64,000 nt of DNA, taken from contig NC_014501.1 in assembly GCF_000147335.1 (NCBI RefSeq), forward strand, positions 3,408,300 through 3,472,299. The letters run 5' to 3'. The notes under the pieces were generated by a model, which worked only from the letters and a program-made list of their open reading frames with translations, made no database searches and had not been told where the DNA came from. Shown one piece after another: positions 1-64,000 of this stretch. Source of the stretch: Gloeothece verrucosa PCC 7822 (GTDB lineage: Bacteria; Cyanobacteriota; Cyanobacteriia; Cyanobacteriales; Microcystaceae). Numbering within the stretch: the stretch's first letter is position 1; each line of letters begins with the position of its first letter. Position numbers and translations under genes: made by a program.

Positions 1-226
1 GGTCATTTCTAATCAGGTTTATATTTGGGATGAAGTAGAAAAAGCCGCCGCCGGTTGGGTGACATCTTGCAGCGTTGAGGGGTTGACTCAAACCTTAAGG
101 GGGGTATTACAGGATGAACAAGGCAGAAAACAACGAGGAATCAATGCGCGAAAATTAGTAGAGGAGAATTATAGTTGGGATGCTATCGCGCTGTCGATGG
201 TTAAAATTTATCAAGAACTTTCTTAA
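1..226 (+). CDS. Glycosyltransferase family 4, C-terminal end (partial)
   Basis: This is the 3' end of a gene cut by the left edge of the window; the open frame enters at base 2 and stops at 224-226. The last ~74 residues contain the pattern NARKLVEENYSWDAIA followed by a short helix ending QELS, which is the usual C-terminal end of GT-B fold family 4 glycosyltransferases (the helix after the nucleotide-sugar binding domain). The sugar donor and acceptor cannot be judged from this piece. A gene of the cell-envelope or exopolysaccharide type would fit. Confidence 0.7.
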   Translation, partial: VISNQVYIWDEVEKAAAGWVTSCSVEGLTQTLRGVLQDEQGRKQRGINARKLVEENYSWDAIALSMVKIYQELS

Positions 227-358
227 CGATCATGAAAAATATCAGTAGGTGGGCTTTCATTAAGTGTAAATATAGAGAGAGGTCTAGGGATGTATAAGTT
301 TTCTACAGCAGGCTTTTCCCTAGTAAAATTAAAATAGTTATTCCCGTAATGGTTTTTG

Positions 359-3300
359 ATGTTAGAACAAGAACCTTTGCCAATTCTTAAAAACTATATT
401 GAGCGAGACTTTCTTACCGTAACCCCAGAAACGCTAGTCGGGCAAGTGCTTGAACAAATGAGTGGAGGGGAAAGCCCAGGTAATTATCTCGTGACTCCAC
501 CACCAAACACCAACCCAAAAAACACCCCGAAAAAAAAAGTTAGTTGTGCTTTAGTCCAAGAGGGGGAAAAGTTAATCGGTTTATTCACAGAAAGAGATGC
601 GGTAAAATTAACAGCCGCTCAATTACCGCTAGACACCTGCGTAGCGGATGTCATGACCCGAAACTTAATCACCCGTCTTGAATCCGAAATTGGCGACTGT
701 TGTGAACTGATTCATTTTATGCAGCAGCATCAGGTTCGCCATTTACCCATTGTGGACCTCGCACAACGCCCGGTTGGCATCATCACTCCCCAAAGCATTC
801 GAGCGAGTTTACAACCGACAGACTTATTAAAATATCGTCGCGTTGCTGAGGTAATGAGTGAAAATGTTATTCAGGCTTCTCCCAATGCAGATGTATTATC
901 TTTAGCTCGCTTAATGAGCGATCATCGGGTTAGTTGTGTAGTCATTGCAGAATCCACCCCCACAGGCTCGATTATCCCCGTAGGAATGGTTACAGAAAGG
1001 GATATTGTCACATTTCAGGCGCAAAGACTGAATAGTCAAGATTTACGAGCCGAGGAAATTATGAGTCGCCCCCTCTTGCTGATTCAGCCAGAAGAAACCC
1101 TTTGGTCAGGTCATCAGAAAATGGAGCAACATCACGTAAGGCGGCTAGTGGTAGTCAATTCAAAAGGTGAACTGAGGGGAATTTTAACTCAAACCACGCT
1201 GCTACAAGCGATTGATCCTCATGAACTCAATCGACTGATATTGCTTTTACAAAATCAATTAGAGAATCTTCAACAAGAAAACCTTAAACTGCTCAAGCGT
1301 GTCAATCAAGATTTACAACAGGAAGTTGCTCAAAAAAACACCCAACTCAATATTTTAAATCAACAAGAAAAATTACTATTCGATACGGTTCTCAGAATTC
1401 GCTCATCTCTCAATTTAGAAACCATCTTAGCGACAACAACTCAAGAAGTTCGTCAATTTCTGCAAAGTGATCGGGTGATTATTTATCGCTTTGAAACCGA
1501 AAAAAAGGGAAAAGTTATCGTGGAATCGGTAGAAAAATCCGAGTGGTCAATGTTAGATTACCTAATAGAAGATCCCTGCTTAGCTCAAGCGCGAATCAAC
1601 CCAAATCAATATCATCAAACTCGAGTCATTCATGATATTTATCAGTCCAATTTAGATCCATGTTACCTTAAATTTTTAGAGCAATTTGACATTAAAGCCA
1701 ATTTAATTATCCCCATCAAAGGAAAAGAAAAACTATGGGGATTCATAGGGATTCATCATTGCAGCAGTAAACGTCAATGGCTGGCTACAGAAGTCAATTT
1801 TTTAGAAAATTTAGCCATTCACCTAGAGATTGCCATTGGACAAGCCACCCTAGTTCAGCAAGTGCAGCAGCATCTAGAAGCCCAAGTTGCCCAACAAACA
1901 AGACAACTTCAACAAGCCAATCAACGCCTACAACAAGAGTTAGAAGAACGCCAACGCACAGAAACCGCACTGAGAGAAACTAAGGCTCGTTTCCAAGCTT
2001 TTATGAAGAATGCCCCTCTGCTGGCCTGGATCAACAGTTTAGAAGGAAAGATGATTTATGCTAATCAAGCTTTGCTCAACCTGTTAGACAAATCGGAGCA
2101 AGAGGTGATCGCTCATACTCTTCAAGAATTATTTCCGCAAGAATTCGCTCAAAAGTATCAAGACAACAACGCTTATGTCGCCCGCACAGGAGAAATTTTA
2201 GAAACCCTTGAATCGGCTATACAGCCAGATGGAAGCCCAAAAAATTATCTTGTCCGTAAATTTCCCATTTTTTTAGAAGAGCAAGACCCTTGGATAGGAG
2301 GAATGGCGGTGGATATTACAGCACAACAAAAAGCCGAAGCCGCTCTAATTACCAGTGAGGCCCGTTTCCGACAAATTGCCGAAAATATTGAAGAAGTTTT
2401 CTTTATTAATTCTGCCGATGTCAGTGAGATCATTTATATTAGTCCTGCCTATGAGAAAATTTGGGGCAGAACTTGTCAGAGTTTATACGATAATCCTGGC
2501 ACTTGGTTTGACGCTTTGCATCCTGATGATCGTCAAAACGTAGAAATGGCTATTGCGCGGCAACAACAGGGAGAACCCTTTCAAGAAGAATATCGCATCA
2601 TACGCCCCGATGGAGAGGTTCGCTGGATTTTAAGTCGTGCCTTTCCCATTTATAATGATCTAGGGCAATTGCAGCACTACGTCGGTTTAGCGGCAGACCT
2701 AACAGAGCGTAAACAGGCCGAAGCCGCCCTGCAACAGAGTGAAGCTAAATTTAGAGAATTAACAGAAAGTATTGCTCAAGTCTTTTATTTAATGGGAAAA
2801 AATGGCGAAATAATTTATATATCTCCTGCCTATCAAGCCATTTGGGGTAAGACTTGTGAAAGCCTTTATCAAGACCCCGGTTCCTGGCTAGTATCGATTC
2901 ACCCCGAAGATTTATCAAGAGTGGCCACCGCCTTAGATGCTCAAATCAAAAAAGGAGAGCCATTTGATGAAATTTACCGAATTATTGGACTAAATGAAGA
3001 AATCCGTTGGATTCATGCTCAGTCTTTTCCCACTTATGATAAAAAAGGACAAATCTATCGCTTTCCGGGATTTGCTGAAGATATTACAGCCCGAAAACTC
3101 GCAGAAGATGCCCTGCAACATCAATTAAACAAAACCCTCCTGCTACAAAAAATTACCGATAAGATTCGTCAAAGTCTTGATCCTAAAGAAATTTTTCAAA
3201 CAGCAGCGCGGCAGATAGGAGAAGCCTTTCAAGTCAACCGTTGTCTATTGCACACCTATACCCAATCTTCTGTGAATCAAGTTCCTGTGGTGGCCGAATA

Positions 3301-5200
3301 CTTGTGGGGTGGATATCCGTCGATTTTATCTGTAGAAATTTCTGTAGCTGATAACCCTCATATCATGAAGTTACTCGAGCAAGAAACGGCCATTGCTTCG
3401 GATTATGTGGATGAAGACCCCCTGCTGCAAAATATTCAACCCCTTTGTCGTCGGATGGGACTCAAATCCATGTTAGCCGTAGGCACATTTTATCAAGGAA
3501 AGCCGAATGGAATCATTAGCTTGCACCAATGCGATGGGTATCGTCCTTGGACAAAAGACGAAATAGAGTTAATCGAGGCAGTAGCCGCTCAGTTAGGAAT
3601 TGCCATCGCTCATGCTCGCCTTTTAGAAGGGGAAAAACGCCGCTTAAAACAACTCTCAGAAAAAAATAAAGCCTTGGGCCGTGCCAAAAAAGAAGCAGAC
3701 ATCGCCAACAAAGCTAAAAGCGAGTTTCTCGCTAACATGAGTCATGAAATCCGCACCCCCATGAATGCGGTTTTAGGGTTTAGCGATTTGTTACAGGACA
3801 TTATCACTGAACCCGAAGCCAAAGAGTATTTAGAAGCGATTAGTGCTAGTGGAAAAACCTTATTAAGACTGATCAATGATATTTTGGATCTCTCAAAAAT
3901 CGAGGCAGGCAAATTAACACTACACTATGAACCGATTAACCTACGGATATTGATAGCAGAAATTGAGCAAATTTTTCGGCATCAGGCCACAGAAAAAGGA
4001 TTAAACCTCAAGTCCGAGATTGATCCTAAGCTGCCTTGTGGGGTTGAACTTGATGAAGTGCGTCTGCGGCAAATTCTTTTAAATGTGGTAGGAAATGCTT
4101 TTAAATTTACCGACACAGGACAGATCAAAATTACGGTAAACTGTCGCGCCAACCCCGAACACAGCGAGAAAATCGATCTCAAAATTTCGGTTGAAGACAC
4201 AGGTATTGGCATTTCCCCCGACAATCAAACAAAAATCTTTAATGCCTTTACTCAAAGCGAAGGTCAAAGTAATCGTAAATATGGAGGAACCGGTTTAGGT
4301 CTTGCCATTACCCAAAGGTTAGTTCAAATGATGGGAGGAACCGTTCATTTACAAAGTCAGCAAGGACAAGGCAGTAAATTTACTTTCTATTTTCCCAAGG
4401 TGGTAGCGGTCAATCAATTAGCGCCAGAGATGCTTAAAGTTGCCCTAGATGAGAATTTAGATCAGTTTGTCACCTCAACTATCTTAGTGGTGGATGATGT
4501 GGCCTCAAATCGCAATTTAATTGCGGGATACTTTGCGGCAACAACCCATAAACTCCTTTTTGCCGAAGAAGGACATCAAGCCCTTCGACTTGCCCATAAT
4601 GATCATCCGGACTTAATTTTGCTCGATCTGCGGATGCCTAATTTAGATGGTCAAGAAACGGCCCAACTCCTAAAACAAGATGAAAAAACTGCTAATATTC
4701 CGGTTATTATTGTCACTGCTTCCTCGGAAATTCAAGAAGAAATGGAATTACGAAAAATCTGTGCAGGATTCATTCGTAAACCGGTCAGTCGTGCCCAACT
4801 GGTGAAAGCCTTAAAAAAAGTCTTAAAACTCTCAGTTGTCCCTGAAGAGAAAACCCATGAGGCACTGCCAACAGACAATAAGCAAGACAATCTAATGCCA
4901 TTGAGAGAATCTCCTGTTGGAGAATCGCTGCTACAGTTGCTCGGTTTACTTCGTGAGGAAGCCGAAAATACTTTGCCGCTATTGCGTAAAAAAATGACCA
5001 TCGGCCAGTTAGAAGAATTTACTGAACGTTTACAAGCCTGGGGCCAAGAATATAATTCTCAGCTAATATTAGATTATGCCAAGTCTTTACAACAACAGCT
5101 TGATGAGTATGATTGGGAAAAAATTCCTCAAACCATTGAAAACTTTTTAGTGATTCAGCAATCTCTTGAACAATTAATCAATAATGCGTCAACTCATTAA
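359..5200 (+). CDS. Hybrid sensor histidine kinase: 4 CBS, GAF, 3 PAS, GAF, HisKA, HATPase, receiver
   Basis: A 1613-residue soluble signalling kinase with no membrane segment. From the ATG at 359 (an in-frame TTG lies just before it) the order is: two CBS pairs (~15-285), a coiled coil (~290-340), a GAF domain (~350-500), three PAS domains starting near 544, 669 and 797, a second GAF (~930-1085), a HisKA domain with the phospho-acceptor His1129 in SHEIRTP, an HATPase with N box and the DTGIGI and GGTGLGLAI glycine boxes, and a receiver domain with phospho-acceptor Asp1423. The last ~100 residues are helical with no obvious Hpt histidine. The first GAF keeps Cys435 in a PCY motif and Cys407 in a DPCL motif, both aligned with cyanobacteriochrome chromophore cysteines. 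The gene overlaps the next one by 17 bp, so the two probably form one signalling unit. Confidence 0.93.
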   Translation: MLEQEPLPILKNYIERDFLTVTPETLVGQVLEQMSGGESPGNYLVTPPPNTNPKNTPKKKVSCALVQEGEKLIGLFTERDAVKLTAAQLPLDTCVADVMTRNLITRLESEIGDCCELIHFMQQHQVRHLPIVDLAQRPVGIITPQSIRASLQPTDLLKYRRVAEVMSENVIQASPNADVLSLARLMSDHRVSCVVIAESTPTGSIIPVGMVTERDIVTFQAQRLNSQDLRAEEIMSRPLLLIQPEETLWSGHQKMEQHHVRRLVVVNSKGELRGILTQTTLLQAIDPHELNRLILLLQNQLENLQQENLKLLKRVNQDLQQEVAQKNTQLNILNQQEKLLFDTVLRIRSSLNLETILATTTQEVRQFLQSDRVIIYRFETEKKGKVIVESVEKSEWSMLDYLIEDPCLAQARINPNQYHQTRVIHDIYQSNLDPCYLKFLEQFDIKANLIIPIKGKEKLWGFIGIHHCSSKRQWLATEVNFLENLAIHLEIAIGQATLVQQVQQHLEAQVAQQTRQLQQANQRLQQELEERQRTETALRETKARFQAFMKNAPLLAWINSLEGKMIYANQALLNLLDKSEQEVIAHTLQELFPQEFAQKYQDNNAYVARTGEILETLESAIQPDGSPKNYLVRKFPIFLEEQDPWIGGMAVDITAQQKAEAALITSEARFRQIAENIEEVFFINSADVSEIIYISPAYEKIWGRTCQSLYDNPGTWFDALHPDDRQNVEMAIARQQQGEPFQEEYRIIRPDGEVRWILSRAFPIYNDLGQLQHYVGLAADLTERKQAEAALQQSEAKFRELTESIAQVFYLMGKNGEIIYISPAYQAIWGKTCESLYQDPGSWLVSIHPEDLSRVATALDAQIKKGEPFDEIYRIIGLNEEIRWIHAQSFPTYDKKGQIYRFPGFAEDITARKLAEDALQHQLNKTLLLQKITDKIRQSLDPKEIFQTAARQIGEAFQVNRCLLHTYTQSSVNQVPVVAEYLWGGYPSILSVEISVADNPHIMKLLEQETAIASDYVDEDPLLQNIQPLCRRMGLKSMLAVGTFYQGKPNGIISLHQCDGYRPWTKDEIELIEAVAAQLGIAIAHARLLEGEKRRLKQLSEKNKALGRAKKEADIANKAKSEFLANMSHEIRTPMNAVLGFSDLLQDIITEPEAKEYLEAISASGKTLLRLINDILDLSKIEAGKLTLHYEPINLRILIAEIEQIFRHQATEKGLNLKSEIDPKLPCGVELDEVRLRQILLNVVGNAFKFTDTGQIKITVNCRANPEHSEKIDLKISVEDTGIGISPDNQTKIFNAFTQSEGQSNRKYGGTGLGLAITQRLVQMMGGTVHLQSQQGQGSKFTFYFPKVVAVNQLAPEMLKVALDENLDQFVTSTILVVDDVASNRNLIAGYFAATTHKLLFAEEGHQALRLAHNDHPDLILLDLRMPNLDGQETAQLLKQDEKTANIPVIIVTASSEIQEEMELRKICAGFIRKPVSRAQLVKALKKVLKLSVVPEEKTHEALPTDNKQDNLMPLRESPVGESLLQLLGLLREEAENTLPLLRKKMTIGQLEEFTERLQAWGQEYNSQLILDYAKSLQQQLDEYDWEKIPQTIENFLVIQQSLEQLINNASTH

Positions 5201-6638
5201 TCCCAAAGATTTTCTCATTTTAGTTGTGGATGATGTCCCAAGTAACCTCAAAGTGTTACGAGGAATTTTAGAGCCGATTGGCTATGAGCTTACCTTTGCT
5301 ACCAGTGGCAAACAAACCTTAGAACGAGTGGAGCGGGTTAGACCGGCTCTGATTCTATTAGATTTGATGATGCCAGATATGGATGGATTACAGGTATGTC
5401 AAGCCCTCTATAGCAATCCGATGTATCAGGATATTCCAATTATTTTTTTAACGGCAAGTCAAGAAGAAGAACACTTAACTTATGCGTTTGAACAGGGAGC
5501 AGTAGATTACATCAATAAGCCTTTTAATAAAGCGGAGTTATTAGCGAGAATTAAAACTCATCTTCAACTGAAACATTATAGCGATTGCCTCAACCATCAA
5601 GTGCAACAAGAGCATCTGATCAACGATCTCACCGAAAAGATTCTCAGCTATTCAAATTTAGAACAGATTCTTAACAATGCTGTTTCGGGAATCCGGGATT
5701 TATTAGACGCTGATCGAGTGACTATTTGTCGTTTTAATGCTCAAAAAGAGGGGGAAATTGTCGCCGAATCTCTTAGGGGAAATTGGCAGCCTTTATTAAG
5801 AGAGAAAATCCTTGATTTGTTTTGGATTGAATTAGATAAAAGTTTAGACTTATCCTCACAATTTCAGTTGATAGACAACATTAATGAAGCGAATCTTCCC
5901 TCATCACAACTCAAAGCCCTTGCGGCTTGGCAAGTCAAAGCTCAAATTATTAGTCCTTTAATCGAACAAGAAAAGCTTTGGGGCGTTTTAATCGTTCATC
6001 ATTGTCAATCTTCTCACCAGTGGAAAGAGGAAGAAACTCAATTTATCACTCAACTGAGCAAACAAACTGCCATCGCTATTCAACAATCTAAACTTTATCA
6101 AGAACTCAAAACCGCTAACCAAGAACTCGAACGCATTGCTTATCTTGACAGTCTTACCCAAATTCCTAATCGTCGTCAATTTGACCTAACAATTAAACGA
6201 GAATGGTTTAGATTAAGACGACAGCAACTTCCTTTATCTTTAGTTTTATGTGATATTGATCATTTTAAGCAATATAATGATTTTTATGGACATCCTCAAG
6301 GGGATTTGTGCCTTAAGCAAGTGGCTCAAGGGATCGCCAGCAATCTAAAACGTTCAGCCGATCTGGTTACTCGTTACGGTGGAGAAGAATTCGCAGTCAT
6401 TTTACCGAATACTGATCTTGACGGAGCGATTCATGTTGTCAAGCAGATTCAACAGGCTATTGCTCAACTCAAATTGCCTCATCAGGGTTTAGGGTTAGAA
6501 AAATATGTTAGCCTCAGTATGGGAATTGCAACCATGATTCCTGGGCCTAATTTATCTTATGAAGAGTTAATTTCTCTGGCTGATAAAGCTTTATATAAGG
6601 CTAAAGCTAATGGGAGAAATAGATTTTTCACTAATTAG
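5184..6638 (+). CDS. Response regulator: REC-GAF-GGDEF diguanylate cyclase
   Basis: A 484-residue protein predicted to make cyclic di-GMP when phosphorylated. The receiver (~10-125) has Asp60 in LLDLMMPDMDG and a C-terminal KPF lysine. A GAF domain (~150-300) is of the same type as in the upstream kinase, but serine replaces the chromophore cysteine (LPSSQLKAL), so it should not bind a bilin. The GGDEF domain (~320-484) has an intact GGEEF active site at 399-403 and an RSAD inhibitory-site motif at 390-393, so both catalysis and product feedback look functional. The ATG lies inside the 3' end of the hybrid kinase (17 bp overlap), indicating translational coupling and a kinase-to-cyclase pathway. 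Confidence 0.93.
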   Translation: MRQLINPKDFLILVVDDVPSNLKVLRGILEPIGYELTFATSGKQTLERVERVRPALILLDLMMPDMDGLQVCQALYSNPMYQDIPIIFLTASQEEEHLTYAFEQGAVDYINKPFNKAELLARIKTHLQLKHYSDCLNHQVQQEHLINDLTEKILSYSNLEQILNNAVSGIRDLLDADRVTICRFNAQKEGEIVAESLRGNWQPLLREKILDLFWIELDKSLDLSSQFQLIDNINEANLPSSQLKALAAWQVKAQIISPLIEQEKLWGVLIVHHCQSSHQWKEEETQFITQLSKQTAIAIQQSKLYQELKTANQELERIAYLDSLTQIPNRRQFDLTIKREWFRLRRQQLPLSLVLCDIDHFKQYNDFYGHPQGDLCLKQVAQGIASNLKRSADLVTRYGGEEFAVILPNTDLDGAIHVVKQIQQAIAQLKLPHQGLGLEKYVSLSMGIATMIPGPNLSYEELISLADKALYKAKANGRNRFFTN

Positions 6639-6680
6639 TTATTAGTCATTAGTTATTAGTTATTACTTATTACTTATTAC
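6639..6680. repeat. Short tandem repeats (TTAGTTA/TTACTTA type) between convergent genes
   Basis: The 42 bp between two convergent stop codons consist of imperfect 7-base units such as TTAGTCA, TTAGTTA and TTACTTA. The same unit type recurs at 15029-15149 and 49681-49730. These resemble the short tandemly repeated repetitive sequences common between cyanobacterial genes. No function can be assigned. Confidence 0.6.
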
Positions 6681-8882
6681 TTATGTTCTCTGTTGCCTCT
6701 GACCGGCAATTTTCTCCTGTTGCTCTGTTATGCCTTTGATTAATTCTTGATTTCTACTACTATCATTGATGGTTTGAGCGATTTTCATCACTTCAGATAA
6801 AATCTTTTTAGCTTTTTCTTTGTTACCATTGACAGCATATTTTTGAGCCGCTTGACGTAAGGCGACAATTTTATAATCCTTGTCAAAAATATTTTCAGCT
6901 AAAAATAAAGCCACATCATTTTTATTCGACTTAATCGCCAATTTAAATAAATTTAAAAACTCTTTATTAAACTCTTTTTTTAATGAAGCTTTCTGAAAAT
7001 ATTTCAGGTTTTTTTTCAGTGAATTTAAAGCAGATTCTTCATTATTATCCATCATTTTTGTTTGAAGTAATTTTAAATTAACTTTAGCTCTCAGGGTTGA
7101 TAAATTACTTTTTTCGACAATTTTTTGAGCAACTTGTAATTGCCATAGAGGAATAGTTCCTTGTGCTTCATCAACCAGATGCTCATCTACCTGATTAATT
7201 GCAATGAGTCTATTAGTAGTTTCTATAAACCATTCTTCTCGCTGTTGTTGTTCTGGTATAGTTTCAGCCGCCGCCACAGCTTGCTTTAATAGATTATTGG
7301 CTATATTCCAATTATTTTTTTGAGCATAGTTTTTAGCAATTGCCACTAATAGATAGGCTTGATCAAGAGGATTTTTAATCTTTCCTGAAAACTTCAAGGC
7401 GATTTTAGGATTTTCTGCTAGACTTAAAGCTACTTGCTCTAAACTAATGATTTTATCATCATTAAACGGTAATTGATTAATTTCTTGTAATTTTTTTTCG
7501 GCTAACTTTTCCATTGATTTTTCTTCTTCAGCTAAGGCAGCTATTTCTAATTGCATCAAAAAAGATTGAGTTTGTTCCACAAGTTTTATGCCTTCTTCTT
7601 TATGCCCAACTAAAATGGCTACACGGGCAGTTTTTAAAACCAATTCCGCCGATTTAGGGTCAATAATCTCTAATTTATAAAAAGCATCTTGCCAAAGTAA
7701 CTCAGCTTTATTTTTTTGACCTATTTGAACATAAGTCGTAGCAATAGTCAGCAATTCTTGAATTAAAACTTCTCGCTTTCTTCTAAATTTTTTGGCTTCT
7801 TCAGTGGCTAAATCTAAGATAGCAAGTGCTTGACGATTTTCTCCAAAATTTAAATAATAGGCAGCTAATTCTTGTAGGGCTTTACTGCGGTTCCAAACCA
7901 CAACATCAAAGGTAAATTGAGTTTTAAAATTTTGGATAGATTCTTGGGCTAGAGCTAAAATTTCTAAAGCTTTTTGCCGCTCTCCTAATTCGTAATAATC
8001 TTGAGCTAGTTGTAACAATAGATTAGCATTAGGTTCACTCCAAAAACTATGGCGGTCTTGAATGACGGGAATCGCATCAATCGTTTTAGCAATGGTCAAA
8101 GCTTGAGATAATTTTTCTTTTCCCTTTGTCCAATTTTTTTCTTGAAAATACTGATGAGCAATTTTTCTTAAAGCAATAACTTGTTCAATTTTTCCGGGAA
8201 AACTGAGAGCTACCTGAGCGGCTAAATCCTTATTATTCTCTTGCAGTGCTTGGTCGATAATCCCTTGTAAAAGCTCATTTATAGGATTCGGATAATCATC
8301 AGGAACAAAGACCGTATCAACCGGAATTAATTGGACTAATTGAAAAGCTTTAGCGATGTTTCCCACTTGGAAATAACTTTGAGCTAAACTTAAACGAATT
8401 TGCGCCGCTTGTTCGGATGTTTTATCTAAATTCTGAATAAGGTCTTTGACTCTTTCTTCCTGGCCAGTTAATAGCCAATCTTTGCACCAGGTGAGAGGAT
8501 CAAAAGAGCCGCTTTCCTTGTCTAATGTCACCGCTTGATTAACAATTGAATAAGCTTCTTCAGTTTGTCCCACTGCAAGGTAAGCATCAGTCAATTCTCG
8601 CAGCAGTTGCACTTGAAGAGGTAAATCCTCAACCAGTTTAATCTGTTGTCGAGCATAATGATAATAGCCTAGTTCGAGCGCTTTTCTGACTATATTGCTA
8701 ATGTCGGAGTCAATTTTCTCCTCTTGAGCTATACTATTTTTTAAACTTTCAGTCTGATGATTTTTTTGAGAGACAGTGGCTACTGAAACCGGGTTAATAA
8801 TTCGCTCTTTGCCATAGCTCAGAGCTATTAAAGTCAAGCTTCCCAAACAGGGAAGTATGATTAAAAGTAACCTTTTTTTCAC
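6681..8882 (-). CDS. Large exported TPR-like helical repeat protein
   Basis: A 733-residue protein of unknown specific role. The N-terminus (KKR then a ~17-residue hydrophobic run) looks like a signal peptide or membrane anchor, so the rest probably lies in the periplasm. The body is made of degenerate helix-turn-helix repeats of TPR type, recognisable by recurring patterns such as LAQSYFQVGNIAKAFQL, LAAYYLNFGENRQALAILDLA and ATTYVQIGQKNKAELLW. No catalytic motif is visible, so a scaffold or protein-binding role is likely. Its start codon is 47 bp from that of the divergent hydrolase at 8930, so they may share a promoter region. Confidence 0.82.
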   Translation of the reverse strand: MKKRLLLIILPCLGSLTLIALSYGKERIINPVSVATVSQKNHQTESLKNSIAQEEKIDSDISNIVRKALELGYYHYARQQIKLVEDLPLQVQLLRELTDAYLAVGQTEEAYSIVNQAVTLDKESGSFDPLTWCKDWLLTGQEERVKDLIQNLDKTSEQAAQIRLSLAQSYFQVGNIAKAFQLVQLIPVDTVFVPDDYPNPINELLQGIIDQALQENNKDLAAQVALSFPGKIEQVIALRKIAHQYFQEKNWTKGKEKLSQALTIAKTIDAIPVIQDRHSFWSEPNANLLLQLAQDYYELGERQKALEILALAQESIQNFKTQFTFDVVVWNRSKALQELAAYYLNFGENRQALAILDLATEEAKKFRRKREVLIQELLTIATTYVQIGQKNKAELLWQDAFYKLEIIDPKSAELVLKTARVAILVGHKEEGIKLVEQTQSFLMQLEIAALAEEEKSMEKLAEKKLQEINQLPFNDDKIISLEQVALSLAENPKIALKFSGKIKNPLDQAYLLVAIAKNYAQKNNWNIANNLLKQAVAAAETIPEQQQREEWFIETTNRLIAINQVDEHLVDEAQGTIPLWQLQVAQKIVEKSNLSTLRAKVNLKLLQTKMMDNNEESALNSLKKNLKYFQKASLKKEFNKEFLNLFKLAIKSNKNDVALFLAENIFDKDYKIVALRQAAQKYAVNGNKEKAKKILSEVMKIAQTINDSSRNQELIKGITEQQEKIAGQRQQRT

Positions 8883-8929
8883 GTTTACTTGGATCAGCTT
8901 TAGTGTGAGAGAATTTAGGGAGAAAGGAA

Positions 8930-9889
8930 ATGAAAACTAGGCTGTGGTTAAGCTGGGTTAGGTATTGTCTAACCGGAGGAGTGCTAGTGACTGGTCAATT
9001 GTTGCCGATAACATCCAATTCTACGGTATCAAATAATTTAGTCCAACGGCCAGAACAATCATCTTTTTTATTAACTTCAGAACCCATCAAGCGTTCTTCT
9101 AATGCTGGGAAAGTGACTAATGCTACTGTGGGATGGAACAAAAACTTGATGGTTAATAATGTTAGCTACGATCTTTATATCCCTCCCAACTCGAACAGTC
9201 GACCTAATCGAATTTTACCTTGTGTGCTAGTGCTGCCGGGTTGGAATTTTAAGCGCACTAGCTGGATAGAAAATTCTAAATTAGTCCAATACGCGGATAA
9301 ATACGGCTATGCTTTAATTTTGCCAGAAATGGGAAAAACTCTCTATGAAAGTAGCTATTATCCCCAAACAACGATGAAATGGAATCCGATGCCGGGGGGG
9401 CAATTTATTAAGCTATTTATTGAACAAATGCAGCAGCGACATCATTTACTTGTTTCTGGACAGCATAATACTTTATTGGGGTTATCGACGGGAGGCCGAG
9501 GAGTTGCTTTAATTGCTTTGGAAAATCCGGGGTTATTTGTGGCCGGTGCCAGTCTTTCAGGAGATTTTAGTCAGGAAAATATGAAAAGTGATCGCTTGAT
9601 GACGGCGGTTTATGGTGCTTATCAACAGTTTCCTGAGCGCTGGAAAGGAAAAGATAATCCTCAAGCTAGGGCGCGGGAGTGGAAAATGCCGTTATATTTA
9701 GCTCATGGTACGGCAGATAAGATTGTGCCAGAGTCTCAAAGTCGTTTGTTTTATAATGCGATTAAACAATATCATCAAAATCGGGTGGTGGTAGTTTATC
9801 ATCCTGTGGCGGGTGCAGGCCATGATTATCGCTTTTGGGATGGACAGTTAGAGCCGGTGTTTCAATTTATTGATCAGGTCTATCAATAA
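8930..9889 (+). CDS. Secreted alpha/beta hydrolase (esterase / PHB-depolymerase-like)
   Basis: A 319-residue predicted serine hydrolase. The first ~30 residues form a signal-peptide-like segment (RLWLSWVRYCLTGGVLV). The nucleophile is Ser186 in GLSTGGRG, the acid is probably Asp263 in GTADKIVP, and the base is His298 in AGAGHDYRFW, giving a complete triad in the usual order. The layout recalls the esterase/feruloyl-esterase and poly-hydroxybutyrate depolymerase families; the substrate is not predictable. The start is supported by AGGGAG at 8917-8922, seven bases ahead of the ATG. It is divergent from the TPR-like gene at 6681-8882. Confidence 0.85.
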   Translation: MKTRLWLSWVRYCLTGGVLVTGQLLPITSNSTVSNNLVQRPEQSSFLLTSEPIKRSSNAGKVTNATVGWNKNLMVNNVSYDLYIPPNSNSRPNRILPCVLVLPGWNFKRTSWIENSKLVQYADKYGYALILPEMGKTLYESSYYPQTTMKWNPMPGGQFIKLFIEQMQQRHHLLVSGQHNTLLGLSTGGRGVALIALENPGLFVAGASLSGDFSQENMKSDRLMTAVYGAYQQFPERWKGKDNPQARAREWKMPLYLAHGTADKIVPESQSRLFYNAIKQYHQNRVVVVYHPVAGAGHDYRFWDGQLEPVFQFIDQVYQ

Positions 9890-10409
9890 AATAGAGGAAG
9901 AGTTGGAAAAGTTATCTTACTTTTCTGTACCCTTCCTCAAGCAAGGCAATTTATCCTTCTCTAAGGTAGATGGTTAAAGATAGCGCCAGTTTAAGCCAAA
10001 AAAGCTCTTAACTGAGGTTTTCTTGATAGTTTTAGTTTAAGTCTCTTCATGGGTTTATGTCAGTCCCATATTATATAGATATTGTTCTTTGGGTACGAGA
10101 GTTACAAAGAGAGTTAAGTAGAATTTTGTGGAATGAAAGGGAATTGATAGCATTAAACTTGATATCAGATCACTATTTTTTTTTAAAATCAATTATTTTT
10201 ATTTTGGGTAATTTGCTGAAATTTGGGAATAGCTCGACCAATAACTGGTAAAGATCTTAGGGGTTCCGGCAATTCTTCGTTATATGTCTTAATCTAATTG
10301 TGAAAGCAATCTGAAACCAACTGTTAAGAAGTTCAATAATTTTACCCAAGAGAGTTATCCGTTGCGTCACCATATATAAAAGAAGCCCTTATCCTGACTG
10401 AAATATAAA
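9890..10409. other. Gene-free interval before sdhA
   Basis: About 520 bp without a convincing gene. It holds the hairpin at 9894-9938 and a TATATA element at 10373-10378 that could be the -10 box of an sdhA promoter. A 64-codon open frame (10057-10251) has no ribosome site and no recognisable protein character. Confidence 0.5.
9894..9938 (+). terminator. Hairpin just downstream of the hydrolase gene
   Basis: Two nested 7-bp stems are visible: GAGGAAG (9894-9900) with CTTCCTC (9932-9938), and GAAAAGT (9906-9912) with ACTTTTC (9919-9925), with a six-base loop. It starts four bases after the stop codon. No T run follows, so it may act as a 3'-end stabilising hairpin rather than a classic terminator. 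Confidence 0.5.
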
Positions 10410-12137
10410 ATGCTACAACATGATGTCGTTATAATTGGCGGTGGTTTAGCGGGATGTCGCGCCGCCTTAGAAATTAAACGCCTTACCCCTAATATTGATG
10501 TTGCTGTTATTGCCAAAACTCACCCGATTCGTTCTCACTCAGTCGCCGCACAGGGAGGAATCGCCGCCACTCTACAAAACGTAGACCCGGAAGACTCTTG
10601 GGAAGCACACGCCTTCGATACCGTAAAAGGATCAGACTACTTAGCGGATCAAGATGCGGTGGAATATCTCACCAAAGAAGCACCCGAGGTCATCATTGAC
10701 TTAGAACACATGGGAGTTCTTTTCTCCCGTCTCGAAGATGGAAAAATAGCGCAACGCGCCTTTGGGGGACATTCCCATAAACGCACCTGTTACGCCGCCG
10801 ATAAAACCGGCCATGCGATGCTACACGAATTGGTCAATAATTTACGCCGTCACGAGGTAAATATCTATGATGAGTGGTATGTGATGCAATTGATCCTCGA
10901 AGAAGGAGAAGCAAAAGGTGTCGTGATGTACCGCATCAGAGACGGACAACTGGAAATTATTCGCGCTAAAGTGGTGATGTTTGCTACAGGGGGATATGGT
11001 CGCGTCTTCAATACCACCTCTAATGATTATGCTTCTACTGGGGATGGGTTAGCCATGTCCGCTTTGGCCGGCGTTCCCCTAGAAGATATGGAGTTTGTGC
11101 AATTTCATCCCACTGGGTTATATCCGGTAGGAGTTTTGATCTCCGAAGCGGTGCGCGGCGAGGGTGCTTACCTGCGAAACAGTAACGGAGAACGATTTAT
11201 GGAGCATTACGCGCCTAAACAGATGGAACTTGCCCCCCGAGATATCACTTCTCGCGCCATTTCTTTAGAAATTCGTGCCGGACGGGGTATTCATGCGGAT
11301 GGAACTGCCGGCGGTCCTTTTGTTCATCTGGACCTCCGCCACATGGGGAAAGAAAAGATCATGAGTCGGGTTCCTTTTTGTTGGGAAGAAGCGCATCGAC
11401 TCGTAGGAGTAGACGCAGTCAATGAACCGATGCCGGTACGCCCAACCGTTCATTATTGTATGGGAGGAATTCCAGTCAATACCGATGGACAGGTCCGGCG
11501 CAGTGCAGATAGTTTGGTCGAAGGATTCTTTGCGGCTGGTGAATGCGCCTGTGTGTCAGTGCATGGTGCTAACCGTTTAGGGAGTAATTCGCTGTTAGAA
11601 TGTGTAGTTTATGGACGACGCACCGGCAGAAGTATTTCCCAATATGTCCAAAAGCGAAATTTTCCGGAGTTTGATGCTCAAAAATATCTTAATAAAGCTC
11701 AAGAACGTATCCAAAATTTATTGGCGCAAAAGGGAACCATTCGCATCGCCAAATTACGCCAAGATTTTCAAGACTGCATGAGCGAACATTGTGGAGTTTT
11801 CCGCACAGAAGAAGTGATGACCCAAGGAATAGCTAAGTTACAGGAATTAAAGCAACTCTATTCCCAAATTTTTATCGATGATCAGGAGAGTTGTTGGAAT
11901 ACAGAGTTAATTGAGGCGATGGAATTGCAGAGTATTATGGTGGTCGGAGAGTTGATTTTAACTTCTGCCTTAAATCGCAAGGAAAGTCGCGGCGCTCATT
12001 CAAGAGAAGATTATCCTTCTCGAGATGATGGCAATTTCTTACAACATACTTTGGCTTATTATTCACCATCAGGGATTGATATTAATTATATGCCTGTGGT
12101 AATTACCATGTTTGAGCCGAAGGAAAGGAAGTATTAA
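10410..12137 (+). CDS. sdhA: Succinate dehydrogenase / fumarate reductase flavoprotein subunit
   Basis: A 575-residue FAD-dependent oxidoreductase that oxidises succinate to fumarate (or the reverse) and feeds electrons to the plastoquinone pool at the membrane. The N-terminal dinucleotide fold GGGLAGCRAAL is followed by HSVAAQGGIAA, which carries the FAD-linking histidine. The active-site segments HPTGLYP and GGIPVNTDG and the late HGANRLGSNSLLE motif are all present. The length fits the family. No iron-sulfur (sdhB) or membrane subunit gene lies beside it; scattering of sdh genes is usual in cyanobacteria. A C-terminal helical domain is intact, so nothing suggests decay. Confidence 0.96.
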   Translation: MLQHDVVIIGGGLAGCRAALEIKRLTPNIDVAVIAKTHPIRSHSVAAQGGIAATLQNVDPEDSWEAHAFDTVKGSDYLADQDAVEYLTKEAPEVIIDLEHMGVLFSRLEDGKIAQRAFGGHSHKRTCYAADKTGHAMLHELVNNLRRHEVNIYDEWYVMQLILEEGEAKGVVMYRIRDGQLEIIRAKVVMFATGGYGRVFNTTSNDYASTGDGLAMSALAGVPLEDMEFVQFHPTGLYPVGVLISEAVRGEGAYLRNSNGERFMEHYAPKQMELAPRDITSRAISLEIRAGRGIHADGTAGGPFVHLDLRHMGKEKIMSRVPFCWEEAHRLVGVDAVNEPMPVRPTVHYCMGGIPVNTDGQVRRSADSLVEGFFAAGECACVSVHGANRLGSNSLLECVVYGRRTGRSISQYVQKRNFPEFDAQKYLNKAQERIQNLLAQKGTIRIAKLRQDFQDCMSEHCGVFRTEEVMTQGIAKLQELKQLYSQIFIDDQESCWNTELIEAMELQSIMVVGELILTSALNRKESRGAHSREDYPSRDDGNFLQHTLAYYSPSGIDINYMPVVITMFEPKERKY

Positions 12138-12188
12138 AGGTTTAGCAAATTTATTACAGGCTTTCAGCCTTAAGCTACAAGGAACTTC

Positions 12189-12204
12189 GCCCGCCTACGC
12201 GGGC
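12189..12204. other. Perfect 6-bp inverted repeat downstream of sdhA
   Basis: GCCCGC (12189-12194) and GCGGGC (12199-12204) form a perfect stem with a CTAC loop. It lies 50 bp after the sdhA stop and is followed by an A+T-rich stretch rather than a T run. It may be a weak terminator or a small repeat. Confidence 0.4.
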
Positions 12205-12344
12205 TATATAATATAAGAAATAGTTGACTTTTAGATATTTAGATAACACCCCTCAGCCTTAAAATAAATAACTTTTATGCAAAACTCGTCCCTGATAGGT
12301 CATAATGAGCAATGGCTAAGAAATTAGCTTTTTAATCTACCTCT

Positions 12345-15020
12345 ATGTTCCATCGTTTTGTTTCCCTAGCCATCTTAGTATTGATTGGCTTTTTAGCCAG
12401 CCTAACTTTATCATTTGCCAGTCTTTCTCCCACCATAGCCTACACTCCTATTGTTGCGCCAATTGCTCAAAACACCATTGATCCTGCTCAATTAGAACAA
12501 CAGGGCCAAGAATTTTTTCAACAGGGTAAAATTGAAGAAGCCATCGAGATTTGGCAACAAGCCGCTCTCACTTACCGAAATCAGAAAAAATGGCTCAATT
12601 TAGCCAGTATTTTAAGTCAACTTGCCTTAACCTATCAGCAGGTAGGATTATCCACTCAAGCACAACAGGCCATTACAGAAAGTCTCTCAGTTCTCCCACC
12701 TCCTTCCTCTTCTAAAGAAAATCTACGAGTTTACGGACAAATTCTCAATAATAGAGGACTGCTAGAATTTGCTAAAGGAGAGGATCAAACCGCCTTTGAC
12801 TACTGGGAACAAGCTGAAACCGCCTATAAAACTCTTCAAGACCCTACCGGGATTTTACGCGCTCAACTCAATCAATCTTTAGCTTTACAAAGCTTAGGTT
12901 TATATCCCCGGGCCTGTGATTTGCTCATCCAAGCTTTAGCCTTATCTCCTTTTAGTTGCCAAAATCGCAAAATAGAAACTACACAACAGGAAATACAAAA
13001 CCAAGAAATTCTTCAACAAAAACTCGCGGCTTTGTCGCCAAAACTTGATGAAATGCAAGTAATAGGATGGCGCAGACTGGCTAATATTTTACGGGTAAAT
13101 GGTAGAATCAAAGAAGCTCAAAGCATTTTAGAATCAATTTTGTCGCGGCTAACATCCCCAGAAGACCAAGCGGGTATCCTGTTAAGTTTAGGTAAACTAG
13201 AACAAACTCAAAAAAATTTAGACAAGGCCTTAAATTTTTATCAACAATCCACTGAAAAAGCCTTAAGCGTAAGAACAAAAATTCAAAGTCAACTCGCGCT
13301 CTTAGGAGTCTTAGTATTAACTGAACAATGGAAAACTGCCGCCGCTCTCGTTCCTAGCATAGAAACCACTTTCCATCTATTACCGACTAATCACACTGAT
13401 CTTTACGCTCAGATCAATTTTCTCAATAATCTAATTATCCTCAAAGAAGCTGAGATAAACTCAAATTTATCCCTCAATCTCCCTTCTTGGTCAGCAATAG
13501 CTGAGTTAGTGGGTCAGGTGATTCAAAAAGCGAGAAACTTAGGAGATAAACGCACAGAAAGTTACGGCTTAGGAACGTTAGGAAAAATTTATCAACACAC
13601 TCAACAATGGTCAACCGCTCAGAACTTAACCGAACAAGCTCTCATCATTGCTCAGTCCATTAATGCTCCAGAAATTACCTATCGTTGGCAGTGGCAATTA
13701 GGTAGACTTTATCGAGCGCAAAATCAACAACAAGCCGCTATTAATACTTATGAGAATGCGGTGAAGACCCTAGAATTAATTAAAAATGATTTAGTAGCCA
13801 ATAGCCAAGAAATTCAATATAGTTTTCAAGAAGAAGTCGAACCGGTCTATCGAGAATTAGTGGATCTATTGTTACAACCTAACCAGCAAGGAATCATTCC
13901 TCAAGAGAACTTATCTAGAGCTAGAGATGTAATTGAATTATTAAGAATAGCTGAATTAGATAATTTCTTTCAACAATCCTGTATAGTGAGTAATCCCAAA
14001 AAAATTGATGATATAGATCCCCAAGCCGCCGTCGTCTATACGATTATCTTACCCACTCGTCTGGCTATAATTCTCAGTCTTCCTAAACAACCTCTACGTT
14101 ACTATGCTAGTTGGGTGAAAGCACAAGAATTAGAAAGAGTTATTGCTCTATTTCGTTATAATCTAGTTATTCGAAGTCAACGCGAATTTTTCACGGTCGG
14201 ACAACAGCTTTATCAGTGGATAATCCAACCAATAGAAGCTGATTTAGAAGCATCCGGTGTGAAAACTCTGGTATTTGTTTCGGGTTCTGCGCTACAAAAT
14301 ATTCCTATCAGTGCTTTATATGATGGTGCAAATCAACAATATTTGATCCAGAAAAATTACAATATTGCTATTACCTCTGGATTACAGCTTTTAAATCCTC
14401 TGCCTTTGAAAGAGACAAAACTATTCACTTTAGCGGGCGGCTTAACTCAAGCAAAAATTGGCTTTCCTCCTTTACGTTTTGTCGCGCAAGAGTTAGAGCA
14501 AATTAAGACTTATGTTCCTAGTAGAATTCTTCTTAATCAAGAGTTTACCGTAAAAGATTTAAACCAAAATCTAGAAAATAATAATTTTTCTATTCTACAT
14601 TTAGCGACTCATGGCCAATTTAGTTCACGCTTTGAAGACACTTTTATTTTAACTTGGAATGAAAGACTTAATATTCTTCAGTTGGAAAGTCTTTTACAAC
14701 AAAAAACCCATATAGGACAAGCAGCGATCGAACTTCTGGTTTTAAGTGCCTGTGAGACCGCATCAGGAGATAAACGAGCGGCTTTAGGGTTAGCTGGTAT
14801 GGCAGTGCGTTCAGGCGCTAGAAGCACTTTAGCTACGCTATGGTCAGTTAATGACGAAGCTACAGCCGAATTTATGCAGCAATTTTATCAAAAATTGTCT
14901 TCTAAAACCCTCAATAAAGCCGGGGCTTTCAAACAAGCTCAATTAAATTTACTAGAAAATCCGCGTTACCAACATCCTTTTTATTGGGCCCCTTATGTCT
15001 TACTCGGGAATTGGCTTTAA
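12345..15020 (+). CDS. Exported TPR-CHAT (caspase-like) protein
   Basis: An 891-residue protein with a signal-peptide-like N-terminus (hydrophobic run ~8-27), tetratricopeptide repeats over roughly residues 45-500 (for example LASILSQLALTYQQVGLSTQA and YGLGTLGKIYQHTQQWSTA), and a C-terminal CHAT domain from about 590. The CHAT dyad is complete: His756 in LATHGQFS and Cys803 in SACETASGD, followed by GLAGMAVRSGARS and TLWSVND. CHAT domains are caspase-family cysteine peptidases or peptidase-like modules, often gated by TPRs that sense a partner. Such genes are expanded in cyanobacteria. The target is unknown, and the signal peptide places this one outside the cytoplasm. Confidence 0.92.
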   Translation: MFHRFVSLAILVLIGFLASLTLSFASLSPTIAYTPIVAPIAQNTIDPAQLEQQGQEFFQQGKIEEAIEIWQQAALTYRNQKKWLNLASILSQLALTYQQVGLSTQAQQAITESLSVLPPPSSSKENLRVYGQILNNRGLLEFAKGEDQTAFDYWEQAETAYKTLQDPTGILRAQLNQSLALQSLGLYPRACDLLIQALALSPFSCQNRKIETTQQEIQNQEILQQKLAALSPKLDEMQVIGWRRLANILRVNGRIKEAQSILESILSRLTSPEDQAGILLSLGKLEQTQKNLDKALNFYQQSTEKALSVRTKIQSQLALLGVLVLTEQWKTAAALVPSIETTFHLLPTNHTDLYAQINFLNNLIILKEAEINSNLSLNLPSWSAIAELVGQVIQKARNLGDKRTESYGLGTLGKIYQHTQQWSTAQNLTEQALIIAQSINAPEITYRWQWQLGRLYRAQNQQQAAINTYENAVKTLELIKNDLVANSQEIQYSFQEEVEPVYRELVDLLLQPNQQGIIPQENLSRARDVIELLRIAELDNFFQQSCIVSNPKKIDDIDPQAAVVYTIILPTRLAIILSLPKQPLRYYASWVKAQELERVIALFRYNLVIRSQREFFTVGQQLYQWIIQPIEADLEASGVKTLVFVSGSALQNIPISALYDGANQQYLIQKNYNIAITSGLQLLNPLPLKETKLFTLAGGLTQAKIGFPPLRFVAQELEQIKTYVPSRILLNQEFTVKDLNQNLENNNFSILHLATHGQFSSRFEDTFILTWNERLNILQLESLLQQKTHIGQAAIELLVLSACETASGDKRAALGLAGMAVRSGARSTLATLWSVNDEATAEFMQQFYQKLSSKTLNKAGAFKQAQLNLLENPRYQHPFYWAPYVLLGNWL

Positions 15021-15028
15021 TTTTAGCC

Positions 15029-15149
15029 ATTCGTTATTAGTCATGAGTCATTAGTTATTAGTCATAGGTTATAGGTTATTCGTGATCAATTTTTTGTTGA
15101 TTGAGTCTAGTTCACTGATGACTGATGACTAATGACTGATGACTAATGA
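15029..15149. repeat. Intergenic short tandem repeats (TTAGTCA / TGACTGA units)
   Basis: Between convergent genes the sequence is built from imperfect 7-base units such as TTAGTCA, TTAGTTA and ATAGGTT, then a run of TGATGACTGATGACTAATGA-type units. The two blocks are partly reverse complements of each other, so a transcript could fold back. They are of the same family as the units at 6639-6680. Confidence 0.6.
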
Positions 15150-15152
15150 GCA

Positions 15153-15368
15153 TTAATAACTATCTTCTCCATCAACCGTTTTAAACATCAGCAATTGATT
15201 GATCTGACAAAGACGATCCGCGATCGCTTTTCTCAGTTGCAACGCAATGCTTGGTGTGGCTAAAATATCCTGTGCCCGTTCTCGATAAACAGCACCGGTC
15301 ACAGAATCCACTTGCTCAATCTTATCTAGATCAGCATATACTTGCTCGACAGAACTAGCACTGGGCAT
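15153..15368 (-). CDS. Small conserved hypothetical protein
   Basis: A 71-residue hydrophilic, probably all-helical protein that I do not recognise by name. The reading frame is supported by a strong ribosome site on the minus strand (AAGGAAGG, bases 15377-15384) about eight bases before the ATG. A HIP1 octamer (15220-15227) lies within the coding sequence, as is common in cyanobacterial genes. No domain or motif suggests a role. Confidence 0.7.
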   Translation of the reverse strand: MPSASSVEQVYADLDKIEQVDSVTGAVYRERAQDILATPSIALQLRKAIADRLCQINQLLMFKTVDGEDSY

Positions 15369-15522
15369 AACAATTGCCTTCCTTAATCGCTTCTGCTTTT
15401 ATTGTAAGCGGTCTAGATCGATGGTTTCTATCAAGATAGATAAAGCAACTTATTATTATTTAACATAAATTTATCTAACTTGATAAAATGGTCTTGTCCT
15501 CATTTCTACACAGAGCAAGCTT

Positions 15523-15891
15523 GTGGTACAAAAACGTTTAATTATTGAGATGGGAATGGGCATAGACCAACATGGCCAAGACCCAACCGTTGCTGCCGCT
15601 AGAGCGGTACGAAATGCCATCGCTCATAATGCTTTGCCTGGTGTTTGGGAAGTGGCCGGACTAAGTCATCCTGATCAAATGATTGTACAGGTACAAGTGG
15701 CTGTTCCCTATGCTGAACAAGTCCGAAAAGACGAGGTTTTAGCGGTTTTACCTTTTGGGAAAAAAAGCCTTACCGTCTCAGACGGAGGAATGATTGTTCA
15801 AGGGCGGGCCATCCCAGAACTGAAGGATAAAAATGATGAAATGTTAATTGCTAATGCGGCTGTGACTGTTTTGATTGAAACAGAAGCTTAA
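15523..15891 (+). CDS. Lin0512 family protein
   Basis: A 122-residue protein beginning at a GTG. The pattern EMGMGIDQHGQDPTVAAARA followed by RNAIAHNALPG, and later PFGKKSL and a GGMIVQGRAIPEL segment, matches the Lin0512 family, a short conserved family of unknown function found in cyanobacteria, Firmicutes and others. The family length is about 115-120 residues, so the gene is complete. It is a single-gene unit diverging from the small gene at 15153-15368. Confidence 0.85.
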   Translation: MVQKRLIIEMGMGIDQHGQDPTVAAARAVRNAIAHNALPGVWEVAGLSHPDQMIVQVQVAVPYAEQVRKDEVLAVLPFGKKSLTVSDGGMIVQGRAIPELKDKNDEMLIANAAVTVLIETEA

Positions 15892-16369
15892 GCTCACATC
15901 TTGCAGCAGTTCGATATCCACGCTTTCTTGGGGAATGGGGAATGGGGAATGGGTAAAGGATAAAATAGCCTTTGTCCCTTCCCCTTTAACCTTTCCCCGA
16001 TTTGACAAGGTTTTAAATAAATTGGTGCAAGATCTCAGTTAAGGGAACAGGCAAGAGAAAATCGGCAATAGGGGGCAAGAACCTTGAATCTTGTCCTCCT
16101 AATTCCCAAGTTTTTTAAAAATTGTTAAGCGACGCGATAAAAATAGGTTCAAGTAATGAGTCTACTATTGGACTCGAAAAAAAGCATTTTATGAGAAAAT
16201 TTTGCTTCTAAAATGGGCATACTGAAAACAGAATGCTAGTAGATCCCGCCATTACAAGGCTTAAGTTTGTTCACTGATTCATAAACTTGCATTTACCGAG
16301 TGAGTATACCTAGAGACAATCAAAAACCGTTGTAGAAACCAATTATTTTTAACCGTCGGAGGCAAATAA
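15892..16369. other. Gene-free interval with a GGGGAAT heptamer run
   Basis: About 480 bp with no credible coding frame. Bases 15930-15950 hold three exact GGGGAAT heptamers, a cyanobacterial short tandem repeat. The 3' end carries GGAGG (16358-16362), the ribosome site of the protease gene that starts at 16370. The remainder shows nothing I can name. Confidence 0.55.
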
Positions 16370-18358
16370 ATGTTACTTCAAGATGGATTAACGGCACTGA
16401 GAGAACAACGCTACTCACAAGCCGTTGAATTACTAGAAGAATTCTGTACACAAGCCGCTAATGCTAACGATCCCACCTTAAGCCAAGGGCAAATGGCACT
16501 GATCAAAGCTTATTACAGCAATGGACAAACCGACAAAGCGATAGCCCTAGCTGAAGAATTAACCCATCACCTTGATTCCCAAGTGAGTCAATGGGCGCAA
16601 GAATTTCTCAAGGGATTAACCCCTAAAAACAATCCACAAGCTAATCCCAAAAAAATAGCTCAAAAAGCCGGTAGAGCCGCTCAGACAGGCATAAAACTAA
16701 CGATGAAAGGCTTTGCGGGCGGTCTTGCCCTTGCTTCTACCGTTACCATCTCCTTACTGTTTGGGATGCTGTTTGTCACCAGTCTAAGCTTAATATTTAT
16801 TTTAGAAAGTAACGATCCTGCACTGGGATTAATTATTTCCATCACTTTAACCATTGTTTTTAGTCTAGTCTCTTTTTTCCTCTCTCCTGTGATCATGGAC
16901 TGGGTTCAAGCAGGACTCTATGGTACCCGTTGGGTATCTTTAACAGAATTACGTCACTACAGTAAAGAAAGTGCAGAAGTTATTGAGCGAGTTTGCCAAG
17001 AAAAAAATCTCAAACAACCTCGTTTAGGGATTATTGATGACCAAAATCCTACCGCTTTTACCTATGGTTCGTTACCCAATAATGCCCGTTTAGTAGTCAG
17101 TGAGGGATTATTTACCTACCTCGATGATGATGAAGCCGCCACCGTATATGCTCATGAATTAGGGCATATTGTTCATTGGGATTTTGCCGTGATGACGGTT
17201 GCTTCGACTCTGGTACAAATTACTTATTTAATTTATGTGTTTTTAAATCGCATCAGCCGGGGAGGCGGTCACAACAAAATTAAATCGGCGGCAGGACAAG
17301 CGGCTTTAGCGGCTTATATCTTTTATCTGATTGGAACTTACCTTATTCTTTACTTATCCCGTACTCGGGAATATTATGCCGATCACTTTGCGGCAGAAAC
17401 CACAGGAAATCCTAATGGATTATCTCGCGCTTTAGTAAAAATTGCTTATGGCATCGTCGAAGAAGGAAAACGCACAGCACAACCGAGTCAACTGATTCAA
17501 GGAACTCGGGCCCTAGGAATTGCCGACCCTAAAGCGGCATCTTCTACAGGAACCGCTTATCGCATTGCCTCTAATCCTCGTGAAGTGGGACAAGTATTTT
17601 TATGGGATATGTTCAACCCTTGGGGATGGTGGATGGAATTAAATTCAACTCACCCCTTAACCGGCAAACGAATTCGCGCTTTAACCACCTATGCCGAACA
17701 CCTGGGACTAGAGACCGAATTTGATATGGCTTTAGTGGTTAGAGAAGGACGACGTTTAAATAAAACTAAACTTTATGGAACTTTCTTTCTAGATGTGATA
17801 CTGCTTAATGCTCCTTGGCTTGGGGTAATCATTGGTTTTATTCTGGGGGCAATTTTGGCTCCTCCTACCGGAATGTATGCTTTATTAATTACTTTCCCTT
17901 TGTGGGGATTTGGCATCGGAATGATCGCACAAACTTTGATTATGTATCCGAATTTTGGGCAAGCTCCCCAAACCGATATTTTAACTCTCATGAGAGACCC
18001 TTATGCCAGTCCTTTAAGAGGCAAACCTGTGCGTCTCGAATGCGAATTAATCGGTCGAGGTGATGCAGGATATCGCTTTGGTTCGGAGTTAAAACTCCAG
18101 GATTCTACAGGGATGATTTTTGCCCGTTATGCTTCTCGTTTAGGCCCCATTGGTAACTTTTTATTTGGTTGGAAACAAGTCGATCAACTGATAGGATTAC
18201 AAGTCAAAACGGTGGGGTGGTTTCACAGAGGTTTAGTGCCTTGCTTGGATTTAATTCGCTTAAAAAACTCTTATACCACTGTTAATAGTTATCATCGTTT
18301 CTGGCGTTTTCTGTTAGCCGCTATGGCGGGAGTGCTAGGATTGCTGCTATTAGGTTAA
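16370..18358 (+). CDS. TPR-containing M48 family membrane metalloprotease
   Basis: A 662-residue zinc protease. Residues 1-85 form TPR-like helices, then two membrane segments (~115-180), then an M48 catalytic domain with zinc ligands His262 and His266 in HELGH and Glu334 in SRTREYYAD. Two more membrane segments follow at about 475-530, and a soluble tail of ~100 residues precedes a final hydrophobic helix. This fits an HtpX-like membrane protease involved in turnover of membrane proteins, with added interaction domains. GGAGG seven bases before the ATG supports the start. Its stop is five bases from that of the convergent GGDEF gene. Confidence 0.92.
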   Translation: MLLQDGLTALREQRYSQAVELLEEFCTQAANANDPTLSQGQMALIKAYYSNGQTDKAIALAEELTHHLDSQVSQWAQEFLKGLTPKNNPQANPKKIAQKAGRAAQTGIKLTMKGFAGGLALASTVTISLLFGMLFVTSLSLIFILESNDPALGLIISITLTIVFSLVSFFLSPVIMDWVQAGLYGTRWVSLTELRHYSKESAEVIERVCQEKNLKQPRLGIIDDQNPTAFTYGSLPNNARLVVSEGLFTYLDDDEAATVYAHELGHIVHWDFAVMTVASTLVQITYLIYVFLNRISRGGGHNKIKSAAGQAALAAYIFYLIGTYLILYLSRTREYYADHFAAETTGNPNGLSRALVKIAYGIVEEGKRTAQPSQLIQGTRALGIADPKAASSTGTAYRIASNPREVGQVFLWDMFNPWGWWMELNSTHPLTGKRIRALTTYAEHLGLETEFDMALVVREGRRLNKTKLYGTFFLDVILLNAPWLGVIIGFILGAILAPPTGMYALLITFPLWGFGIGMIAQTLIMYPNFGQAPQTDILTLMRDPYASPLRGKPVRLECELIGRGDAGYRFGSELKLQDSTGMIFARYASRLGPIGNFLFGWKQVDQLIGLQVKTVGWFHRGLVPCLDLIRLKNSYTTVNSYHRFWRFLLAAMAGVLGLLLLG

Positions 18359-18363
18359 AAAAT

Positions 18364-19743
18364 TTACCTAGATTCTCTAAATTCGTGAACTGAATAAAAT
18401 TTATAGGTATTTTTGCCGCTCTGTTTAGCATGATACATCGCATGATCGGCATTTCTGAGCAATTGATTTAAATTAGTACCATTACCAGGAGCAACTGCAA
18501 CCCCAATACTCACGCCGATGTGCATTTGTTTGTTGTGCAACTGGATGGGGCGGCTAATTATCTGAATAATTTCTTGTGCGACTCTTTCTGCACCTTGTAT
18601 ATGATTCACATCTTGCAGCAATACGACAAATTCATCGCCTCCAATGCGAGCAACCGCATCAGTCTGTCGCACACACATTTTAAGACGTTTGGCAACCTCA
18701 ATTAATACCTGATCGCCCATATCATGTCCCATTGTATCGTTAATGAGTTTAAAGCCATCTAGGTCTAAATAAAGCACCACAGCATAATTTTGATAACGTT
18801 TTGCTCGTGCTAAAGCGGCTGTAATTTTATCGGTTAATAATATTCTATTATCAAGACCCGTCAAAGAATCATATAAAGCCATTTGCTCAAGATGTTGTTT
18901 AGCTTGAATTAGCTGAGAAATTGAGGCAGCCAACACTAACCCTACCACCGCAGCTACATTAACAAATAACCAGAGAAGAACCAAGGTTTTGAGCGGTGAA
19001 CTGGCGACAAATGGCCCAGTATCATGAACCAAACCCAATAACGCCATGATAGAAACCAGTAATAAGGCCGTAGCCGCACCTTTTGAACCAAAACGTAAAG
19101 GAGCTAAAACTAGAAAGGGATAAATAATAAAAGCCGGCAACAAGTCTTGCTCTTTAATTAACCATCCGTTAAAGACAATTCCCGAGATCAACAACAATAA
19201 TAAAAAGAAAATAAACGCCTCTATTTTTTGCTTATACGTCCATTTAATAGGAGATATCCAAGTTAAACACACAGGAGTAATTACCAATACTCCCAGAGCA
19301 TCCCCCATGCAAAATTGGAACCAGAATAATGATAATTGATTGGGGGGAATAACGCCGCCTAAAAATAAACTCGGCACGTCAATTAAGGAGCTAATTACCG
19401 GACTAATTATTGCTCCTCGTACAATTAAACTAAAGACATCTTCAATACGATCGAGGTTGTTGTGAAAATTTCCTTTTTTAGTCAGGTAAGCTCCCACTAT
19501 AGCTCCTAAAGATGAGCCTGTAGCCATACCTAACACCGATAACAGGGGAATGGGAAGGTTAAAATTGGCTATCAATACTCCTAAAAAAATCCCAGGCCAA
19601 AGACGATAACCAAAGATTAAAATAGCCGCCAAGGCAATGCCGGCAGGTAACCAAATCAGCGTGACGCTACCCCCCACTAAAGAGAAAATTTGCCCGAGTT
19701 TAGCGGTGACAGCATAGAGTATTGCTAAAGCGATTATTCGCAC
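18364..19743 (-). CDS. MASE1 membrane sensor diguanylate cyclase
   Basis: A 459-residue protein starting at GTG. Residues 1-275 hold about eight membrane helices of the MASE1 type (opening pattern ILYAVTAKLGQIF and LIWLPAGIALAAI). A GGDEF domain occupies ~285-455 with intact GGDEF at 368-372, the DLDGFK metal/substrate region at 327-332, and an RQTD inhibitory site at 359-362. It should synthesise c-di-GMP in response to a signal sensed in the membrane. It is the second apparently active diguanylate cyclase in the window. Confidence 0.94.
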   Translation of the reverse strand: MRIIALAILYAVTAKLGQIFSLVGGSVTLIWLPAGIALAAILIFGYRLWPGIFLGVLIANFNLPIPLLSVLGMATGSSLGAIVGAYLTKKGNFHNNLDRIEDVFSLIVRGAIISPVISSLIDVPSLFLGGVIPPNQLSLFWFQFCMGDALGVLVITPVCLTWISPIKWTYKQKIEAFIFFLLLLLISGIVFNGWLIKEQDLLPAFIIYPFLVLAPLRFGSKGAATALLLVSIMALLGLVHDTGPFVASSPLKTLVLLWLFVNVAAVVGLVLAASISQLIQAKQHLEQMALYDSLTGLDNRILLTDKITAALARAKRYQNYAVVLYLDLDGFKLINDTMGHDMGDQVLIEVAKRLKMCVRQTDAVARIGGDEFVVLLQDVNHIQGAERVAQEIIQIISRPIQLHNKQMHIGVSIGVAVAPGNGTNLNQLLRNADHAMYHAKQSGKNTYKFYSVHEFRESR

Positions 19744-19838
19744 AAAATCTAGCCCCTCGTAGAATTTTTTTGATTTTAAAATTCAAAAAGGTTTAAATTT
19801 ATTTTAATAAAATTTTTCTGCCTTGACCTCAAAAAATG

Positions 19839-20438
19839 TTATTGACTAGAAGATTGAGGAGATGGTTGATCAGTTTCTTTTTCTTGAGGTTGTTTCCATT
19901 CTGCCAAATCTCGTTCTACAGCATATTGAAACTCTTTAGGAATTAAGACAACTTCTACTTCTTTGGCATTTTCAGGCGGATCAATTTGACCATAAATATA
20001 CAAATTTTCTAAGTTCGGATTACCTAATACGAGTTTATGAGTTTCCTGATTGGCTAATTGAACGGTAATCGTCGCTAAAGGGGGGTTTAATCCATAATCT
20101 TTGAGTTGTTGCATGGGGACAGTGATGGTGCGATCTCGTGGTCTTTCGACTAATAAGTCTAACAAAAAAGAGACAGCCGCATCACTTGCATTAGTATCTT
20201 CGGGTTGCTTCATGCGCCAAACTTGAGTATTATCCTTAGTTCGTTCAAATTTTAGAGTTTTTCCGCCCTTTTCAACCGTTAAAGTTTGAACATCCTCTTC
20301 CTTAAAGGTATAAATTTGTTTTTGCTTTTCTTGAACTTCTTGCTGATGGGGTTTGCCAACAATTTCATAAAAGGATACCCCTGCACCTAAAAGAACGGCA
20401 ACAGTTAACAATCCCAAAGTGGTTTTTTGTAATTTCAT
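19839..20438 (-). CDS. DUF4340 family exported protein
   Basis: A 199-residue protein with an N-terminal signal anchor (TLGLLTVAVLLGAGVSFYEI) and a DUF4340 domain marked by FKEEDVQTLTVEKGG and a later LNPPLATITVQL segment. DUF4340 proteins regularly accompany Gld-type ABC exporters. It is the last gene of the minus-strand operon that starts with the ATPase at 24503; the gap to the GldG-like gene is 73 bp. It probably acts on the periplasmic side with that complex. Confidence 0.87.
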   Translation of the reverse strand: MKLQKTTLGLLTVAVLLGAGVSFYEIVGKPHQQEVQEKQKQIYTFKEEDVQTLTVEKGGKTLKFERTKDNTQVWRMKQPEDTNASDAAVSFLLDLLVERPRDRTITVPMQQLKDYGLNPPLATITVQLANQETHKLVLGNPNLENLYIYGQIDPPENAKEVEVVLIPKEFQYAVERDLAEWKQPQEKETDQPSPQSSSQ

Positions 20439-20511
20439 CGGTTTATAAGCGGCGCTTCACGGCTAACTAATCACTAATAATTAAGCGAAAATTTGGGTAT
20501 TTACCCTTTTT

Positions 20512-22752
20512 TTACCTTTTTTTCCACCAGGTAATTGCGGCTAGGAGAAAACCGAGCAAGGGAAACACGATAATCGATAGCCAAAAAATTGAACCCGCTT
20601 GCAATTTAGAAAGCACAATCCGGCGGTTTTGAGGTTCTCTAGGACGAATAGATAAAGGTTGTTCATTCCCATTAGCTAACCATTGAACAGAATTTAGAAA
20701 AATATCTCCATTTAATTGTTGATCAAATAACCCATTGGTAGCAAAAGAGGAGTTACCAATCACTACCATTTTGGCTTCTATAGGTTTGTCTGAAGGTACT
20801 CTATTAGTGTTTGTAGGAGAAGGAGAAACCGCCGCAGAAGGTGACGGAGAAACTACCGCAGAAGGTGACGGAGAAACTACCGCAGAAGGTGACGGAGAAA
20901 CTCCCGCAGAAGGTGACGGAGAAACTCCCGCAGAAGGCGACGGAGAAACTACCGCAGAAGGTGAGGGAGAAACAGAGGGAGAAGGAGAGGGTTTTTGCTC
21001 TTGTTTGTTGGTTTGAGGGGTTACAGAAGGAGAAGCGCTTTGAGAACTTGCTGAGGGTGAGACATAGATTTCTTGATCGGGATTGATGAAATTAGAGGGA
21101 GGAGACGAGGTAGGAGAGGGACTTTGAGGAGTTTGAACATCGGGTAAAGGGGTTTCCTTTGTCTGTTGTTGATTTTGTTTGGTTTGTTGTTTTTTCTGGG
21201 AACTTTCGGAAGGAGAGGGTTTAGCCGCTTGTGTTGGGGCCTCGGGTTGTGCGGCAATTTCATAAGGGAAAGAGATAACGCCTGCTAATTCTTTTTGTGG
21301 AGAGTTAGGCGAAGGAGTCACCTTTGTGGATTGTTTTTGTGGAGAATTCGGCGAAGGTGTAACGCCTGTGGTTGGCGATTTTTCTTGCTCAAGGGGGGTA
21401 GTAGAAGGCGAAGGAGTGGTTTGAGGGAAGGGTTGTTTTTCGCTCTCAGAGGGGGATGAAGAGTTAGCATCGGGTTTTGTAGGAGATGAGGAAGAGAAAG
21501 TCCGAGTGAGTGCCACCCCTAAGTCAAACGGCCCCGGAATATCTTTAGTTTTATCAAAAGCAATGTTATCAGCAGTGAGGTCGCTTTCGGCCCACATTTG
21601 GTTATTGGTGACTAATAGCGCCACAGCATTGACTCCTTTAGTTTGTAATGTGTCAATCGCTCGTGCTAAAGGATAAAAAGACATTTGGTTTTTAAAATCT
21701 TTGGTAATGGGATGATTCCCATAAGTGGTAATGATAGGCGTAGCAGGACCTAACCCCACTGACTCTCCTGCACCGGAACCATCAATAACGATACGCTCAT
21801 CAAGTGCGACTCCCCATTGTTTTAACAAAGGAGTTAACCCTGCATTAACTGTAGGATCGAGTAAAATAAACAGATTGCCGCCATTAGCCGTATAGTTTTC
21901 TAAGGCTTCTACTTCTTGTTTAAATAAATCCCGTTTAGGTCCTGCAATGACAATGACATCTGCATCTTTGGGAATTCCCGAACTTTGAGCTAGATTAAGG
22001 GGTTCGACTTGATAGCCTTTTTCTCTCAAACTGGTTACGGCCTGAGATATTCCTCCTTCAGCCGCATCTAAGGAGTGTTCGCCGTGTCCTTGAAGAAAAT
22101 AAACGGTTCTAATGCGATCACTTAAGATTTTTTCGATTCCATTGGTGAGTTTAATTTCTGAAAGAGGTTCTCTGGTGCCAAAGGTGATTAAAGTTTGTAT
22201 TTGCTGTTTTTTATCTTTATACTGAAGATAAACATCTCCTAAAGCTTTAGCGCCTATTTTTCTAACTAATCCTGGATTTTGATCCGGATTAACATATTCA
22301 TATTGAAAGTTAGGGCTATAACGACGATAATTTTCTAAAAGTTCTTTATCATTTGGGCTAGGGTCATTATCAAATAACCAAATTTTGACGGGTTCTTTTA
22401 GATTTTTAACAATTTCTTGGGATTGAGGAGAGAGAGTAAAAAGTTGATTTTCAGTTAAATCTATTTTGGTCGAGTAGCGAACCGCTAAAAAGTTAATAAT
22501 TCCTAAAATGGCGATAACGGATAAAGTAGAAATGATGGCATTTGTCCCTACTTGAGTGGAACGTTTTGCCCAAAATCCTTGGGCTGAAATTAAGAGCCAT
22601 ACTATCCAAATAATGAGAAGAATTCCTCCTCCAATCATTAAGCCGGTGGCTAAATTTAATAATGTGGTAATAGTTAATCTGACTGTGATACCGGCAGTGA
22701 TGAGAATTAATCCAGGTATAAATAAATATTTTAAGAGTTTTTTGGCTGTCAT
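20512..22752 (-). CDS. GldG-like ABC transporter auxiliary protein
   Basis: A 746-residue membrane protein. Two membrane helices open the protein (~10-60), a third lies at ~75-92, and one closes it (~720-742). The central extracytoplasmic domain resembles the GldG/ABC auxiliary family (segments VKIWLFDNDPSPNDKELLENY and FLQGHGEHSLD). Between roughly residues 410 and 645 lies a low-complexity Pro/Ser/Gln linker that includes six SPSPSAxV octapeptides and two VTPSPNSPQK copies. This linker is far longer than in relatives I know and is probably disordered. The gene is five bases downstream of the permease. Confidence 0.87.
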   Translation of the reverse strand: MTAKKLLKYLFIPGLILITAGITVRLTITTLLNLATGLMIGGGILLIIWIVWLLISAQGFWAKRSTQVGTNAIISTLSVIAILGIINFLAVRYSTKIDLTENQLFTLSPQSQEIVKNLKEPVKIWLFDNDPSPNDKELLENYRRYSPNFQYEYVNPDQNPGLVRKIGAKALGDVYLQYKDKKQQIQTLITFGTREPLSEIKLTNGIEKILSDRIRTVYFLQGHGEHSLDAAEGGISQAVTSLREKGYQVEPLNLAQSSGIPKDADVIVIAGPKRDLFKQEVEALENYTANGGNLFILLDPTVNAGLTPLLKQWGVALDERIVIDGSGAGESVGLGPATPIITTYGNHPITKDFKNQMSFYPLARAIDTLQTKGVNAVALLVTNNQMWAESDLTADNIAFDKTKDIPGPFDLGVALTRTFSSSSPTKPDANSSSPSESEKQPFPQTTPSPSTTPLEQEKSPTTGVTPSPNSPQKQSTKVTPSPNSPQKELAGVISFPYEIAAQPEAPTQAAKPSPSESSQKKQQTKQNQQQTKETPLPDVQTPQSPSPTSSPPSNFINPDQEIYVSPSASSQSASPSVTPQTNKQEQKPSPSPSVSPSPSAVVSPSPSAGVSPSPSAGVSPSPSAVVSPSPSAVVSPSPSAAVSPSPTNTNRVPSDKPIEAKMVVIGNSSFATNGLFDQQLNGDIFLNSVQWLANGNEQPLSIRPREPQNRRIVLSKLQAGSIFWLSIIVFPLLGFLLAAITWWKKR
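20822..20965. repeat. Six 24-bp tandem repeats inside the GldG-like gene
   Basis: Six near-identical 24-bp units (20822-20845 and each following 24 bp to 20965) encode the octapeptide SPSPSA(V/G/A)V on the minus strand. Units differ at one to three bases. The whole-codon period preserves the frame on gain or loss of units. Confidence 0.9.
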
Positions 22753-22757
22753 TTTGC

Positions 22758-23540
22758 TTAAGAACGCTGAAATCTTAACGCTTCTATAGATTGTGCTGTT
22801 AGAAAAATTCCGAGGATAATATAACTGACAAATAAAACTATACTACTGGTGTTAAATATTCCTCTCACTAAATCATTAAAATTATTAAACAAAGAAAAAT
22901 GAGACAAAACTTGTCCAAACACGCCGCCGGCTTTTTCGGCTACGGCATCAATAATCCAGAGAAAAACGGACAAAATAAAGGTTAAAATATAGGACAAAAT
23001 TACACTATCTGTTAAAGAAGAAATGAACATTCCTAATGATAGAATCGAAGCGGCTAGTAAAACTAAGGCTCCATGAGCGACTAAAATTCCTGGCAGTTGA
23101 ACCGGGGGGTTAGAAGCACTAAAAGCGATGGCTTCGTAAATAACTAGGGGAATTAATAAGACCGTAAAAAATGTACTGACTCCTAAAAGTTTTCCTACAG
23201 CGACTCCCCAGTTAGTCAGGGGAGAAGTGGCCAAAAGTTCTAAGGTTCCTCGCTTGCGTTCTTCGGCATACAGTCCCATAGAAAGAGCGGGTAATAGAAC
23301 TAATAACAGAGAAGCCACTACGCCTAAAAAAGCATTTAGAAAGGTATCAGCTACATCAACCGGTGCTGTCATTCCCTGTTGTTCTGCACTGGCAATACTC
23401 TGAATGATATTGTCAAGAATTAAACTGAGGAATACTCCGGAAATTAACCAAAAAAAAGCGGCTATTAGATAAGATAAGGGAGAAAAAAAATAACTTTGTA
23501 ATTCTTTGCGGTAAATAGCAATTATATTCGCAATAATCAT
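22758..23540 (-). CDS. ABC-2 type permease (GldF-like)
   Basis: A 260-residue permease with six hydrophobic helices, beginning with IIAIYRKELQSYFFSPLSYLI, the typical cytoplasmic entry of ABC-2 permeases. The motif AEERKRGTLELLATSPL between helices two and three is characteristic. It would form the channel of a Gld-like ABC exporter with the ATPase encoded 12 bp upstream and the auxiliary protein 5 bp downstream. Confidence 0.92.
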   Translation of the reverse strand: MIIANIIAIYRKELQSYFFSPLSYLIAAFFWLISGVFLSLILDNIIQSIASAEQQGMTAPVDVADTFLNAFLGVVASLLLVLLPALSMGLYAEERKRGTLELLATSPLTNWGVAVGKLLGVSTFFTVLLIPLVIYEAIAFSASNPPVQLPGILVAHGALVLLAASILSLGMFISSLTDSVILSYILTFILSVFLWIIDAVAEKAGGVFGQVLSHFSLFNNFNDLVRGIFNTSSIVLFVSYIILGIFLTAQSIEALRFQRS

Positions 23541-23552
23541 TGTTTTTACGGC

Positions 23553-24503
23553 TCACTCATTCGGGGCTTCTTCTGTAATCAATTCAATAAAGACATCTTC
23601 TAGTGTAGGACGGATGCGCCGCATTTCATATAATCCAAGTCCTTGAGTGACAATTAAATTAGCAAGGTCTTGTCCTAATTCTAAGTCTGATTCAGTGGTA
23701 ATGTGAATGAGATAGCGATTACTATTTAGGCTATGATCCGCCACTTCTACCTTCAAAATACCCGCAATTGTCGGTAATATTGGCTCAATTAAAGTTATAT
23801 CGCCTGCTACATCTAGTTCATAACCCCCATTACCCGTTAGTTGAGACATAAGATTATCTGGGGTATCAGTCACGATTACTTTACCTTTGTTAATAATGAT
23901 GACGCGATCACAGGTCATACTCACTTCAGGCAAAATATGAGTAGACAGGATAACGGTATGTTCTCCGGCTAAACTTTTAATTAAATCACGAACTTCTGTA
24001 ATTTGTTTAGGGTCTAGTCCTACTGTCGGTTCATCCAAGATAATCACCGGCGGATTGTGAACGATGGCGTGAGCGATCCCTACCCGTTGTTTATATCCTT
24101 TCGAGAGTTTGCGGATGATCACTTTGCGCTTTTCGGTTAATTGACAGCGTTTAATGGCCCAATCTACTCGAGTTTTGCGCTCACCAGCCGCAACGCCTTT
24201 AATGCGAGCGACAAAATCCAAAAATGCCTCTACTGTCATCTCGGGATACAGGGGGGGATTTTCCGGTAAATACCCTATACTCCGTCTCACTTGCATGGAC
24301 TGTTCATGGACATCATAACCGGCGATGCGTGCTGTTCCGGTGGTAGCGGGTATATATCCGGATAAAATTCGCATGGTGGTGGTTTTTCCTGCGCCGTTGG
24401 GGCCGAGAAATCCGACAATTTCACCGGCTTGAACCGAGAAATCTACATCTTGTATTGCTGCTGTTGAGCCGTAGATTTTGCTGAGGTGTTCAACTTCTAT
24501 CAT
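23553..24503 (-). CDS. ABC transporter ATP-binding protein (GldA-like)
   Basis: A 316-residue ATPase. Walker A is GPNGAGKTT, the signature motif is LSKGYKQRVGIAHAI, and Walker B with the catalytic Glu is VIILDEPTVGLDP. A C-terminal extension after ~220 is typical of multi-drug/Gld-type ABC-2 ATPases. It leads the operon ATPase, permease, GldG-like, DUF4340. The exported substrate is unknown; in Bacteroidetes Gld homologues are linked to gliding, but here only the family resemblance is seen. Confidence 0.94.
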   Translation of the reverse strand: MIEVEHLSKIYGSTAAIQDVDFSVQAGEIVGFLGPNGAGKTTTMRILSGYIPATTGTARIAGYDVHEQSMQVRRSIGYLPENPPLYPEMTVEAFLDFVARIKGVAAGERKTRVDWAIKRCQLTEKRKVIIRKLSKGYKQRVGIAHAIVHNPPVIILDEPTVGLDPKQITEVRDLIKSLAGEHTVILSTHILPEVSMTCDRVIIINKGKVIVTDTPDNLMSQLTGNGGYELDVAGDITLIEPILPTIAGILKVEVADHSLNSNRYLIHITTESDLELGQDLANLIVTQGLGLYEMRRIRPTLEDVFIELITEEAPNE

Positions 24504-24652
24504 CTTGGTTACTCGAGAAAGCTTACTCGCTTACTGTTTATTTATTATTACCTAAGTCGATCTCAATAGGCTAAGGTGAAGCAGATAGCTAAGTAAGACT
24601 TAAGTCCCTCTACCACCAGCAAGGTTTCAAGCCTCCTTATCTAAGTTTTTTC

Positions 24653-26914
24653 TTAAATAGATATGCCGGAATTTTTCAATAACTCTATAAACTGTAATTC
24701 TGAAAGGGTAGCCGCGCGATTTTTTTGAGCTTTTTTCGCTTTTGTACCAGGGGCTTTACCCACTAAAATATAGTCAGTTTTAGAACTCGGTGAACTGGTT
24801 AGCTGTCCTCCTGCTTCTTGAATAATAGATTTCACTTGATCTCGGTTTAATTTGGATAAGGTTCCCACAATCACAAATTTTTTCCCTTTTAATAGATTTT
24901 GGGGCGGAGTGGCTTTTTTATCTTCTATTTCTTGGGTATCTTCAGCGACAGGTTGAGCTAATTTTTCTGGCTCTGATTTGTTTTCCTCTTCGGTTTTTGA
25001 ATCTGTAACGGTTTCTGCTTCAGTTGCTTCGATTGGTGATGGTAACTCTTCTTTTTCTTGAGTTAATTCTTGAGCTTGTGTTTCTGGTGAAGGAGTTTGT
25101 ATTTTAGCCGCTTCTAGTTGTTGATTTAAATGTTCTTTTTCGTTGCTCAGTTGTTGGATTGATTGTTGAACTTCGGCCAGTTGGGATTGTAAATCTTTTT
25201 TTTCGCTGGTTAATTGTTGAGCTTGTGTTTCTTGTGCTGAAACTTGGGCTAAAGCTTGTTCTAGTTGTTGATTTAAATGGGCTTTTTCGTTGCTCAGTTG
25301 TTGGAGTGATTGTTGAACTTCAGCCAGTTGGGATTGTAAATCTTGTTTTTCGCTGGTTAATTGTTGAGCTTGTGTTTCTTGTGCCGAAACTTGGGCTAAA
25401 GCTTGTTCTAGTTGTTGGTTTAAATGTTCTTTTTCGCCGGTTAGTTGTTGGAGTGATTGTTGTATTTCGCCCAGTTGCGATTGTAAATCTTTTTTTTCGC
25501 TGGTTAATTGTTGAGCTTGTGTTTCTTGTGCTGAAACTTGGGCTAAAGCTTGTTCTAGTTGTTGATTTAAATGTTCTTTTTCGTTGCTCAGTTGTTGGAG
25601 TGATTGTTGAACTTCAGCCAGTTGCGATTGTAAATCTTGTTTTTCGCTGGTTAATTGTTGAGCTTGTGTTTCTTGTGCTGAAACTTGGGCTAAAGCTTGT
25701 TCTAGTTGTTGGTTTAAATGTTCTTTTTCGCCGGTTAGTTGTTGGAGTGATTGTTGTATTTCGCCCAGTTGCGATTGTAAATCTTGTTTTTCGCTGGTTA
25801 ATTCTTGAGCTTGTGTTTCTTGTGCTGAAACTTGGGCTAAAGCTTGTTCTAGTTGTTGGTTTAAATGTTCTTTTTCGTTGCTCAGTTGTTGGATTGATTG
25901 TTGAACTTCGGCCAGTTGCGATTGTAAATCTTGTTTTTCGCTGGTTAATTGTTGAGCTTGTGTTTCTTGTGCTGAAACTTGGGCTAAAGCTTGTTCTAGT
26001 TGTTGATTTAAATGTTCTTTTTCGTTGCTCAGTTGTTGGAGTGATTGTTGAACTTCGGCCAGTTGCGATTGTAAATCTTGTTTTTCGCTGGTTAATTCTT
26101 GAGCTTGTGTTTCTTGTGTTGAAACTTGGGCTAAAGCTTGTTCTAGTTGTTGGTTTAAATGTTCTTTTTCGCCGGTTAGTTGTTGGAGTGATTGTTGTAT
26201 TTCGCCGAGTTGTGATTGTAAATCTTGTTTTTGGAGGGTTAATTGTTGAGCTTGTGTTTCTTGTGTTGAAACTTGGGCTAAAGCTTGTTCTAGTTGTTGG
26301 TTTAAATGTTCTTTTTCGCCGGTTAGTTGTTGGAGTGATTGTTGTATTTCGCCGAGTTGTGATTGTAAATCTTGTTTTTGGAGGGTTAATTGTTGAGTTT
26401 GGCTTTGTTCTGAATAAAGTTGTGCTTGAGCGTTTTGGAGTTGTTGAAGCGAGTCTTGTTTTTCTGCGGTGAGTTTTTGCAGTTGGGTTTTAACCTGAGA
26501 TATTTCTTGCTCTGACTGGTTGAGTCGTTGGTGTAAATCTTGTTTTTCGCGGTCAAACTGTTGCAATTGAGTTGTCAGTAATGAAACTTGGCTTTTTTCC
26601 TCTTGTAAATTTTGTGCAAGAGCATTTTTTGCCTGTTCTTGGGAGGTAGCCGCTTGCTGTGCTTCCTTTAGATTCGCTACTAACTGCTCAATTTTAGCTT
26701 CTAGTTGCGTTTTTTCTTCAGTTAGAGATTGATTAGTTTCATCAGCCTCAGTTAGCCGCTTTTGTAACGAATCCTTATCTTCTGCTAATTTTTGCTGTAA
26801 AGTCAGCATTTCTTGTTTTAGTTTACTTTTACTGCTATTAAGTTGTAAATAGCTAAATGTTCCTACCACAATCACGCTAAAACCGATTATTTCATAAATG
26901 AGTTCTGATGTCAT
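24653..26914 (-). CDS. Membrane-anchored coiled-coil protein with C-terminal BRCT domain
   Basis: A 753-residue protein with an N-terminal membrane helix (~4-24), an unbroken Gln/Glu/Leu-rich coiled coil to ~616, an acidic spacer, and a BRCT domain (~674-750; FVIVGTLSKLNRDQ and SSKTDYILVG). The BRCT closely resembles that of LigA encoded at 51783-53831. Residues 176-616 are nine tandem copies of exactly 49 residues, which is seven heptads, so any number of units keeps the coiled-coil phase. Bacterial BRCT domains bind DNA ends or proteins in replication and repair. A membrane-tethered rod ending in BRCT suggests a spacer linking membrane to DNA or a repair protein, but this is inference. Confidence 0.88.
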   Translation of the reverse strand: MTSELIYEIIGFSVIVVGTFSYLQLNSSKSKLKQEMLTLQQKLAEDKDSLQKRLTEADETNQSLTEEKTQLEAKIEQLVANLKEAQQAATSQEQAKNALAQNLQEEKSQVSLLTTQLQQFDREKQDLHQRLNQSEQEISQVKTQLQKLTAEKQDSLQQLQNAQAQLYSEQSQTQQLTLQKQDLQSQLGEIQQSLQQLTGEKEHLNQQLEQALAQVSTQETQAQQLTLQKQDLQSQLGEIQQSLQQLTGEKEHLNQQLEQALAQVSTQETQAQELTSEKQDLQSQLAEVQQSLQQLSNEKEHLNQQLEQALAQVSAQETQAQQLTSEKQDLQSQLAEVQQSIQQLSNEKEHLNQQLEQALAQVSAQETQAQELTSEKQDLQSQLGEIQQSLQQLTGEKEHLNQQLEQALAQVSAQETQAQQLTSEKQDLQSQLAEVQQSLQQLSNEKEHLNQQLEQALAQVSAQETQAQQLTSEKKDLQSQLGEIQQSLQQLTGEKEHLNQQLEQALAQVSAQETQAQQLTSEKQDLQSQLAEVQQSLQQLSNEKAHLNQQLEQALAQVSAQETQAQQLTSEKKDLQSQLAEVQQSIQQLSNEKEHLNQQLEAAKIQTPSPETQAQELTQEKEELPSPIEATEAETVTDSKTEEENKSEPEKLAQPVAEDTQEIEDKKATPPQNLLKGKKFVIVGTLSKLNRDQVKSIIQEAGGQLTSSPSSKTDYILVGKAPGTKAKKAQKNRAATLSELQFIELLKNSGISI
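25067..26389. repeat. Nine 147-bp tandem repeats
   Basis: The segment is 9 x 147 bp with no spacer bases and encodes residues 176-616 of the coiled-coil BRCT protein. Two unit types alternate, A (LGEIQQSLQQLTGEKEH) and B (LAEVQQSLQQLSNEKEH, or with I for L). In protein order they read A A B B A B A B B, and the last unit is degenerate at its end. The high DNA identity indicates recent unequal exchange or conversion. Confidence 0.93.
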
Positions 26915-27220
26915 ATCACTTCTCCTTACAGGCCCTTTTCTGGTCTATTTATTTGTAGAGATTTATTTAAAGTAGCATTGTCTGAGGACAACTGACTTAT
27001 TTTTTTAGTTATATCAGACTAAAACCCCTAAAAAGAGCCGATAGTATCAAATCTTAATAGTTAAACAAAAGTCTTTCTCAATTATAATTTAATGCCTTCT
27101 CTGCTTTTTTAGGACACTGAAGATATTTTCACTTCATTTAACTCAGGTTTTTATTGATTTTTATTATCAAAAAATTTATAAGATTACTAATAAAAATTAT
27201 TATATTGTTCATAAATTACT
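26915..27220. other. A+T-rich gene-free interval
   Basis: About 306 bp between two minus-strand genes. It is strongly A+T rich, especially 27140-27220, and would contain the promoter of the coiled-coil gene. I see no RNA gene, repeat or clear terminator. Confidence 0.45.
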
Positions 27221-27688
27221 TTAATTATATTGATAATTAGCTAACTTTTCACATTCTTGTTTAGTCACAAGATGACGATAGTGAAACATATCTTGTAAAC
27301 GAGAATTGACCCACCAGCCTAACAGCAACTCAGCCAATAATCCCCCGGGAAGTTCATAAGTAATATAATCGGTCAGTCGCGTTTGACCATTTTGAGAAGA
27401 AAATTGATGGCGATGTATCCACGATTCCATCGGGCCTTGAATTTGCTGATCAGTAAAAAGCTGATAGGGTTCGCAGGCAATATGACGCGCGATCCAAGTC
27501 ACGGGAATAAGACCGAGAAAAATCCTAAATTCAGTAATTGCGCCTACTTTTAATCCTCCTTCTCTTCGAACAATTTGCACCGGTTGCCAAGGAGGCGTTA
27601 GCAATTTTAAAATATCTTTTCTTTCGTGAAAATTCCAAACGATGTCCACTGGTGCATTAATTAAACTGGAATATTCAAATTTCAACAT
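27221..27688 (-). CDS. SRPBCC (START-like) family protein
   Basis: A 155-residue soluble protein with the polyketide cyclase/START-like opening FEYSSLINAPVDIVWNFHER and a later ITYELPGG segment. This fold forms a hydrophobic cavity that binds lipids or other small hydrophobic molecules. The ligand cannot be read from sequence. It is the last gene of a three-gene minus-strand run (TM2, HhH, SRPBCC) with a 24-bp gap. Confidence 0.85.
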   Translation of the reverse strand: MLKFEYSSLINAPVDIVWNFHERKDILKLLTPPWQPVQIVRREGGLKVGAITEFRIFLGLIPVTWIARHIACEPYQLFTDQQIQGPMESWIHRHQFSSQNGQTRLTDYITYELPGGLLAELLLGWWVNSRLQDMFHYRHLVTKQECEKLANYQYN

Positions 27689-27712
27689 AAATTTATTTTA
27701 ACTTTATTTTAC

Positions 27713-28273
27713 TTAAAATATTAAATAGTGCATGACTTGAGCAATAAATTCACCGCTTAGGTTAAGGCGCTGCTGAAAGTCAACTAAATTTTGATAATTG
27801 CCATTTTGTTGACGCTCACTCAGGATTTTTGCGGCTAATGTAGGAACTAAAAAAGGAATTTGTTCAAGTTGTTTTAAAGTAGCTGTATTGGGATTAACCC
27901 GTTGAGGAGCCAAAAGACTCTCAGGGTCATAGTAACAAAAATCGAGAATCGGTTCTAGGGGTTTGAGTCGTCGGGTAGGAACGCTAATGGCTGCGGCTAC
28001 ATCTTCAATAGAGAGGAACGCAACCCCCTGGGCGACAAGTTGTACTAAAATCCGAGCTTGATTGATGGAAATTCCGGGTAATTTTAGCCAATCATCGACA
28101 CTAGCTTGATTAACATCTATTTTAAGTCCTAATTGGGCAGCAATGGCAATTTCTTCTAGCGACTGAAAACGATAGTATGGATCATTTTTGATTTTTTGGC
28201 GAATTGCCTGATGATGTGGGTTGAGTTTTTGGGTAAACTCTCTAGCATTAGATAACCATTGGAAGCGGATCAT
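27713..28273 (-). CDS. ComEA-like helix-hairpin-helix protein
   Basis: A 186-residue protein with two helix-hairpin-helix units: DVNQASVDDWLKLPGISINQA at ~52-72 and VNPNTATLKQLEQIPFLVP further on. These are the non-specific DNA-backbone binding repeats of ComEA-type proteins. No signal peptide or membrane helix is seen, so it is probably cytoplasmic and not a classical competence receptor. Its ATG overlaps the upstream stop codon by four bases (ATGA), giving translational coupling with the TM2 gene. Confidence 0.85.
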   Translation of the reverse strand: MIRFQWLSNAREFTQKLNPHHQAIRQKIKNDPYYRFQSLEEIAIAAQLGLKIDVNQASVDDWLKLPGISINQARILVQLVAQGVAFLSIEDVAAAISVPTRRLKPLEPILDFCYYDPESLLAPQRVNPNTATLKQLEQIPFLVPTLAAKILSERQQNGNYQNLVDFQQRLNLSGEFIAQVMHYLIF

Positions 28274-28668
28274 TCTAATAATTGGCGGCGTTTTTGTTCA
28301 AATTCATATTCTGATAGTAATCCATCGGCTCGTAATTGATCTAACTCCCGCAAAGCCGAGGCGATCGCACTAACGCGAGAGGGATCGATTGTGGCAGAAT
28401 TAACCGAGGTAAAAGCCGAATTCTCCTGAAAACGGCTCTCAAATTGCTGAGAATCTTGCACCAAATACCAAACCGCATCAATAGCAGAGGCAATTCTCGG
28501 GATAGGAGTATTCCACAATAACAGGTAAATAATTCCCCACAAGGGTTGTCCTAAATAAAACTTATGGATACCAGCAATCGGAATAGGCAAAGCGAGTATA
28601 CTTCCTAATAAAGCTAGGAAAACGGCTATTTTACGGTTTTTAGGTAACTTAAATAAATCCCAAAACAT
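28270..28668 (-). CDS. TM2-domain protein with C-terminal SHOCT-like motif
   Basis: A 132-residue protein. A TM2 domain (~10-75; IAGIHKFYLGQPLWGIIYLLLW) gives two membrane helices, followed by a soluble stretch and a C-terminal short helix-turn-helix LRADGLLSEYEFEQKRRQLL that matches the SHOCT pattern. TM2 and SHOCT proteins are widespread but poorly characterised. It leads the operon with the HhH and SRPBCC genes. Confidence 0.87.
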   Translation of the reverse strand: MFWDLFKLPKNRKIAVFLALLGSILALPIPIAGIHKFYLGQPLWGIIYLLLWNTPIPRIASAIDAVWYLVQDSQQFESRFQENSAFTSVNSATIDPSRVSAIASALRELDQLRADGLLSEYEFEQKRRQLLE

Positions 28669-28846
28669 TATGCTTCGATGTCAAGCGGCTCTTAATTAGA
28701 GTATTTTTATATTCTCACTTTAACCTTTTTGACCAAGGAGCGATCCTGGGAGTTCCTTGTTACGGAAATCCGTATTTCCCTTAAACTTTAGGCTCCTTTA
28801 CAATAGGGGATAAGCCTTTATCGCATGAGTGTTAAGCAGGAGAGAT

Positions 28847-29161
28847 ATGGGTTTCTTTGATTCTGAAGTAGTACAGCAAGAAGCTAAACAGCTATTTGAA
28901 GATTATCAATCCCTGATGCAGTTGGGGAGTGAGTACGGGAAATTTGACCGTGAGGGAAAAAAGATCTTCATCGATAAGATGGAGGAACTCATGGACCGTT
29001 ATAAAATCTTTATGAAACGTTTTGAGCTATCTGAGGACTTTATGGCGCAAATGACTATACAGCAATTGAAAACTCAGTTAGGTCAATTTGGCATGACTCC
29101 TCAGCAAATGTTTGATCAGATGCGGATGACCCTAGACCGGATGAAATTAGAAATTCAATAA
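28847..29161 (+). CDS. DUF1825 family protein
   Basis: A 104-residue acidic, all-helical protein opening MGFFDSEVVQQEA, which is the hallmark of the cyanobacteria-specific DUF1825 family. An in-frame TTG lies 18 bases upstream, but AGGAG at 28838-28842 places the true start at the ATG at 28847, and the family begins there. The function is not established. The next gene starts 28 bp downstream. Confidence 0.9.
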   Translation: MGFFDSEVVQQEAKQLFEDYQSLMQLGSEYGKFDREGKKIFIDKMEELMDRYKIFMKRFELSEDFMAQMTIQQLKTQLGQFGMTPQQMFDQMRMTLDRMKLEIQ

Positions 29162-29189
29162 CTATTTTTTAATAAAAAATTATGCTCCA

Positions 29190-29981
29190 ATGGCAAGCGA
29201 AAAATTGAAGCCCCAGAGGGATAAAGACCCCCTTTCTGAGTCATTATTACAACAGCCGATTGAAGAGAAAAAAGGATTATCAACTACCAGTATAGGGTTA
29301 TGGGTTCTTTGGGTAGTCTATGTTTATATTCTTTTGTTCTCGCCCACTGGTCAGATTATAGGAGGAGAACCGGTTTGGGCAATTCAACCTCACACGATAC
29401 AAGAAGCGCTAAACGAATCTACGAATTATTTTTTTATTTTGCCTTTTCTCAACGCATTAGGGATCAATGTAATGATTGCTCCTCTGGTGCATCCTGTCTC
29501 TCAAGGACTTTTTAACTTTGCTGAAGCTTGGATGTTAATGTTTCTGCCACTGATGTTAGCTGATCCGGCAGGAAGTAAGCTGCCTAAAGTGGGTTTGTGG
29601 GGTTTGGCAATGTTTCTCACGAATGTGTTTCTAATTCCCTATATGGCTTTGCGAAGTCCTTCTGTCTCGGACGTTCAGCTTTTACCCCATCACAAAGGTT
29701 TACTCGAGAGGTCATTGGGTTGGATCGCTATTACTGTGGCGGCTATATCTGTAGTATGGACATTGATCGCTTTTCCCGACTCGGGGAATCTTGCTCAAAG
29801 AGGACAATATTTTTTAGCTTTATTAAGCAGTGATCGTTTAACCATTGCTTTTGTGGTTGATATTGTGCTTTTCTGGGTTTTTCAAGTGATTCTCCTTGGT
29901 GCAGTCATCCCTGCTCCTCATAAATTTCGATGGCTTCGATTTGTGCCTTTTGGAGGGCTGGCGACTTGGTTAGTCATTTAG
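29190..29981 (+). CDS. Cyanobacterial multi-pass membrane protein of unknown function
   Basis: A 263-residue protein with a hydrophilic N-terminus (~1-30) and about six membrane helices (around 33-55, 78-100, 105-125, 135-155, 175-195 and 210-240). It probably forms one transcription unit with DUF1825. I do not recognise a named family with certainty; similar hypothetical proteins are common in cyanobacteria and photosynthetic eukaryotes. The stop codon is directly adjacent to that of the convergent TspO-like gene. Confidence 0.8.
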   Translation: MASEKLKPQRDKDPLSESLLQQPIEEKKGLSTTSIGLWVLWVVYVYILLFSPTGQIIGGEPVWAIQPHTIQEALNESTNYFFILPFLNALGINVMIAPLVHPVSQGLFNFAEAWMLMFLPLMLADPAGSKLPKVGLWGLAMFLTNVFLIPYMALRSPSVSDVQLLPHHKGLLERSLGWIAITVAAISVVWTLIAFPDSGNLAQRGQYFLALLSSDRLTIAFVVDIVLFWVFQVILLGAVIPAPHKFRWLRFVPFGGLATWLVI

Positions 29982-30800
29982 TCAGGAGTCATGAGTTACC
30001 TGTTGCTTTTCGCCGGTTGCCGGTTGCCTGTTGCCTGTTAACTGTTTACGCCGTTTGAGGGATGTACCAATGGCTAAAACCAGTAAAATGACTAATACCA
30101 CTGCAACTCCTGCTATAAAAATCTGATTTAAATTGCGAATGCCTATGGCGACTAACGCCCAGATAAATACTCCACCATAGGCTAAGTCTCTACGTTCCAG
30201 GGTAATGATGAGGGCAATAATTGTTCCTACCATCATCATGATCACCGTCCAAGCAACCGGATGCCCCCAGCCATTCCAGCCTGCACGATAGAGGATAATA
30301 GCCATATTCACAATAGTGGCTATACTAATCCAAGCAAAATAAATACTAATGGGAAAGTTTACCAACCATTTAAGTTGTCTAGAAACCGGCTTTTTAGCAA
30401 TTTTTAAATGCAGGTAGAGAGCTATTAACGATAATAAAATTCCCACCATAGCCACTCCTGAAAGAGCAAAGAGTTGATACTGAAATAGAAAAACCCAAAC
30501 TATTTGAGCTAGACTACTCAGAGTAATAAAATAACCCATTTGCTCAAGATGAGGCACATTTTTATTGGCCGGCAAAACTTGATAAATAGCTAAACTAATT
30601 AATCCTAAATAGATGAGTCCCCAAATGGCAAAAGCATAATTAGCGGGAATAATTAAAACTTCTTTAAAATAAGTATTAGAAATTGCGCCGATAGACAAGC
30701 CGTTAGGAGGAGATAAATTCGAGTAAACATTAACTCCAAAGGCTGCTAAAATAGCGGTAAAATTTGCCCATTGCCTAATAATATCGCGATCTAATTTCAT
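29982..30800 (-). CDS. TspO/MBR-related tryptophan-rich membrane protein
   Basis: A 272-residue protein with about eight membrane helices and tryptophans at helix ends (FAIWGLIYLGL, IVWVFLFQYQL), similar to proteins annotated as tryptophan-rich sensory protein. Classical TspO has five helices and ~160 residues, so this is the larger relative. TspO-like proteins bind tetrapyrroles and respond to stress, but this role is inferred here. The final ~20 residues (GNRQPATGEKQQVTHDS) are encoded by short tandem repeats of the intergenic type (TTGCCGG/TTGCCTG), so the reading frame has run into repeat DNA. Confidence 0.8.
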   Translation of the reverse strand: MKLDRDIIRQWANFTAILAAFGVNVYSNLSPPNGLSIGAISNTYFKEVLIIPANYAFAIWGLIYLGLISLAIYQVLPANKNVPHLEQMGYFITLSSLAQIVWVFLFQYQLFALSGVAMVGILLSLIALYLHLKIAKKPVSRQLKWLVNFPISIYFAWISIATIVNMAIILYRAGWNGWGHPVAWTVIMMMVGTIIALIITLERRDLAYGGVFIWALVAIGIRNLNQIFIAGVAVVLVILLVLAIGTSLKRRKQLTGNRQPATGEKQQVTHDS

Positions 30801-30842
30801 CTTTTTAAGAAATATAAATATGCTTGGAAAATTTCAGGGTTT

Positions 30843-30958
30843 TAAGTCATTGGACATCAATAAAGATTACGCTCATGAATCAATTTCAAATTCTCTAACT
30901 CGTCCTGAATTGCGTGATTATTCTTAACGGCTATAAATAATTAAAGTCCAACTACTTA
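30843..30958. mobile_element. MITE-like element, copy 3 (diverged)
   Basis: A 116-bp noncoding element. The left end TAAGTCATTGGACATCAATA and the reverse complement of the right end TAAGTAGTTGGACTTTAATT form imperfect terminal inverted repeats. Both match the ends of the elements at 45944-46073 and 60022-60205. It lies in the 322-bp gap 30801-31122, which otherwise holds only unremarkable sequence. It is bounded by TA dinucleotides, as expected for IS630/mariner-type insertion. Confidence 0.55.
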
Positions 30959-31122
30959 ATAACACATTTTACAACTATCTGCTGTTCTTGGTATCAGTCC
31001 AACTAGATACACCCAAAGACAGTAGCCCGACTTTAGGCTGAAGCAGAGATCGCTCCATTGATGGTTGCTGTTTTTGTAGTGGTTATGTAGTATGTCATTA
31101 GTAATAGTAGTATTTTTTACTT

Positions 31123-31341
31123 ATGGAAATAGCTACCATTAATAAACAAATGATCCGCAACTACCTCATTGCTATGACGGCGGTGATCGTTTCAAGCCTT
31201 GGGGTAGGAGAACTATTCTACAGTCCTACTAGACTAGCTAGACAAGAGAAGATCAACCAATATGCTCCTTATGTGGGTGCCACTGTGGTCAATTATGGCA
31301 AGAATTTTGTCACCGAGGAGCGCCCTGTTATTTCGCCTTAG
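31123..31341 (+). CDS. Small single-helix membrane protein, hypothetical
   Basis: A 72-residue frame with one likely membrane helix (NYLIAMTAVIVSSLGVGELF, ~12-31) and a soluble basic tail. There is no strong ribosome site ahead of the ATG. Its last 14 bases overlap the 3' end of the convergent PBP gene. The amino-acid composition looks protein-like, but I do not recognise a family, so it could still be a chance frame. Confidence 0.5.
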   Translation: MEIATINKQMIRNYLIAMTAVIVSSLGVGELFYSPTRLARQEKINQYAPYVGATVVNYGKNFVTEERPVISP

Positions 31342-33259
31342 GACGAGGGAAATTAGACGCGGCGGGAAAATCCATCACAGGTTCATTGTTAAGAGCTTGT
31401 AGCATAAAATTCTTCCAGATGGGAGCCGCAAAACCTCCACCGGTTACCCCTTTTCCTAAAGGACGGTTAGCATCATCTCCGATCCAGACAGCCGTTGCTA
31501 ACTGAGGAACATAACCCACAAACCAGACATTGCGCTCATTATCGGTTGTTCCGGTTTTACCGGCTGCGGGACGACCAATATTAGCGGCTGTGCCGGTTCC
31601 ACCGGCAATAACTCCTTTTAAAACACTGGTGAGAGAGGCTGCCGCCCAAGGGTCTAGCACCAGTTGCGGTTTAGGAGTATTATCGAGCAAGACATTGCCT
31701 CGGCTATCGGTGATGCGAGCAATAATAGTAGTATTAGATTGCCAACCATTACTGGCAAAGGTTGCATAAGCACCGGCCATTTCTAAAGGCGTAACCCCAA
31801 TCGCGCCCAAAGGTAGAGAAGTAACTGCTTGTAAGGGGCTTTTTATGCCCAAGGTGCGACAGGTTTCAATAATTTTGCTCGTGCCGACTTTATTGCCCAC
31901 AATAACCGCAGGAACGTTGCGAGATTGGGCTAAAGCGGTGCGAATCGACATGGCACCAGAATAGCCACCGCCGTAGTTTTTCGGCGTATACCAGCCGCTT
32001 CCATCTCGGAAGCTGATCGGACCATCTACCACGACGGAATCAGGGGTATATTTGCCACTGGCAAACGCTGTGTAATACACATAGGGTTTAAAAGTCGATC
32101 CAGGCGGACGGTGAGATTGAATCGCGCGATTTAACTGGCTTTTCTTGTAATCCACTCCCCCGACGATCGCTTTAATGAAGTGAGTTCTCGGATCAACTGA
32201 TACTAGAGCCACTTGTAACTCTCGGGTATACAAGCCGCGTCCTCTAAGAACATTATAAGCATTTTGTACGGTTTCTTCTGCCGCTTTTTGGACTCTATAA
32301 TCTACGGTCGTTTGGACTCGCATTCCCCCTTTAATGACTGTCTCTTTGCCGAAGCGTTCATTTAACTCTTGAATAACTGTATCGGTCACATAAGGTAGTT
32401 TACTGCCGCGCCAAGAGGTGGGTTTTCCCACTTTTAAAGCTTGTTTTTTGGCTTTTTGCCCTTCTTCTTTGGTGATCCATCCGAGTTCTACCATTCGGTC
32501 TAATACCATTTCCTGACGTTTTTTCGCCTCTTTGTAGTTGATAAAGGGGCTATAGGATTCAGGGGCTTGGATCAGGCCGGCCATCATGGCTGATTCAGCC
32601 AGATTGAGTTTAGACGCGGGTTTATTAAAATAACTTTCGGCGGCGGTTTGTACGCCATAATTATTGTGACCCCAATAAATATTATTGAGGTACATTTCTA
32701 GAATTTCATCTTTTTTAAAAACTTGTTCTACACGGATCGCTAATACGGTTTCTGCAAGTTTGCGGCTGACGGTCCGTTGATGGGAAAGAAAAATATTTTT
32801 AACTAACTGCATTGTCAGGGTTGAAGCGCCTTCTACCACTTCTCCATTTTTTAAGTTAGCTAAAATTGCCCGACCAATACTATTGGGATTGATCCCTTTG
32901 TGGATATAGAAGTGGCTATCCTCAATCGCCATTACAGCGCGTTTCATTTCTGGAGAAACTTCATTAAGTTTAATCACTTTGCGGTTTGCTTCTCCGTGAA
33001 GACTACTGAGGACGGTTCCTTTCATATCATAGATATAACTGGTTTCCGTTGGTACGTAGTCTTTTAATACTCTAACATCTGGGAGATTGCGAAAGCTTAT
33101 GGCTAGACCCACCAGTCCTCCAGCTACCACCGAACTTGCGATCATGGTAAATCCCAGAACCGTTCCTCCTGCTATTTTAAACACACCTTGTTTAAATTGG
33201 GAACTTGGGGAAACCGGTTGTTCCTTTTTTTGTTTTTGTCCAATGGCGCTAGACGACAC
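31328..33259 (-). CDS. Class A penicillin-binding protein (bifunctional peptidoglycan synthase, PBP1A type)
   Basis: A 643-residue envelope enzyme that polymerises glycan strands and cross-links peptides in the periplasm. It starts at GTG. After a cytoplasmic tail and one membrane helix (~30-55), the GT51 glycosyltransferase domain has catalytic Glu113 in AIEDSHFY and the EGASTLTMQLVKN motif. The transpeptidase domain has Ser388 and Lys391 (STFK), SRN at 446-448 and KTG at 568-570. All catalytic motifs are intact and the length fits the short cyanobacterial PBP1 group. Confidence 0.95.
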   Translation of the reverse strand: MSSSAIGQKQKKEQPVSPSSQFKQGVFKIAGGTVLGFTMIASSVVAGGLVGLAISFRNLPDVRVLKDYVPTETSYIYDMKGTVLSSLHGEANRKVIKLNEVSPEMKRAVMAIEDSHFYIHKGINPNSIGRAILANLKNGEVVEGASTLTMQLVKNIFLSHQRTVSRKLAETVLAIRVEQVFKKDEILEMYLNNIYWGHNNYGVQTAAESYFNKPASKLNLAESAMMAGLIQAPESYSPFINYKEAKKRQEMVLDRMVELGWITKEEGQKAKKQALKVGKPTSWRGSKLPYVTDTVIQELNERFGKETVIKGGMRVQTTVDYRVQKAAEETVQNAYNVLRGRGLYTRELQVALVSVDPRTHFIKAIVGGVDYKKSQLNRAIQSHRPPGSTFKPYVYYTAFASGKYTPDSVVVDGPISFRDGSGWYTPKNYGGGYSGAMSIRTALAQSRNVPAVIVGNKVGTSKIIETCRTLGIKSPLQAVTSLPLGAIGVTPLEMAGAYATFASNGWQSNTTIIARITDSRGNVLLDNTPKPQLVLDPWAAASLTSVLKGVIAGGTGTAANIGRPAAGKTGTTDNERNVWFVGYVPQLATAVWIGDDANRPLGKGVTGGGFAAPIWKNFMLQALNNEPVMDFPAASNFPRPKAK

Positions 33260-33528
33260 GGCGATGTTACTTCCTCACTCCAAAAGGTTAAAACCGATCT
33301 ATTGGCATTAATCGGTTAGTTGTATTTTAGGATTGATTAGTAGCTTACTAGAATTTGGCCAAGAGTCAAGCCCCTAATCACATTCTATTATTACCTCTTT
33401 TTTTGCCAAATGGTAGTGATTCTCGAAAGCTAACGCGATCTAAGGAAGGTTTGACCCGAGAAAAAATTAGGGGAAAAAGCGATGGACAGCCCTTTTCCCC
33501 TTGGGTTTAATGGTAATCTCGAGCGAGA

Positions 33529-33705
33529 TTAGCCTTCTTCTTGAGACAGTTGACGCTCGATGGTTTCAATGGAGGCGTTTAGTCCGGCTAATCTGGCTTC
33601 GAGGTCATCTCGTATGCCTTTAAGAAACTTAAGCTTACGTTCTTGATAAGTTTTCCGAGATATGGATTCATTGGTGCAGCAAGGATTGCCAAAAAAGGGA
33701 AACAT
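33529..33705 (-). CDS. Small conserved-looking protein (58 aa)
   Basis: A short frame of 58 residues opening MFPFFGNPCC, then a basic, helical stretch with a heptad-like pattern (RKLKFLKGIRDDLEARLAGL and IETIERQL) and an acidic end. The charge pattern and amphipathic helix look like a real protein, unlike the competing frame at 33588-33788. No clear ribosome site is visible. It sits alone between the PBP and the M48 protease on the same strand. Function is unknown. Confidence 0.6.
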   Translation of the reverse strand: MFPFFGNPCCTNESISRKTYQERKLKFLKGIRDDLEARLAGLNASIETIERQLSQEEG

Positions 33706-33815
33706 AATCGTTCATCCAAATAGCATCTTCTTAGATCTTTACAAATTTTTTCGGGAATTGCCGAGAACCTTTTAGCTATTTGTGGCACAGTTAGGCACTA
33801 GGCGGCTCAAATTTT

Positions 33816-34787
33816 TTATTCAGGAGAGTTTTCGGATTTAACTCGTTCTATTTCTGCTTGTAGTTCTTCTATTTGTCGCCGTAAGGTTTCTACTTCGCTG
33901 TTATCGGGTTGGGTTTCTACAGGAGTTGTGGTGTTGGTTTGTGAGCGAGCATAATTGCCTTGACGGATCTGATAATATTGTTCTGATTGTGCCCATTGTC
34001 GCAAATAGTGTACTCGTTCTACTGCAAAGGGATGGGTAAGAAACCTGCCTTGACCTCCGTTATAGATCAGAAATTTATACAGTTGATTTAAGCTATCTTG
34101 ATCTAAGTTCTGATATTCATCGGCTTGGCGAATAAATTCTTCGAGACTACACTCAGAGCCATATTTTTGAGTGCCTCCGGCGAGTTTCATCATGGTTCTC
34201 ATGATGGGGTTAAGGTCGTCCATCACCAGCAAAGCGGCTCGATCGGCGGATAATTCGGCTTTGCGCCGCCATTCATAGAAGGCATAAATCATGCCGGTGG
34301 TGATTAATTTTCCTAGTCCCAGGGTTAAATCTCCTAACATAGAAGCGGCTCCCATTACCCATAAGGCCATCTGTGTCAATAGGCTATGGTCACATTTGAT
34401 ATGCCCTAATTCATGAGCTAAAACGGTGCGGATTTCATCTTCTTGCAGTAAATCCAGTAAAGCTGTGTCAATGACAATATAAGGCCGTTCATTGCCGAGA
34501 GAATAGGCGTTAACATAGGGGCTTTGACCCACATAGAGAATGGGTTCCGGCGCAATATCTAAATCTTTAATACAGTCAGTATAGATTCCGTAAAGGGTAG
34601 GGTATTGGCGGGAAGTGACTTTGATGTTGTTACCCAACAAAAAAATGTGTTGAGGACGTTCGTAAAGATATTGAGAAAAGCTTTTGGCTAAAATATCAAA
34701 GCCCGGAAGACTCCGCAAGCTGGCTTCGGCTTGTTGATCTAGGGGATGTCTAAAGGCATTGCTTGAAATTCCGGTGTAGGTAGGCAT
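33816..34787 (-). CDS. M48 family metallopeptidase
   Basis: A 323-residue zinc protease with ligands His125 and His129 in VLAHELGHI and Glu178 in KAELSADRAAL. Membrane character is weak (one segment at ~140-170). The C-terminus after ~280 is polar with a coiled coil (VETLRRQIEELQAEIERV), probably for oligomerisation. It is only distantly related to the TPR-M48 protein at 16370-18358. Substrates are unknown; M48 members often handle misfolded membrane or envelope proteins. Confidence 0.93.
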   Translation of the reverse strand: MPTYTGISSNAFRHPLDQQAEASLRSLPGFDILAKSFSQYLYERPQHIFLLGNNIKVTSRQYPTLYGIYTDCIKDLDIAPEPILYVGQSPYVNAYSLGNERPYIVIDTALLDLLQEDEIRTVLAHELGHIKCDHSLLTQMALWVMGAASMLGDLTLGLGKLITTGMIYAFYEWRRKAELSADRAALLVMDDLNPIMRTMMKLAGGTQKYGSECSLEEFIRQADEYQNLDQDSLNQLYKFLIYNGGQGRFLTHPFAVERVHYLRQWAQSEQYYQIRQGNYARSQTNTTTPVETQPDNSEVETLRRQIEELQAEIERVKSENSPE

Positions 34788-34891
34788 GGAGGTTAAAATC
34801 TCTGGCCAGTCGAATTTAATCCTATTTTTGATCTAGGACTTTTGATTTTAATATACCTACCTGATCAGCTTAGGTTGAACGTCTGTTTGTT

Positions 34892-35182
34892 TTAATCTTG
34901 TTGGGAATCTTCCTCCTGTGGCCATAAGATTTTTAAAGCCATGACAGCAAAACCAATGGCGGCGAGCGCTTTTAACACTTTGGTGGGTAATAGTTGAGCC
35001 ATACTTCCCCCGGCAATCACGCCTAAAAAACTGGCTAATATTAAAGCGGTGATGCTTCCTACAAAAACAGCACGAGGGGATTTCGCACTGCCTCCTAGGG
35101 CGATGGCCGCTAATTGACTTTTATCGCCAATTTCGGCTAAAAATACGGTGATAAAACTTAGTCCAAAAAGTTGCCAATCCAT
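34892..35182 (-). CDS. TMEM165/GDT1 family half-protein (manganese exporter subunit)
   Basis: A 96-residue membrane protein with three helices and one copy of the family motif, EIGDKSQLAA. Known TMEM165/GDT1 exporters (for example Mnx in Synechocystis) have two such units in one chain. This half-length gene lies 27 bp downstream of a second half-length gene with the EMGDKTQLAT motif, so the two proteins probably pair. The likely role is manganese (possibly calcium) export from the cytoplasm. Confidence 0.9.
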   Translation of the reverse strand: MDWQLFGLSFITVFLAEIGDKSQLAAIALGGSAKSPRAVFVGSITALILASFLGVIAGGSMAQLLPTKVLKALAAIGFAVMALKILWPQEEDSQQD

Positions 35183-35209
35183 TTTTTTTTAGAAAAATTT
35201 ACAATAATT

Positions 35210-35620
35210 TTAAGAGGCTAATACGTCGCCCATCAGCAAACCGGTAATCACCAGTAAGAGGATAGCGACGGCAAAATCTAGAGTTTTTGGGGATAAGCGT
35301 CTGGAGATCCAGTATCCGATCACCACTCCTAATAAACTGGTCCCTATTAAGGCGGTAGCCGCACCGGCAAACACCATCCAAGGAGACTGGGATTGTGCGC
35401 TCATTAATAGCGTAGCTAGTTGGGTTTTGTCTCCCATCTCAGCCAAAAAAATCGTTAGAAATGTTGAACTAAATACTGAAAAGAAACTCCATGAAGGCTC
35501 ACTTTTGTCTTTTGTCTGATGGGCAGTAGTTAATGCGGCTTGGGTTGGTTCGGTTTTAGGGGTCCCTGAAAACTGAGACAGTTCTTGGGGTTTGCCGATA
35601 CGAGGCTGAGTTGCTGTCAT
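35210..35620 (-). CDS. TMEM165/GDT1 family half-protein with N-terminal extension
   Basis: A 136-residue partner of the gene at 34892-35182. After a polar N-terminus of ~45 residues come three membrane helices with the motif FLAEMGDKTQLATLL. An ATG at 35618-35620 and a GTG six bases upstream are both possible starts; I prefer the ATG. The two genes are co-directional and closely spaced, consistent with a heteromeric manganese exporter. Confidence 0.9.
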   Translation of the reverse strand: MTATQPRIGKPQELSQFSGTPKTEPTQAALTTAHQTKDKSEPSWSFFSVFSSTFLTIFLAEMGDKTQLATLLMSAQSQSPWMVFAGAATALIGTSLLGVVIGYWISRRLSPKTLDFAVAILLLVITGLLMGDVLAS

Positions 35621-35777
35621 TGGCACTTCTAACTAAGCTAAGTTTTCATAATTCTATCATTTTTTGTGCCGACTTCCAACAGAGCTTAGACGGAGTTGAT
35701 GATTGGTAAAATTTCTAGACGACAAACTATAGCGAAGGGCACAGCTAAGTCGAGAGCCGCTCTTTCCTTGTCAATTG

Positions 35778-36125
35778 TTAAGCTAGGGATTGATTATAGC
35801 GATCCATTTCCGCACTGTCTGCTCCATAGACAGCCTCTATCTGCTCCTGACAGCACTCTATGGCAAATTCATTAAATTCCTCGCCACAGACTCCATACAT
35901 CCGCTCAAAGTTGTCGGGGGTGACACGACAGAATATCGGGCGCTGTTCATAAATTTTACATTCTCGAGTCTCATGGTCAAAATGTATACACCATCCTCCT
36001 TCCCCCACCAGGCTTAGATAATGGTTTAATTCCTCTGGAGATAAATACTCATCTAATTCTGGACGCTCCTCCGGAGCCAGATGACAGCAAGCCCCACACT
36101 GTTTTACACATCGCCAAGTTGCCAT
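35778..36125 (-). CDS. YkgJ family cysteine-cluster protein
   Basis: A 115-residue protein with the CxxCGACC pattern at the N-terminus (CVKQCGACCHLAPEE), a central CKIYEQRPIFCR segment and further cysteines (CGEEF, CCQEQ). These match the YkgJ family, thought to bind a zinc ion or an iron-sulfur cluster. The cellular role is unknown. It is divergent from psb30. Confidence 0.9.
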   Translation of the reverse strand: MATWRCVKQCGACCHLAPEERPELDEYLSPEELNHYLSLVGEGGWCIHFDHETRECKIYEQRPIFCRVTPDNFERMYGVCGEEFNEFAIECCQEQIEAVYGADSAEMDRYNQSLA

Positions 36126-36271
36126 AAGTTAAGCCGCTCCCTATTTTTGTAACAATTCTTTATATATTTTTGTAACTTTACTGAGAATTAGGTTCTCGTT
36201 CCCAGGTATTATATACAATGGTTTTTTTGGTGTTTAGCCTTTTTATTGACGGGGCACAGTTAGGAGAATAT

Positions 36272-36388
36272 ATGTATTTATTCGCACTCAATTTAGAACC
36301 TATTTTTCAATTGACCTTTGTATCCTTGATTATGCTTGCCGGTCCGGCAGTCATCTTTTTGTTAGCTTTTCGCAATGGCGATTTGTAA
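36272..36388 (+). CDS. psb30: Photosystem II protein Psb30 (Ycf12)
   Basis: A 38-residue single-helix membrane protein. The core [10 protein letters not shown], a hydrophobic helix, and [16 protein letters not shown] match the Psb30/Ycf12 consensus (NLEVIxQLT ... GPLVIxLLxxRxGNL). Psb30 sits at the edge of the photosystem II reaction centre near cytochrome b559 and PsbJ. AGGAG at 36262-36266 lies six bases before the ATG. A strong terminator follows at 36417-36442, so it is a single-gene transcript. Confidence 0.92.
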
Positions 36389-36416
36389 AAAGGCCATATA
36401 TTACTAAGTCTATCTT

Positions 36417-36442
36417 ACCCTCCTGGGCTCAGGGGGGTTTTT
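36417..36442 (+). terminator. Rho-independent terminator of psb30
   Basis: ACCCTCCTG (36417-36425) pairs with CAGGGGGGT (36430-36438), including one G-T pair, across a GGCT loop, and a run of five T follows. It is 28 bp after the psb30 stop codon. Confidence 0.85.
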
Positions 36443-36620
36443 GCTAACCGTTAAGGGGGAATAAAAAGTAGGGAAAAAAAGGAAAGGTTCAGGGGGAAAG
36501 CCCAAAAATGTGTTAATATAAGCAAAAAAGATGATCAATAGTTTGCCGGCTGGAAAACTTGTTCAAATTGTAGTGCGATTAAAAAAAGTTGATCTCTTTG
36601 ACAAGAGTTTATAGTTATGA

Positions 36621-37193
36621 ATGTGGTCTGATCTTAGAGCGATTAAATCTTCTATGAACGAATTAAGCGGCGAAAATCAACCCCTATTGTCTCACGAACA
36701 AAATGCTATTATCTCTCAAAGTAAAGATCCTCTAAGGGAAAGCATCGAGAATTTAGGATTAAGACAAATTCAGCGTCACGTATTTTTGTGTAGCGATCAA
36801 ACTAAACCTAAATGTTGTCCTAAACTCGTTGGCTTAGAAGCTTGGGAATATCTCAAAGGTCGCTTAAAAGAACTTAAGCTAGATCAGCCGACAGAAGATA
36901 ATCCTAGCTGTATTTTCCGTACCAAAGCCAATTGTTTAAGAGTTTGTACGGACGGACCAATTTTATTGGTTTATCCGGATGGTGTTTGGTATCGCCACGC
37001 CACCCCAGAAGTAATTGAGAGAATTATCCAAGAACATCTAATTGGTAATAAAATAGTAGAAGAGTATGCCTTTCTAACTCATGCTTTGCCAGAGACAAGC
37101 TCCGAGTTAGAGCCTAGCTCAATTTCTTGGGAATTGAGCCACCCAACCCAAACCCCACTAACAACAGAAATAGTACCCGAAGCGACACAATAA
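36621..37193 (+). CDS. Thioredoxin-like [2Fe-2S] ferredoxin domain protein
   Basis: A 190-residue protein. The domain (~50-155) opens [15 protein letters not shown] and has later cysteines in [21 protein letters not shown], the arrangement of thioredoxin-fold 2Fe-2S ferredoxins of the (2Fe-2S) ferredoxin domain family in cyanobacteria. It probably transfers electrons in the cytosol; the partner is unknown. A second ATG at 36654 could be the start, as neither site has a good ribosome-binding sequence. The N- and C-terminal tails are polar and variable. Confidence 0.87.
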
Positions 37194-37363
37194 ACTTTTA
37201 TGAGATTTTAGAGCATAAATCTTATTCAATGAATTACCCTATTGTTAGCTTCTTTACAGAATCAAGTTCCCTATTCTGTTTGGCATCTGTGGCTTAGGGA
37301 TAAAATAGAAAGACATTAAGCTTAACCAACGTTAACCCGACACTCGGATAATAAGTATTGCAG

Positions 37364-38002
37364 ATGAAAGACAACACCAGCAAAGAAGGCAAAAAACTAT
37401 TGCTTATAGATGATGACCCCAACTTAATATTGTTAGTAAAAGATTATTTAGAGTTTAGAGGCTACGAAGTGATCACGGCTGAAAATGGCCGAGAAGCTCT
37501 CGACATTTTAGAGCAGCAGCAGATTCCTGACATGATTATCTGTGATGTGATGATGCCAGAAATGGATGGTTATGCTTTTGTCGAAAAGCTAAGAGATGAT
37601 GCCCGCACCAGTTGGATTCCCTTTTTATTTCTTTCGGCCAAAGGTCAAAGCCAAGATCGCATTAAGGGGCTAAGAACAGGAGCCGATGTATATATGATCA
37701 AGCCTTTTGAACCTGAAGAACTGGTTGCCCAAGTAGAGGCTTGTCTGAGTCGAGTAGTTCCGCCATCACTTTCAACGACGAGTGGTCCAACCATTCAAGT
37801 CCCGAGTCATGTAGAATTAACCCCCACTGAATTAAAAGTTATTCAATTAGTGGCCCAAGGAATGGCTAACCGGGACATTGCTGACAAACTCAACGTTAGC
37901 CAGCGCACCATCGAAAGCCATGTTTCTAATATGCTTAACAAAACCAATCTTCATAACCGAACCGAGTTAGCCCGTTGGGCAATTGAAAGTAAGATGGCTT
38001 AA
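37364..38002 (+). CDS. NarL/LuxR-type response regulator (Ycf29-like)
   Basis: A 212-residue transcription regulator from the ATG at 37364 (a TTG lies six bases upstream). The receiver has acidic residues IDDD, phospho-acceptor Asp61 in ICDVMMPEMDG and a KPF lysine. The C-terminal LuxR helix-turn-helix is LTPTELKVIQLVAQGMANRDIADKLN then VSQRTIESHVSNML. The spacing and wording of the receiver resemble the cyanobacterial/plastid Ycf29 group, but I am not certain of orthology. No kinase is adjacent. Confidence 0.9.
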   Translation: MKDNTSKEGKKLLLIDDDPNLILLVKDYLEFRGYEVITAENGREALDILEQQQIPDMIICDVMMPEMDGYAFVEKLRDDARTSWIPFLFLSAKGQSQDRIKGLRTGADVYMIKPFEPEELVAQVEACLSRVVPPSLSTTSGPTIQVPSHVELTPTELKVIQLVAQGMANRDIADKLNVSQRTIESHVSNMLNKTNLHNRTELARWAIESKMA

Positions 38003-38024
38003 AATTTTGCCAATATTAAAGGTG

Positions 38025-38074
38025 ATTGGACATCAACTTGTGATATACTCTATATGAGTTATGTCCAATTTTTT
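38025..38074 (+). terminator. Stem-loop with T run after the response regulator
   Basis: ATTGGACAT (38025-38033) pairs with ATGTCCAAT (38061-38069) and, after a one-base bulge, AACT pairs with AGTT (38035-38038 with 38057-38060). Six T residues end the structure. It is probably the terminator of the regulator gene. The core ATTGGACATCAA also equals the end of the MITE at 30843, so it may derive from a decayed element. Confidence 0.6.
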
Positions 38075-38142
38075 AAAAACGTTGAAAAAAAAGTCATAAA
38101 TTTTGTTCTAAAAGAGGCAAAATTTGTTATTCTAGCAATAGT

Positions 38143-38214
38143 GCTGGTGTAGCTCAGTGGTAGAGCAGCTGATTTGTAATCAGCCGGTCGCAAGTTCAAA
38201 TCTTGTCACCAGCT
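38143..38214 (+). tRNA. trnT-UGU: tRNA-Thr (anticodon UGU)
   Basis: A complete 72-base cloverleaf: acceptor GCTGGTG/CACCAGC (38143-38149 with 38207-38213), D arm AGCTCAGTGGTAGAGC, anticodon stem GCTGA/TCAGC with loop TTTGTAA, so the anticodon is TGT at 38175-38177, and a T loop TTCAAAT. The 3' CCA is not encoded. A TTGTTC/TATTCT pair at 38103-38133 could be its promoter. Confidence 0.96.
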
Positions 38215-38575
38215 TTAGAGAAAGCCATTAGCGGATTTAGCCAAACCTTTTCGGGCTTGGCTACCATTAGCCTCGGCTCGACTTCTCTCGGGGGGATTGA
38301 GAACATTAATACTATTGAAAACCGTTAAATAATCGTGAAATCTTTCATCATTTCCCACCCCAAGGGTTAGCATAGACGATAAACCGTAGCATCAGTCTGA
38401 GGTTAACTTCAGACCCATTCGAAAAATTGTGCTAAAATAGTCAGAATCTTTGAAAGGAATCAAAAACAATAAAAGGCTTTTTTATTTTATTCCATCCCGA
38501 ATAGAAGATAAAGAAAAAGCCCTGTAATCTTAACGAATGTTTACAAGTTCTACCTGATCAAAAAGGACTCCGATA
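38215..38575. other. Interval between tRNA-Thr and guaA
   Basis: About 360 bp with no credible gene. TAAAAT at 38434-38439 could be a -10 element for guaA. No purine-riboswitch architecture is recognisable by eye. Confidence 0.4.
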
Positions 38576-40204
38576 GTGGCTACACAAATACCATCAAAAC
38601 CAAGCTCTTTAGAGGCTATGAGCGACGAGTCTTTAAAAGAGAAAATTAATCGCCAAATGCTCGTTATTCTTGACTTTGGCTCCCAGTATTCAGAATTAAT
38701 TGCTCGCCGCATCCGAGAAACAAACGTTTACTCAGAAGTTCTATCCTATCGCACCACTGCCGAACAACTGCGGCAACTGGCCCCAAAAGGCATTATCCTT
38801 TCAGGCGGTCCTAACTCAGTTTATGACCCCAATGCCCCCCACTGTGATCGAGCCATCTGGGAGCTAGGCATTCCCATCTTAGGCGTGTGCTACGGGATGC
38901 AGTTGATGGTACAACAACTGGGGGGTAAAGTAGAACGAGCCAAACGGGCCGAATACGGAAAAGCCGCCTTATATATTGATGATCCCACAGATTTATTAAC
39001 GAATGTAGAAAATGGTTCTACCGCTTGGATGAGTCATGGTGACTCTTGTATTGAATTGCCACAAGGGTTTGAAAACCTCGCTCACACAGAAAACACCGCC
39101 TGTGCCGCCATCGCCCATCATGAGAAGAAACTGTTTGGCGTACAATTTCACCCAGAAGTGGTGCATTCTGTGGGCGGAATTGCTCTGATCCGTAACTTTG
39201 TTTATCATATTTGTAAATGTGAACCCACTTGGACAACCGAAGCCTTCGTCGAAGAATCGGTGCGAGAAATACGAGCTAAAGTCGGGGATAAACGGGTATT
39301 ATTAGCTTTATCAGGTGGGGTAGACTCTTCAACCCTAGCCTTTTTATTACATCGCGCCATCGGCGATCAACTGACTTGTATGTTTATTGATCAGGGGTTC
39401 ATGCGAAAAGGAGAACCCGAACGCCTGGTACAAATTTTTGATCAGCAGTTTCACATTCCGGTGGTCTATGTTAACAGTCGTGAACGCTTTTTAACGCAAC
39501 TCAAAGGCGTAACCGATCCAGAAGAAAAACGCCGTCTCATTGGTCATGAGTTTATCAAAGTATTTGAAGAAGAATCTAATCGTCTTGGGCCTTTTGATTA
39601 TTTAGCCCAAGGTACACTCTATCCGGATGTGATCGAGTCGGCTGATAGTAATGTTGATCCGCAAACCGGAGAACGAGTGGCTGTTAAAATTAAAAGCCAT
39701 CACAACGTGGGCGGACTCCCGAAAAATCTACGCTTTAAGCTGGTTGAACCCTTGCGGAAACTGTTTAAAGATGAAGTGCGTAAATTAGCGCGTGCTATTG
39801 GGTTACCCGAAGAAATTGTCCGTCGTCATCCTTTCCCTGGTCCGGGTTTAGCGATTCGCATTATCGGAGAAGTGACTTCTGAGCGGCTAAAAATTTTGCG
39901 GGATGCAGATTTTATTGTTCGGGATGAAATTAGCAAGCAGGGAATGTATCACGATTTCTGGCAAGCTTTCGCGGTTTTATTACCCGTGCGGAGTGTGGGA
40001 GTCATGGGAGATCAGCGTACTTATGCTCATCCGATTGTTTTAAGATTAATCACCAGTGAAGATGGAATGACGGCTGATTGGGCAAGAGTTCCTTATGATT
40101 TATTAGAAACGATTTCTAACCGAATTGTCAACGAAGTAAGGGGAGTAAATCGTGTGGTTTATGACATTACTTCTAAGCCGCCTGGGACGATCGAGTGGGA
40201 ATAA
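38576..40204 (+). CDS. guaA: GMP synthase (glutamine-hydrolysing)
   Basis: A 542-residue cytosolic enzyme that converts XMP, ATP and glutamine to GMP. It starts at GTG. The class I glutamine amidotransferase domain has the triad Cys105 (GVCYGMQ), His192 and Glu194 (FHPE). The ATP pyrophosphatase domain has the PP loop SGGVDSS at 246-252, and the C-terminal dimerisation domain ends with the conserved [13 protein letters not shown]. The ~28-residue N-terminal extension before [12 protein letters not shown] is usual in cyanobacteria. Confidence 0.98.
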
Positions 40205-40262
40205 TCGTGTAAAGATAAAGGATGGAGGTGTAATAAGCTTTCATCCTTAGTTTATAATTAGG

Positions 40263-40286
40263 CGGGTTTTTATAATCTTGAACCCG
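40263..40286. terminator. Hairpin between convergent guaA and DGQHR genes
   Basis: CGGGTT (40263-40268) pairs with AACCCG (40281-40286) around a 12-base loop. A second 7-bp stem, AAGGATG/CATCCTT (40218-40224 with 40242-40248), lies just upstream. Either could terminate transcripts from both sides; neither has a long T run. Confidence 0.45.
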
Positions 40287-40391
40287 ATGAAAGTAAATTA
40301 TGTAAAAACAGAATATTTATTTAATCATCGGGTCTATCTTCAGTAAATTGATCGATATTTTTACCCATATTATCATTTTACTGTTTTATCT

Positions 40392-42020
40392 TTAATCTGT
40401 TACTTCCTCGATTTCTTCAAAAATACCCTCATCATCTTCAATTTCAGAAGATTCATCTTCATCTTCTTCCAAAAAGTCAAGCTGTTTTCGAACTTCACTA
40501 AACAAGTCATCTGATTCAGAAGATTCCTTGATCTGCTCATCAATCAATTCAACTTCAGGGAATTTTACATGAAACTCTTTTCTCCAATTAGAAATTAAAG
40601 TTTCAGTCCAGTTGACATCATTATTGACCTCTTCTTTAGTACGCCTTATCAACTCTCTCACGCCCTCAGAGGAATTAAGCAATATCATTTTGACAAGCTC
40701 TATACATTTTTCTGACCCGGAGCCTTTAGTTATCATGGTTAGTTTTGCATTTGGCTCGACTAAAACATAAGACCAATGAGATTGATCTCGGTTAAAAAAG
40801 CTATCTTGATCCATTTTGGTAATACTATCAGAAATGGCGTTAAGAGTTTCTGGAATACGGTACTCTGCGTGTATCCTAAGCAAGAACCTTGAAACAGCAC
40901 AAAAAAGAATTTTTTGTCCTAGAATAGTATATAAAATACTAGAATGGCGTAACTCCTTTATACTTTTTTTTTGACTTGCACTTAATCGAGGTTGTTTGGG
41001 TTGAACAGGAATATCTATACCTAGGTAGTCAATCTGTGATATCCAATCTTTGAATGGCTGAAGTTCAGTGAAAAACCACTTAAGCAATTCTTTCGTGCCT
41101 ATTTGAGGAAGTTTAGGATGAGACTCATAATAATCTTTCAAAGCTTTATTACGGTCAATTGGTGAATTAAATGATTTATCTAAAGCTTCTTTTTTATAAT
41201 CTTTTAATAGTTCCTTAATACATTGACTAACCAAATCTAAATTCGTTAGGTAAGGTTCTGATTGGGTCAAGCTTGATGAGGGGGAAGACCATCTAATGAA
41301 TTTTTCTTCAAGCATTTTTTCCTCTAAAAGTTTTCTAGGAATTAATGCTGATACCTTACTGTCATCAAGTAATAGTTGAGTTTGTTTATCGATTGATTTA
41401 GCAGTCTTGTTTATAACTGTAAAGATATTGCGAGTTGCTTGAATTATTTCATCTCTTACCGTTGTGCTTGAGTCTGCATATCCAACCCTGCCCAAATCAC
41501 GAAATACTAAATAAACCACTGGTATATCAAAGGTTTCTGAGCAATTAAAATTATCATTGATTTGTTGAGGGCTTAAAGGCTCTTTTCCAGTATGGGCATT
41601 CCAATATGTTTTTAAAGCAAGAAGTCTATGTTGACCATCAATTACAATTCTAGATACATTTTTATAGAGCTTTAAATTGACCCATTTTTCTATCGGTTTT
41701 CCCTGACTTTTAACTTCTGAAAAGTCCCAAAACTCTGTTTGCGTATTAGAGTTGGGTAAAAGCACAACTACAATTGAATTAAAAAAACGAATACCATCTC
41801 GCGCTAGGTAAGAAAATATCTCTATATTTGCTCTATTTTCATCTAGTTTTCTCTGAACTCGTTCTGAGAAGCTCCAACTGTTTTGAATTTCATCAGCAAA
41901 TTGAATGTTTTCAACAGCATCACTTTGATCGAGAGTTGTTAGAAAGTACCTAACCTCACCAAAAGTACCAGTAATGGCCTTATATTCAATAATCTCTGGA
42001 GACTGATTATCTAATTCCAT
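40392..42020 (-). CDS. DGQHR-domain protein (DndB-related)
   Basis: A 542-residue protein with the signature IVIDGQHRLLALK (DGQHR at 128-132), the mark of the DGQHR/DndB family, which is related in fold to ParB and DUF262-type nucleotide-binding domains. DndB itself is the regulator encoded in DNA-phosphorothioation operons, and relatives occur in 7-deazaguanine DNA modification islands. None of dndA, C, D, E or sspABCD is nearby, so this is a stand-alone relative. The C-terminal ~45 residues are extremely acidic (EEDEDESSEIEDDEG), possibly a DNA mimic or regulatory tail. It follows the GIY-YIG gene with a three-base gap, clearly one operon. Confidence 0.88.
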   Translation of the reverse strand: MELDNQSPEIIEYKAITGTFGEVRYFLTTLDQSDAVENIQFADEIQNSWSFSERVQRKLDENRANIEIFSYLARDGIRFFNSIVVVLLPNSNTQTEFWDFSEVKSQGKPIEKWVNLKLYKNVSRIVIDGQHRLLALKTYWNAHTGKEPLSPQQINDNFNCSETFDIPVVYLVFRDLGRVGYADSSTTVRDEIIQATRNIFTVINKTAKSIDKQTQLLLDDSKVSALIPRKLLEEKMLEEKFIRWSSPSSSLTQSEPYLTNLDLVSQCIKELLKDYKKEALDKSFNSPIDRNKALKDYYESHPKLPQIGTKELLKWFFTELQPFKDWISQIDYLGIDIPVQPKQPRLSASQKKSIKELRHSSILYTILGQKILFCAVSRFLLRIHAEYRIPETLNAISDSITKMDQDSFFNRDQSHWSYVLVEPNAKLTMITKGSGSEKCIELVKMILLNSSEGVRELIRRTKEEVNNDVNWTETLISNWRKEFHVKFPEVELIDEQIKESSESDDLFSEVRKQLDFLEEDEDESSEIEDDEGIFEEIEEVTD

Positions 42021-42023
42021 TTG

Positions 42024-42578
42024 CTAACTCCTCTGGGTATTAAATTTCGGTTGACATAGTTGAATTAATAGGCTTTCTAACTCTCTAGCAATATTTTTGG
42101 GACAGGGGAAAGAAACGAATAAAAATTCATCATTTAGTCTTGAGTTTCCGTATTTTGAAAAAAAACCATCTTCTCGCTCCAAATGCTGAACAAACCTATC
42201 TCTTAAATTGCTGGCAGTGCCTATGTAATCTGGGCTTTGAAAAAGACTACATGAAATTAGCAGATTTTTTAAAATTCTTCGTTCTTTAGGCTGAGAAACA
42301 GCTTTGATAAATTGAGCCATTTTTGGGGATAAACCTACTGATTCTCCACAAGTATCGATAATAAACTTACTTTTATTATTTTCCTCAGAAAACTTGGTTC
42401 TGAATACCGTATTTTGCAGGCGAGTGTTTATCTGGCTAAACAAATCATCTTCTAAAAAATCAAACGCATGATAGAAAGCATAAACACCCGACTTTTCAGG
42501 AAGATAATCGGCCGCGGATCGAGTTGCTGTTACCACAGTAAAATTTTTGAAGAAGTTGTCGTGAACTGTTTCTTCCAT
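42024..42578 (-). CDS. GIY-YIG nuclease family protein with large internal insertion
   Basis: A 184-residue predicted nuclease. The GIY element is GVY at 31-33 and the YIG element is at 118-120 within PDYIGTASNLRDRF. The catalytic Arg128, His132, metal-binding Glu168 and the distal Asn180 (LCQPKFN) all sit at canonical distances after YIG. The two signature elements are ~85 residues apart rather than the usual 10-20, so residues ~40-112 form an inserted domain rich in charged residues. It leads the operon with the DGQHR gene. The pair looks like a small DNA-directed module, perhaps defensive. Confidence 0.83.
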   Translation of the reverse strand: MEETVHDNFFKNFTVVTATRSAADYLPEKSGVYAFYHAFDFLEDDLFSQINTRLQNTVFRTKFSEENNKSKFIIDTCGESVGLSPKMAQFIKAVSQPKERRILKNLLISCSLFQSPDYIGTASNLRDRFVQHLEREDGFFSKYGNSRLNDEFLFVSFPCPKNIARELESLLIQLCQPKFNTQRS

Positions 42579-42740
42579 ATTTATAGACTGAAATTAAGAA
42601 TTAGTTGATTCTCCCTCCGGACAATTGATTGAGTAATAGGCAGTCCCGAATCGACTATTTATAGAATTCCCAAATCAAGCTCTTAAGTAACACCATGCGA
42701 GTATAAATTTTTTTTTGCTGTGTAACATTGACATTTTTAC

Positions 42741-42911
42741 CTGTATCAATCACTTGTCATAGTGACCATAACCCTAATATTAACAGTAACAAGCCAAACC
42801 CCAAACCCGATAAGGAGAGTTTTAGAGCAAATTCAACAAACCGGTGTCATTACAGTAGGCGCGTCTAAAGATGTTATTTCTTTCGGTAATCTTGAACTTA
42901 TCAAAATTTAA
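42741..42911 (+). pseudogene. 5' fragment of an amino-acid ABC binding-protein gene
   Basis: A 57-codon frame (stop at 42909-42911) homologous to the first ~50 residues of the intact gene at 46073. Its segments VTSQTPN, RVLEQIQQTGVITVGASKD and ISFGN align with ITSQTPS, RVLDKIRQTGVITAGARKD and IPFGY. Homology begins at CTG (42741) where the intact copy has ATG, so the start codon is lost, and it ends abruptly after FG. This is a remnant of a duplicate copy. Confidence 0.82.
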
Positions 42912-42970
42912 TAGTTGATTAATAATACACTAGGCTAGAATTAACAAAAATACTTAATAGAGTTTAAGCC

Positions 42971-43741
42971 ATGCAATTTCCTGTTTATCTTGAAATTGGA
43001 AACGTTAAGCTTCATCCTCACTTGGTATTCGAGTTAATTGCCTATATAGTGAGTTTTCGCCTTTTATTTTATCATAATTTACAAAATGATGTTATTCCCC
43101 TAAAAGAACGTAGTTTTATTGCTATTGGTGCAATGTTTGGTGCTTTAATAGGGACAAAAATTTTAGTAGTATTTCAGTATTTAGATGTCTATCTTCAAAA
43201 TCCAGAAAAATTACAATTATTATTTGTTAGTCCTGGTAAAACGCTAGTTGGCAGTTTACTAGGCGGATTAATTGGAGTCGAATTAACCAAAAAAATTTTA
43301 GCAGTCAAGTGTTCAACGGGTGATGCTTTTGTTTATCCCTTAATTGTCGGAATGACTATTGGTAGAATTGGCTGTTTTTTAACGGGTTTAGAAGATGGCA
43401 CTTATGGACTGCCCACTAATTTACCTTGGGGAATTGACTTTGGTGATGGAATTCTTCGCCATCCTACCCAACTTTATGAAATTGCTTTTTTAATAGTTTT
43501 AATGGTGTTTTTATTCGTTCGCCAACAGTATAAAATCCGCCAAGGAGATAGATTTAATTTTTTTATGATTAGTTATCTCGGTTTTCGTTTGTTCATCGAT
43601 TTTATTAAACCGACTTTTTTGTCTGTTTTAGGCTTAAGTAGTATTCAAATTGCCTGTTTATTAGGATTAATTTATTATTTTCGTAGTATGCCGCGTCTAT
43701 TTGAATTTCATCAACATGAAACTATTCTCAAAAAATCATGA
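42971..43741 (+). CDS. Lgt-like membrane protein (non-canonical prolipoprotein diacylglyceryl transferase family)
   Basis: A 256-residue, ~seven-helix membrane protein. It keeps family landmarks: GGLIGV at 98-103, GRIGCF at 131-136, RHPTQLYE at 163-170 and FRLFIDFIKP near 205-214. Two residues important in E. coli Lgt are replaced: the His103 position is Leu97 (LLGGLIG in place of FHGGLIG) and the Asn146 position is Cys135 (RIGC in place of RIGN). It therefore probably does not lipidate lipoproteins and may move lipid groups to another acceptor. The ATGA overlap (43738-43741) couples it to the radical SAM gene. Codon use is very A+T rich. Confidence 0.85.
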   Translation: MQFPVYLEIGNVKLHPHLVFELIAYIVSFRLLFYHNLQNDVIPLKERSFIAIGAMFGALIGTKILVVFQYLDVYLQNPEKLQLLFVSPGKTLVGSLLGGLIGVELTKKILAVKCSTGDAFVYPLIVGMTIGRIGCFLTGLEDGTYGLPTNLPWGIDFGDGILRHPTQLYEIAFLIVLMVFLFVRQQYKIRQGDRFNFFMISYLGFRLFIDFIKPTFLSVLGLSSIQIACLLGLIYYFRSMPRLFEFHQHETILKKS

Positions 43742-45117
43742 CTACTCGAAATTATCTTTTTTACAGTCTGACGAATAGCATCTGCTCTCACTGTCTTAAA
43801 AAAGTTGAAGCAAAAATTATTTTTAGAGATGATAAAGTTTATTTACATAAGCATTGTTCAGAACATGGAAACCAAGAAGTTTTAATCGCTGATGATATCG
43901 AATATTATAAGAAATCTCTAGAATTTATTAAACCTGGAGACTTACCAAAACGCTTTAATACTCCGATTAAATTCGGTTGTCCTTATGATTGTGGTTTATG
44001 TCCGGATCATGAGCAACATAGCTGTGTAACCCTTTTAGAAGTGACAGATAAATGTAACCTTTCCTGTCCAATTTGTTATGCAGAATCAGGAACAGAAGAA
44101 TTTTTTACTGGCTCGGATCTTCCTAGGGTACATCGTAGTTTAGCACAAATAGAAACTATGTTAGATGCGATTGTTGCCAATGAAGGAGAACCTCAAGTCG
44201 TGCAAATTAGTGGGGGCGAACCGACTATACATCCAGAATTTTTTAAAATATTAGATTTGGCTAAAAGTAAACCTATTAAACATTTAATGATTAATACTAA
44301 TGGGATTAAAATTGCCAAAGATTTAGAATTCTGTGAGCGGCTGTCTAACTATATGCCTAATTTTGAAATATATCTTCAGTTTGACAGTTTAAATTCAGAA
44401 GCGTTAAAAGTATTACGAGGAGTGGATTTAAAAACCATTCGCTCTCAAGCGATTGCTAATCTCAATAAATTTAATATTTCTACAACTCTAGTTGTCACTC
44501 TAAAAAAAGGACTTAATAATCATGAGATTGGTGATATTATTGAGTATGCTTTACAGCAAAAATGTGTTAGAGGAGTAACTTTTCAACCGGTTCAAATAGC
44601 TGGCAGATTAGACAATTATGATGTCAAACGAGATCGCTATACTTTAACCGAGGTGCGGCGAGATATTTTAACTCAAAGTCCTTATTTTAAACCTGAAGAC
44701 ATTTTACCTATTCCTTGTCATCCTGACTGTTTAGCGATGGGCTATGCGCTTAAACTAAATGGTAAAGTTATCCCGTTAACGGGGTTAATTTCTTCAGAAG
44801 ACTATATTAAACTTATCCCCAATAGTATTCAATTTGAGCAAAATGTTGAGTTTAAAAAGCATTTTTTTGACCTTTTTTCTACGGCTCATTCTCCTAAATC
44901 TGCTACCGCTTCCTTAAAACAGCTACTTTGTTGTTTGCCGCTTGTTAAAGTTCCCGATGGGTTAACTTATGAAAATATTTTTCGAGTTTTGATTGTTCAA
45001 TTTCTCGATCCTTATAATTTTGATGTTCGTTCGGTTAAGCGCTCTTGTATTCATATTGCTCACCCTGACGGAAGAATTATTCCCTTTGATACTTACAATA
45101 TTTTTTATAGAAATTAA
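43738..45117 (+). CDS. Radical SAM protein, tetraether-lipid-synthase (Tes)-like
   Basis: A 459-residue radical SAM enzyme. The SAM cluster is Cys106, Cys110 and Cys113 (CNLSCPICYA), and GGEP is at 159-162. An N-terminal rubredoxin-like module uses Cys16, Cys19 and Cys40 (CSHC ... HKHCSEHG), followed by an auxiliary cluster motif CPYDCGLCPDHEQHSC at 81-96. The C-terminus has KRSCIHIAHPDGRIIPF. This order of modules is that of the archaeal tetraether synthase family (Tes, MJ0619 type), which joins lipid tails by C-C bonds. The Lgt-like neighbour supports a lipid substrate. One C-terminal cysteine of the IPFC motif is Asp here. Confidence 0.87.
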   Translation: MTTRNYLFYSLTNSICSHCLKKVEAKIIFRDDKVYLHKHCSEHGNQEVLIADDIEYYKKSLEFIKPGDLPKRFNTPIKFGCPYDCGLCPDHEQHSCVTLLEVTDKCNLSCPICYAESGTEEFFTGSDLPRVHRSLAQIETMLDAIVANEGEPQVVQISGGEPTIHPEFFKILDLAKSKPIKHLMINTNGIKIAKDLEFCERLSNYMPNFEIYLQFDSLNSEALKVLRGVDLKTIRSQAIANLNKFNISTTLVVTLKKGLNNHEIGDIIEYALQQKCVRGVTFQPVQIAGRLDNYDVKRDRYTLTEVRRDILTQSPYFKPEDILPIPCHPDCLAMGYALKLNGKVIPLTGLISSEDYIKLIPNSIQFEQNVEFKKHFFDLFSTAHSPKSATASLKQLLCCLPLVKVPDGLTYENIFRVLIVQFLDPYNFDVRSVKRSCIHIAHPDGRIIPFDTYNIFYRN

Positions 45118-45121
45118 AGAT

Positions 45122-45457
45122 ATGGAAAGAGTACCCCCAGGCGTTAAGAAAATCTTTAAGAGTTATTTGATAGTTATTGCAGTTGATTTAATTATAAGTA
45201 TTATTATAACTGTAATTTATCAAATTAAAAACAGTTCATTTTCAATAATTAATGATTCAAAAAATATATTTGTTGGAACAAAATATGTTCCATTTGCCTT
45301 TTTAGTAACTCTAGCATTTGCTCAATCGTTTATTCTCTTACCCGCCTCTTTAATATTATTATTTTTACGAAAATGGGAAATAGCTGTAGGAATAATCTTA
45401 GCTGATTTGACAATGTTATTTTTAGGTGCTTTATTGTGTGGGGGCGTGCTTGGATAA
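45122..45457 (+). CDS. Small three-helix membrane protein A
   Basis: A 111-residue protein starting four bases after the radical SAM stop codon. A basic cytoplasmic start (RVPPGVKKIFKSY) is followed by about three membrane helices. The C-terminal motif LLPASLILLFLRKWEIAVGI then ILADLTMLFL is shared with the next gene. An in-frame upstream extension to 44993 would overlap the radical SAM gene and is unlikely. It belongs to the same operon; function is unknown. Confidence 0.78.
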   Translation: MERVPPGVKKIFKSYLIVIAVDLIISIIITVIYQIKNSSFSIINDSKNIFVGTKYVPFAFLVTLAFAQSFILLPASLILLFLRKWEIAVGIILADLTMLFLGALLCGGVLG

Positions 45458-45490
45458 TTTTCGCTCTTTTAACTCATTAAATTAACTCAA

Positions 45491-45814
45491 ATGAACAATT
45501 ATAAATCGAGTCTAACAAAAATATTTTTGACTTATTTAATTATTATAACAATAAATATCATTCTTTATTCTGAATCTGGATCTGCTGCTATATCTTTATA
45601 TTCATCTATTCACTTGGATTTTCTTCCTCCTTGGCTTTTATCAATTTTAAGTATATTTAGTATTTTTACTCTAAGTTATACCTCATTTTTGACCTTACCA
45701 GCAGCCATAATTTTATTAATACTTAAACAATGGGAAATAGCAGTAGGAATAATTTTAGCTGAGTTAACAGTTCCCTTTCTATTTTTTCTATTCTGTCTTT
45801 ACAACATCAAATAA
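45491..45814 (+). CDS. Small three-helix membrane protein B (paralogue of A)
   Basis: A 107-residue membrane protein 33 bp downstream of protein A. Its C-terminal half, TLPAAIILLILKQWEIAVGI then ILAELTVPFL, is a clear paralogue of protein A, while the N-terminal half has diverged. Three membrane helices are likely. The pair could form a heteromeric partner of the Lgt-like protein, which is inference. Confidence 0.75.
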   Translation: MNNYKSSLTKIFLTYLIIITINIILYSESGSAAISLYSSIHLDFLPPWLLSILSIFSIFTLSYTSFLTLPAAIILLILKQWEIAVGIILAELTVPFLFFLFCLYNIK

Positions 45815-45816
45815 CC

Positions 45817-45918
45817 TTGAGTCTTTTAACTGAATTAACAATTGCATTTTTAATTTTTGTCTTATGGGCGGCACTCTTTGCTTCAATTGAAACCCAACTC
45901 CTCATCAATCAGTCTTAA
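45817..45918 (+). pseudogene. Third, truncated copy of the small membrane protein
   Basis: A 34-codon frame directly after protein B, in a different frame, reads SLLTELTIAFLIFVLWAALF and ends IETQLLINQS. The TELTIAFLIF part matches AELTVPFLFF of protein B and ADLTMLFLGA of protein A. It has no start codon and lacks the conserved LKQWEIAVG segment, so it is a 3' remnant of a third tandem copy. Confidence 0.5.
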
Positions 45919-45943
45919 GGCAGAGGTAACAAGTGTGAGAAGC

Positions 45944-46073
45944 TAAGTAGTCGGACATAAATAAAGTCCACTGTGTCAAGAATTGTAAAACGCCTACAAC
46001 CCTTCTCCATTGCCCATTCCCCATTGCCCATTCCCCAAACTCGCAGTTAACTTTAATTTTGTCCAGGTACTTA
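45944..46073. mobile_element. MITE-like element, copy 1, abutting the binding-protein start codon
   Basis: A 130-bp noncoding element. The left end TAAGTAGTCGGACATAAATA and the reverse complement of the right end TAAGTACCTGGACAAAATTA form terminal inverted repeats. Each end is repeated almost exactly, in opposite orientation, in the copy at 60022-60205. The interior holds a run of CATTGCC/CATTCCC heptamers. TA dinucleotides bound it. Its last base is the A of the ATG of the gene at 46073, and its right end supplies the only Shine-Dalgarno-like AGG (46065-46067). Confidence 0.72.
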
Positions 46074-46969
46074 TGTACAAACAACTTGCCATAACCGCCA
46101 TAACCCTATTATTAACCATAACCAGCCAAACCCCAAGTTTAGCCGGCAGAGTCTTAGATAAAATTCGACAAACTGGTGTCATCACCGCAGGCGCTAGAAA
46201 AGATGCTATTCCCTTTGGCTATGTCAATGAGAAAGGACAATGGGTAGGATACTCCCTCGATATATTAGAACTCATTCGACAACAAACCGAAAAACAATTA
46301 GGAAAACCGATCAAACTTCAATTAGTAGAAGTCACCCCCGAAAATCGCTTTGCAAAAATTAAAGACCAAAGTATTGATATTGAATGCGGCTCAACAACTG
46401 TCACTTGGGCTAGAGATAAAGAAGTGGATTTTTCAGTCAGTTATTTTGCATCAGGCACACAACTATTAGTAAAAAAAGGCAGTAATTTAGGAACCATTGA
46501 ATCCTTAGCAGGAATGAAAATCGGGGTAATTCCCAACACCACCAACGAAAGAGCTATTAAACTACAACAACCGGCGGCACAATTAGTCACCGTTAAAGAT
46601 CGTTTTGAAGGATTACAAAAATTAGAAAAAGGAGAAATAGACGGCTTTGCGAGTGATGGAATCGTTTTACAAGGATTAAAACGAACAGTCAAGAATGGCA
46701 ATAGTCTAGAAATCGTTCCCGAATATCCCTATATGTATGAATCCTATGCTTGCGTAATTCCTCAAGACGAATCTCAATGGCGGGATTTAGTTAATTATAG
46801 TTTAGTACAGTATATGGAAGGTATTGTCAGCGATCAAATGTCCTCTGTCGCTATCTATGAGCGCTGGTTTGGGCAAAATGGCAAAGTCCCCTACTCAAGA
46901 GACACCATAAACTCCTATTTTCAGGGAATTATCGATAGTTATGAATGGATTCCTTTGATTAATTATTAA
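46073..46969 (+). CDS. Amino-acid ABC transporter substrate-binding protein (family 3)
   Basis: A 298-residue periplasmic binding protein with a signal peptide (MYKQLAITAITLLLTI to about residue 22). The mature part follows the polar amino-acid binding-protein pattern: GVITAGARKDAIPFGY, QWVGYSLDILELI, ECGSTTVTWAR (binding of the substrate alpha-carboxylate and amino group), then GMKIGVIPNTTNE. The frame stays open back to 46010, but those codons are MITE repeat DNA, and the decayed duplicate at 42741 confirms a start at MYKQ-type sequence. No permease or ATPase is adjacent. A hairpin terminator follows at 47099. Confidence 0.9.
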   Translation: MYKQLAITAITLLLTITSQTPSLAGRVLDKIRQTGVITAGARKDAIPFGYVNEKGQWVGYSLDILELIRQQTEKQLGKPIKLQLVEVTPENRFAKIKDQSIDIECGSTTVTWARDKEVDFSVSYFASGTQLLVKKGSNLGTIESLAGMKIGVIPNTTNERAIKLQQPAAQLVTVKDRFEGLQKLEKGEIDGFASDGIVLQGLKRTVKNGNSLEIVPEYPYMYESYACVIPQDESQWRDLVNYSLVQYMEGIVSDQMSSVAIYERWFGQNGKVPYSRDTINSYFQGIIDSYEWIPLINY

Positions 46970-47098
46970 AAAGAAACCCAAACCAATGTAGTATAACAGT
47001 TGCCTATGATAAAAAGCGCAGATAGGGAAAAATAGCTTGTCAGCATGAGAGATTTGGGATATAAAATGAAAAATACTCATTAAAATAATCCTGAGCAT

Positions 47099-47125
47099 GG
47101 CAGAAAAATCCTTCTGCCTGTTTTA
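47099..47125 (+). terminator. Rho-independent terminator downstream of the binding-protein gene
   Basis: GGCAGAA (47099-47105) pairs perfectly with TTCTGCC (47112-47118) around a six-base loop, followed by TGTTTTA. It is 130 bp after the stop codon and 68 bp before the LCP gene, so it separates the two transcripts. Confidence 0.75.
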
Positions 47126-47192
47126 ATGGAATTAAAGGAAGCTCCTGAGAGCTTAGTACAAAAAATCAACTGTTTGGACGTGTGAGGAGCCT

Positions 47193-48614
47193 GTGTCAAA
47201 ATTTAAGACTTATCCAAAAAGTCAACCAGTGGAAGAAAAACAACCCGTCAAAAAAAAGCCCCGCCCTAAAAAATTCTTTGCCCAATGGTTATTCGTGGGC
47301 TTAGGATTAACCGGAGTCGCCCTTGTTTCAGCTACAGCAGGTGCCCTTCTTGCTGTTTCTTTGTCTACAACTCCTCTCAGGCAAGCTAAATTATCTCCCC
47401 AAGAACAAGCGGTTTTTAATCAAGATGAGACAGTAGCCTATAAAAATTTACACTTACCCGAGTTGAGCCGCCCCGTTAATATTTTAATATTAGGAACAAA
47501 AGTATTAACCTCTGACCTGGATAATCCTCCTGAAAATCAAAAAGATTTAGGCTATCAAGCCTTAGTCAATTCCTTTCATGGATTGACGGATACCATGCTC
47601 TTATTGAGGTTTGAACCCACTCAAGAAAAATTAGCCGTCCTTTCTATTCCTCGCGATACTCAAACTTTAATCGAAGGACATGGCTTGAAAAAAATTAATG
47701 AAGCGAACTATTATGGAGGTCCGGCCCTAACAGCACAAACAGTAAGTAATTTGCTCGATGGAGTGCCCATTGACCGTTATGTTAGAGTGAATATTCAAGG
47801 CGTAGAAAAGCTGATTGATGCTTTAGGTGGAGTGACAGTTTATGTTCCTAAAGATATGAAATATAGAGACGACAGTCAGCACTTTTACGTCAATCTTAAA
47901 AAAGGGGAACAACATCTCAATGGTGAACAAGCGGCTCAATTTTTGCGTTTTCGTTATGATGAATATGGCGACATTGGGCGAATTCAACGGCAACAAATGC
48001 TACTCCGAGCTTTAATTGAGCAGGCACTTAAACCTCAAACTCTCTTAAAAATCCCCGATATTGTTTCTGTAATTCAATCTAATATTGATACCAATTTATC
48101 TGTAGAAGAACTGGTAGCCTTAGCCGGATTTGCCGGACAAACTCAACGCTCAAAAATACAAATGTTAATGTTACCCGGTGGATTTAGCGGCGATGGGAAA
48201 AAAGAAGTAAGCTATTGGATACCCTACGAGCGTCAGATTAAAACGATGGTAGCTCAATACTTTGATCATGGCTATAACGAGGAGCAGCCAGTGGTCAATG
48301 ACCCTACTTCTTTGAGGATAGCTATTCAAGATAGCACAGGTGACCCTGAAGCCGTACAAGCTATGGTGCGTTATTTACAAGAAAAGGGGTTTAGGAGAAT
48401 TTATGTCAGTGAGCAGTGGCCAGAACCTTTAACGGTAACTCGAATTGTGGCACAAAAAGGAGATGACTCCGGTGCGGCACAATTACGCGCTAACTTAGGG
48501 GTTGGAGAAGTTTTAGTGGAAAGTACCGGCAATTTAGCCTCAGATGTGACAATTCAGCTTGGAAAAGATTGGCAACAAAAGCACTCAAAAGAAACTCAAG
48601 CATCTCAATTGTAA
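47193..48614 (+). CDS. LytR-CpsA-Psr (LCP) family cell-wall glycopolymer ligase
   Basis: A 473-residue protein starting at GTG, with GAGGAG at 47184-47189 as ribosome site (short spacing). After a basic Pro/Lys-rich tail and one membrane helix (~30-55), the LCP domain (~90-280) shows LTDTMLLLRF, LSIPRDTQTLI, KINEANYYGG and LRFRYDEYGDIGRIQRQQML, which hold the conserved Asp and Arg residues for lipid-pyrophosphate binding. A LytR C-terminal domain (~365-460) follows. LCP enzymes attach polysaccharides from a polyprenyl carrier to the cell wall. The GT2 gene downstream fits an envelope-polysaccharide function. Confidence 0.93.
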   Translation: MSKFKTYPKSQPVEEKQPVKKKPRPKKFFAQWLFVGLGLTGVALVSATAGALLAVSLSTTPLRQAKLSPQEQAVFNQDETVAYKNLHLPELSRPVNILILGTKVLTSDLDNPPENQKDLGYQALVNSFHGLTDTMLLLRFEPTQEKLAVLSIPRDTQTLIEGHGLKKINEANYYGGPALTAQTVSNLLDGVPIDRYVRVNIQGVEKLIDALGGVTVYVPKDMKYRDDSQHFYVNLKKGEQHLNGEQAAQFLRFRYDEYGDIGRIQRQQMLLRALIEQALKPQTLLKIPDIVSVIQSNIDTNLSVEELVALAGFAGQTQRSKIQMLMLPGGFSGDGKKEVSYWIPYERQIKTMVAQYFDHGYNEEQPVVNDPTSLRIAIQDSTGDPEAVQAMVRYLQEKGFRRIYVSEQWPEPLTVTRIVAQKGDDSGAAQLRANLGVGEVLVESTGNLASDVTIQLGKDWQQKHSKETQASQL

Positions 48615-48686
48615 TAAAAATCACAATCAGGCCAAAATCGTCCATAATAAATTTAAAAATTCTTCAACAACGGATAAGTTAAACCC

Positions 48687-49697
48687 GTGAATAGCCGAAA
48701 TGGTAGTGTTAAATACTCCCTGATCATCCCTATCTATAACGAAGAAGAAATTATTTCAGAAATGTATCGTCGCGTCAGTGCAGTGATGGAAAGGCTAGAT
48801 GATACAGTTGAATTAGTTTTAATCAATGATGGAAGCCGGGATAACTCCCTAAACCTGATGCGGGAATTACACCTGTGTGATCCTAGAGTCTGTTATTTAA
48901 GCTTTGCTCGTAATTTTGGACATCAGATCGCAGTAACAGCCGGTTTAAATTTTGCTCGCGGACAAGTGGTGGTTATTCTCGATGCTGACCTTCAAGACCC
49001 ACCCGAGTTGATCCCCAAAATGATAGAGAAGTGGCAACAAGGGTATCAAGTGGTTTATGCTCAACGAGTGAAGCGAAAACAAGAAAGTTGGTTTAAGCGC
49101 TTGAGTGCTTATATTTTTTACCGACTGCTGAGACGCTTAGCCGATGTTGACATACCAGCCGATACGGGAGATTTTTGTTTAATGGATAGGCAAGTGGTAG
49201 ATTTACTCAATGCCATGCCAGAACGAAACCGCTATATTAGAGGCTTAAGAGCATGGGTAGGGTTTCGTCAGACCGCCATTGCCTTTGAACGAGAGCCGCG
49301 CTTTGCTGGAGAGGTAAAATATACATTTAGTAAGTCTTTATCTTTGGCGATTAATAGCTTAATTTCTTTTTCTAAAGTTCCTTTACGTCTTTCGAGTTAT
49401 CTGGGTTTACTTTCCGCAGGCGTTGCACTGTTGATGGCTATTTTAGTGCTGTACTGGCGTTTATATGAACCCCATTCTCCGGTGACCGGATTAGCTACAA
49501 TTATGATTGCTATTTTCTTTCTGGGTTCAGTGCAATTGATTTGTTTAGGAATTTTAGGAGAATATATCGGACGTATTTATGAAGAAATTAAAGGAAGACC
49601 CCTATACACCCTAGCAGAAGTAGGCGGCTTTGATAAATTTAATCAATATTCTGTGGCTCTCAATTCTCTTAATGACCATCAAAATTGGCCTAATTAG
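48687..49697 (+). CDS. Family 2 glycosyltransferase with C-terminal membrane anchor (DPM1/GtrB-like)
   Basis: A 336-residue enzyme beginning at GTG. The GT-A domain has [17 protein letters not shown], the acidic metal-binding motif DADLQDPPE and later LLINDGSRD-like sequence near the start. Two C-terminal membrane helices (~235-255 and 268-292) match polyprenyl-phosphate sugar transferases such as GtrB, which load glucose or another sugar onto a lipid carrier. It lies 72 bp after the LCP ligase and is probably cotranscribed. Confidence 0.93.
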
Positions 49698-49743
49698 TCA
49701 TTAGTCAATAGTCATTAATCATTAGTCATTCCCCTTTCCCCCT

Positions 49744-49785
49744 ACACCCCACACCCCACACCCCACACCCTACACCCTACACCCT
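49744..49785. repeat. Six ACACCCC/ACACCCT heptamers immediately before recJ
   Basis: Three ACACCCC units are followed by three ACACCCT units (49744-49785). The array ends three bases before the recJ ATG and is preceded by TTAGTCA-type units (49693-49730). No ribosome-binding sequence fits between the array and the start codon. Confidence 0.9.
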
Positions 49786-49788
49786 ATT

Positions 49789-51753
49789 ATGAGACTGCCT
49801 AATCAACGGTGGCTAATTTCCTCTTCTGCGCCTGAAATTGTTGAGCAACTGGTAGAAACTACCGGACTGTTACCTATAATGGCTCAAGTATTAATTAATC
49901 GAGAGATTAATACTCCCGAATTAGCACAAGTTTATCTTGAACCCGAATCTTTATTACTTCCTTCACCCCTAGAAGAATTTTCCGATTTAGCTGTCAGTGT
50001 AGAATTACTTGAAGAAGCCATCTCATCTGGAGATAAAATCGCCATCTGTGGGGATTATGATGCTGATGGAATGACTAGCACTGCCCTATTATTACGCGCT
50101 TTAAGGCATTTAGGGGCAGATGTGGACTATGCTATCCCTTCTCGTATGAAAGAGGGTTATGGGATTAATACCCGTATTGTGGAAGATTTTGCTAAGTCAG
50201 GGGTAGGATTAATTTTAACGGTTGATAATGGAATTTCTGCCTATGAACCTATTGCTAGAGCCATAGATTTAGGACTCAGTGTCATTATTACAGATCATCA
50301 CGACTTACCCGAAAAGTTGCCGCCGGCTGATGCTATTCTTAATCCTAAATTACTTCCCTCATCTTCTCCCTATCGAGGATTAGCCGGGGTAGGAGTTGCC
50401 TATATTTTAGCAGTTACGACGGCTCAAAATATGGGTTTATTAAAGGGGTTAACCGATCAATTATTGGAATTATTTACATTAGGAACTATTGCTGATTTAG
50501 CGCCTTTAATTGGGGTTAACCGTCGTTGGTTAAAACGAGGACTCCGCAAGCTGCCTAAATCTCAATTAGCGGGGGTGCAAGCCTTAATTCAAATGTCGGG
50601 AGTGAGTGATGAGCAAAAGGAATTAAAACCGGATGATATTGGCTTTAGATTGGGACCCAGGATTAATGCGGTGGGACGAATTGGTGATCCTCAAGTGGTG
50701 ATTGAATTGCTGACTACTGAGGATGAAGGTTTAGCCTTAGAAAGAGCTATGCAGTGTGAACAAATTAATCAAAAGCGGCAACAATTATGTAGTAAAATAG
50801 AAGAAGAAGCGGTTAATTTAATAGAAACAATTCCCATTAATTGGCAGCAAGACCGGGTATTAATCATTGTTCAACCTCACTGGCATCATGGGGTAATTGG
50901 AATTGTAGCATCTCGTTTAGTGGAACGTTACGGCGCTCCGGTTTTTATTGGCACTTATGAAGAAGAAGAACCCGATAAAATTCGAGGTTCAGCAAGAGGA
51001 ATAGAAGAGTTTCATGTATTTGAAGCGTTAGAATTTTGTCATGATTTATTGGGAAAATACGGGGGACATAAAGCCGCCGGTGGGTTTAGTTTCCCTGCCA
51101 AGAATTTAGAAGCCTTTAAACAGCGTTTGAGTACCTTTGCCCATCAATGTCTTAAGCCTGAATTTTTGAAGCCTTTGGTTAAGATTGATGCTCAAGCAGA
51201 TTTTAATCAGTTAAACCCTTATTTGTATGGGCAAATAGACGGTTTACAACCTTGGGGAATTGGTAATGATTTCCCGATTTTTTGGACTCCTAATGTTAGA
51301 GTAATTGAGCAAAAAGTAGTAGGACAAAAGCATCTTAAGCTGATTTTAGCACAAGAAGATGGAACAGAAATAAAAGCGATTGCCTGGCGTTGGAGTCAGT
51401 ATTTTCCTTTACCCATGTGTCTAGATGTGGCTTATAAGTTAAAGGAGAATCATTGGAATGGTAATACTAATATTGAGTTAGAATTAGTGGGGGTAAGAGT
51501 GCCGGTAGCCGCACAAGCGACCAAAAAAGCTGTTTTTGAAATTAACGGAAGGTCTTATGCTTGTAGTTTTTGGGAGTCGTTAAATGAGTTGAGAATTAGA
51601 AATGAGCAGGGGAAGGTTTTAGCGGTTAATAAAGGTCAGAGAATAGGGTTATTAGGAACCCGTCGAGATAATGCTCAAAAGATTGATGTGACTCAACCTC
51701 ATTATTATCAGTTGATTAAGGCGGCTATGGCGGCTTTACAGATTGAGAAATAA
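49789..51753 (+). CDS. recJ: Single-stranded-DNA-specific exonuclease RecJ
   Basis: A 654-residue 5'-3' single-strand exonuclease used in recombination and mismatch repair. The DHH phosphoesterase motifs are GDYDADGMTST, TVDNGIS, ITDHHDLP and the late HHGVIGIVASRL; the DHHA1 domain motif GGHKAAGGFSF is also intact. The C-terminal OB-type domain contains LKLILAQEDGTEIKAIAW. Length is slightly longer than E. coli RecJ. The gene is convergent with ligA, 29 bp apart. Confidence 0.96.
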   Translation: MRLPNQRWLISSSAPEIVEQLVETTGLLPIMAQVLINREINTPELAQVYLEPESLLLPSPLEEFSDLAVSVELLEEAISSGDKIAICGDYDADGMTSTALLLRALRHLGADVDYAIPSRMKEGYGINTRIVEDFAKSGVGLILTVDNGISAYEPIARAIDLGLSVIITDHHDLPEKLPPADAILNPKLLPSSSPYRGLAGVGVAYILAVTTAQNMGLLKGLTDQLLELFTLGTIADLAPLIGVNRRWLKRGLRKLPKSQLAGVQALIQMSGVSDEQKELKPDDIGFRLGPRINAVGRIGDPQVVIELLTTEDEGLALERAMQCEQINQKRQQLCSKIEEEAVNLIETIPINWQQDRVLIIVQPHWHHGVIGIVASRLVERYGAPVFIGTYEEEEPDKIRGSARGIEEFHVFEALEFCHDLLGKYGGHKAAGGFSFPAKNLEAFKQRLSTFAHQCLKPEFLKPLVKIDAQADFNQLNPYLYGQIDGLQPWGIGNDFPIFWTPNVRVIEQKVVGQKHLKLILAQEDGTEIKAIAWRWSQYFPLPMCLDVAYKLKENHWNGNTNIELELVGVRVPVAAQATKKAVFEINGRSYACSFWESLNELRIRNEQGKVLAVNKGQRIGLLGTRRDNAQKIDVTQPHYYQLIKAAMAALQIEK

Positions 51754-51782
51754 TTCTCTTTTCCCTCACAAGAAGAGTTAAC

Positions 51783-54459
<2,677 letters not shown>

Positions 54460-54545
54460 TTTTTTCTCCTTACAAATGCCTAAATTTTAGAGGGGGGTTG
54501 CCCACTGTATTTTATCTTCTTTTGATCAAAGTCCACAGATTAAGG

Positions 54546-55241
54546 TTAGTGTTCAAGTTGACGCAAGCGGTGTTGTTGTTGATTAAATTCGCATTGTTCT
54601 ACCGTCAACAGAGCATAATTATGAATGGGCGGACACATATCCCATTGAGTTTCCGCTAACAGAAAAAGATTAACGACTATCAATAAACCCGTTGTTAAAA
54701 ACTGCCAACCCATCACATAAGGAAGAACCGCTATGCCTAATAGATGAAAAATCCCAGACAGTAAAAAAGCACGAGAACGCAGTCCCAAGGCAGTACATAA
54801 ATACCCCAAACCACTCAATCCTAACCACAGATGAGATAAATGCAGTAACACCGAACTCCACCCTAAAAAGATGCCACAGTCAGTTATCACTACCCCCAAG
54901 ATCATTAAAAATCCCCAACAGTAGAGAACCCATTCTAATCGTTCTACCCTCACCCAAAACTGAGTTAATCCCATCATAGCGATGGTGCCTAAAACGGTCA
55001 AAATTGTCCAAAAAATTGCTTGAGTAATCCAACTAATGGGAGCGAACTGAGCCGTCAGAAAAATCACAGCAGAAATTAATCCCCACAGCACAAAAGCCTG
55101 ATCAATTCTGGTATAAAAACCTGAAAACAGCCTTCGGTTGCTAATTTTCCAATCTATTTGTAATAATCCTTTGATGTCTTGATAATCTAAAGCTTGTTGC
55201 TTGCGTCGTAAAATCGGCTCAGTGCTGTTAAAGAAGCTCAT
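54546..55241 (-). CDS. Multi-pass membrane protein of unknown function
   Basis: A 231-residue protein with about six or seven membrane helices between residues 45 and 200 (for example VLWGLISAVIFLTAQF and AIFWTILTVLGTIAMMGL) and short polar ends. I do not recognise a named family. It is a lone gene 87 bp upstream of the Uma2 gene on the same strand. Confidence 0.8.
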   Translation of the reverse strand: MSFFNSTEPILRRKQQALDYQDIKGLLQIDWKISNRRLFSGFYTRIDQAFVLWGLISAVIFLTAQFAPISWITQAIFWTILTVLGTIAMMGLTQFWVRVERLEWVLYCWGFLMILGVVITDCGIFLGWSSVLLHLSHLWLGLSGLGYLCTALGLRSRAFLLSGIFHLLGIAVLPYVMGWQFLTTGLLIVVNLFLLAETQWDMCPPIHNYALLTVEQCEFNQQQHRLRQLEH

Positions 55242-55349
55242 TGAATTTTGATGGTTAAAGAAAGGTTAGATAATTTTATTGGTTTCTCCTATTATAAATA
55301 ATCCTTTTGGGGGAAGACAAGGTGACGATATAGAATCTTATTCGGGCTT

Positions 55350-55805
55350 TTAAGCCACAACGGTTAATCCTTTTAGATAATCTTGTAATTGCCGGTCATG
55401 ATCATGAGACAAATTGCCCAAAGGTAACTCATCTCGAGCAAATGCTCTAGCTTCAGATATTTCTAAATTATCTTTAACCCCTAACGCTCCTTGAACTTCG
55501 GCTTCCACTAAAATAGAAATTGAATGCAGTCTCGGATCTCGCTCAGGAGAGGAATAAACTCCTACTAAACGGCAAATTTTTAGTAATTCTAAGCCTGTTT
55601 CTTCGGCTAACTCCCGCCGTACTGTGGTGGAAATCTCTTCACCCCAATCTATGATTCCTCCTGGCAAACCCCATTGCCCCGTGTCTTGTCGTCGTACTAA
55701 AACAATACGACCATCAGGTAAAATAGGGATAATCGTTGTTCCCGTCACCGGATGACGAAAGATCACACCAATTACAGTTGTTAAAAATTGCCAGGCACGA
55801 AACAT
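55350..55805 (-). CDS. Nudix hydrolase
   Basis: A 151-residue hydrolase with a complete Nudix box from Gly50 to Gly71 (GIIDWGEEISTTVRRELAEE then TG), matching GX5EX7REUXEEXGU exactly. It would hydrolyse a nucleoside diphosphate linked to some group X; the ADP-ribose or NTP preference cannot be told. The N-terminus (MFRAWQFLTTVIGVIFRHPV) is hydrophobic but within the usual fold for this group. It is a single gene. Confidence 0.93.
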   Translation of the reverse strand: MFRAWQFLTTVIGVIFRHPVTGTTIIPILPDGRIVLVRRQDTGQWGLPGGIIDWGEEISTTVRRELAEETGLELLKICRLVGVYSSPERDPRLHSISILVEAEVQGALGVKDNLEISEARAFARDELPLGNLSHDHDRQLQDYLKGLTVVA

Positions 55806-55985
55806 AATCAGCCTTTAAGGGATGAAGGATTAAAGATAATCATAACAGAGAAGATTTTAGCAGAGGGTTGTTTGATTTGCGTTCAACTCCTCCTCGTGTG
55901 TCTAAATTATAGATGATCAATAGTTACGGCAAAGTTTTATTATACACAAATAAGCGCAAGATTTTAGGGCTTGATTGAAACTTAA

Positions 55986-56004
55986 ACCCCGCCAAAGACG
56001 GGGT
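55986..56004 (-). terminator. Hairpin downstream of argH
   Basis: ACCCCG (55986-55991) and CGGGGT (55999-56004) form a perfect six-base stem with a seven-base loop. Read on the minus strand it lies 33 bp after the argH stop and is followed by TTTAAG, so it is the probable terminator of the PP2C-hypothetical-argH unit. Confidence 0.6.
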
Positions 56005-56036
56005 CTTGATTAAATTTGCCCGCCTTTTGGGAGTCC

Positions 56037-57434
56037 TTAAGGCTCCTCAAGCTGAGATTTGGCGGTTTCTATGGCACGGCGAACTTGTTCAAATCCTGTC
56101 CCTCCATAGCTATTACGAGCCGCTACCACTTGAGATGGAGCGATCGCCGCATAAATATCAGCTTCAAAAGCCGGATGAAGTTGTTTCCACTCTTCTAAGG
56201 TTAAGTCTTTGAGTAATTTACCGGCTGCCAAACTGGTTTTAACCACTTTGCCCACTAAATTATAAGCTTCTCGGAAGGGCACCCCTCGAGCCGCTAAATA
56301 ATCAGCCACATCGGTTGCATTGGAGAAATCTTCAGCCACCGCTTGAGCTAGACGTTCTGTGCGGAATTTGATCCCCTCTTGTAAGAGAATCGTCATAGCT
56401 TCTAAACAGGCCTTAACCGTTTTTACCGCGTCAAAGAGGGCTTCCTTGTCTTCCTGTAGGTCTTTGTTATAGGCCAGGGGTAATCCCTTCATTAACACCA
56501 GCAAGCCCTGTAAATGCCCAAAAACCCGCCCGGTTTTACCTCGGATCAGTTCAGGCACATCAGGATTTTTCTTTTGGGGCATAATGCTAGAGCCGGTGGC
56601 ACAGCTATCCGTCAGACTAATAAAGCTGAATTCTTGAGAAGACCACAAGATCATTTCTTCGCTGAGGCGGGACAGATGAACCATAATTAGACTAGCCGCA
56701 TTAAGGAATTCAATGGCAAAATCTCGATCGCTCACGCCGTCGAGACTATTAATATACACTCCTTCAAATTCCAATAATTTCGCGCTGTAATGGCGATCAA
56801 TGGGAAAGGTTGTTCCCGCTAGGGCCCCGCTTCCTAAAGGAGAAATATTGGTTCTTTTTTTAATTTCTCCGAGGCGTTCCCAGTCCCGTTGAGCCATTTG
56901 AAAATAGGCTAATAGATGATGGGCTAAACTCACGGGTTGGGCCCTTTGTAGATGAGTATAACCCGGAATTAGAGTTTCAACGTGGTTTTCAGCATGAAAG
57001 AGCAACACTTGCTGGAATTCTCGGATTTGGACTCGGATTTGCTCGATTTGATCCCGTAGATAAAGACGGATATCTGTGCCTACTTGGTCATTACGAGAGC
57101 GAGCGGTATGTAGTTTTTTGCCCACATCGCCGACAATTTCCGTTAACCGCCGTTCTACAGCAAAATGAACATCTTCTTGGTCAATACCCGGGTTAAAGTT
57201 TCCTTCTCGATATTCACTGCGAATTTGTTCTAATCCGCTTACTAATTGTTGTGCTTCGCTGTCCGAAATAATGCCGGTATGAGCCAACATTTTAGCATGG
57301 GCGATCGAACCGGTGAGGTCATATTCAATCAGTTCGATGTCAAATCCGATACTAGCATTGAATAGGGCGATCGCAGGATGTAAGCTTCCTTCAAAGCGAT
57401 CGCTCCAAGTCTTCTTGTCTGCCACGATTAACAA
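56037..57434 (-). CDS. argH: Argininosuccinate lyase
   Basis: A 465-residue cytosolic enzyme that cleaves argininosuccinate to arginine and fumarate, the last step of arginine synthesis. The fumarase-superfamily signature [12 protein letters not shown] with the catalytic serine is present, as are [12 protein letters not shown] and [11 protein letters not shown]. The length is normal. It is preceded by a small membrane protein gene (33 bp) and a PP2C phosphatase gene on the same strand. Confidence 0.97.
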
Positions 57435-57467
57435 TTAATCCAAAATAGTAAACAATCAATAGTCAAA

Positions 57468-57707
57468 CTAATAGGAGGTAAAACCTCGAAATAAATAACC
57501 AATGACTACCCCGATCAACAATGCCCAAACTTGTCCACTTTGGACAAAATGCTTAAAGGACTGTTGAAATTGAGCGATTACATCAGTATCTTTAGGGTCT
57601 AATCTGGCCAACCAGAACATTAATGAGGGTATAGTATCCCTCAAACTGCTAACTATTTGTTCAGGTGGCAACAGTTCAGAAAAGATTTGTTGGGGTAGTT
57701 GACTCAT
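57468..57707 (-). CDS. Small tail-anchored hypothetical protein
   Basis: A 79-residue protein with a polar N-terminal region (~1-58) and one C-terminal membrane helix (WALLIGVVIGYLFRGF, ~60-75), so it is probably tail-anchored. It lies 22 bp after the phosphatase gene and 33 bp before argH, which suggests cotranscription. I do not recognise a family. Confidence 0.72.
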   Translation of the reverse strand: MSQLPQQIFSELLPPEQIVSSLRDTIPSLMFWLARLDPKDTDVIAQFQQSFKHFVQSGQVWALLIGVVIGYLFRGFTSY

Positions 57708-57729
57708 GAGTTTTGGCTTTTCTAATCAC

Positions 57730-59187
57730 TTACTCCTGAGATTTTACCTTCATAACGACTAAAGTCATATCATCGCTATTAGTCTTGTCTGAACCGGTAA
57801 AGGCATTAACTTTGTCAAATAGATCATCCAATATGGCTTGAGGATGCTCGTAATTCTGACAAGCTTGCTGAAACACCCGAATAAGATTTTCTTCATCGAA
57901 GCGCTCCCCACTTTGGTTGACCGCATCGGTAAAGCCATCGGTATAATAAATAATTGTATCTCCTGGAGCTAACTCAATCTGAGCATTTTCATACTGAGAT
58001 TCAGGATCTAATCCGATGAGCATTCCGCCTTCGGTATCGAGTCGTTGAATCACACCAGTAGATGCTTGCCATAATAGGGGAGGATGATGTGCCGCATTAC
58101 TATAGGATAGAATTCGGCTTTGGGGATCATATTCTGAGTAAAATAAAGTTACGAAACGATGAGAATTTTCTAAATCCGCGAACATGACACGATTGAGATG
58201 TTCTAGGATTTGAGCGGGTGTGTGACGGTTAAGAACTTCTGCTCTAAGCATTCCCCGGGTCATGGTCATGATTAGACCGGCAGGAACGCCTTTTCCCATC
58301 ACATCTCCGATTACAATACTCCAAGGAACACAAGCCGCCGGGGATTCTACCTTCCCTTCAGTAGTTTGACTCAGTTGATCGTAATTGGTGGGAATAAAGT
58401 CATAATAATCTCCCCCGACTCGATTGGCCGTTTTACAACTGGCGGCTAAGTCTACCCCTTTAATTAAAGGACATTTTCGGGGTAATAGACGTAACTGAAT
58501 TTCTGAAGCAATCTCTAGTTCTCGATCTTGGCGTTCTTTAGAGCGTAGTTCAATCGTCAATTCATTGTTGGCGATCGCTACGGCTGTTTGATCAGCCACT
58601 AATTGAAGTAATTTCCGCCGAGTTTGTGTCCAAATATATTCTGGATCACTACTAAAAACATAGAGTCGCCCTCGTTCTGTATTTTTGACTAATACTGGTG
58701 TGCTGTAAAGTTGAATGGTCGTGCCCAAAGCTTGCCGGATTTGACGATCAAGATACTCGGGCAAAGATAGGGGAAAATTATCGGAAATTTGATGATCTGA
58801 GACATTTAACTGGCGAACGATCTGTTCTAGTTCTCGTCGCAGTTGTCCTGTTACCTGATTATCCTGACAATGTAATTGTTCTAGAGATATTCGTCCATTC
58901 GATTTAAATAAAATCAGCGCTCCTCCATCTGCGTCTGTTACCCTTGCTGCCATTAGGGGGGTTAGTTCTAAAAACTGGTTTAAGTTATTAAAACTACGTA
59001 AGGCAAAGCCCAAAGAACTTAAAAGGTTTTGTATCTTATTTTGTTCTCGATACAAACTAGCGACCAGTTCTTTTAAGGCCAAAACCGGTTTGGTGTCAGC
59101 AGGTTTATTACTGTCAGTCGCACTTGTATTGGAGGATGGCTGGCGGTAAATGGGCACAGCAGTCATGTTATTAAAGGTCGAAAGCAT
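57730..59187 (-). CDS. GAF-PP2C (SpoIIE/RsbU-type) serine phosphatase
   Basis: A 485-residue phosphatase of the partner-switching type. A coiled linker (~30-60) and a GAF-like domain (~65-215) precede the PP2C domain (~235-480), which has GGDYYDFIP, VIGDVMGKGVPAGLIM, DTIIYYTDGFTDAVN and DDMTLVVMKV, holding the metal-binding aspartates. Such enzymes dephosphorylate an anti-sigma-antagonist protein and thereby alter stress or photosynthesis regulation. No anti-sigma or antagonist gene is adjacent. Confidence 0.92.
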   Translation of the reverse strand: MLSTFNNMTAVPIYRQPSSNTSATDSNKPADTKPVLALKELVASLYREQNKIQNLLSSLGFALRSFNNLNQFLELTPLMAARVTDADGGALILFKSNGRISLEQLHCQDNQVTGQLRRELEQIVRQLNVSDHQISDNFPLSLPEYLDRQIRQALGTTIQLYSTPVLVKNTERGRLYVFSSDPEYIWTQTRRKLLQLVADQTAVAIANNELTIELRSKERQDRELEIASEIQLRLLPRKCPLIKGVDLAASCKTANRVGGDYYDFIPTNYDQLSQTTEGKVESPAACVPWSIVIGDVMGKGVPAGLIMTMTRGMLRAEVLNRHTPAQILEHLNRVMFADLENSHRFVTLFYSEYDPQSRILSYSNAAHHPPLLWQASTGVIQRLDTEGGMLIGLDPESQYENAQIELAPGDTIIYYTDGFTDAVNQSGERFDEENLIRVFQQACQNYEHPQAILDDLFDKVNAFTGSDKTNSDDMTLVVMKVKSQE

Positions 59188-60376
59188 GAATGAGGCTATC
59201 AGATCCCATAGTCTCTTGACAACTAGATGTTGATGGTTTGTTTGGCCTTTTGCATGAGTTGGTTAAACTCTATACTTTTCAGGCGTAGGCAGTTGTTTAA
59301 ATCCTCAACAGCTATATTGAGCTATCGTGATTAGGCAACCGAATTCCTGTTACCACGAACGAGCTAGGAGGTCTAATAGTTGAGTAAATAGGGGTATCTT
59401 CGCTGGTTAAAGGGCGATGGTTATATCGCGACTATTAAGACTACCAGTATAATTGATTGTTTCCCCTCTTCTACAGATAGATCACAATTTTTTGTTGTTT
59501 AGTCATGTTAATCACTTTTAGTATTATTTGGCAATTAATTAAAAATAATTTTGACAGCGAGCGTTTGAGTGAGTCTAAGACTTATACCCAGTTAGACTAA
59601 TGGTGTAGTCTACGCCGTTGCTCCGCTTTTGGGTGAGTACAAGCCAAACCCCTCTTTTTTAGATTGCCCCTCTTAAGTGGATTGCTCTTGCTCTTGAGCA
59701 ACGGATTAACTGACTTAAGTTGCCGCTTTAGCGGTTGCTATATTTTCGGTTCTATTAATGATAACTACTTCCGTCCCAAGATAGTATAGTTTTTAGAAAG
59801 ATCTGAATAAGTTTAAACAGTTACTTTTGGACTGTTGCCAATTGCCTGTTGTCTTGCCTCTTCTAGTGGCTCGTTGGTGATTGAAACTTTGACAATAACG
59901 TCTAATTTTAGGACGAGTCTTGTTTTTTGTCTGAGTTTTTTTTGCTCACGAAAATGGTTTTTCTGTCTCCCGTCCAACTTGGGTAAATTGCCTATCATTA
60001 AGAAGCGGAAATAAACATCCTAAGTACCTGGACAAAAATAAAGTTAACTGGGGTCGGGAACGAGTTCCCGACTGTGAGGTTAGGGTGACCTCCTAGCACA
60101 AGCGACTGTGCGTAGCGCGGAGCATCGTAGGGTGTCGGGTGTCGGGTAATTGTAGCCATTTTACAATTCTTTATATAGAGTGCTTTATTTATGTCCGACT
60201 ACTTACCCTAGTTAGCTCTCATCTAGGACGGTAGGCTTTAATCATACAAATATAGCGGCTTAGGTGGTTAGTAATAAGGATGAAAAGTAAGGCGGGTTAA
60301 AGATAGAGTCTCACCTGTAACTTCTCACCTAAGCAGCTTAATTTAGGTTTTATGCTCATAAGCAACGAACTGACTT
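59188..60376. other. 1.2-kb gene-free interval containing a MITE
   Basis: No convincing gene is seen in 1189 bp. A 61-codon frame on the minus strand (59813-59998) lacks protein character. It holds a CCGC-TTTA-GCGG hairpin (59723-59734), a TTGCCTG-type repeat (59838-59851), the MITE at 60022-60205 and the long promoter region of the PP2C gene. Such length is unusual here, so an unannotated RNA is possible. Confidence 0.55.
60022..60205. mobile_element. MITE-like element, copy 2 (inverted relative to copy 1)
   Basis: A 184-bp noncoding element. Its left end TAAGTACCTGGACAAAAATA matches the inverted right end of copy 1, and the reverse complement of its right end TAAGTAGTCGGACATAAATA is identical to the left end of copy 1 over 23 bases. 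Next to it AGAATTGTAAAA is also shared. The interior differs: a perfect GTCGGGAA/TTCCCGAC stem (60054-60061 with 60066-60073) and GGGTGTCGGGTGTCGGGT-type repeats. TA dinucleotides bound it. Confidence 0.72.
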
Positions 60377-63178
60377 TTAAGCTTTCTTTTCTGCCTGTTC
60401 GATTTTCAGAGCATTTTCCTCGTCAAAAATTCCTGACTCAAAGAGGTCATCGAAAGCTTCTTGTGATTGATTTTCAGGCAATTTCGAGGTATGTTTTTCT
60501 TCAGTTTCCAACCACAAGTCTACTGAAGGATCAATGCCTTCGGAATCATCTAGGCTTAAGTTGGAACCTTGTTTAGCACCATTGTTAGAAGCCGTTTTAA
60601 GAACCTCTGATTGATTAGAGTAGGATTCATCTATTTTAAAAGGATCGAGCAAATCTAAATCGGCATCTAGGTTTTGAGAATCATCTAAATTTTCAGCAAA
60701 ATTGGCTAAATCTTCAAATTGAGCCGATTCTTGTTGGCTTTCTTCTTCTATTTGCCACATATCGAGCAACTCAGCATCAGGAGGTGATGGGTGGTTGAAC
60801 AATTCTTCAGTTTCCTTTAACTCCTCTAGAGCGAAAATTTCTGCTTCTGTTTCGTGGGTTGCTTCTATAATCTCGAGCAAGTCAGATTCTACTGCTTGTT
60901 CATCTGTTCCAAATAACTCTTCTATGTCGCGGGTGGCTGCTTGTTGCCATAGTGGTTCATCAAGAGCGGTGATGGGACTTTGTGAATCAAAATCAAGAGC
61001 GCTTTCTGGGGTTAATGATTCTAAGAAGTCTTCTTCGAGGCTGGCTGGTTGTTGCCATAGTGGTTCATCAAGAGCGGTGATGGGACTTTGTGAATCAAAA
61101 TCGAGAGTGCTTTCTGGGGTTAGTGATTCTAAGAAATCTTCTTCGAGACTGGCTGAGGTTTCTCCGAATGACTCCTCTATAGTCGGTATAGCCTCTTCTG
61201 CTTCAAAATCGAAACCCGCTTGTGGGCTTAATGATTCTAAGAAATCTTCTTCGAGACTGGCTGGGGTTTCCCCGAATGACTCCTCTATAGTTGGTATAGC
61301 CTCTTGTGCTTCAAAATCAAAAACCGCTTCTGATGCTAACAAGTTTTCGGCTGCTTGTGCCGGCATTTCCCCGAATGGTTCGTCTAGGGGTGCTATGGAC
61401 TCTTCTGCTTCAAAATCGAGAGTGCTTTGTGGGCTGAATGATTCTAAGAAATCTTCTTCGAGACTGGCTGGGGTTTCCCCGAATGACTCCTCTATAGTCG
61501 GTATAGCCTCTTGTGCTTCAAAATCGAAAGCCGCTTCTGATGCTAACAAGTTTTCGGCTGCTTGTGCCGGCATTTCCCCGAATGGTTCGTCTAGGGGTGC
61601 TATGGACTCTTCTGCTTCAAAATCGAGAGTGCTTTGTGGGCTGAATGATTCTAAGAAATCTTCTTCGAGACTGGCTGGGGTTTCCCCGAATGACTCCTCT
61701 ATAGTTGGTATAGCCTCTTGTGCTTCAAAATCGAAAGCCGCTTCTGATGCTAACAAGTTTTCGGCTGCTTGTGCCGGCATTTCCCCGAATGGTTCGTCTA
61801 GGGGTGCTATGGACTCTTCTGCTTCAAAATCGAGAGTGCTTTGTGGGCTGAATGATTCTAAGAAATCTTCTTCGAGACTGGCTGGGGTTTCCCCGAATGA
61901 CTCCTCTATAGTCGGTATAGCCTCTTGTGCTTCAAAATCGAAAGCCGCTTCTGATGCTAACAAGTTTTCGGCTGCTTGTGCCGGCATTTCCCCGAATGGT
62001 TCGTCTAGGGGCGCTATGGACTCTTGTGCTTCAAAATCGAAACCCGCTTGTGGGCTTAATGATTCTAAGAAATCTTCTTGGAGACTGGCTGGGGTTTCTC
62101 CGAATGACTCCTCTATAGTTGGTATAGCCTCTTCTGGTTCAAAATCAAAAGCCGCTTCTGATGCTAACAAGTTTTCGGCTGCTTGTGCCGGCATTTCCCC
62201 GAATGGTTCGTCTAGGGGTGCTATGGACTCTTCTGCTTCAAAATCGAGAGTGCTTTGTGGGCTTAATGATTCTAAGAAATCTTCTTCGAGACTGGCTGGG
62301 GTTTCCCCGAATGACTCCTCTATAGTTGGTATAGCCTCTTCTGGTTCAAAATCGAAAGCCGCTTCTGATGCTAACAAGTTTTCGGCTGCTTGTGCCGGCA
62401 TTTCCCCGAATGGTTCGTCTAGGGGTGCTATGGACTCTTCTGCTTCAAAATCGAGAGATTCTAATGGTTGTGGAATTTGAAATTCTTGTATTCGGGTTTG
62501 ATAAGCTTGCTCAATTTCTTGTAACTGGGCCTGATGGTCCGCTTGTAACTCTTCAATAACAACTTGATTAGCTTGTTCAATTTCTTGTAACTGAGCTTGA
62601 TAAGATCCTTGTAACTGTAAAATTTCTTCTTGATGGAGATCTTTTAGCTGTTGAATTTGAGCTTGGTAAGACTGTTCAATTTCTTCTATTTGACCTCGAT
62701 AAGATTGTTCTAATTGCTCTTGAAATTCAGCTTTGAGCCGCTCTAGATCTTGAACTTCTCTTTGAGACTGCAATATTTCCTCAATTTTTGCTTGATATGA
62801 GCTTTCTCTTTCTGTTATTGTTGTTTGATAGGATGCTTCTATTTCAGCTTGAAGTTGAGCTTTGATTTCCTCTAAATTTGGCTGATCAACTGGTGATTGC
62901 TCTAAATCCTTGATTTTTGCCTGATACTCTGCTTCTAATTCTCTAATTTGCTCTGAATAGATAGCTTCTAATTGAACTTTTTGATTATCTTGGCCTTGCT
63001 GTAGTTCTCGAAGAAGAGATTGTTTATCTTGAACGTCAGCTTCAGCTTCATCCAACGCTTGTTTAGCTTGTTCTAATTGTTCTTTGGTTTTCTTTACCTT
63101 ATTGCCTTGAATTAAATATCCTATGACTGCGCCGCCGATAAGTACGCCTATTAACATTAACGCAATTTCTATACTCAT
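60377..63178 (-). CDS. Membrane-anchored acidic tandem-repeat protein
   Basis: A 933-residue protein of no recognised family. One N-terminal membrane helix (~5-23) is followed by a coiled coil rich in SYQAQIQ/LQEIEQ repeats (~30-240). Residues 242-655 are six exact 69-residue units, each of two related halves (LDFEAEESIAPLDEPFGEMP and FDFEAQEAIPTIEESFGETP), then three single half-units (656-761) and an acidic tail. The repeated part is very acidic and Pro-containing, likely disordered, and offers 15 copies of a (L/F)DFE...(D/E)E(P/S)FGE motif. It could be a multivalent scaffold. The architecture parallels the coiled-coil BRCT protein at 24653-26914. Confidence 0.85.
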   Translation of the reverse strand: MSIEIALMLIGVLIGGAVIGYLIQGNKVKKTKEQLEQAKQALDEAEADVQDKQSLLRELQQGQDNQKVQLEAIYSEQIRELEAEYQAKIKDLEQSPVDQPNLEEIKAQLQAEIEASYQTTITERESSYQAKIEEILQSQREVQDLERLKAEFQEQLEQSYRGQIEEIEQSYQAQIQQLKDLHQEEILQLQGSYQAQLQEIEQANQVVIEELQADHQAQLQEIEQAYQTRIQEFQIPQPLESLDFEAEESIAPLDEPFGEMPAQAAENLLASEAAFDFEPEEAIPTIEESFGETPASLEEDFLESLSPQSTLDFEAEESIAPLDEPFGEMPAQAAENLLASEAAFDFEPEEAIPTIEESFGETPASLQEDFLESLSPQAGFDFEAQESIAPLDEPFGEMPAQAAENLLASEAAFDFEAQEAIPTIEESFGETPASLEEDFLESFSPQSTLDFEAEESIAPLDEPFGEMPAQAAENLLASEAAFDFEAQEAIPTIEESFGETPASLEEDFLESFSPQSTLDFEAEESIAPLDEPFGEMPAQAAENLLASEAAFDFEAQEAIPTIEESFGETPASLEEDFLESFSPQSTLDFEAEESIAPLDEPFGEMPAQAAENLLASEAVFDFEAQEAIPTIEESFGETPASLEEDFLESLSPQAGFDFEAEEAIPTIEESFGETSASLEEDFLESLTPESTLDFDSQSPITALDEPLWQQPASLEEDFLESLTPESALDFDSQSPITALDEPLWQQAATRDIEELFGTDEQAVESDLLEIIEATHETEAEIFALEELKETEELFNHPSPPDAELLDMWQIEEESQQESAQFEDLANFAENLDDSQNLDADLDLLDPFKIDESYSNQSEVLKTASNNGAKQGSNLSLDDSEGIDPSVDLWLETEEKHTSKLPENQSQEAFDDLFESGIFDEENALKIEQAEKKA
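61214..62455. repeat. Six 207-bp tandem repeats
   Basis: Exactly 6 x 207 bp encode residues 242-655 of the acidic repeat protein. Three consecutive central units are almost identical at DNA level, which indicates recent duplication. Each unit is itself an old duplication of a ~33/36-codon half. Gain or loss of units would keep the frame. Confidence 0.93.
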
Positions 63179-63372
63179 GAGTGCCTCCTCATAATGATTT
63201 CGTCTTTAATATGCCCAAATTGTGCAAGTTATATATCAGGTGATTTAATTAATTGATGTTACTATTTACCTCTGTTCACGTCTGCCCGTATATTTTCCAT
63301 ATTGGCAGAATGTAAACTGAGAAGGTAAATATAAGGAAAATCTTTAGATTTATGTCAAGAAATGTTTACGAT

Positions 63373-64000
63373 TTAGGATTGCTGTTGCATCTCCTTATAA
63401 GCAGCGTAAACTCCCTGAACGTTATACCAATTCAGGAAAATTCTGGCTATCTCTAAAGCTAACTGAGGTTTTCCTTGGTTGATTAACCATTGTAGCAAAG
63501 GGGCCATGGTATGCTCATTGAGTCGTCCTCCCACTGACAACACCCCCCATAATATTCGATGTAGCCAAGTCATCTGAATCATTAAGCGAACCTCCCAATG
63601 GGGATGCTTTTGATAGAATAATACTCCCATTCGTCCCCGTTGTATTTCTTTGTCGATCAAAGCTGGGATTTGGTCTAGTTTAAAAGGAGGATGCCAATGA
63701 TAGCCAACGGCGGCAGGACATTTGATTAATGTGAGTTGTAATTTTTTGAGCCTTACTCCTAATTCTAAATCTTCCCACCCATAAAGTTGAAAACGGGTAT
63801 CAAATAATCCGGCCATTAACAGCCATTTTTTGGCTATGGCTACGTTTCCTGTGGCAAAATAGGCGGCAGAAAAATCGGTAATTTTGTAAGGTTCAGAGGT
63901 AGGATCGTCAAAGTTACAAGTATTAATTACCCATCCGTAGGTAAAAAGGCGATCACTGCCTAATTTTTTTTCTGCTTCAATGAGGGCATCTGCATGAGAC
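63373..64000 (-). CDS. Glycosyltransferase family 2-like protein (partial, 5' end outside window)
   Basis: The frame is open through the right edge of the window, so only the C-terminal ~208 residues are seen; the methionine at 63816 is internal. The segment FSAAYFATGNVAIAKKW then LFDTRFQLYGWEDLELGVRL matches the galactosyltransferase-like GT-A motif in which GWEDxELGxRL binds the donor and metal. The C-terminal ~90 residues are helical. It is probably a sugar transferase of the cytoplasmic or envelope type. Confidence 0.85.
   Translation of the reverse strand, partial: SHADALIEAEKKLGSDRLFTYGWVINTCNFDDPTSEPYKITDFSAAYFATGNVAIAKKWLLMAGLFDTRFQLYGWEDLELGVRLKKLQLTLIKCPAAVGYHWHPPFKLDQIPALIDKEIQRGRMGVLFYQKHPHWEVRLMIQMTWLHRILWGVLSVGGRLNEHTMAPLLQWLINQGKPQLALEIARIFLNWYNVQGVYAAYKEMQQQS

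What the first reader, a model, noticed from the sequence alone, without database searches (positions are those of the whole stretch)
42971..45918. Candidate lipid-modification cassette: Lgt-like protein, Tes-like radical SAM enzyme and tandem small membrane proteins
Four plus-strand genes are tightly packed: a four-base ATGA overlap, then 4-bp and 33-bp gaps. The first resembles prolipoprotein diacylglyceryl transferase. The second has the module order of archaeal tetraether-lipid synthase (rubredoxin-like Cys16/19/40, auxiliary CPYDCGLCP cluster, SAM cluster CNLSCPIC). The last two are paralogous three-helix proteins. Tes joins acyl or isoprenoid tails by C-C bonds, and Lgt transfers a glyceryl lipid. 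Together they suggest an unreported bacterial pathway making a cross-linked or otherwise altered lipid or lipid-linked product. The functional link is inference.
Basis: partly seen in the sequence, partly recalled or inferred. Interest (0 to 1): 0.78.

Follow-up and report, generated by a model that had tools for sequence, protein, structure and literature searches.

The report
Conserved Lgt-like and Tes-like lipid cassette
Four packed genes in a cyanobacterium belong to a gene set found in several bacterial phyla, pairing a relative of the enzyme that puts lipid anchors on proteins with a relative of the enzyme that welds archaeal lipid tails together; what they make is unknown but testable.

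Summary
In detail: a 4-base overlap joins an Lgt-family membrane protein to a radical SAM (rSAM) protein; two paralogous small membrane proteins follow. The link is real. Lgt-like and rSAM genes share a locus in 60 of 73 related loci from several phyla; in 11 of 12 checked exceptions the Lgt-like gene lies elsewhere in the genome. In 292 cyanobacterial genomes all 8 with the Lgt-like gene are among the 10 with an rSAM match. Six of 15 sister-type loci and four plasmids keep the pair, some in other order. A third gene recurs: a small membrane protein with near-invariant QxxYxxP and a Cys (63 of 64) in its last helix. The rSAM protein has the Tes fold (Z 39.8) and the rubredoxin-like, N-terminal and SAM-cluster Cys, but is neither Tes nor TrsS by curated cut-off or tree, and has lost two of three inferred C-terminal cluster Cys plus Tyr459. 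The Lgt-like protein keeps Arg143 and Arg239 but has Val (rarely Ile/Leu) for His103, Cys for Asn146, His for Tyr26. Best reading: a dedicated module moving a phosphatidylglycerol-derived diacylglyceryl group and remodelling lipid tails, perhaps on the small protein's Cys. Substrate and product unproven.

The parts
42971..43741 (+). Lgt-like membrane protein (256 aa), a paralogue of prolipoprotein diacylglyceryl transferase
   Evidence: PF01790 89.2 bits; model resembles E. coli Lgt 5azb, Z 13.7 over 239 residues, next row 6.8; a better-scoring Lgt encoded elsewhere in the genome, 284.9 bits
43235..43267 (+). GKTLVGSLLGG, aligned to the GGMSFHGGLIG (His103) region of E. coli Lgt: His103 is Val here, Lys at 100
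   Evidence: alignment of 74 A-type rows: position 103 V 72, I 1, L 1; position 100 Lys 74 of 74
43361..43375 (+). GRIGC: Arg143 equivalent kept, Asn146 replaced by Cys
   Evidence: R143 74/74, Cys at 146 74/74
43738..45117 (+). Tes-fold radical SAM protein (459 aa), neither Tes nor TrsS
   Evidence: 7tom Z 39.8 over 404 residues; NCBIfam Tes 296.8 bits (cut-off 450), TrsS 317.7 (cut-off 490); own clade, 100 support
43783..43866 (+). rubredoxin-like Fe site C16-X2-C19-X20-C40-X2-H43
   Evidence: matches C9X2C12X20C33X2H36 of GDGT-MAS (passages of PMC9433317); C16/C19 41/42 (one gap), C40 and H43 42/42 in clade A
43978..44019 (+). N-terminal auxiliary cluster motif C81/C85/C88 and following His
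   Evidence: 42/42 in clade A at MJ C73/C77/C80
44053..44076 (+). radical SAM CX3CX2C motif C106/C110/C113
   Evidence: 42/42 in clade A
44716..45090 (+). remodelled C-terminal auxiliary region: C327, C331, C398/C399, C437 present; positions of Tes Cys455 and Cys470 hold Ser436 and Asp451
   Evidence: C455 0/42 and C470 0/42 in clade A against 4/4 B, 8/8 Tes-like, 38/39 others; C437 42/42, C327 41/42, C398 and C399 40/42
45122..45457 (+). small membrane protein 1 (111 aa), possible divergent member of the downstream small-protein family; Cys106 five residues from the C-terminus
   Evidence: 17.7 bits to the family HMM with filters off, co-linear over 77 HMM positions; hhalign probability of the P0003/P0004 pair only 4.7%; Cys position
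45491..45814 (+). small membrane protein 2 (107 aa), paralogue of protein 1; Cys102 five residues from the C-terminus
   Evidence: E 2.7e-8 to protein 1; 8.6 bits to the family HMM
42742..42804 (+). decayed copy of the start of the solute-binding-protein gene that follows the cassette (partner copy 46074-46136); a flank, not part of the module
   Evidence: 79% over 63 nt, spacing 3332; downstream protein is SBP_bac_3

Best explanation
A dedicated bacterial lipid-modification module. Shown here: three protein families (a divergent Lgt paralogue, a Tes-fold radical SAM enzyme of its own clade, and a small multi-helix protein with a conserved Cys in its last helix) occur together across phyla. 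Inferred: the Lgt-like protein binds phosphatidylglycerol at the outer leaflet through the retained Arg143/Arg239 site and transfers its diacylglyceryl group to an acceptor other than ordinary prolipoproteins. The radical SAM protein binds a lipid in a Tes-like hydrophobic tunnel, abstracts H from an unactivated tail carbon and makes a C-C, C-S or other new bond there, with an altered C-terminal auxiliary site. The small protein is the acceptor (through its last-helix Cys) or a membrane-bound partner. Which enzyme acts first is unknown.
For: Lgt-like gene in the same locus in 60 of 73 loci, elsewhere in the genome in 11 of the 12 exceptions checked. 8 of 8 Lgt-like genomes lie within the 10 rSAM genomes among 292 cyanobacteria (hypergeometric 3.8e-14, ignoring shared ancestry). 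Lgt-like in 18 of 20 further clade-A regions and in 6 of 15 sister-type regions; in all 6 it lies downstream of rSAM, in 5 overlapping it, so the link survives a reversal of gene order. Pair also found in 4 of 6 plasmid records opened. Lgt fold and retained R143, G154, Y235, R239 in 74/74 rows; R143 and Y235 (R239 through water) contact the diacylglyceryl part of PG in E. coli Lgt (passages of PMC4728403). Tes fold Z 39.8 against 18.1 for the next family; GDGT-MAS itself was isolated with bacterial phospholipids in its tunnel (section 5 of PMC9433317). Small-protein family: Cys 63/64, Q 64/64, Y 63/63, P 63/64; 60 of 64 members within 150 bases downstream of, or overlapping, rSAM.
Against: No substrate or product is known, and a shared fold does not show activity on lipids. 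The Lgt-like protein lacks His103, Tyr26 and Asn146, each essential in E. coli Lgt (passages of PMC13251419), so it might bind lipid without transferring it. The conserved Cys of the small protein does not fit a lipobox (0 of 64). Outside that family, small proteins near cassettes are not significantly richer in a Cys at the end of the last helix than those elsewhere (13 of 23 against 19 of 45, p 0.31). 28 of 103 loci have no small multi-helix protein nearby by my scan, though that scan missed several seen. Two clade-A genomes, G336 (a MAG) and G053, lack a detectable Lgt-like gene. Nine of 15 sister-type loci lack it nearby. The M. branderi rSAM protein, though paired with an Lgt-like gene, lacks the N-terminal auxiliary cluster Cys.
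Confidence: 0.6

Rival explanations
1. A bacterial membrane-spanning-lipid pathway: the rSAM protein joins two acyl tails as Tes does, and the Lgt-like protein supplies or remodels the head-group side.
For: Tes fold over 404 residues; rubredoxin-like, N-terminal and SAM-cluster ligands kept; bacterial Tes homologues have been proposed to make membrane-spanning lipids (passages of PMC8941075 and PMC11868695); a sister tandem-rSAM clade sits with FabG-like SDR and aminotransferase genes.
Against: Two of the three inferred C-terminal cluster Cys (C455, C470) are absent in all 42 clade-A representatives; Tes is proposed to hold the half-reacted chain on a sulfur of that cluster (passages). Tyr459 is Ile in 39/42, Met439 is Met in only 27/42. 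A true Tes (L195, 561 bits) and clade-A enzymes both occur in Acidobacteriota, so clade A is not simply bacterial Tes. The one search that put these lipids together with cyanobacteria and Paenibacillus (12 of 30 papers listed, titles and starts of abstracts seen) showed no report of such lipids there.
Confidence: 0.25
2. The small membrane protein is the substrate: the Lgt-like enzyme puts a diacylglyceryl thioether on the Cys of its last helix and the rSAM enzyme then modifies that anchor (a lipidated multi-helix protein; also a narrower form of the best explanation).
For: Cys 63/64 in a family next to rSAM in several phyla; 16-22 residues between the last basic residue and the last Cys in 61 of 64 rows, as in a lipoprotein signal peptide by recall; the mycobacterial small proteins align to the family Cys-to-Cys (hhalign 49%; 59 of 60 control proteins at or below 1.93%, the one higher, 57%, is itself next to a cassette).
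Against: 0 of 64 fit the lipobox pattern; QxxYxxP in helix 2 is as invariant as the Cys, which a passive acceptor would not need; the window's own proteins are poor family members; some loci have no such gene nearby; outside the family the Cys is no commoner than in controls.
Confidence: 0.25
3. The Lgt-like protein is just a second, weak lipoprotein diacylglyceryl transferase and the rSAM gene is a neighbour with an unrelated job.
For: [quoted passage not shown] H103 is replaced by Y, W or F in other Lgts (same). Two of my ten control Lgts have Tyr at 103 and Cys at 146.
Against: Co-occurrence, conserved adjacency, and adjacency kept with reversed order in sister loci. V, I or L at position 103 is not among the replacements named in that section. 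In a 48-row tree the 11 canonical Lgts are one side of a 99% branch and the 37 Lgt-like rows the other (long branches flagged).
Confidence: 0.12
4. A non-lipid function of the rSAM enzyme, such as methylation of a small molecule (as once proposed for MJ0619) or a peptide modification.
For: The Pfam name HMPTM zinc ribbon recalls the old pterin assignment (the expansion is from memory); two other relatives sit directly before methyltransferase genes.
Against: The pterin role of MJ0619 could not be corroborated by the GDGT-MAS authors (section 5 of PMC9433317); the conserved partner is of a lipid-transferase fold; the fold match spans the C-terminal lipid-pocket domain (but residues 364-407 have pLDDT under 50).
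Confidence: 0.15

Closest known systems
GDGT-MAS / tetraether lipid synthase Tes (MJ0619, PDB 7TOL/7TOM; NCBIfam NF045702)
   Same: Full-length fold; rubredoxin-like site, N-terminal auxiliary cluster Cys, SAM cluster; 31-32% identity over the structural alignment.
   Different: Below the Tes cut-off (296.8 of 450); separated by a 99% branch; Cys455, Cys470 and Tyr459 equivalents lost, Met439 not fixed; new conserved C327, C398/C399, C437; partnered by an Lgt-like gene.
Radical SAM (seleno)protein TrsS (NCBIfam NF045646)
   Same: Best-scoring NCBIfam model, over residues 12-455 (317.7 bits).
   Different: Below its cut-off of 490; real TrsS (L157, 690.6 bits) lies on the other side of the same 99% branch.
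Prolipoprotein diacylglyceryl transferase Lgt (PF01790, TIGR00544, PDB 5AZB)
   Same: Fold, Arg143, Gly154, Tyr235, Arg239.
   Different: His103 replaced by V (I, L), Asn146 by Cys, Tyr26 by His; GKT motif; below TIGR00544 (46.6 of 118.9); a second Lgt-family match is present in 18 of the 22 genomes searched.
Second Lgt homologue of M. smegmatis, MSMEG_5408 (described in PMC13251419)
   Same: Y26H and N146C, as in clade A and in the M. branderi plasmid protein.
   Different: I did not see its sequence or neighbourhood; a link to a radical SAM gene is not tested for it.

Membership tests
Tes / GDGT-MAS | NCBIfam NF045702 curated cut-off (450 bits) | tested here: not met
   296.8 bits; L208 of clade A 288.7; positive control L195 561.4
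Tes / GDGT-MAS | rubredoxin-like C-X2-C-X20-C-X2-H site | tested here: met
   C16/C19/C40/H43 in the window; clade A 41-42 of 42
Tes / GDGT-MAS | N-terminal auxiliary cluster Cys73/77/80 | tested here: met
   42/42; not kept in the more distant M. branderi protein
Tes / GDGT-MAS | C-terminal auxiliary cluster Cys (338, 455, 470 inferred from conservation; the passages read do not number them) | tested here: not met
   338: 23/42; 455: 0/42; 470: 0/42, against 8/8 each in Tes-like rows
Tes / GDGT-MAS | Met439 and Tyr459, said to be completely conserved in 1000 archaeal homologues | tested here: not met
   Met 27/42 (Val in the window), Tyr459 is Ile in 39/42; the paper's M439A variant was still active
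Tes / GDGT-MAS | overall fold | tested here: met
   7tom Z 39.8, rmsd 3.3, 404 residues; 7tol Z 38.9
Tes / GDGT-MAS | placement with MJ0619 and bacterial Tes in a tree | tested here: not met
   74-row quick tree: MJ0619 plus nine bacterial rows of Tes type (one of them scored by NCBIfam) at 99; clade A elsewhere (100)
Tes / GDGT-MAS | joining of two lipid tails | not testable with these tools
   needs enzyme assay or lipidomics
TrsS | NCBIfam NF045646 cut-off (490 bits) | tested here: not met
   317.7 bits; L157 690.6 as positive control
Lgt | Pfam PF01790 gathering score | tested here: met
   89.2 against 24.9
Lgt | TIGR00544 equivalog cut-off | tested here: not met
   46.6 against 118.9
Lgt | Arg143, Gly154, Arg239 (essential in E. 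coli) | tested here: met
   74/74 rows each (two rows are the window protein itself)
Lgt | Tyr26, His103, Asn146 (essential in E. coli) | tested here: not met
   Tyr26: His 70, gap 4; His103: V 72, I 1, L 1; Asn146: Cys 74. Ten control Lgts: 8 Tyr/2 Phe, 8 His/2 Tyr, 8 Asn/2 Cys; other Lgts also vary here
Lipoprotein (small proteins as classical Lgt substrates) | lipobox [LVI][ASTVI][GAS]C (pattern from memory) | tested here: not met
   0 of 64 family members at their last Cys
Lit (PF07314) | Pfam gathering score for small protein 1 | tested here: not met
   13.8 against 24

The most novel reading that the evidence does not exclude
A new bacterial protein-lipid chemistry: a Tes-fold radical SAM enzyme with a rebuilt C-terminal metal site works together with a repurposed Lgt to make a tail-modified or membrane-spanning diacylglyceryl anchor on a Cys near the end of the last transmembrane helix of a small membrane protein.
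Probability: 0.17. Interest if true: 0.93.

Novelty: new variant of a known kind. Interest (0 to 1): 0.73.

Why it matters
Bacterial Tes homologues have been counted in surveys as candidate makers of membrane-spanning lipids used as palaeo-environmental proxies. This work separates at least one large Lgt-linked clade from true Tes, so counting its members as Tes could mislead, and it names partner genes that make the reaction testable. If the inference holds, it adds a lipid or protein-lipid modification to cultivable cyanobacteria, paenibacilli, planctomycetes and others.

Tried and rejected
Rejected: that the cassette is peculiar to this genome (in its own family only 1 of 50 genomes has the rSAM gene, the other matches scoring 43.9 bits or less; but it recurs widely; the patchy spread suggests transfer or loss). 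Rejected: that the rSAM protein is Tes or TrsS. Rejected: that L075 encodes a fusion; the two hits lie in different frames. Led nowhere: Pfam and NCBIfam for the window's small proteins and Pfam for three members of the recurrent small family (L007, L034, L066); Pfam scans of wider neighbours of sister loci gave no shared third enzyme; paralogues of small protein 1 in the genome other than its tandem copy (the third row has E 0.7); neighbours of the dispersed Lgt-like genes in 11 loci: a permease-like gene follows in four, L121, L123, L125 and L126 (Pfam PF00528 run for L123 only). The end-of-helix Cys test (32 of 42 near against 19 of 45 far, de-duplicated, Fisher p 0.002) is carried by one family: without its 19 members it is 13 of 23 against 19 of 45, p 0.31, so I do not use it. 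A first script used a file that held all four window proteins as query; its mixed hits were replaced. Rows dropped: 208 rSAM sequences were thinned at 80% identity to 93, and from those plus the window and MJ0619 (95) every second clade-A row was left out of the tree (74 kept); from the Lgt tree seven named rows (short or split copies plus L003, the window's duplicate), then all but every third A row plus a few chosen ones; the hhalign control used the first 60 of 87 eligible proteins. The group 'rest' in the Cys counts mixes TrsS, tandem rSAM and unassigned rows. Of the 12 Lgt rows labelled B three (L051, L070, L071) are fragments of A-type copies. Gap counts use longest-ORF starts, so overlaps are overstated. 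The hydropathy helix caller is crude.

Literature: searches (radical SAM, tetraether lipid synthase, prolipoprotein diacylglyceryl transferase, any two; 15 papers; 15 of 338 listed; COG1964; one unrelated paper; 5 papers; 15 of 34 listed; MSMEG numbers; one paper; diacylglyceryl transferase, radical SAM, operon; three papers, two opened at the matching passages, both unrelated; the third, PMC12010503, not opened; 12 of 30 listed) showed no description of this pairing in what I saw; the library lacks most subscription papers.


Full report
WHAT IS THERE. The first protein is of the LGT family (PF01790, 89.2 bits). The second is a radical SAM protein with an N-terminal zinc-ribbon/rubredoxin-like domain whose nearest solved relative is GDGT-MAS, 7TOL, E 7e-67. 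The last two are paralogues (DNA repeat) without a confident family. The genome (7.84 Mb in 7 contigs) holds a better-scoring Lgt elsewhere (284.9 bits against 88.8 for this one) and no second match to the rSAM protein at E <= 0.001. Size and contig number fit Gloeothece (Cyanothece) PCC 7822 by recall only.

THE LINK IS REAL. A scan of one genome per species gave 73 loci with relatives of the rSAM protein, in Cyanobacteria, Bacillota (mostly Paenibacillus), Bacteroidota, Planctomycetota, Acidobacteriota, Gemmatimonadota and unplaced bins (from the record titles). An Lgt-like gene lies in the same fetched locus in 60 of 73. Of the 13 others, 12 genomes were searched: 11 encode the Lgt-like protein elsewhere, one (G336, a MAG) does not; the thirteenth, L068, begins at a contig end and was not checked. 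Of the 22 genomes in that search 21 have the Lgt-like protein, and 18 give a second or third, weaker match that fits ordinary Lgt. In 292 cyanobacterial genomes drawn across the phylum, 10 have an rSAM match at E <= 1e-50 (nine at 62% identity or more, one at 31%) and 8 have the Lgt-like protein at E <= 1e-20; all 8 are among the 10 (the two without are G053 and the 31% case G098). The hypergeometric chance is 3.8e-14; it ignores shared ancestry, but the 8 genomes come from 7 genera. Within its own family only 1 of 50 genomes has the gene, so the spread is patchy. Relatives at 50% identity or more were found in 11 of 217 Acidobacteriota, 19 of 216 Planctomycetota (one a fragment) and 2 of 249 Bacillota (each set includes the genome chosen as its centre).

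ORDER CHANGES, LINK STAYS. I fetched 20 more clade-A regions: 18 hold an Lgt-like gene (not L253, L255). Of 15 regions of sister-type rSAM proteins (30-42% identity, several as tandem pairs), 6 hold one: L260, L264, L266, L267, L268, L272. None of 5 regions with Tes-type (L273, L274), TrsS-type (L275, L276) or a roughly 700-aa relative (L277) does. Over the 93 clade-A loci (73 plus 20), 78 have the pair on one strand, 74 with Lgt-like first and 4 with rSAM first; the gap is at most 150 bases in 66 (longest-ORF starts). In all six sister loci rSAM comes first; five overlap, L260 has 1.1 kb between. Of nine plasmid records with an rSAM relative I opened six. Mycobacterium branderi and M. avium have Lgt-family protein, two small proteins and rSAM in that order; Persicobacter psychrovividus and Nonomuraea also carry the pair. 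The M. branderi Lgt-like protein has His26, Leu103, Cys146, Arg143 and Arg239, but its rSAM partner lacks the N-terminal auxiliary cluster Cys while keeping the C-terminal three. Against: the M. vanbaalenii relative and the one haloarchaeal relative opened lack an Lgt neighbour and are followed by methyltransferase genes.

WHAT THE rSAM PROTEIN IS. The AlphaFold model (mean pLDDT 76.5, pTM 0.82; residues 364-407 under 50) matches GDGT-MAS over 404 residues at Z 39.8; the next family, MoaA, reaches 18.1. It scores 296.8 bits to the Tes model (cut-off 450) and 317.7 to TrsS (cut-off 490); a genuine member of each, found on the way, scores 561.4 and 690.6. In a 74-row tree (quick search, SH-aLRT only) clade A has support 100 and sits with the Lgt-linked sister rows (84, not strong). 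Two rows without an Lgt in their region (L189/L258 and L259) and one unexamined long-branch row (L237) fall inside that group. MJ0619, bacterial Tes-type rows and TrsS lie beyond a 99% branch. Ligands: the rubredoxin-like site, N-terminal cluster Cys and SAM-cluster Cys are kept in clade A. Of the C-terminal Cys that are constant in Tes-like rows (338, 455, 470; my inference from conservation), the 42 clade-A representatives keep 23, 0 and 0; the 4 sister rows keep 4, 4, 4; the 39 other relatives keep 38 each. Clade A instead has C327 (41/42), C398 and C399 (40/42) and C437 (42/42), of which C327 and C437 are also common in relatives. Tyr459, reported as constant in archaeal homologues, is Ile in 39/42, and Met439 is Met in 27/42 (passages, which also say that M439A stays active). 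So the fold is Tes, but the site proposed to hold the half-reacted chain in Tes has changed.

WHAT THE Lgt-LIKE PROTEIN IS. The model (pLDDT 87.5) matches E. coli Lgt at Z 13.7 over 239 residues, the next row 6.8. In 74 A-type rows (the window protein counted twice) R143, G154, Y235 and R239 are constant, position 103 is V (72), I or L, position 146 is Cys in all, and position 26 is His in 70 with 4 gaps. Ten Lgts of the ordinary kind, one from the window's genome and nine from genomes, served as control: His 8 and Tyr 2 at 103, Asn 8 and Cys 2 at 146, Tyr 8 and Phe 2 at 26, so these sites vary elsewhere too. Tyr26, His103 and Asn146 are essential in E. coli (passages of PMC13251419), but the same paper reports Y, W or F for His103 and Cys for Asn146 in other Lgts, and a second M. 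smegmatis homologue with Y26H and N146C (section 13). R143 and Y235 (R239 through water) contact the diacylglyceryl part of phosphatidylglycerol in the crystal structure (passages of PMC4728403). In a 48-row tree the 11 canonical Lgts are one side of a 99% branch and the 28 A-type rows one side of another (long branches are flagged there).

THE THIRD GENE. In 51 of the 73 first loci a small protein of one family lies within 150 bases downstream of rSAM; three members had no Pfam match above cut-off. With the added regions there are 64 members in 63 loci, 60 of them in that place: Q 64/64, Y 63/63, P 63/64 in helix 2, and N 60/64 and Cys 63/64 in the last helix. The last basic residue lies 16-22 residues before the last Cys in 61 of 64, which resembles a lipoprotein signal peptide in geometry (recalled), but none of 64 fits the lipobox pattern. 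The mycobacterial pair of small proteins aligns to this family with Cys on Cys (hhalign 49%, score 30.5), as does the Bacteroidota one in L043 (57%); the other 59 of 60 control proteins reach at most 1.93%. The window's two proteins are marginal (17.7 and 8.6 bits with filters off; hhalign 4.7%, score 20.9), but occupy the same place and have a Cys five residues from the end. A wider test, whether unrelated small proteins beside cassettes also share an end-of-helix Cys, came out negative once the family was removed (13 of 23 against 19 of 45, p 0.31).

HOW IT MAY WORK. Shown: conserved partnership, folds, kept and lost residues. Inferred: the Lgt-like enzyme moves a diacylglyceryl group from phosphatidylglycerol; the radical SAM enzyme changes an unactivated position of a lipid tail; the small protein is acceptor or partner. 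I give 0.6 to a dedicated lipid module of this general kind, and about 0.25 each to the narrower forms (tail joining as in Tes; lipidation of the small protein), which overlap with it. The strongest points against are the missing essential Lgt residues, the missing lipobox and the lack of any known product.

KNOWN OR NEW. Bacterial Tes homologues are in print as candidates for membrane-spanning lipids (passages of PMC8941075 and PMC11868695; the latter counts them in Black Sea bacterial MAGs), and the GDGT-MAS authors note bacterial homologues of unknown role (passage). I found no description of the Lgt/rSAM pairing or of the small family in the searches named in Tried and rejected. I class it as a new variant of known enzyme kinds in a partnership that I have not found described.

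Noticed in passing
window 42742-42804 and 46074-46136: A decayed copy of the start of a family 3 solute-binding-protein gene lies just before the cassette, the intact gene (46010-46969) just after it (79% over 63 nt, spacing 3332). The cassette may have come in with a duplication or recombination there.
   Followed up: partly
window 45815-45918: After small protein 2 the DNA reads like one more remnant of the last helix (repeat 45454-45481 / 45811-45838), a possible third decayed copy.
   Followed up: no
window 40392-42578 (- strand): A DGQHR/DndB-like protein and a protein with a sub-threshold GIY-YIG match form a two-gene pair upstream; possibly a mobile or defence unit.
   Followed up: no
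L263, L265, L269-L271: A sister clade has two rSAM genes in tandem; in the loci scanned (L263, L265, L270) they lie beside FabG-like SDR genes, with aminotransferases in two and a FabA-like match below cut-off in one, which suggests another lipid pathway with Tes-fold enzymes.
   Followed up: partly
L277 and many rows: A roughly 600-860-aa relative of the rSAM protein (about 30-34% identity) occurs in many of the 217 Acidobacteriota genomes searched; a candidate for their membrane-spanning lipids.
   Followed up: no
L278 7971-10339, L282 5977-8140: Relatives in Mycolicibacterium vanbaalenii and in a haloarchaeon are followed directly by a methyltransferase gene and have no Lgt-like neighbour.
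   Followed up: no
L226 / L266 4992-6395: The rSAM frame of this Planctomycetota locus holds one in-frame TGA and so appears as two ORFs; selenocysteine (as in TrsS) or an error are both possible.
   Followed up: no
L058, L060, L266, L267, L268, L272: Several loci carry small membrane proteins with an N-terminal zinc-ribbon-like Cys pattern (for example CPECGA..CWIC); several have a Cys near the end of the last helix.
   Followed up: partly
L264 7154-8571: In one sister locus the Lgt-like gene is followed by an ArsP-type permease and a Se/S-carrier-like protein.
   Followed up: no
L121, L123, L125, L126, L010: The dispersed cyanobacterial Lgt-like gene is followed at once by a short ABC-permease-like gene in four genomes; a similar gene sits just before rSAM in L010 (PF00528 run for L123 and L010).
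   Followed up: partly
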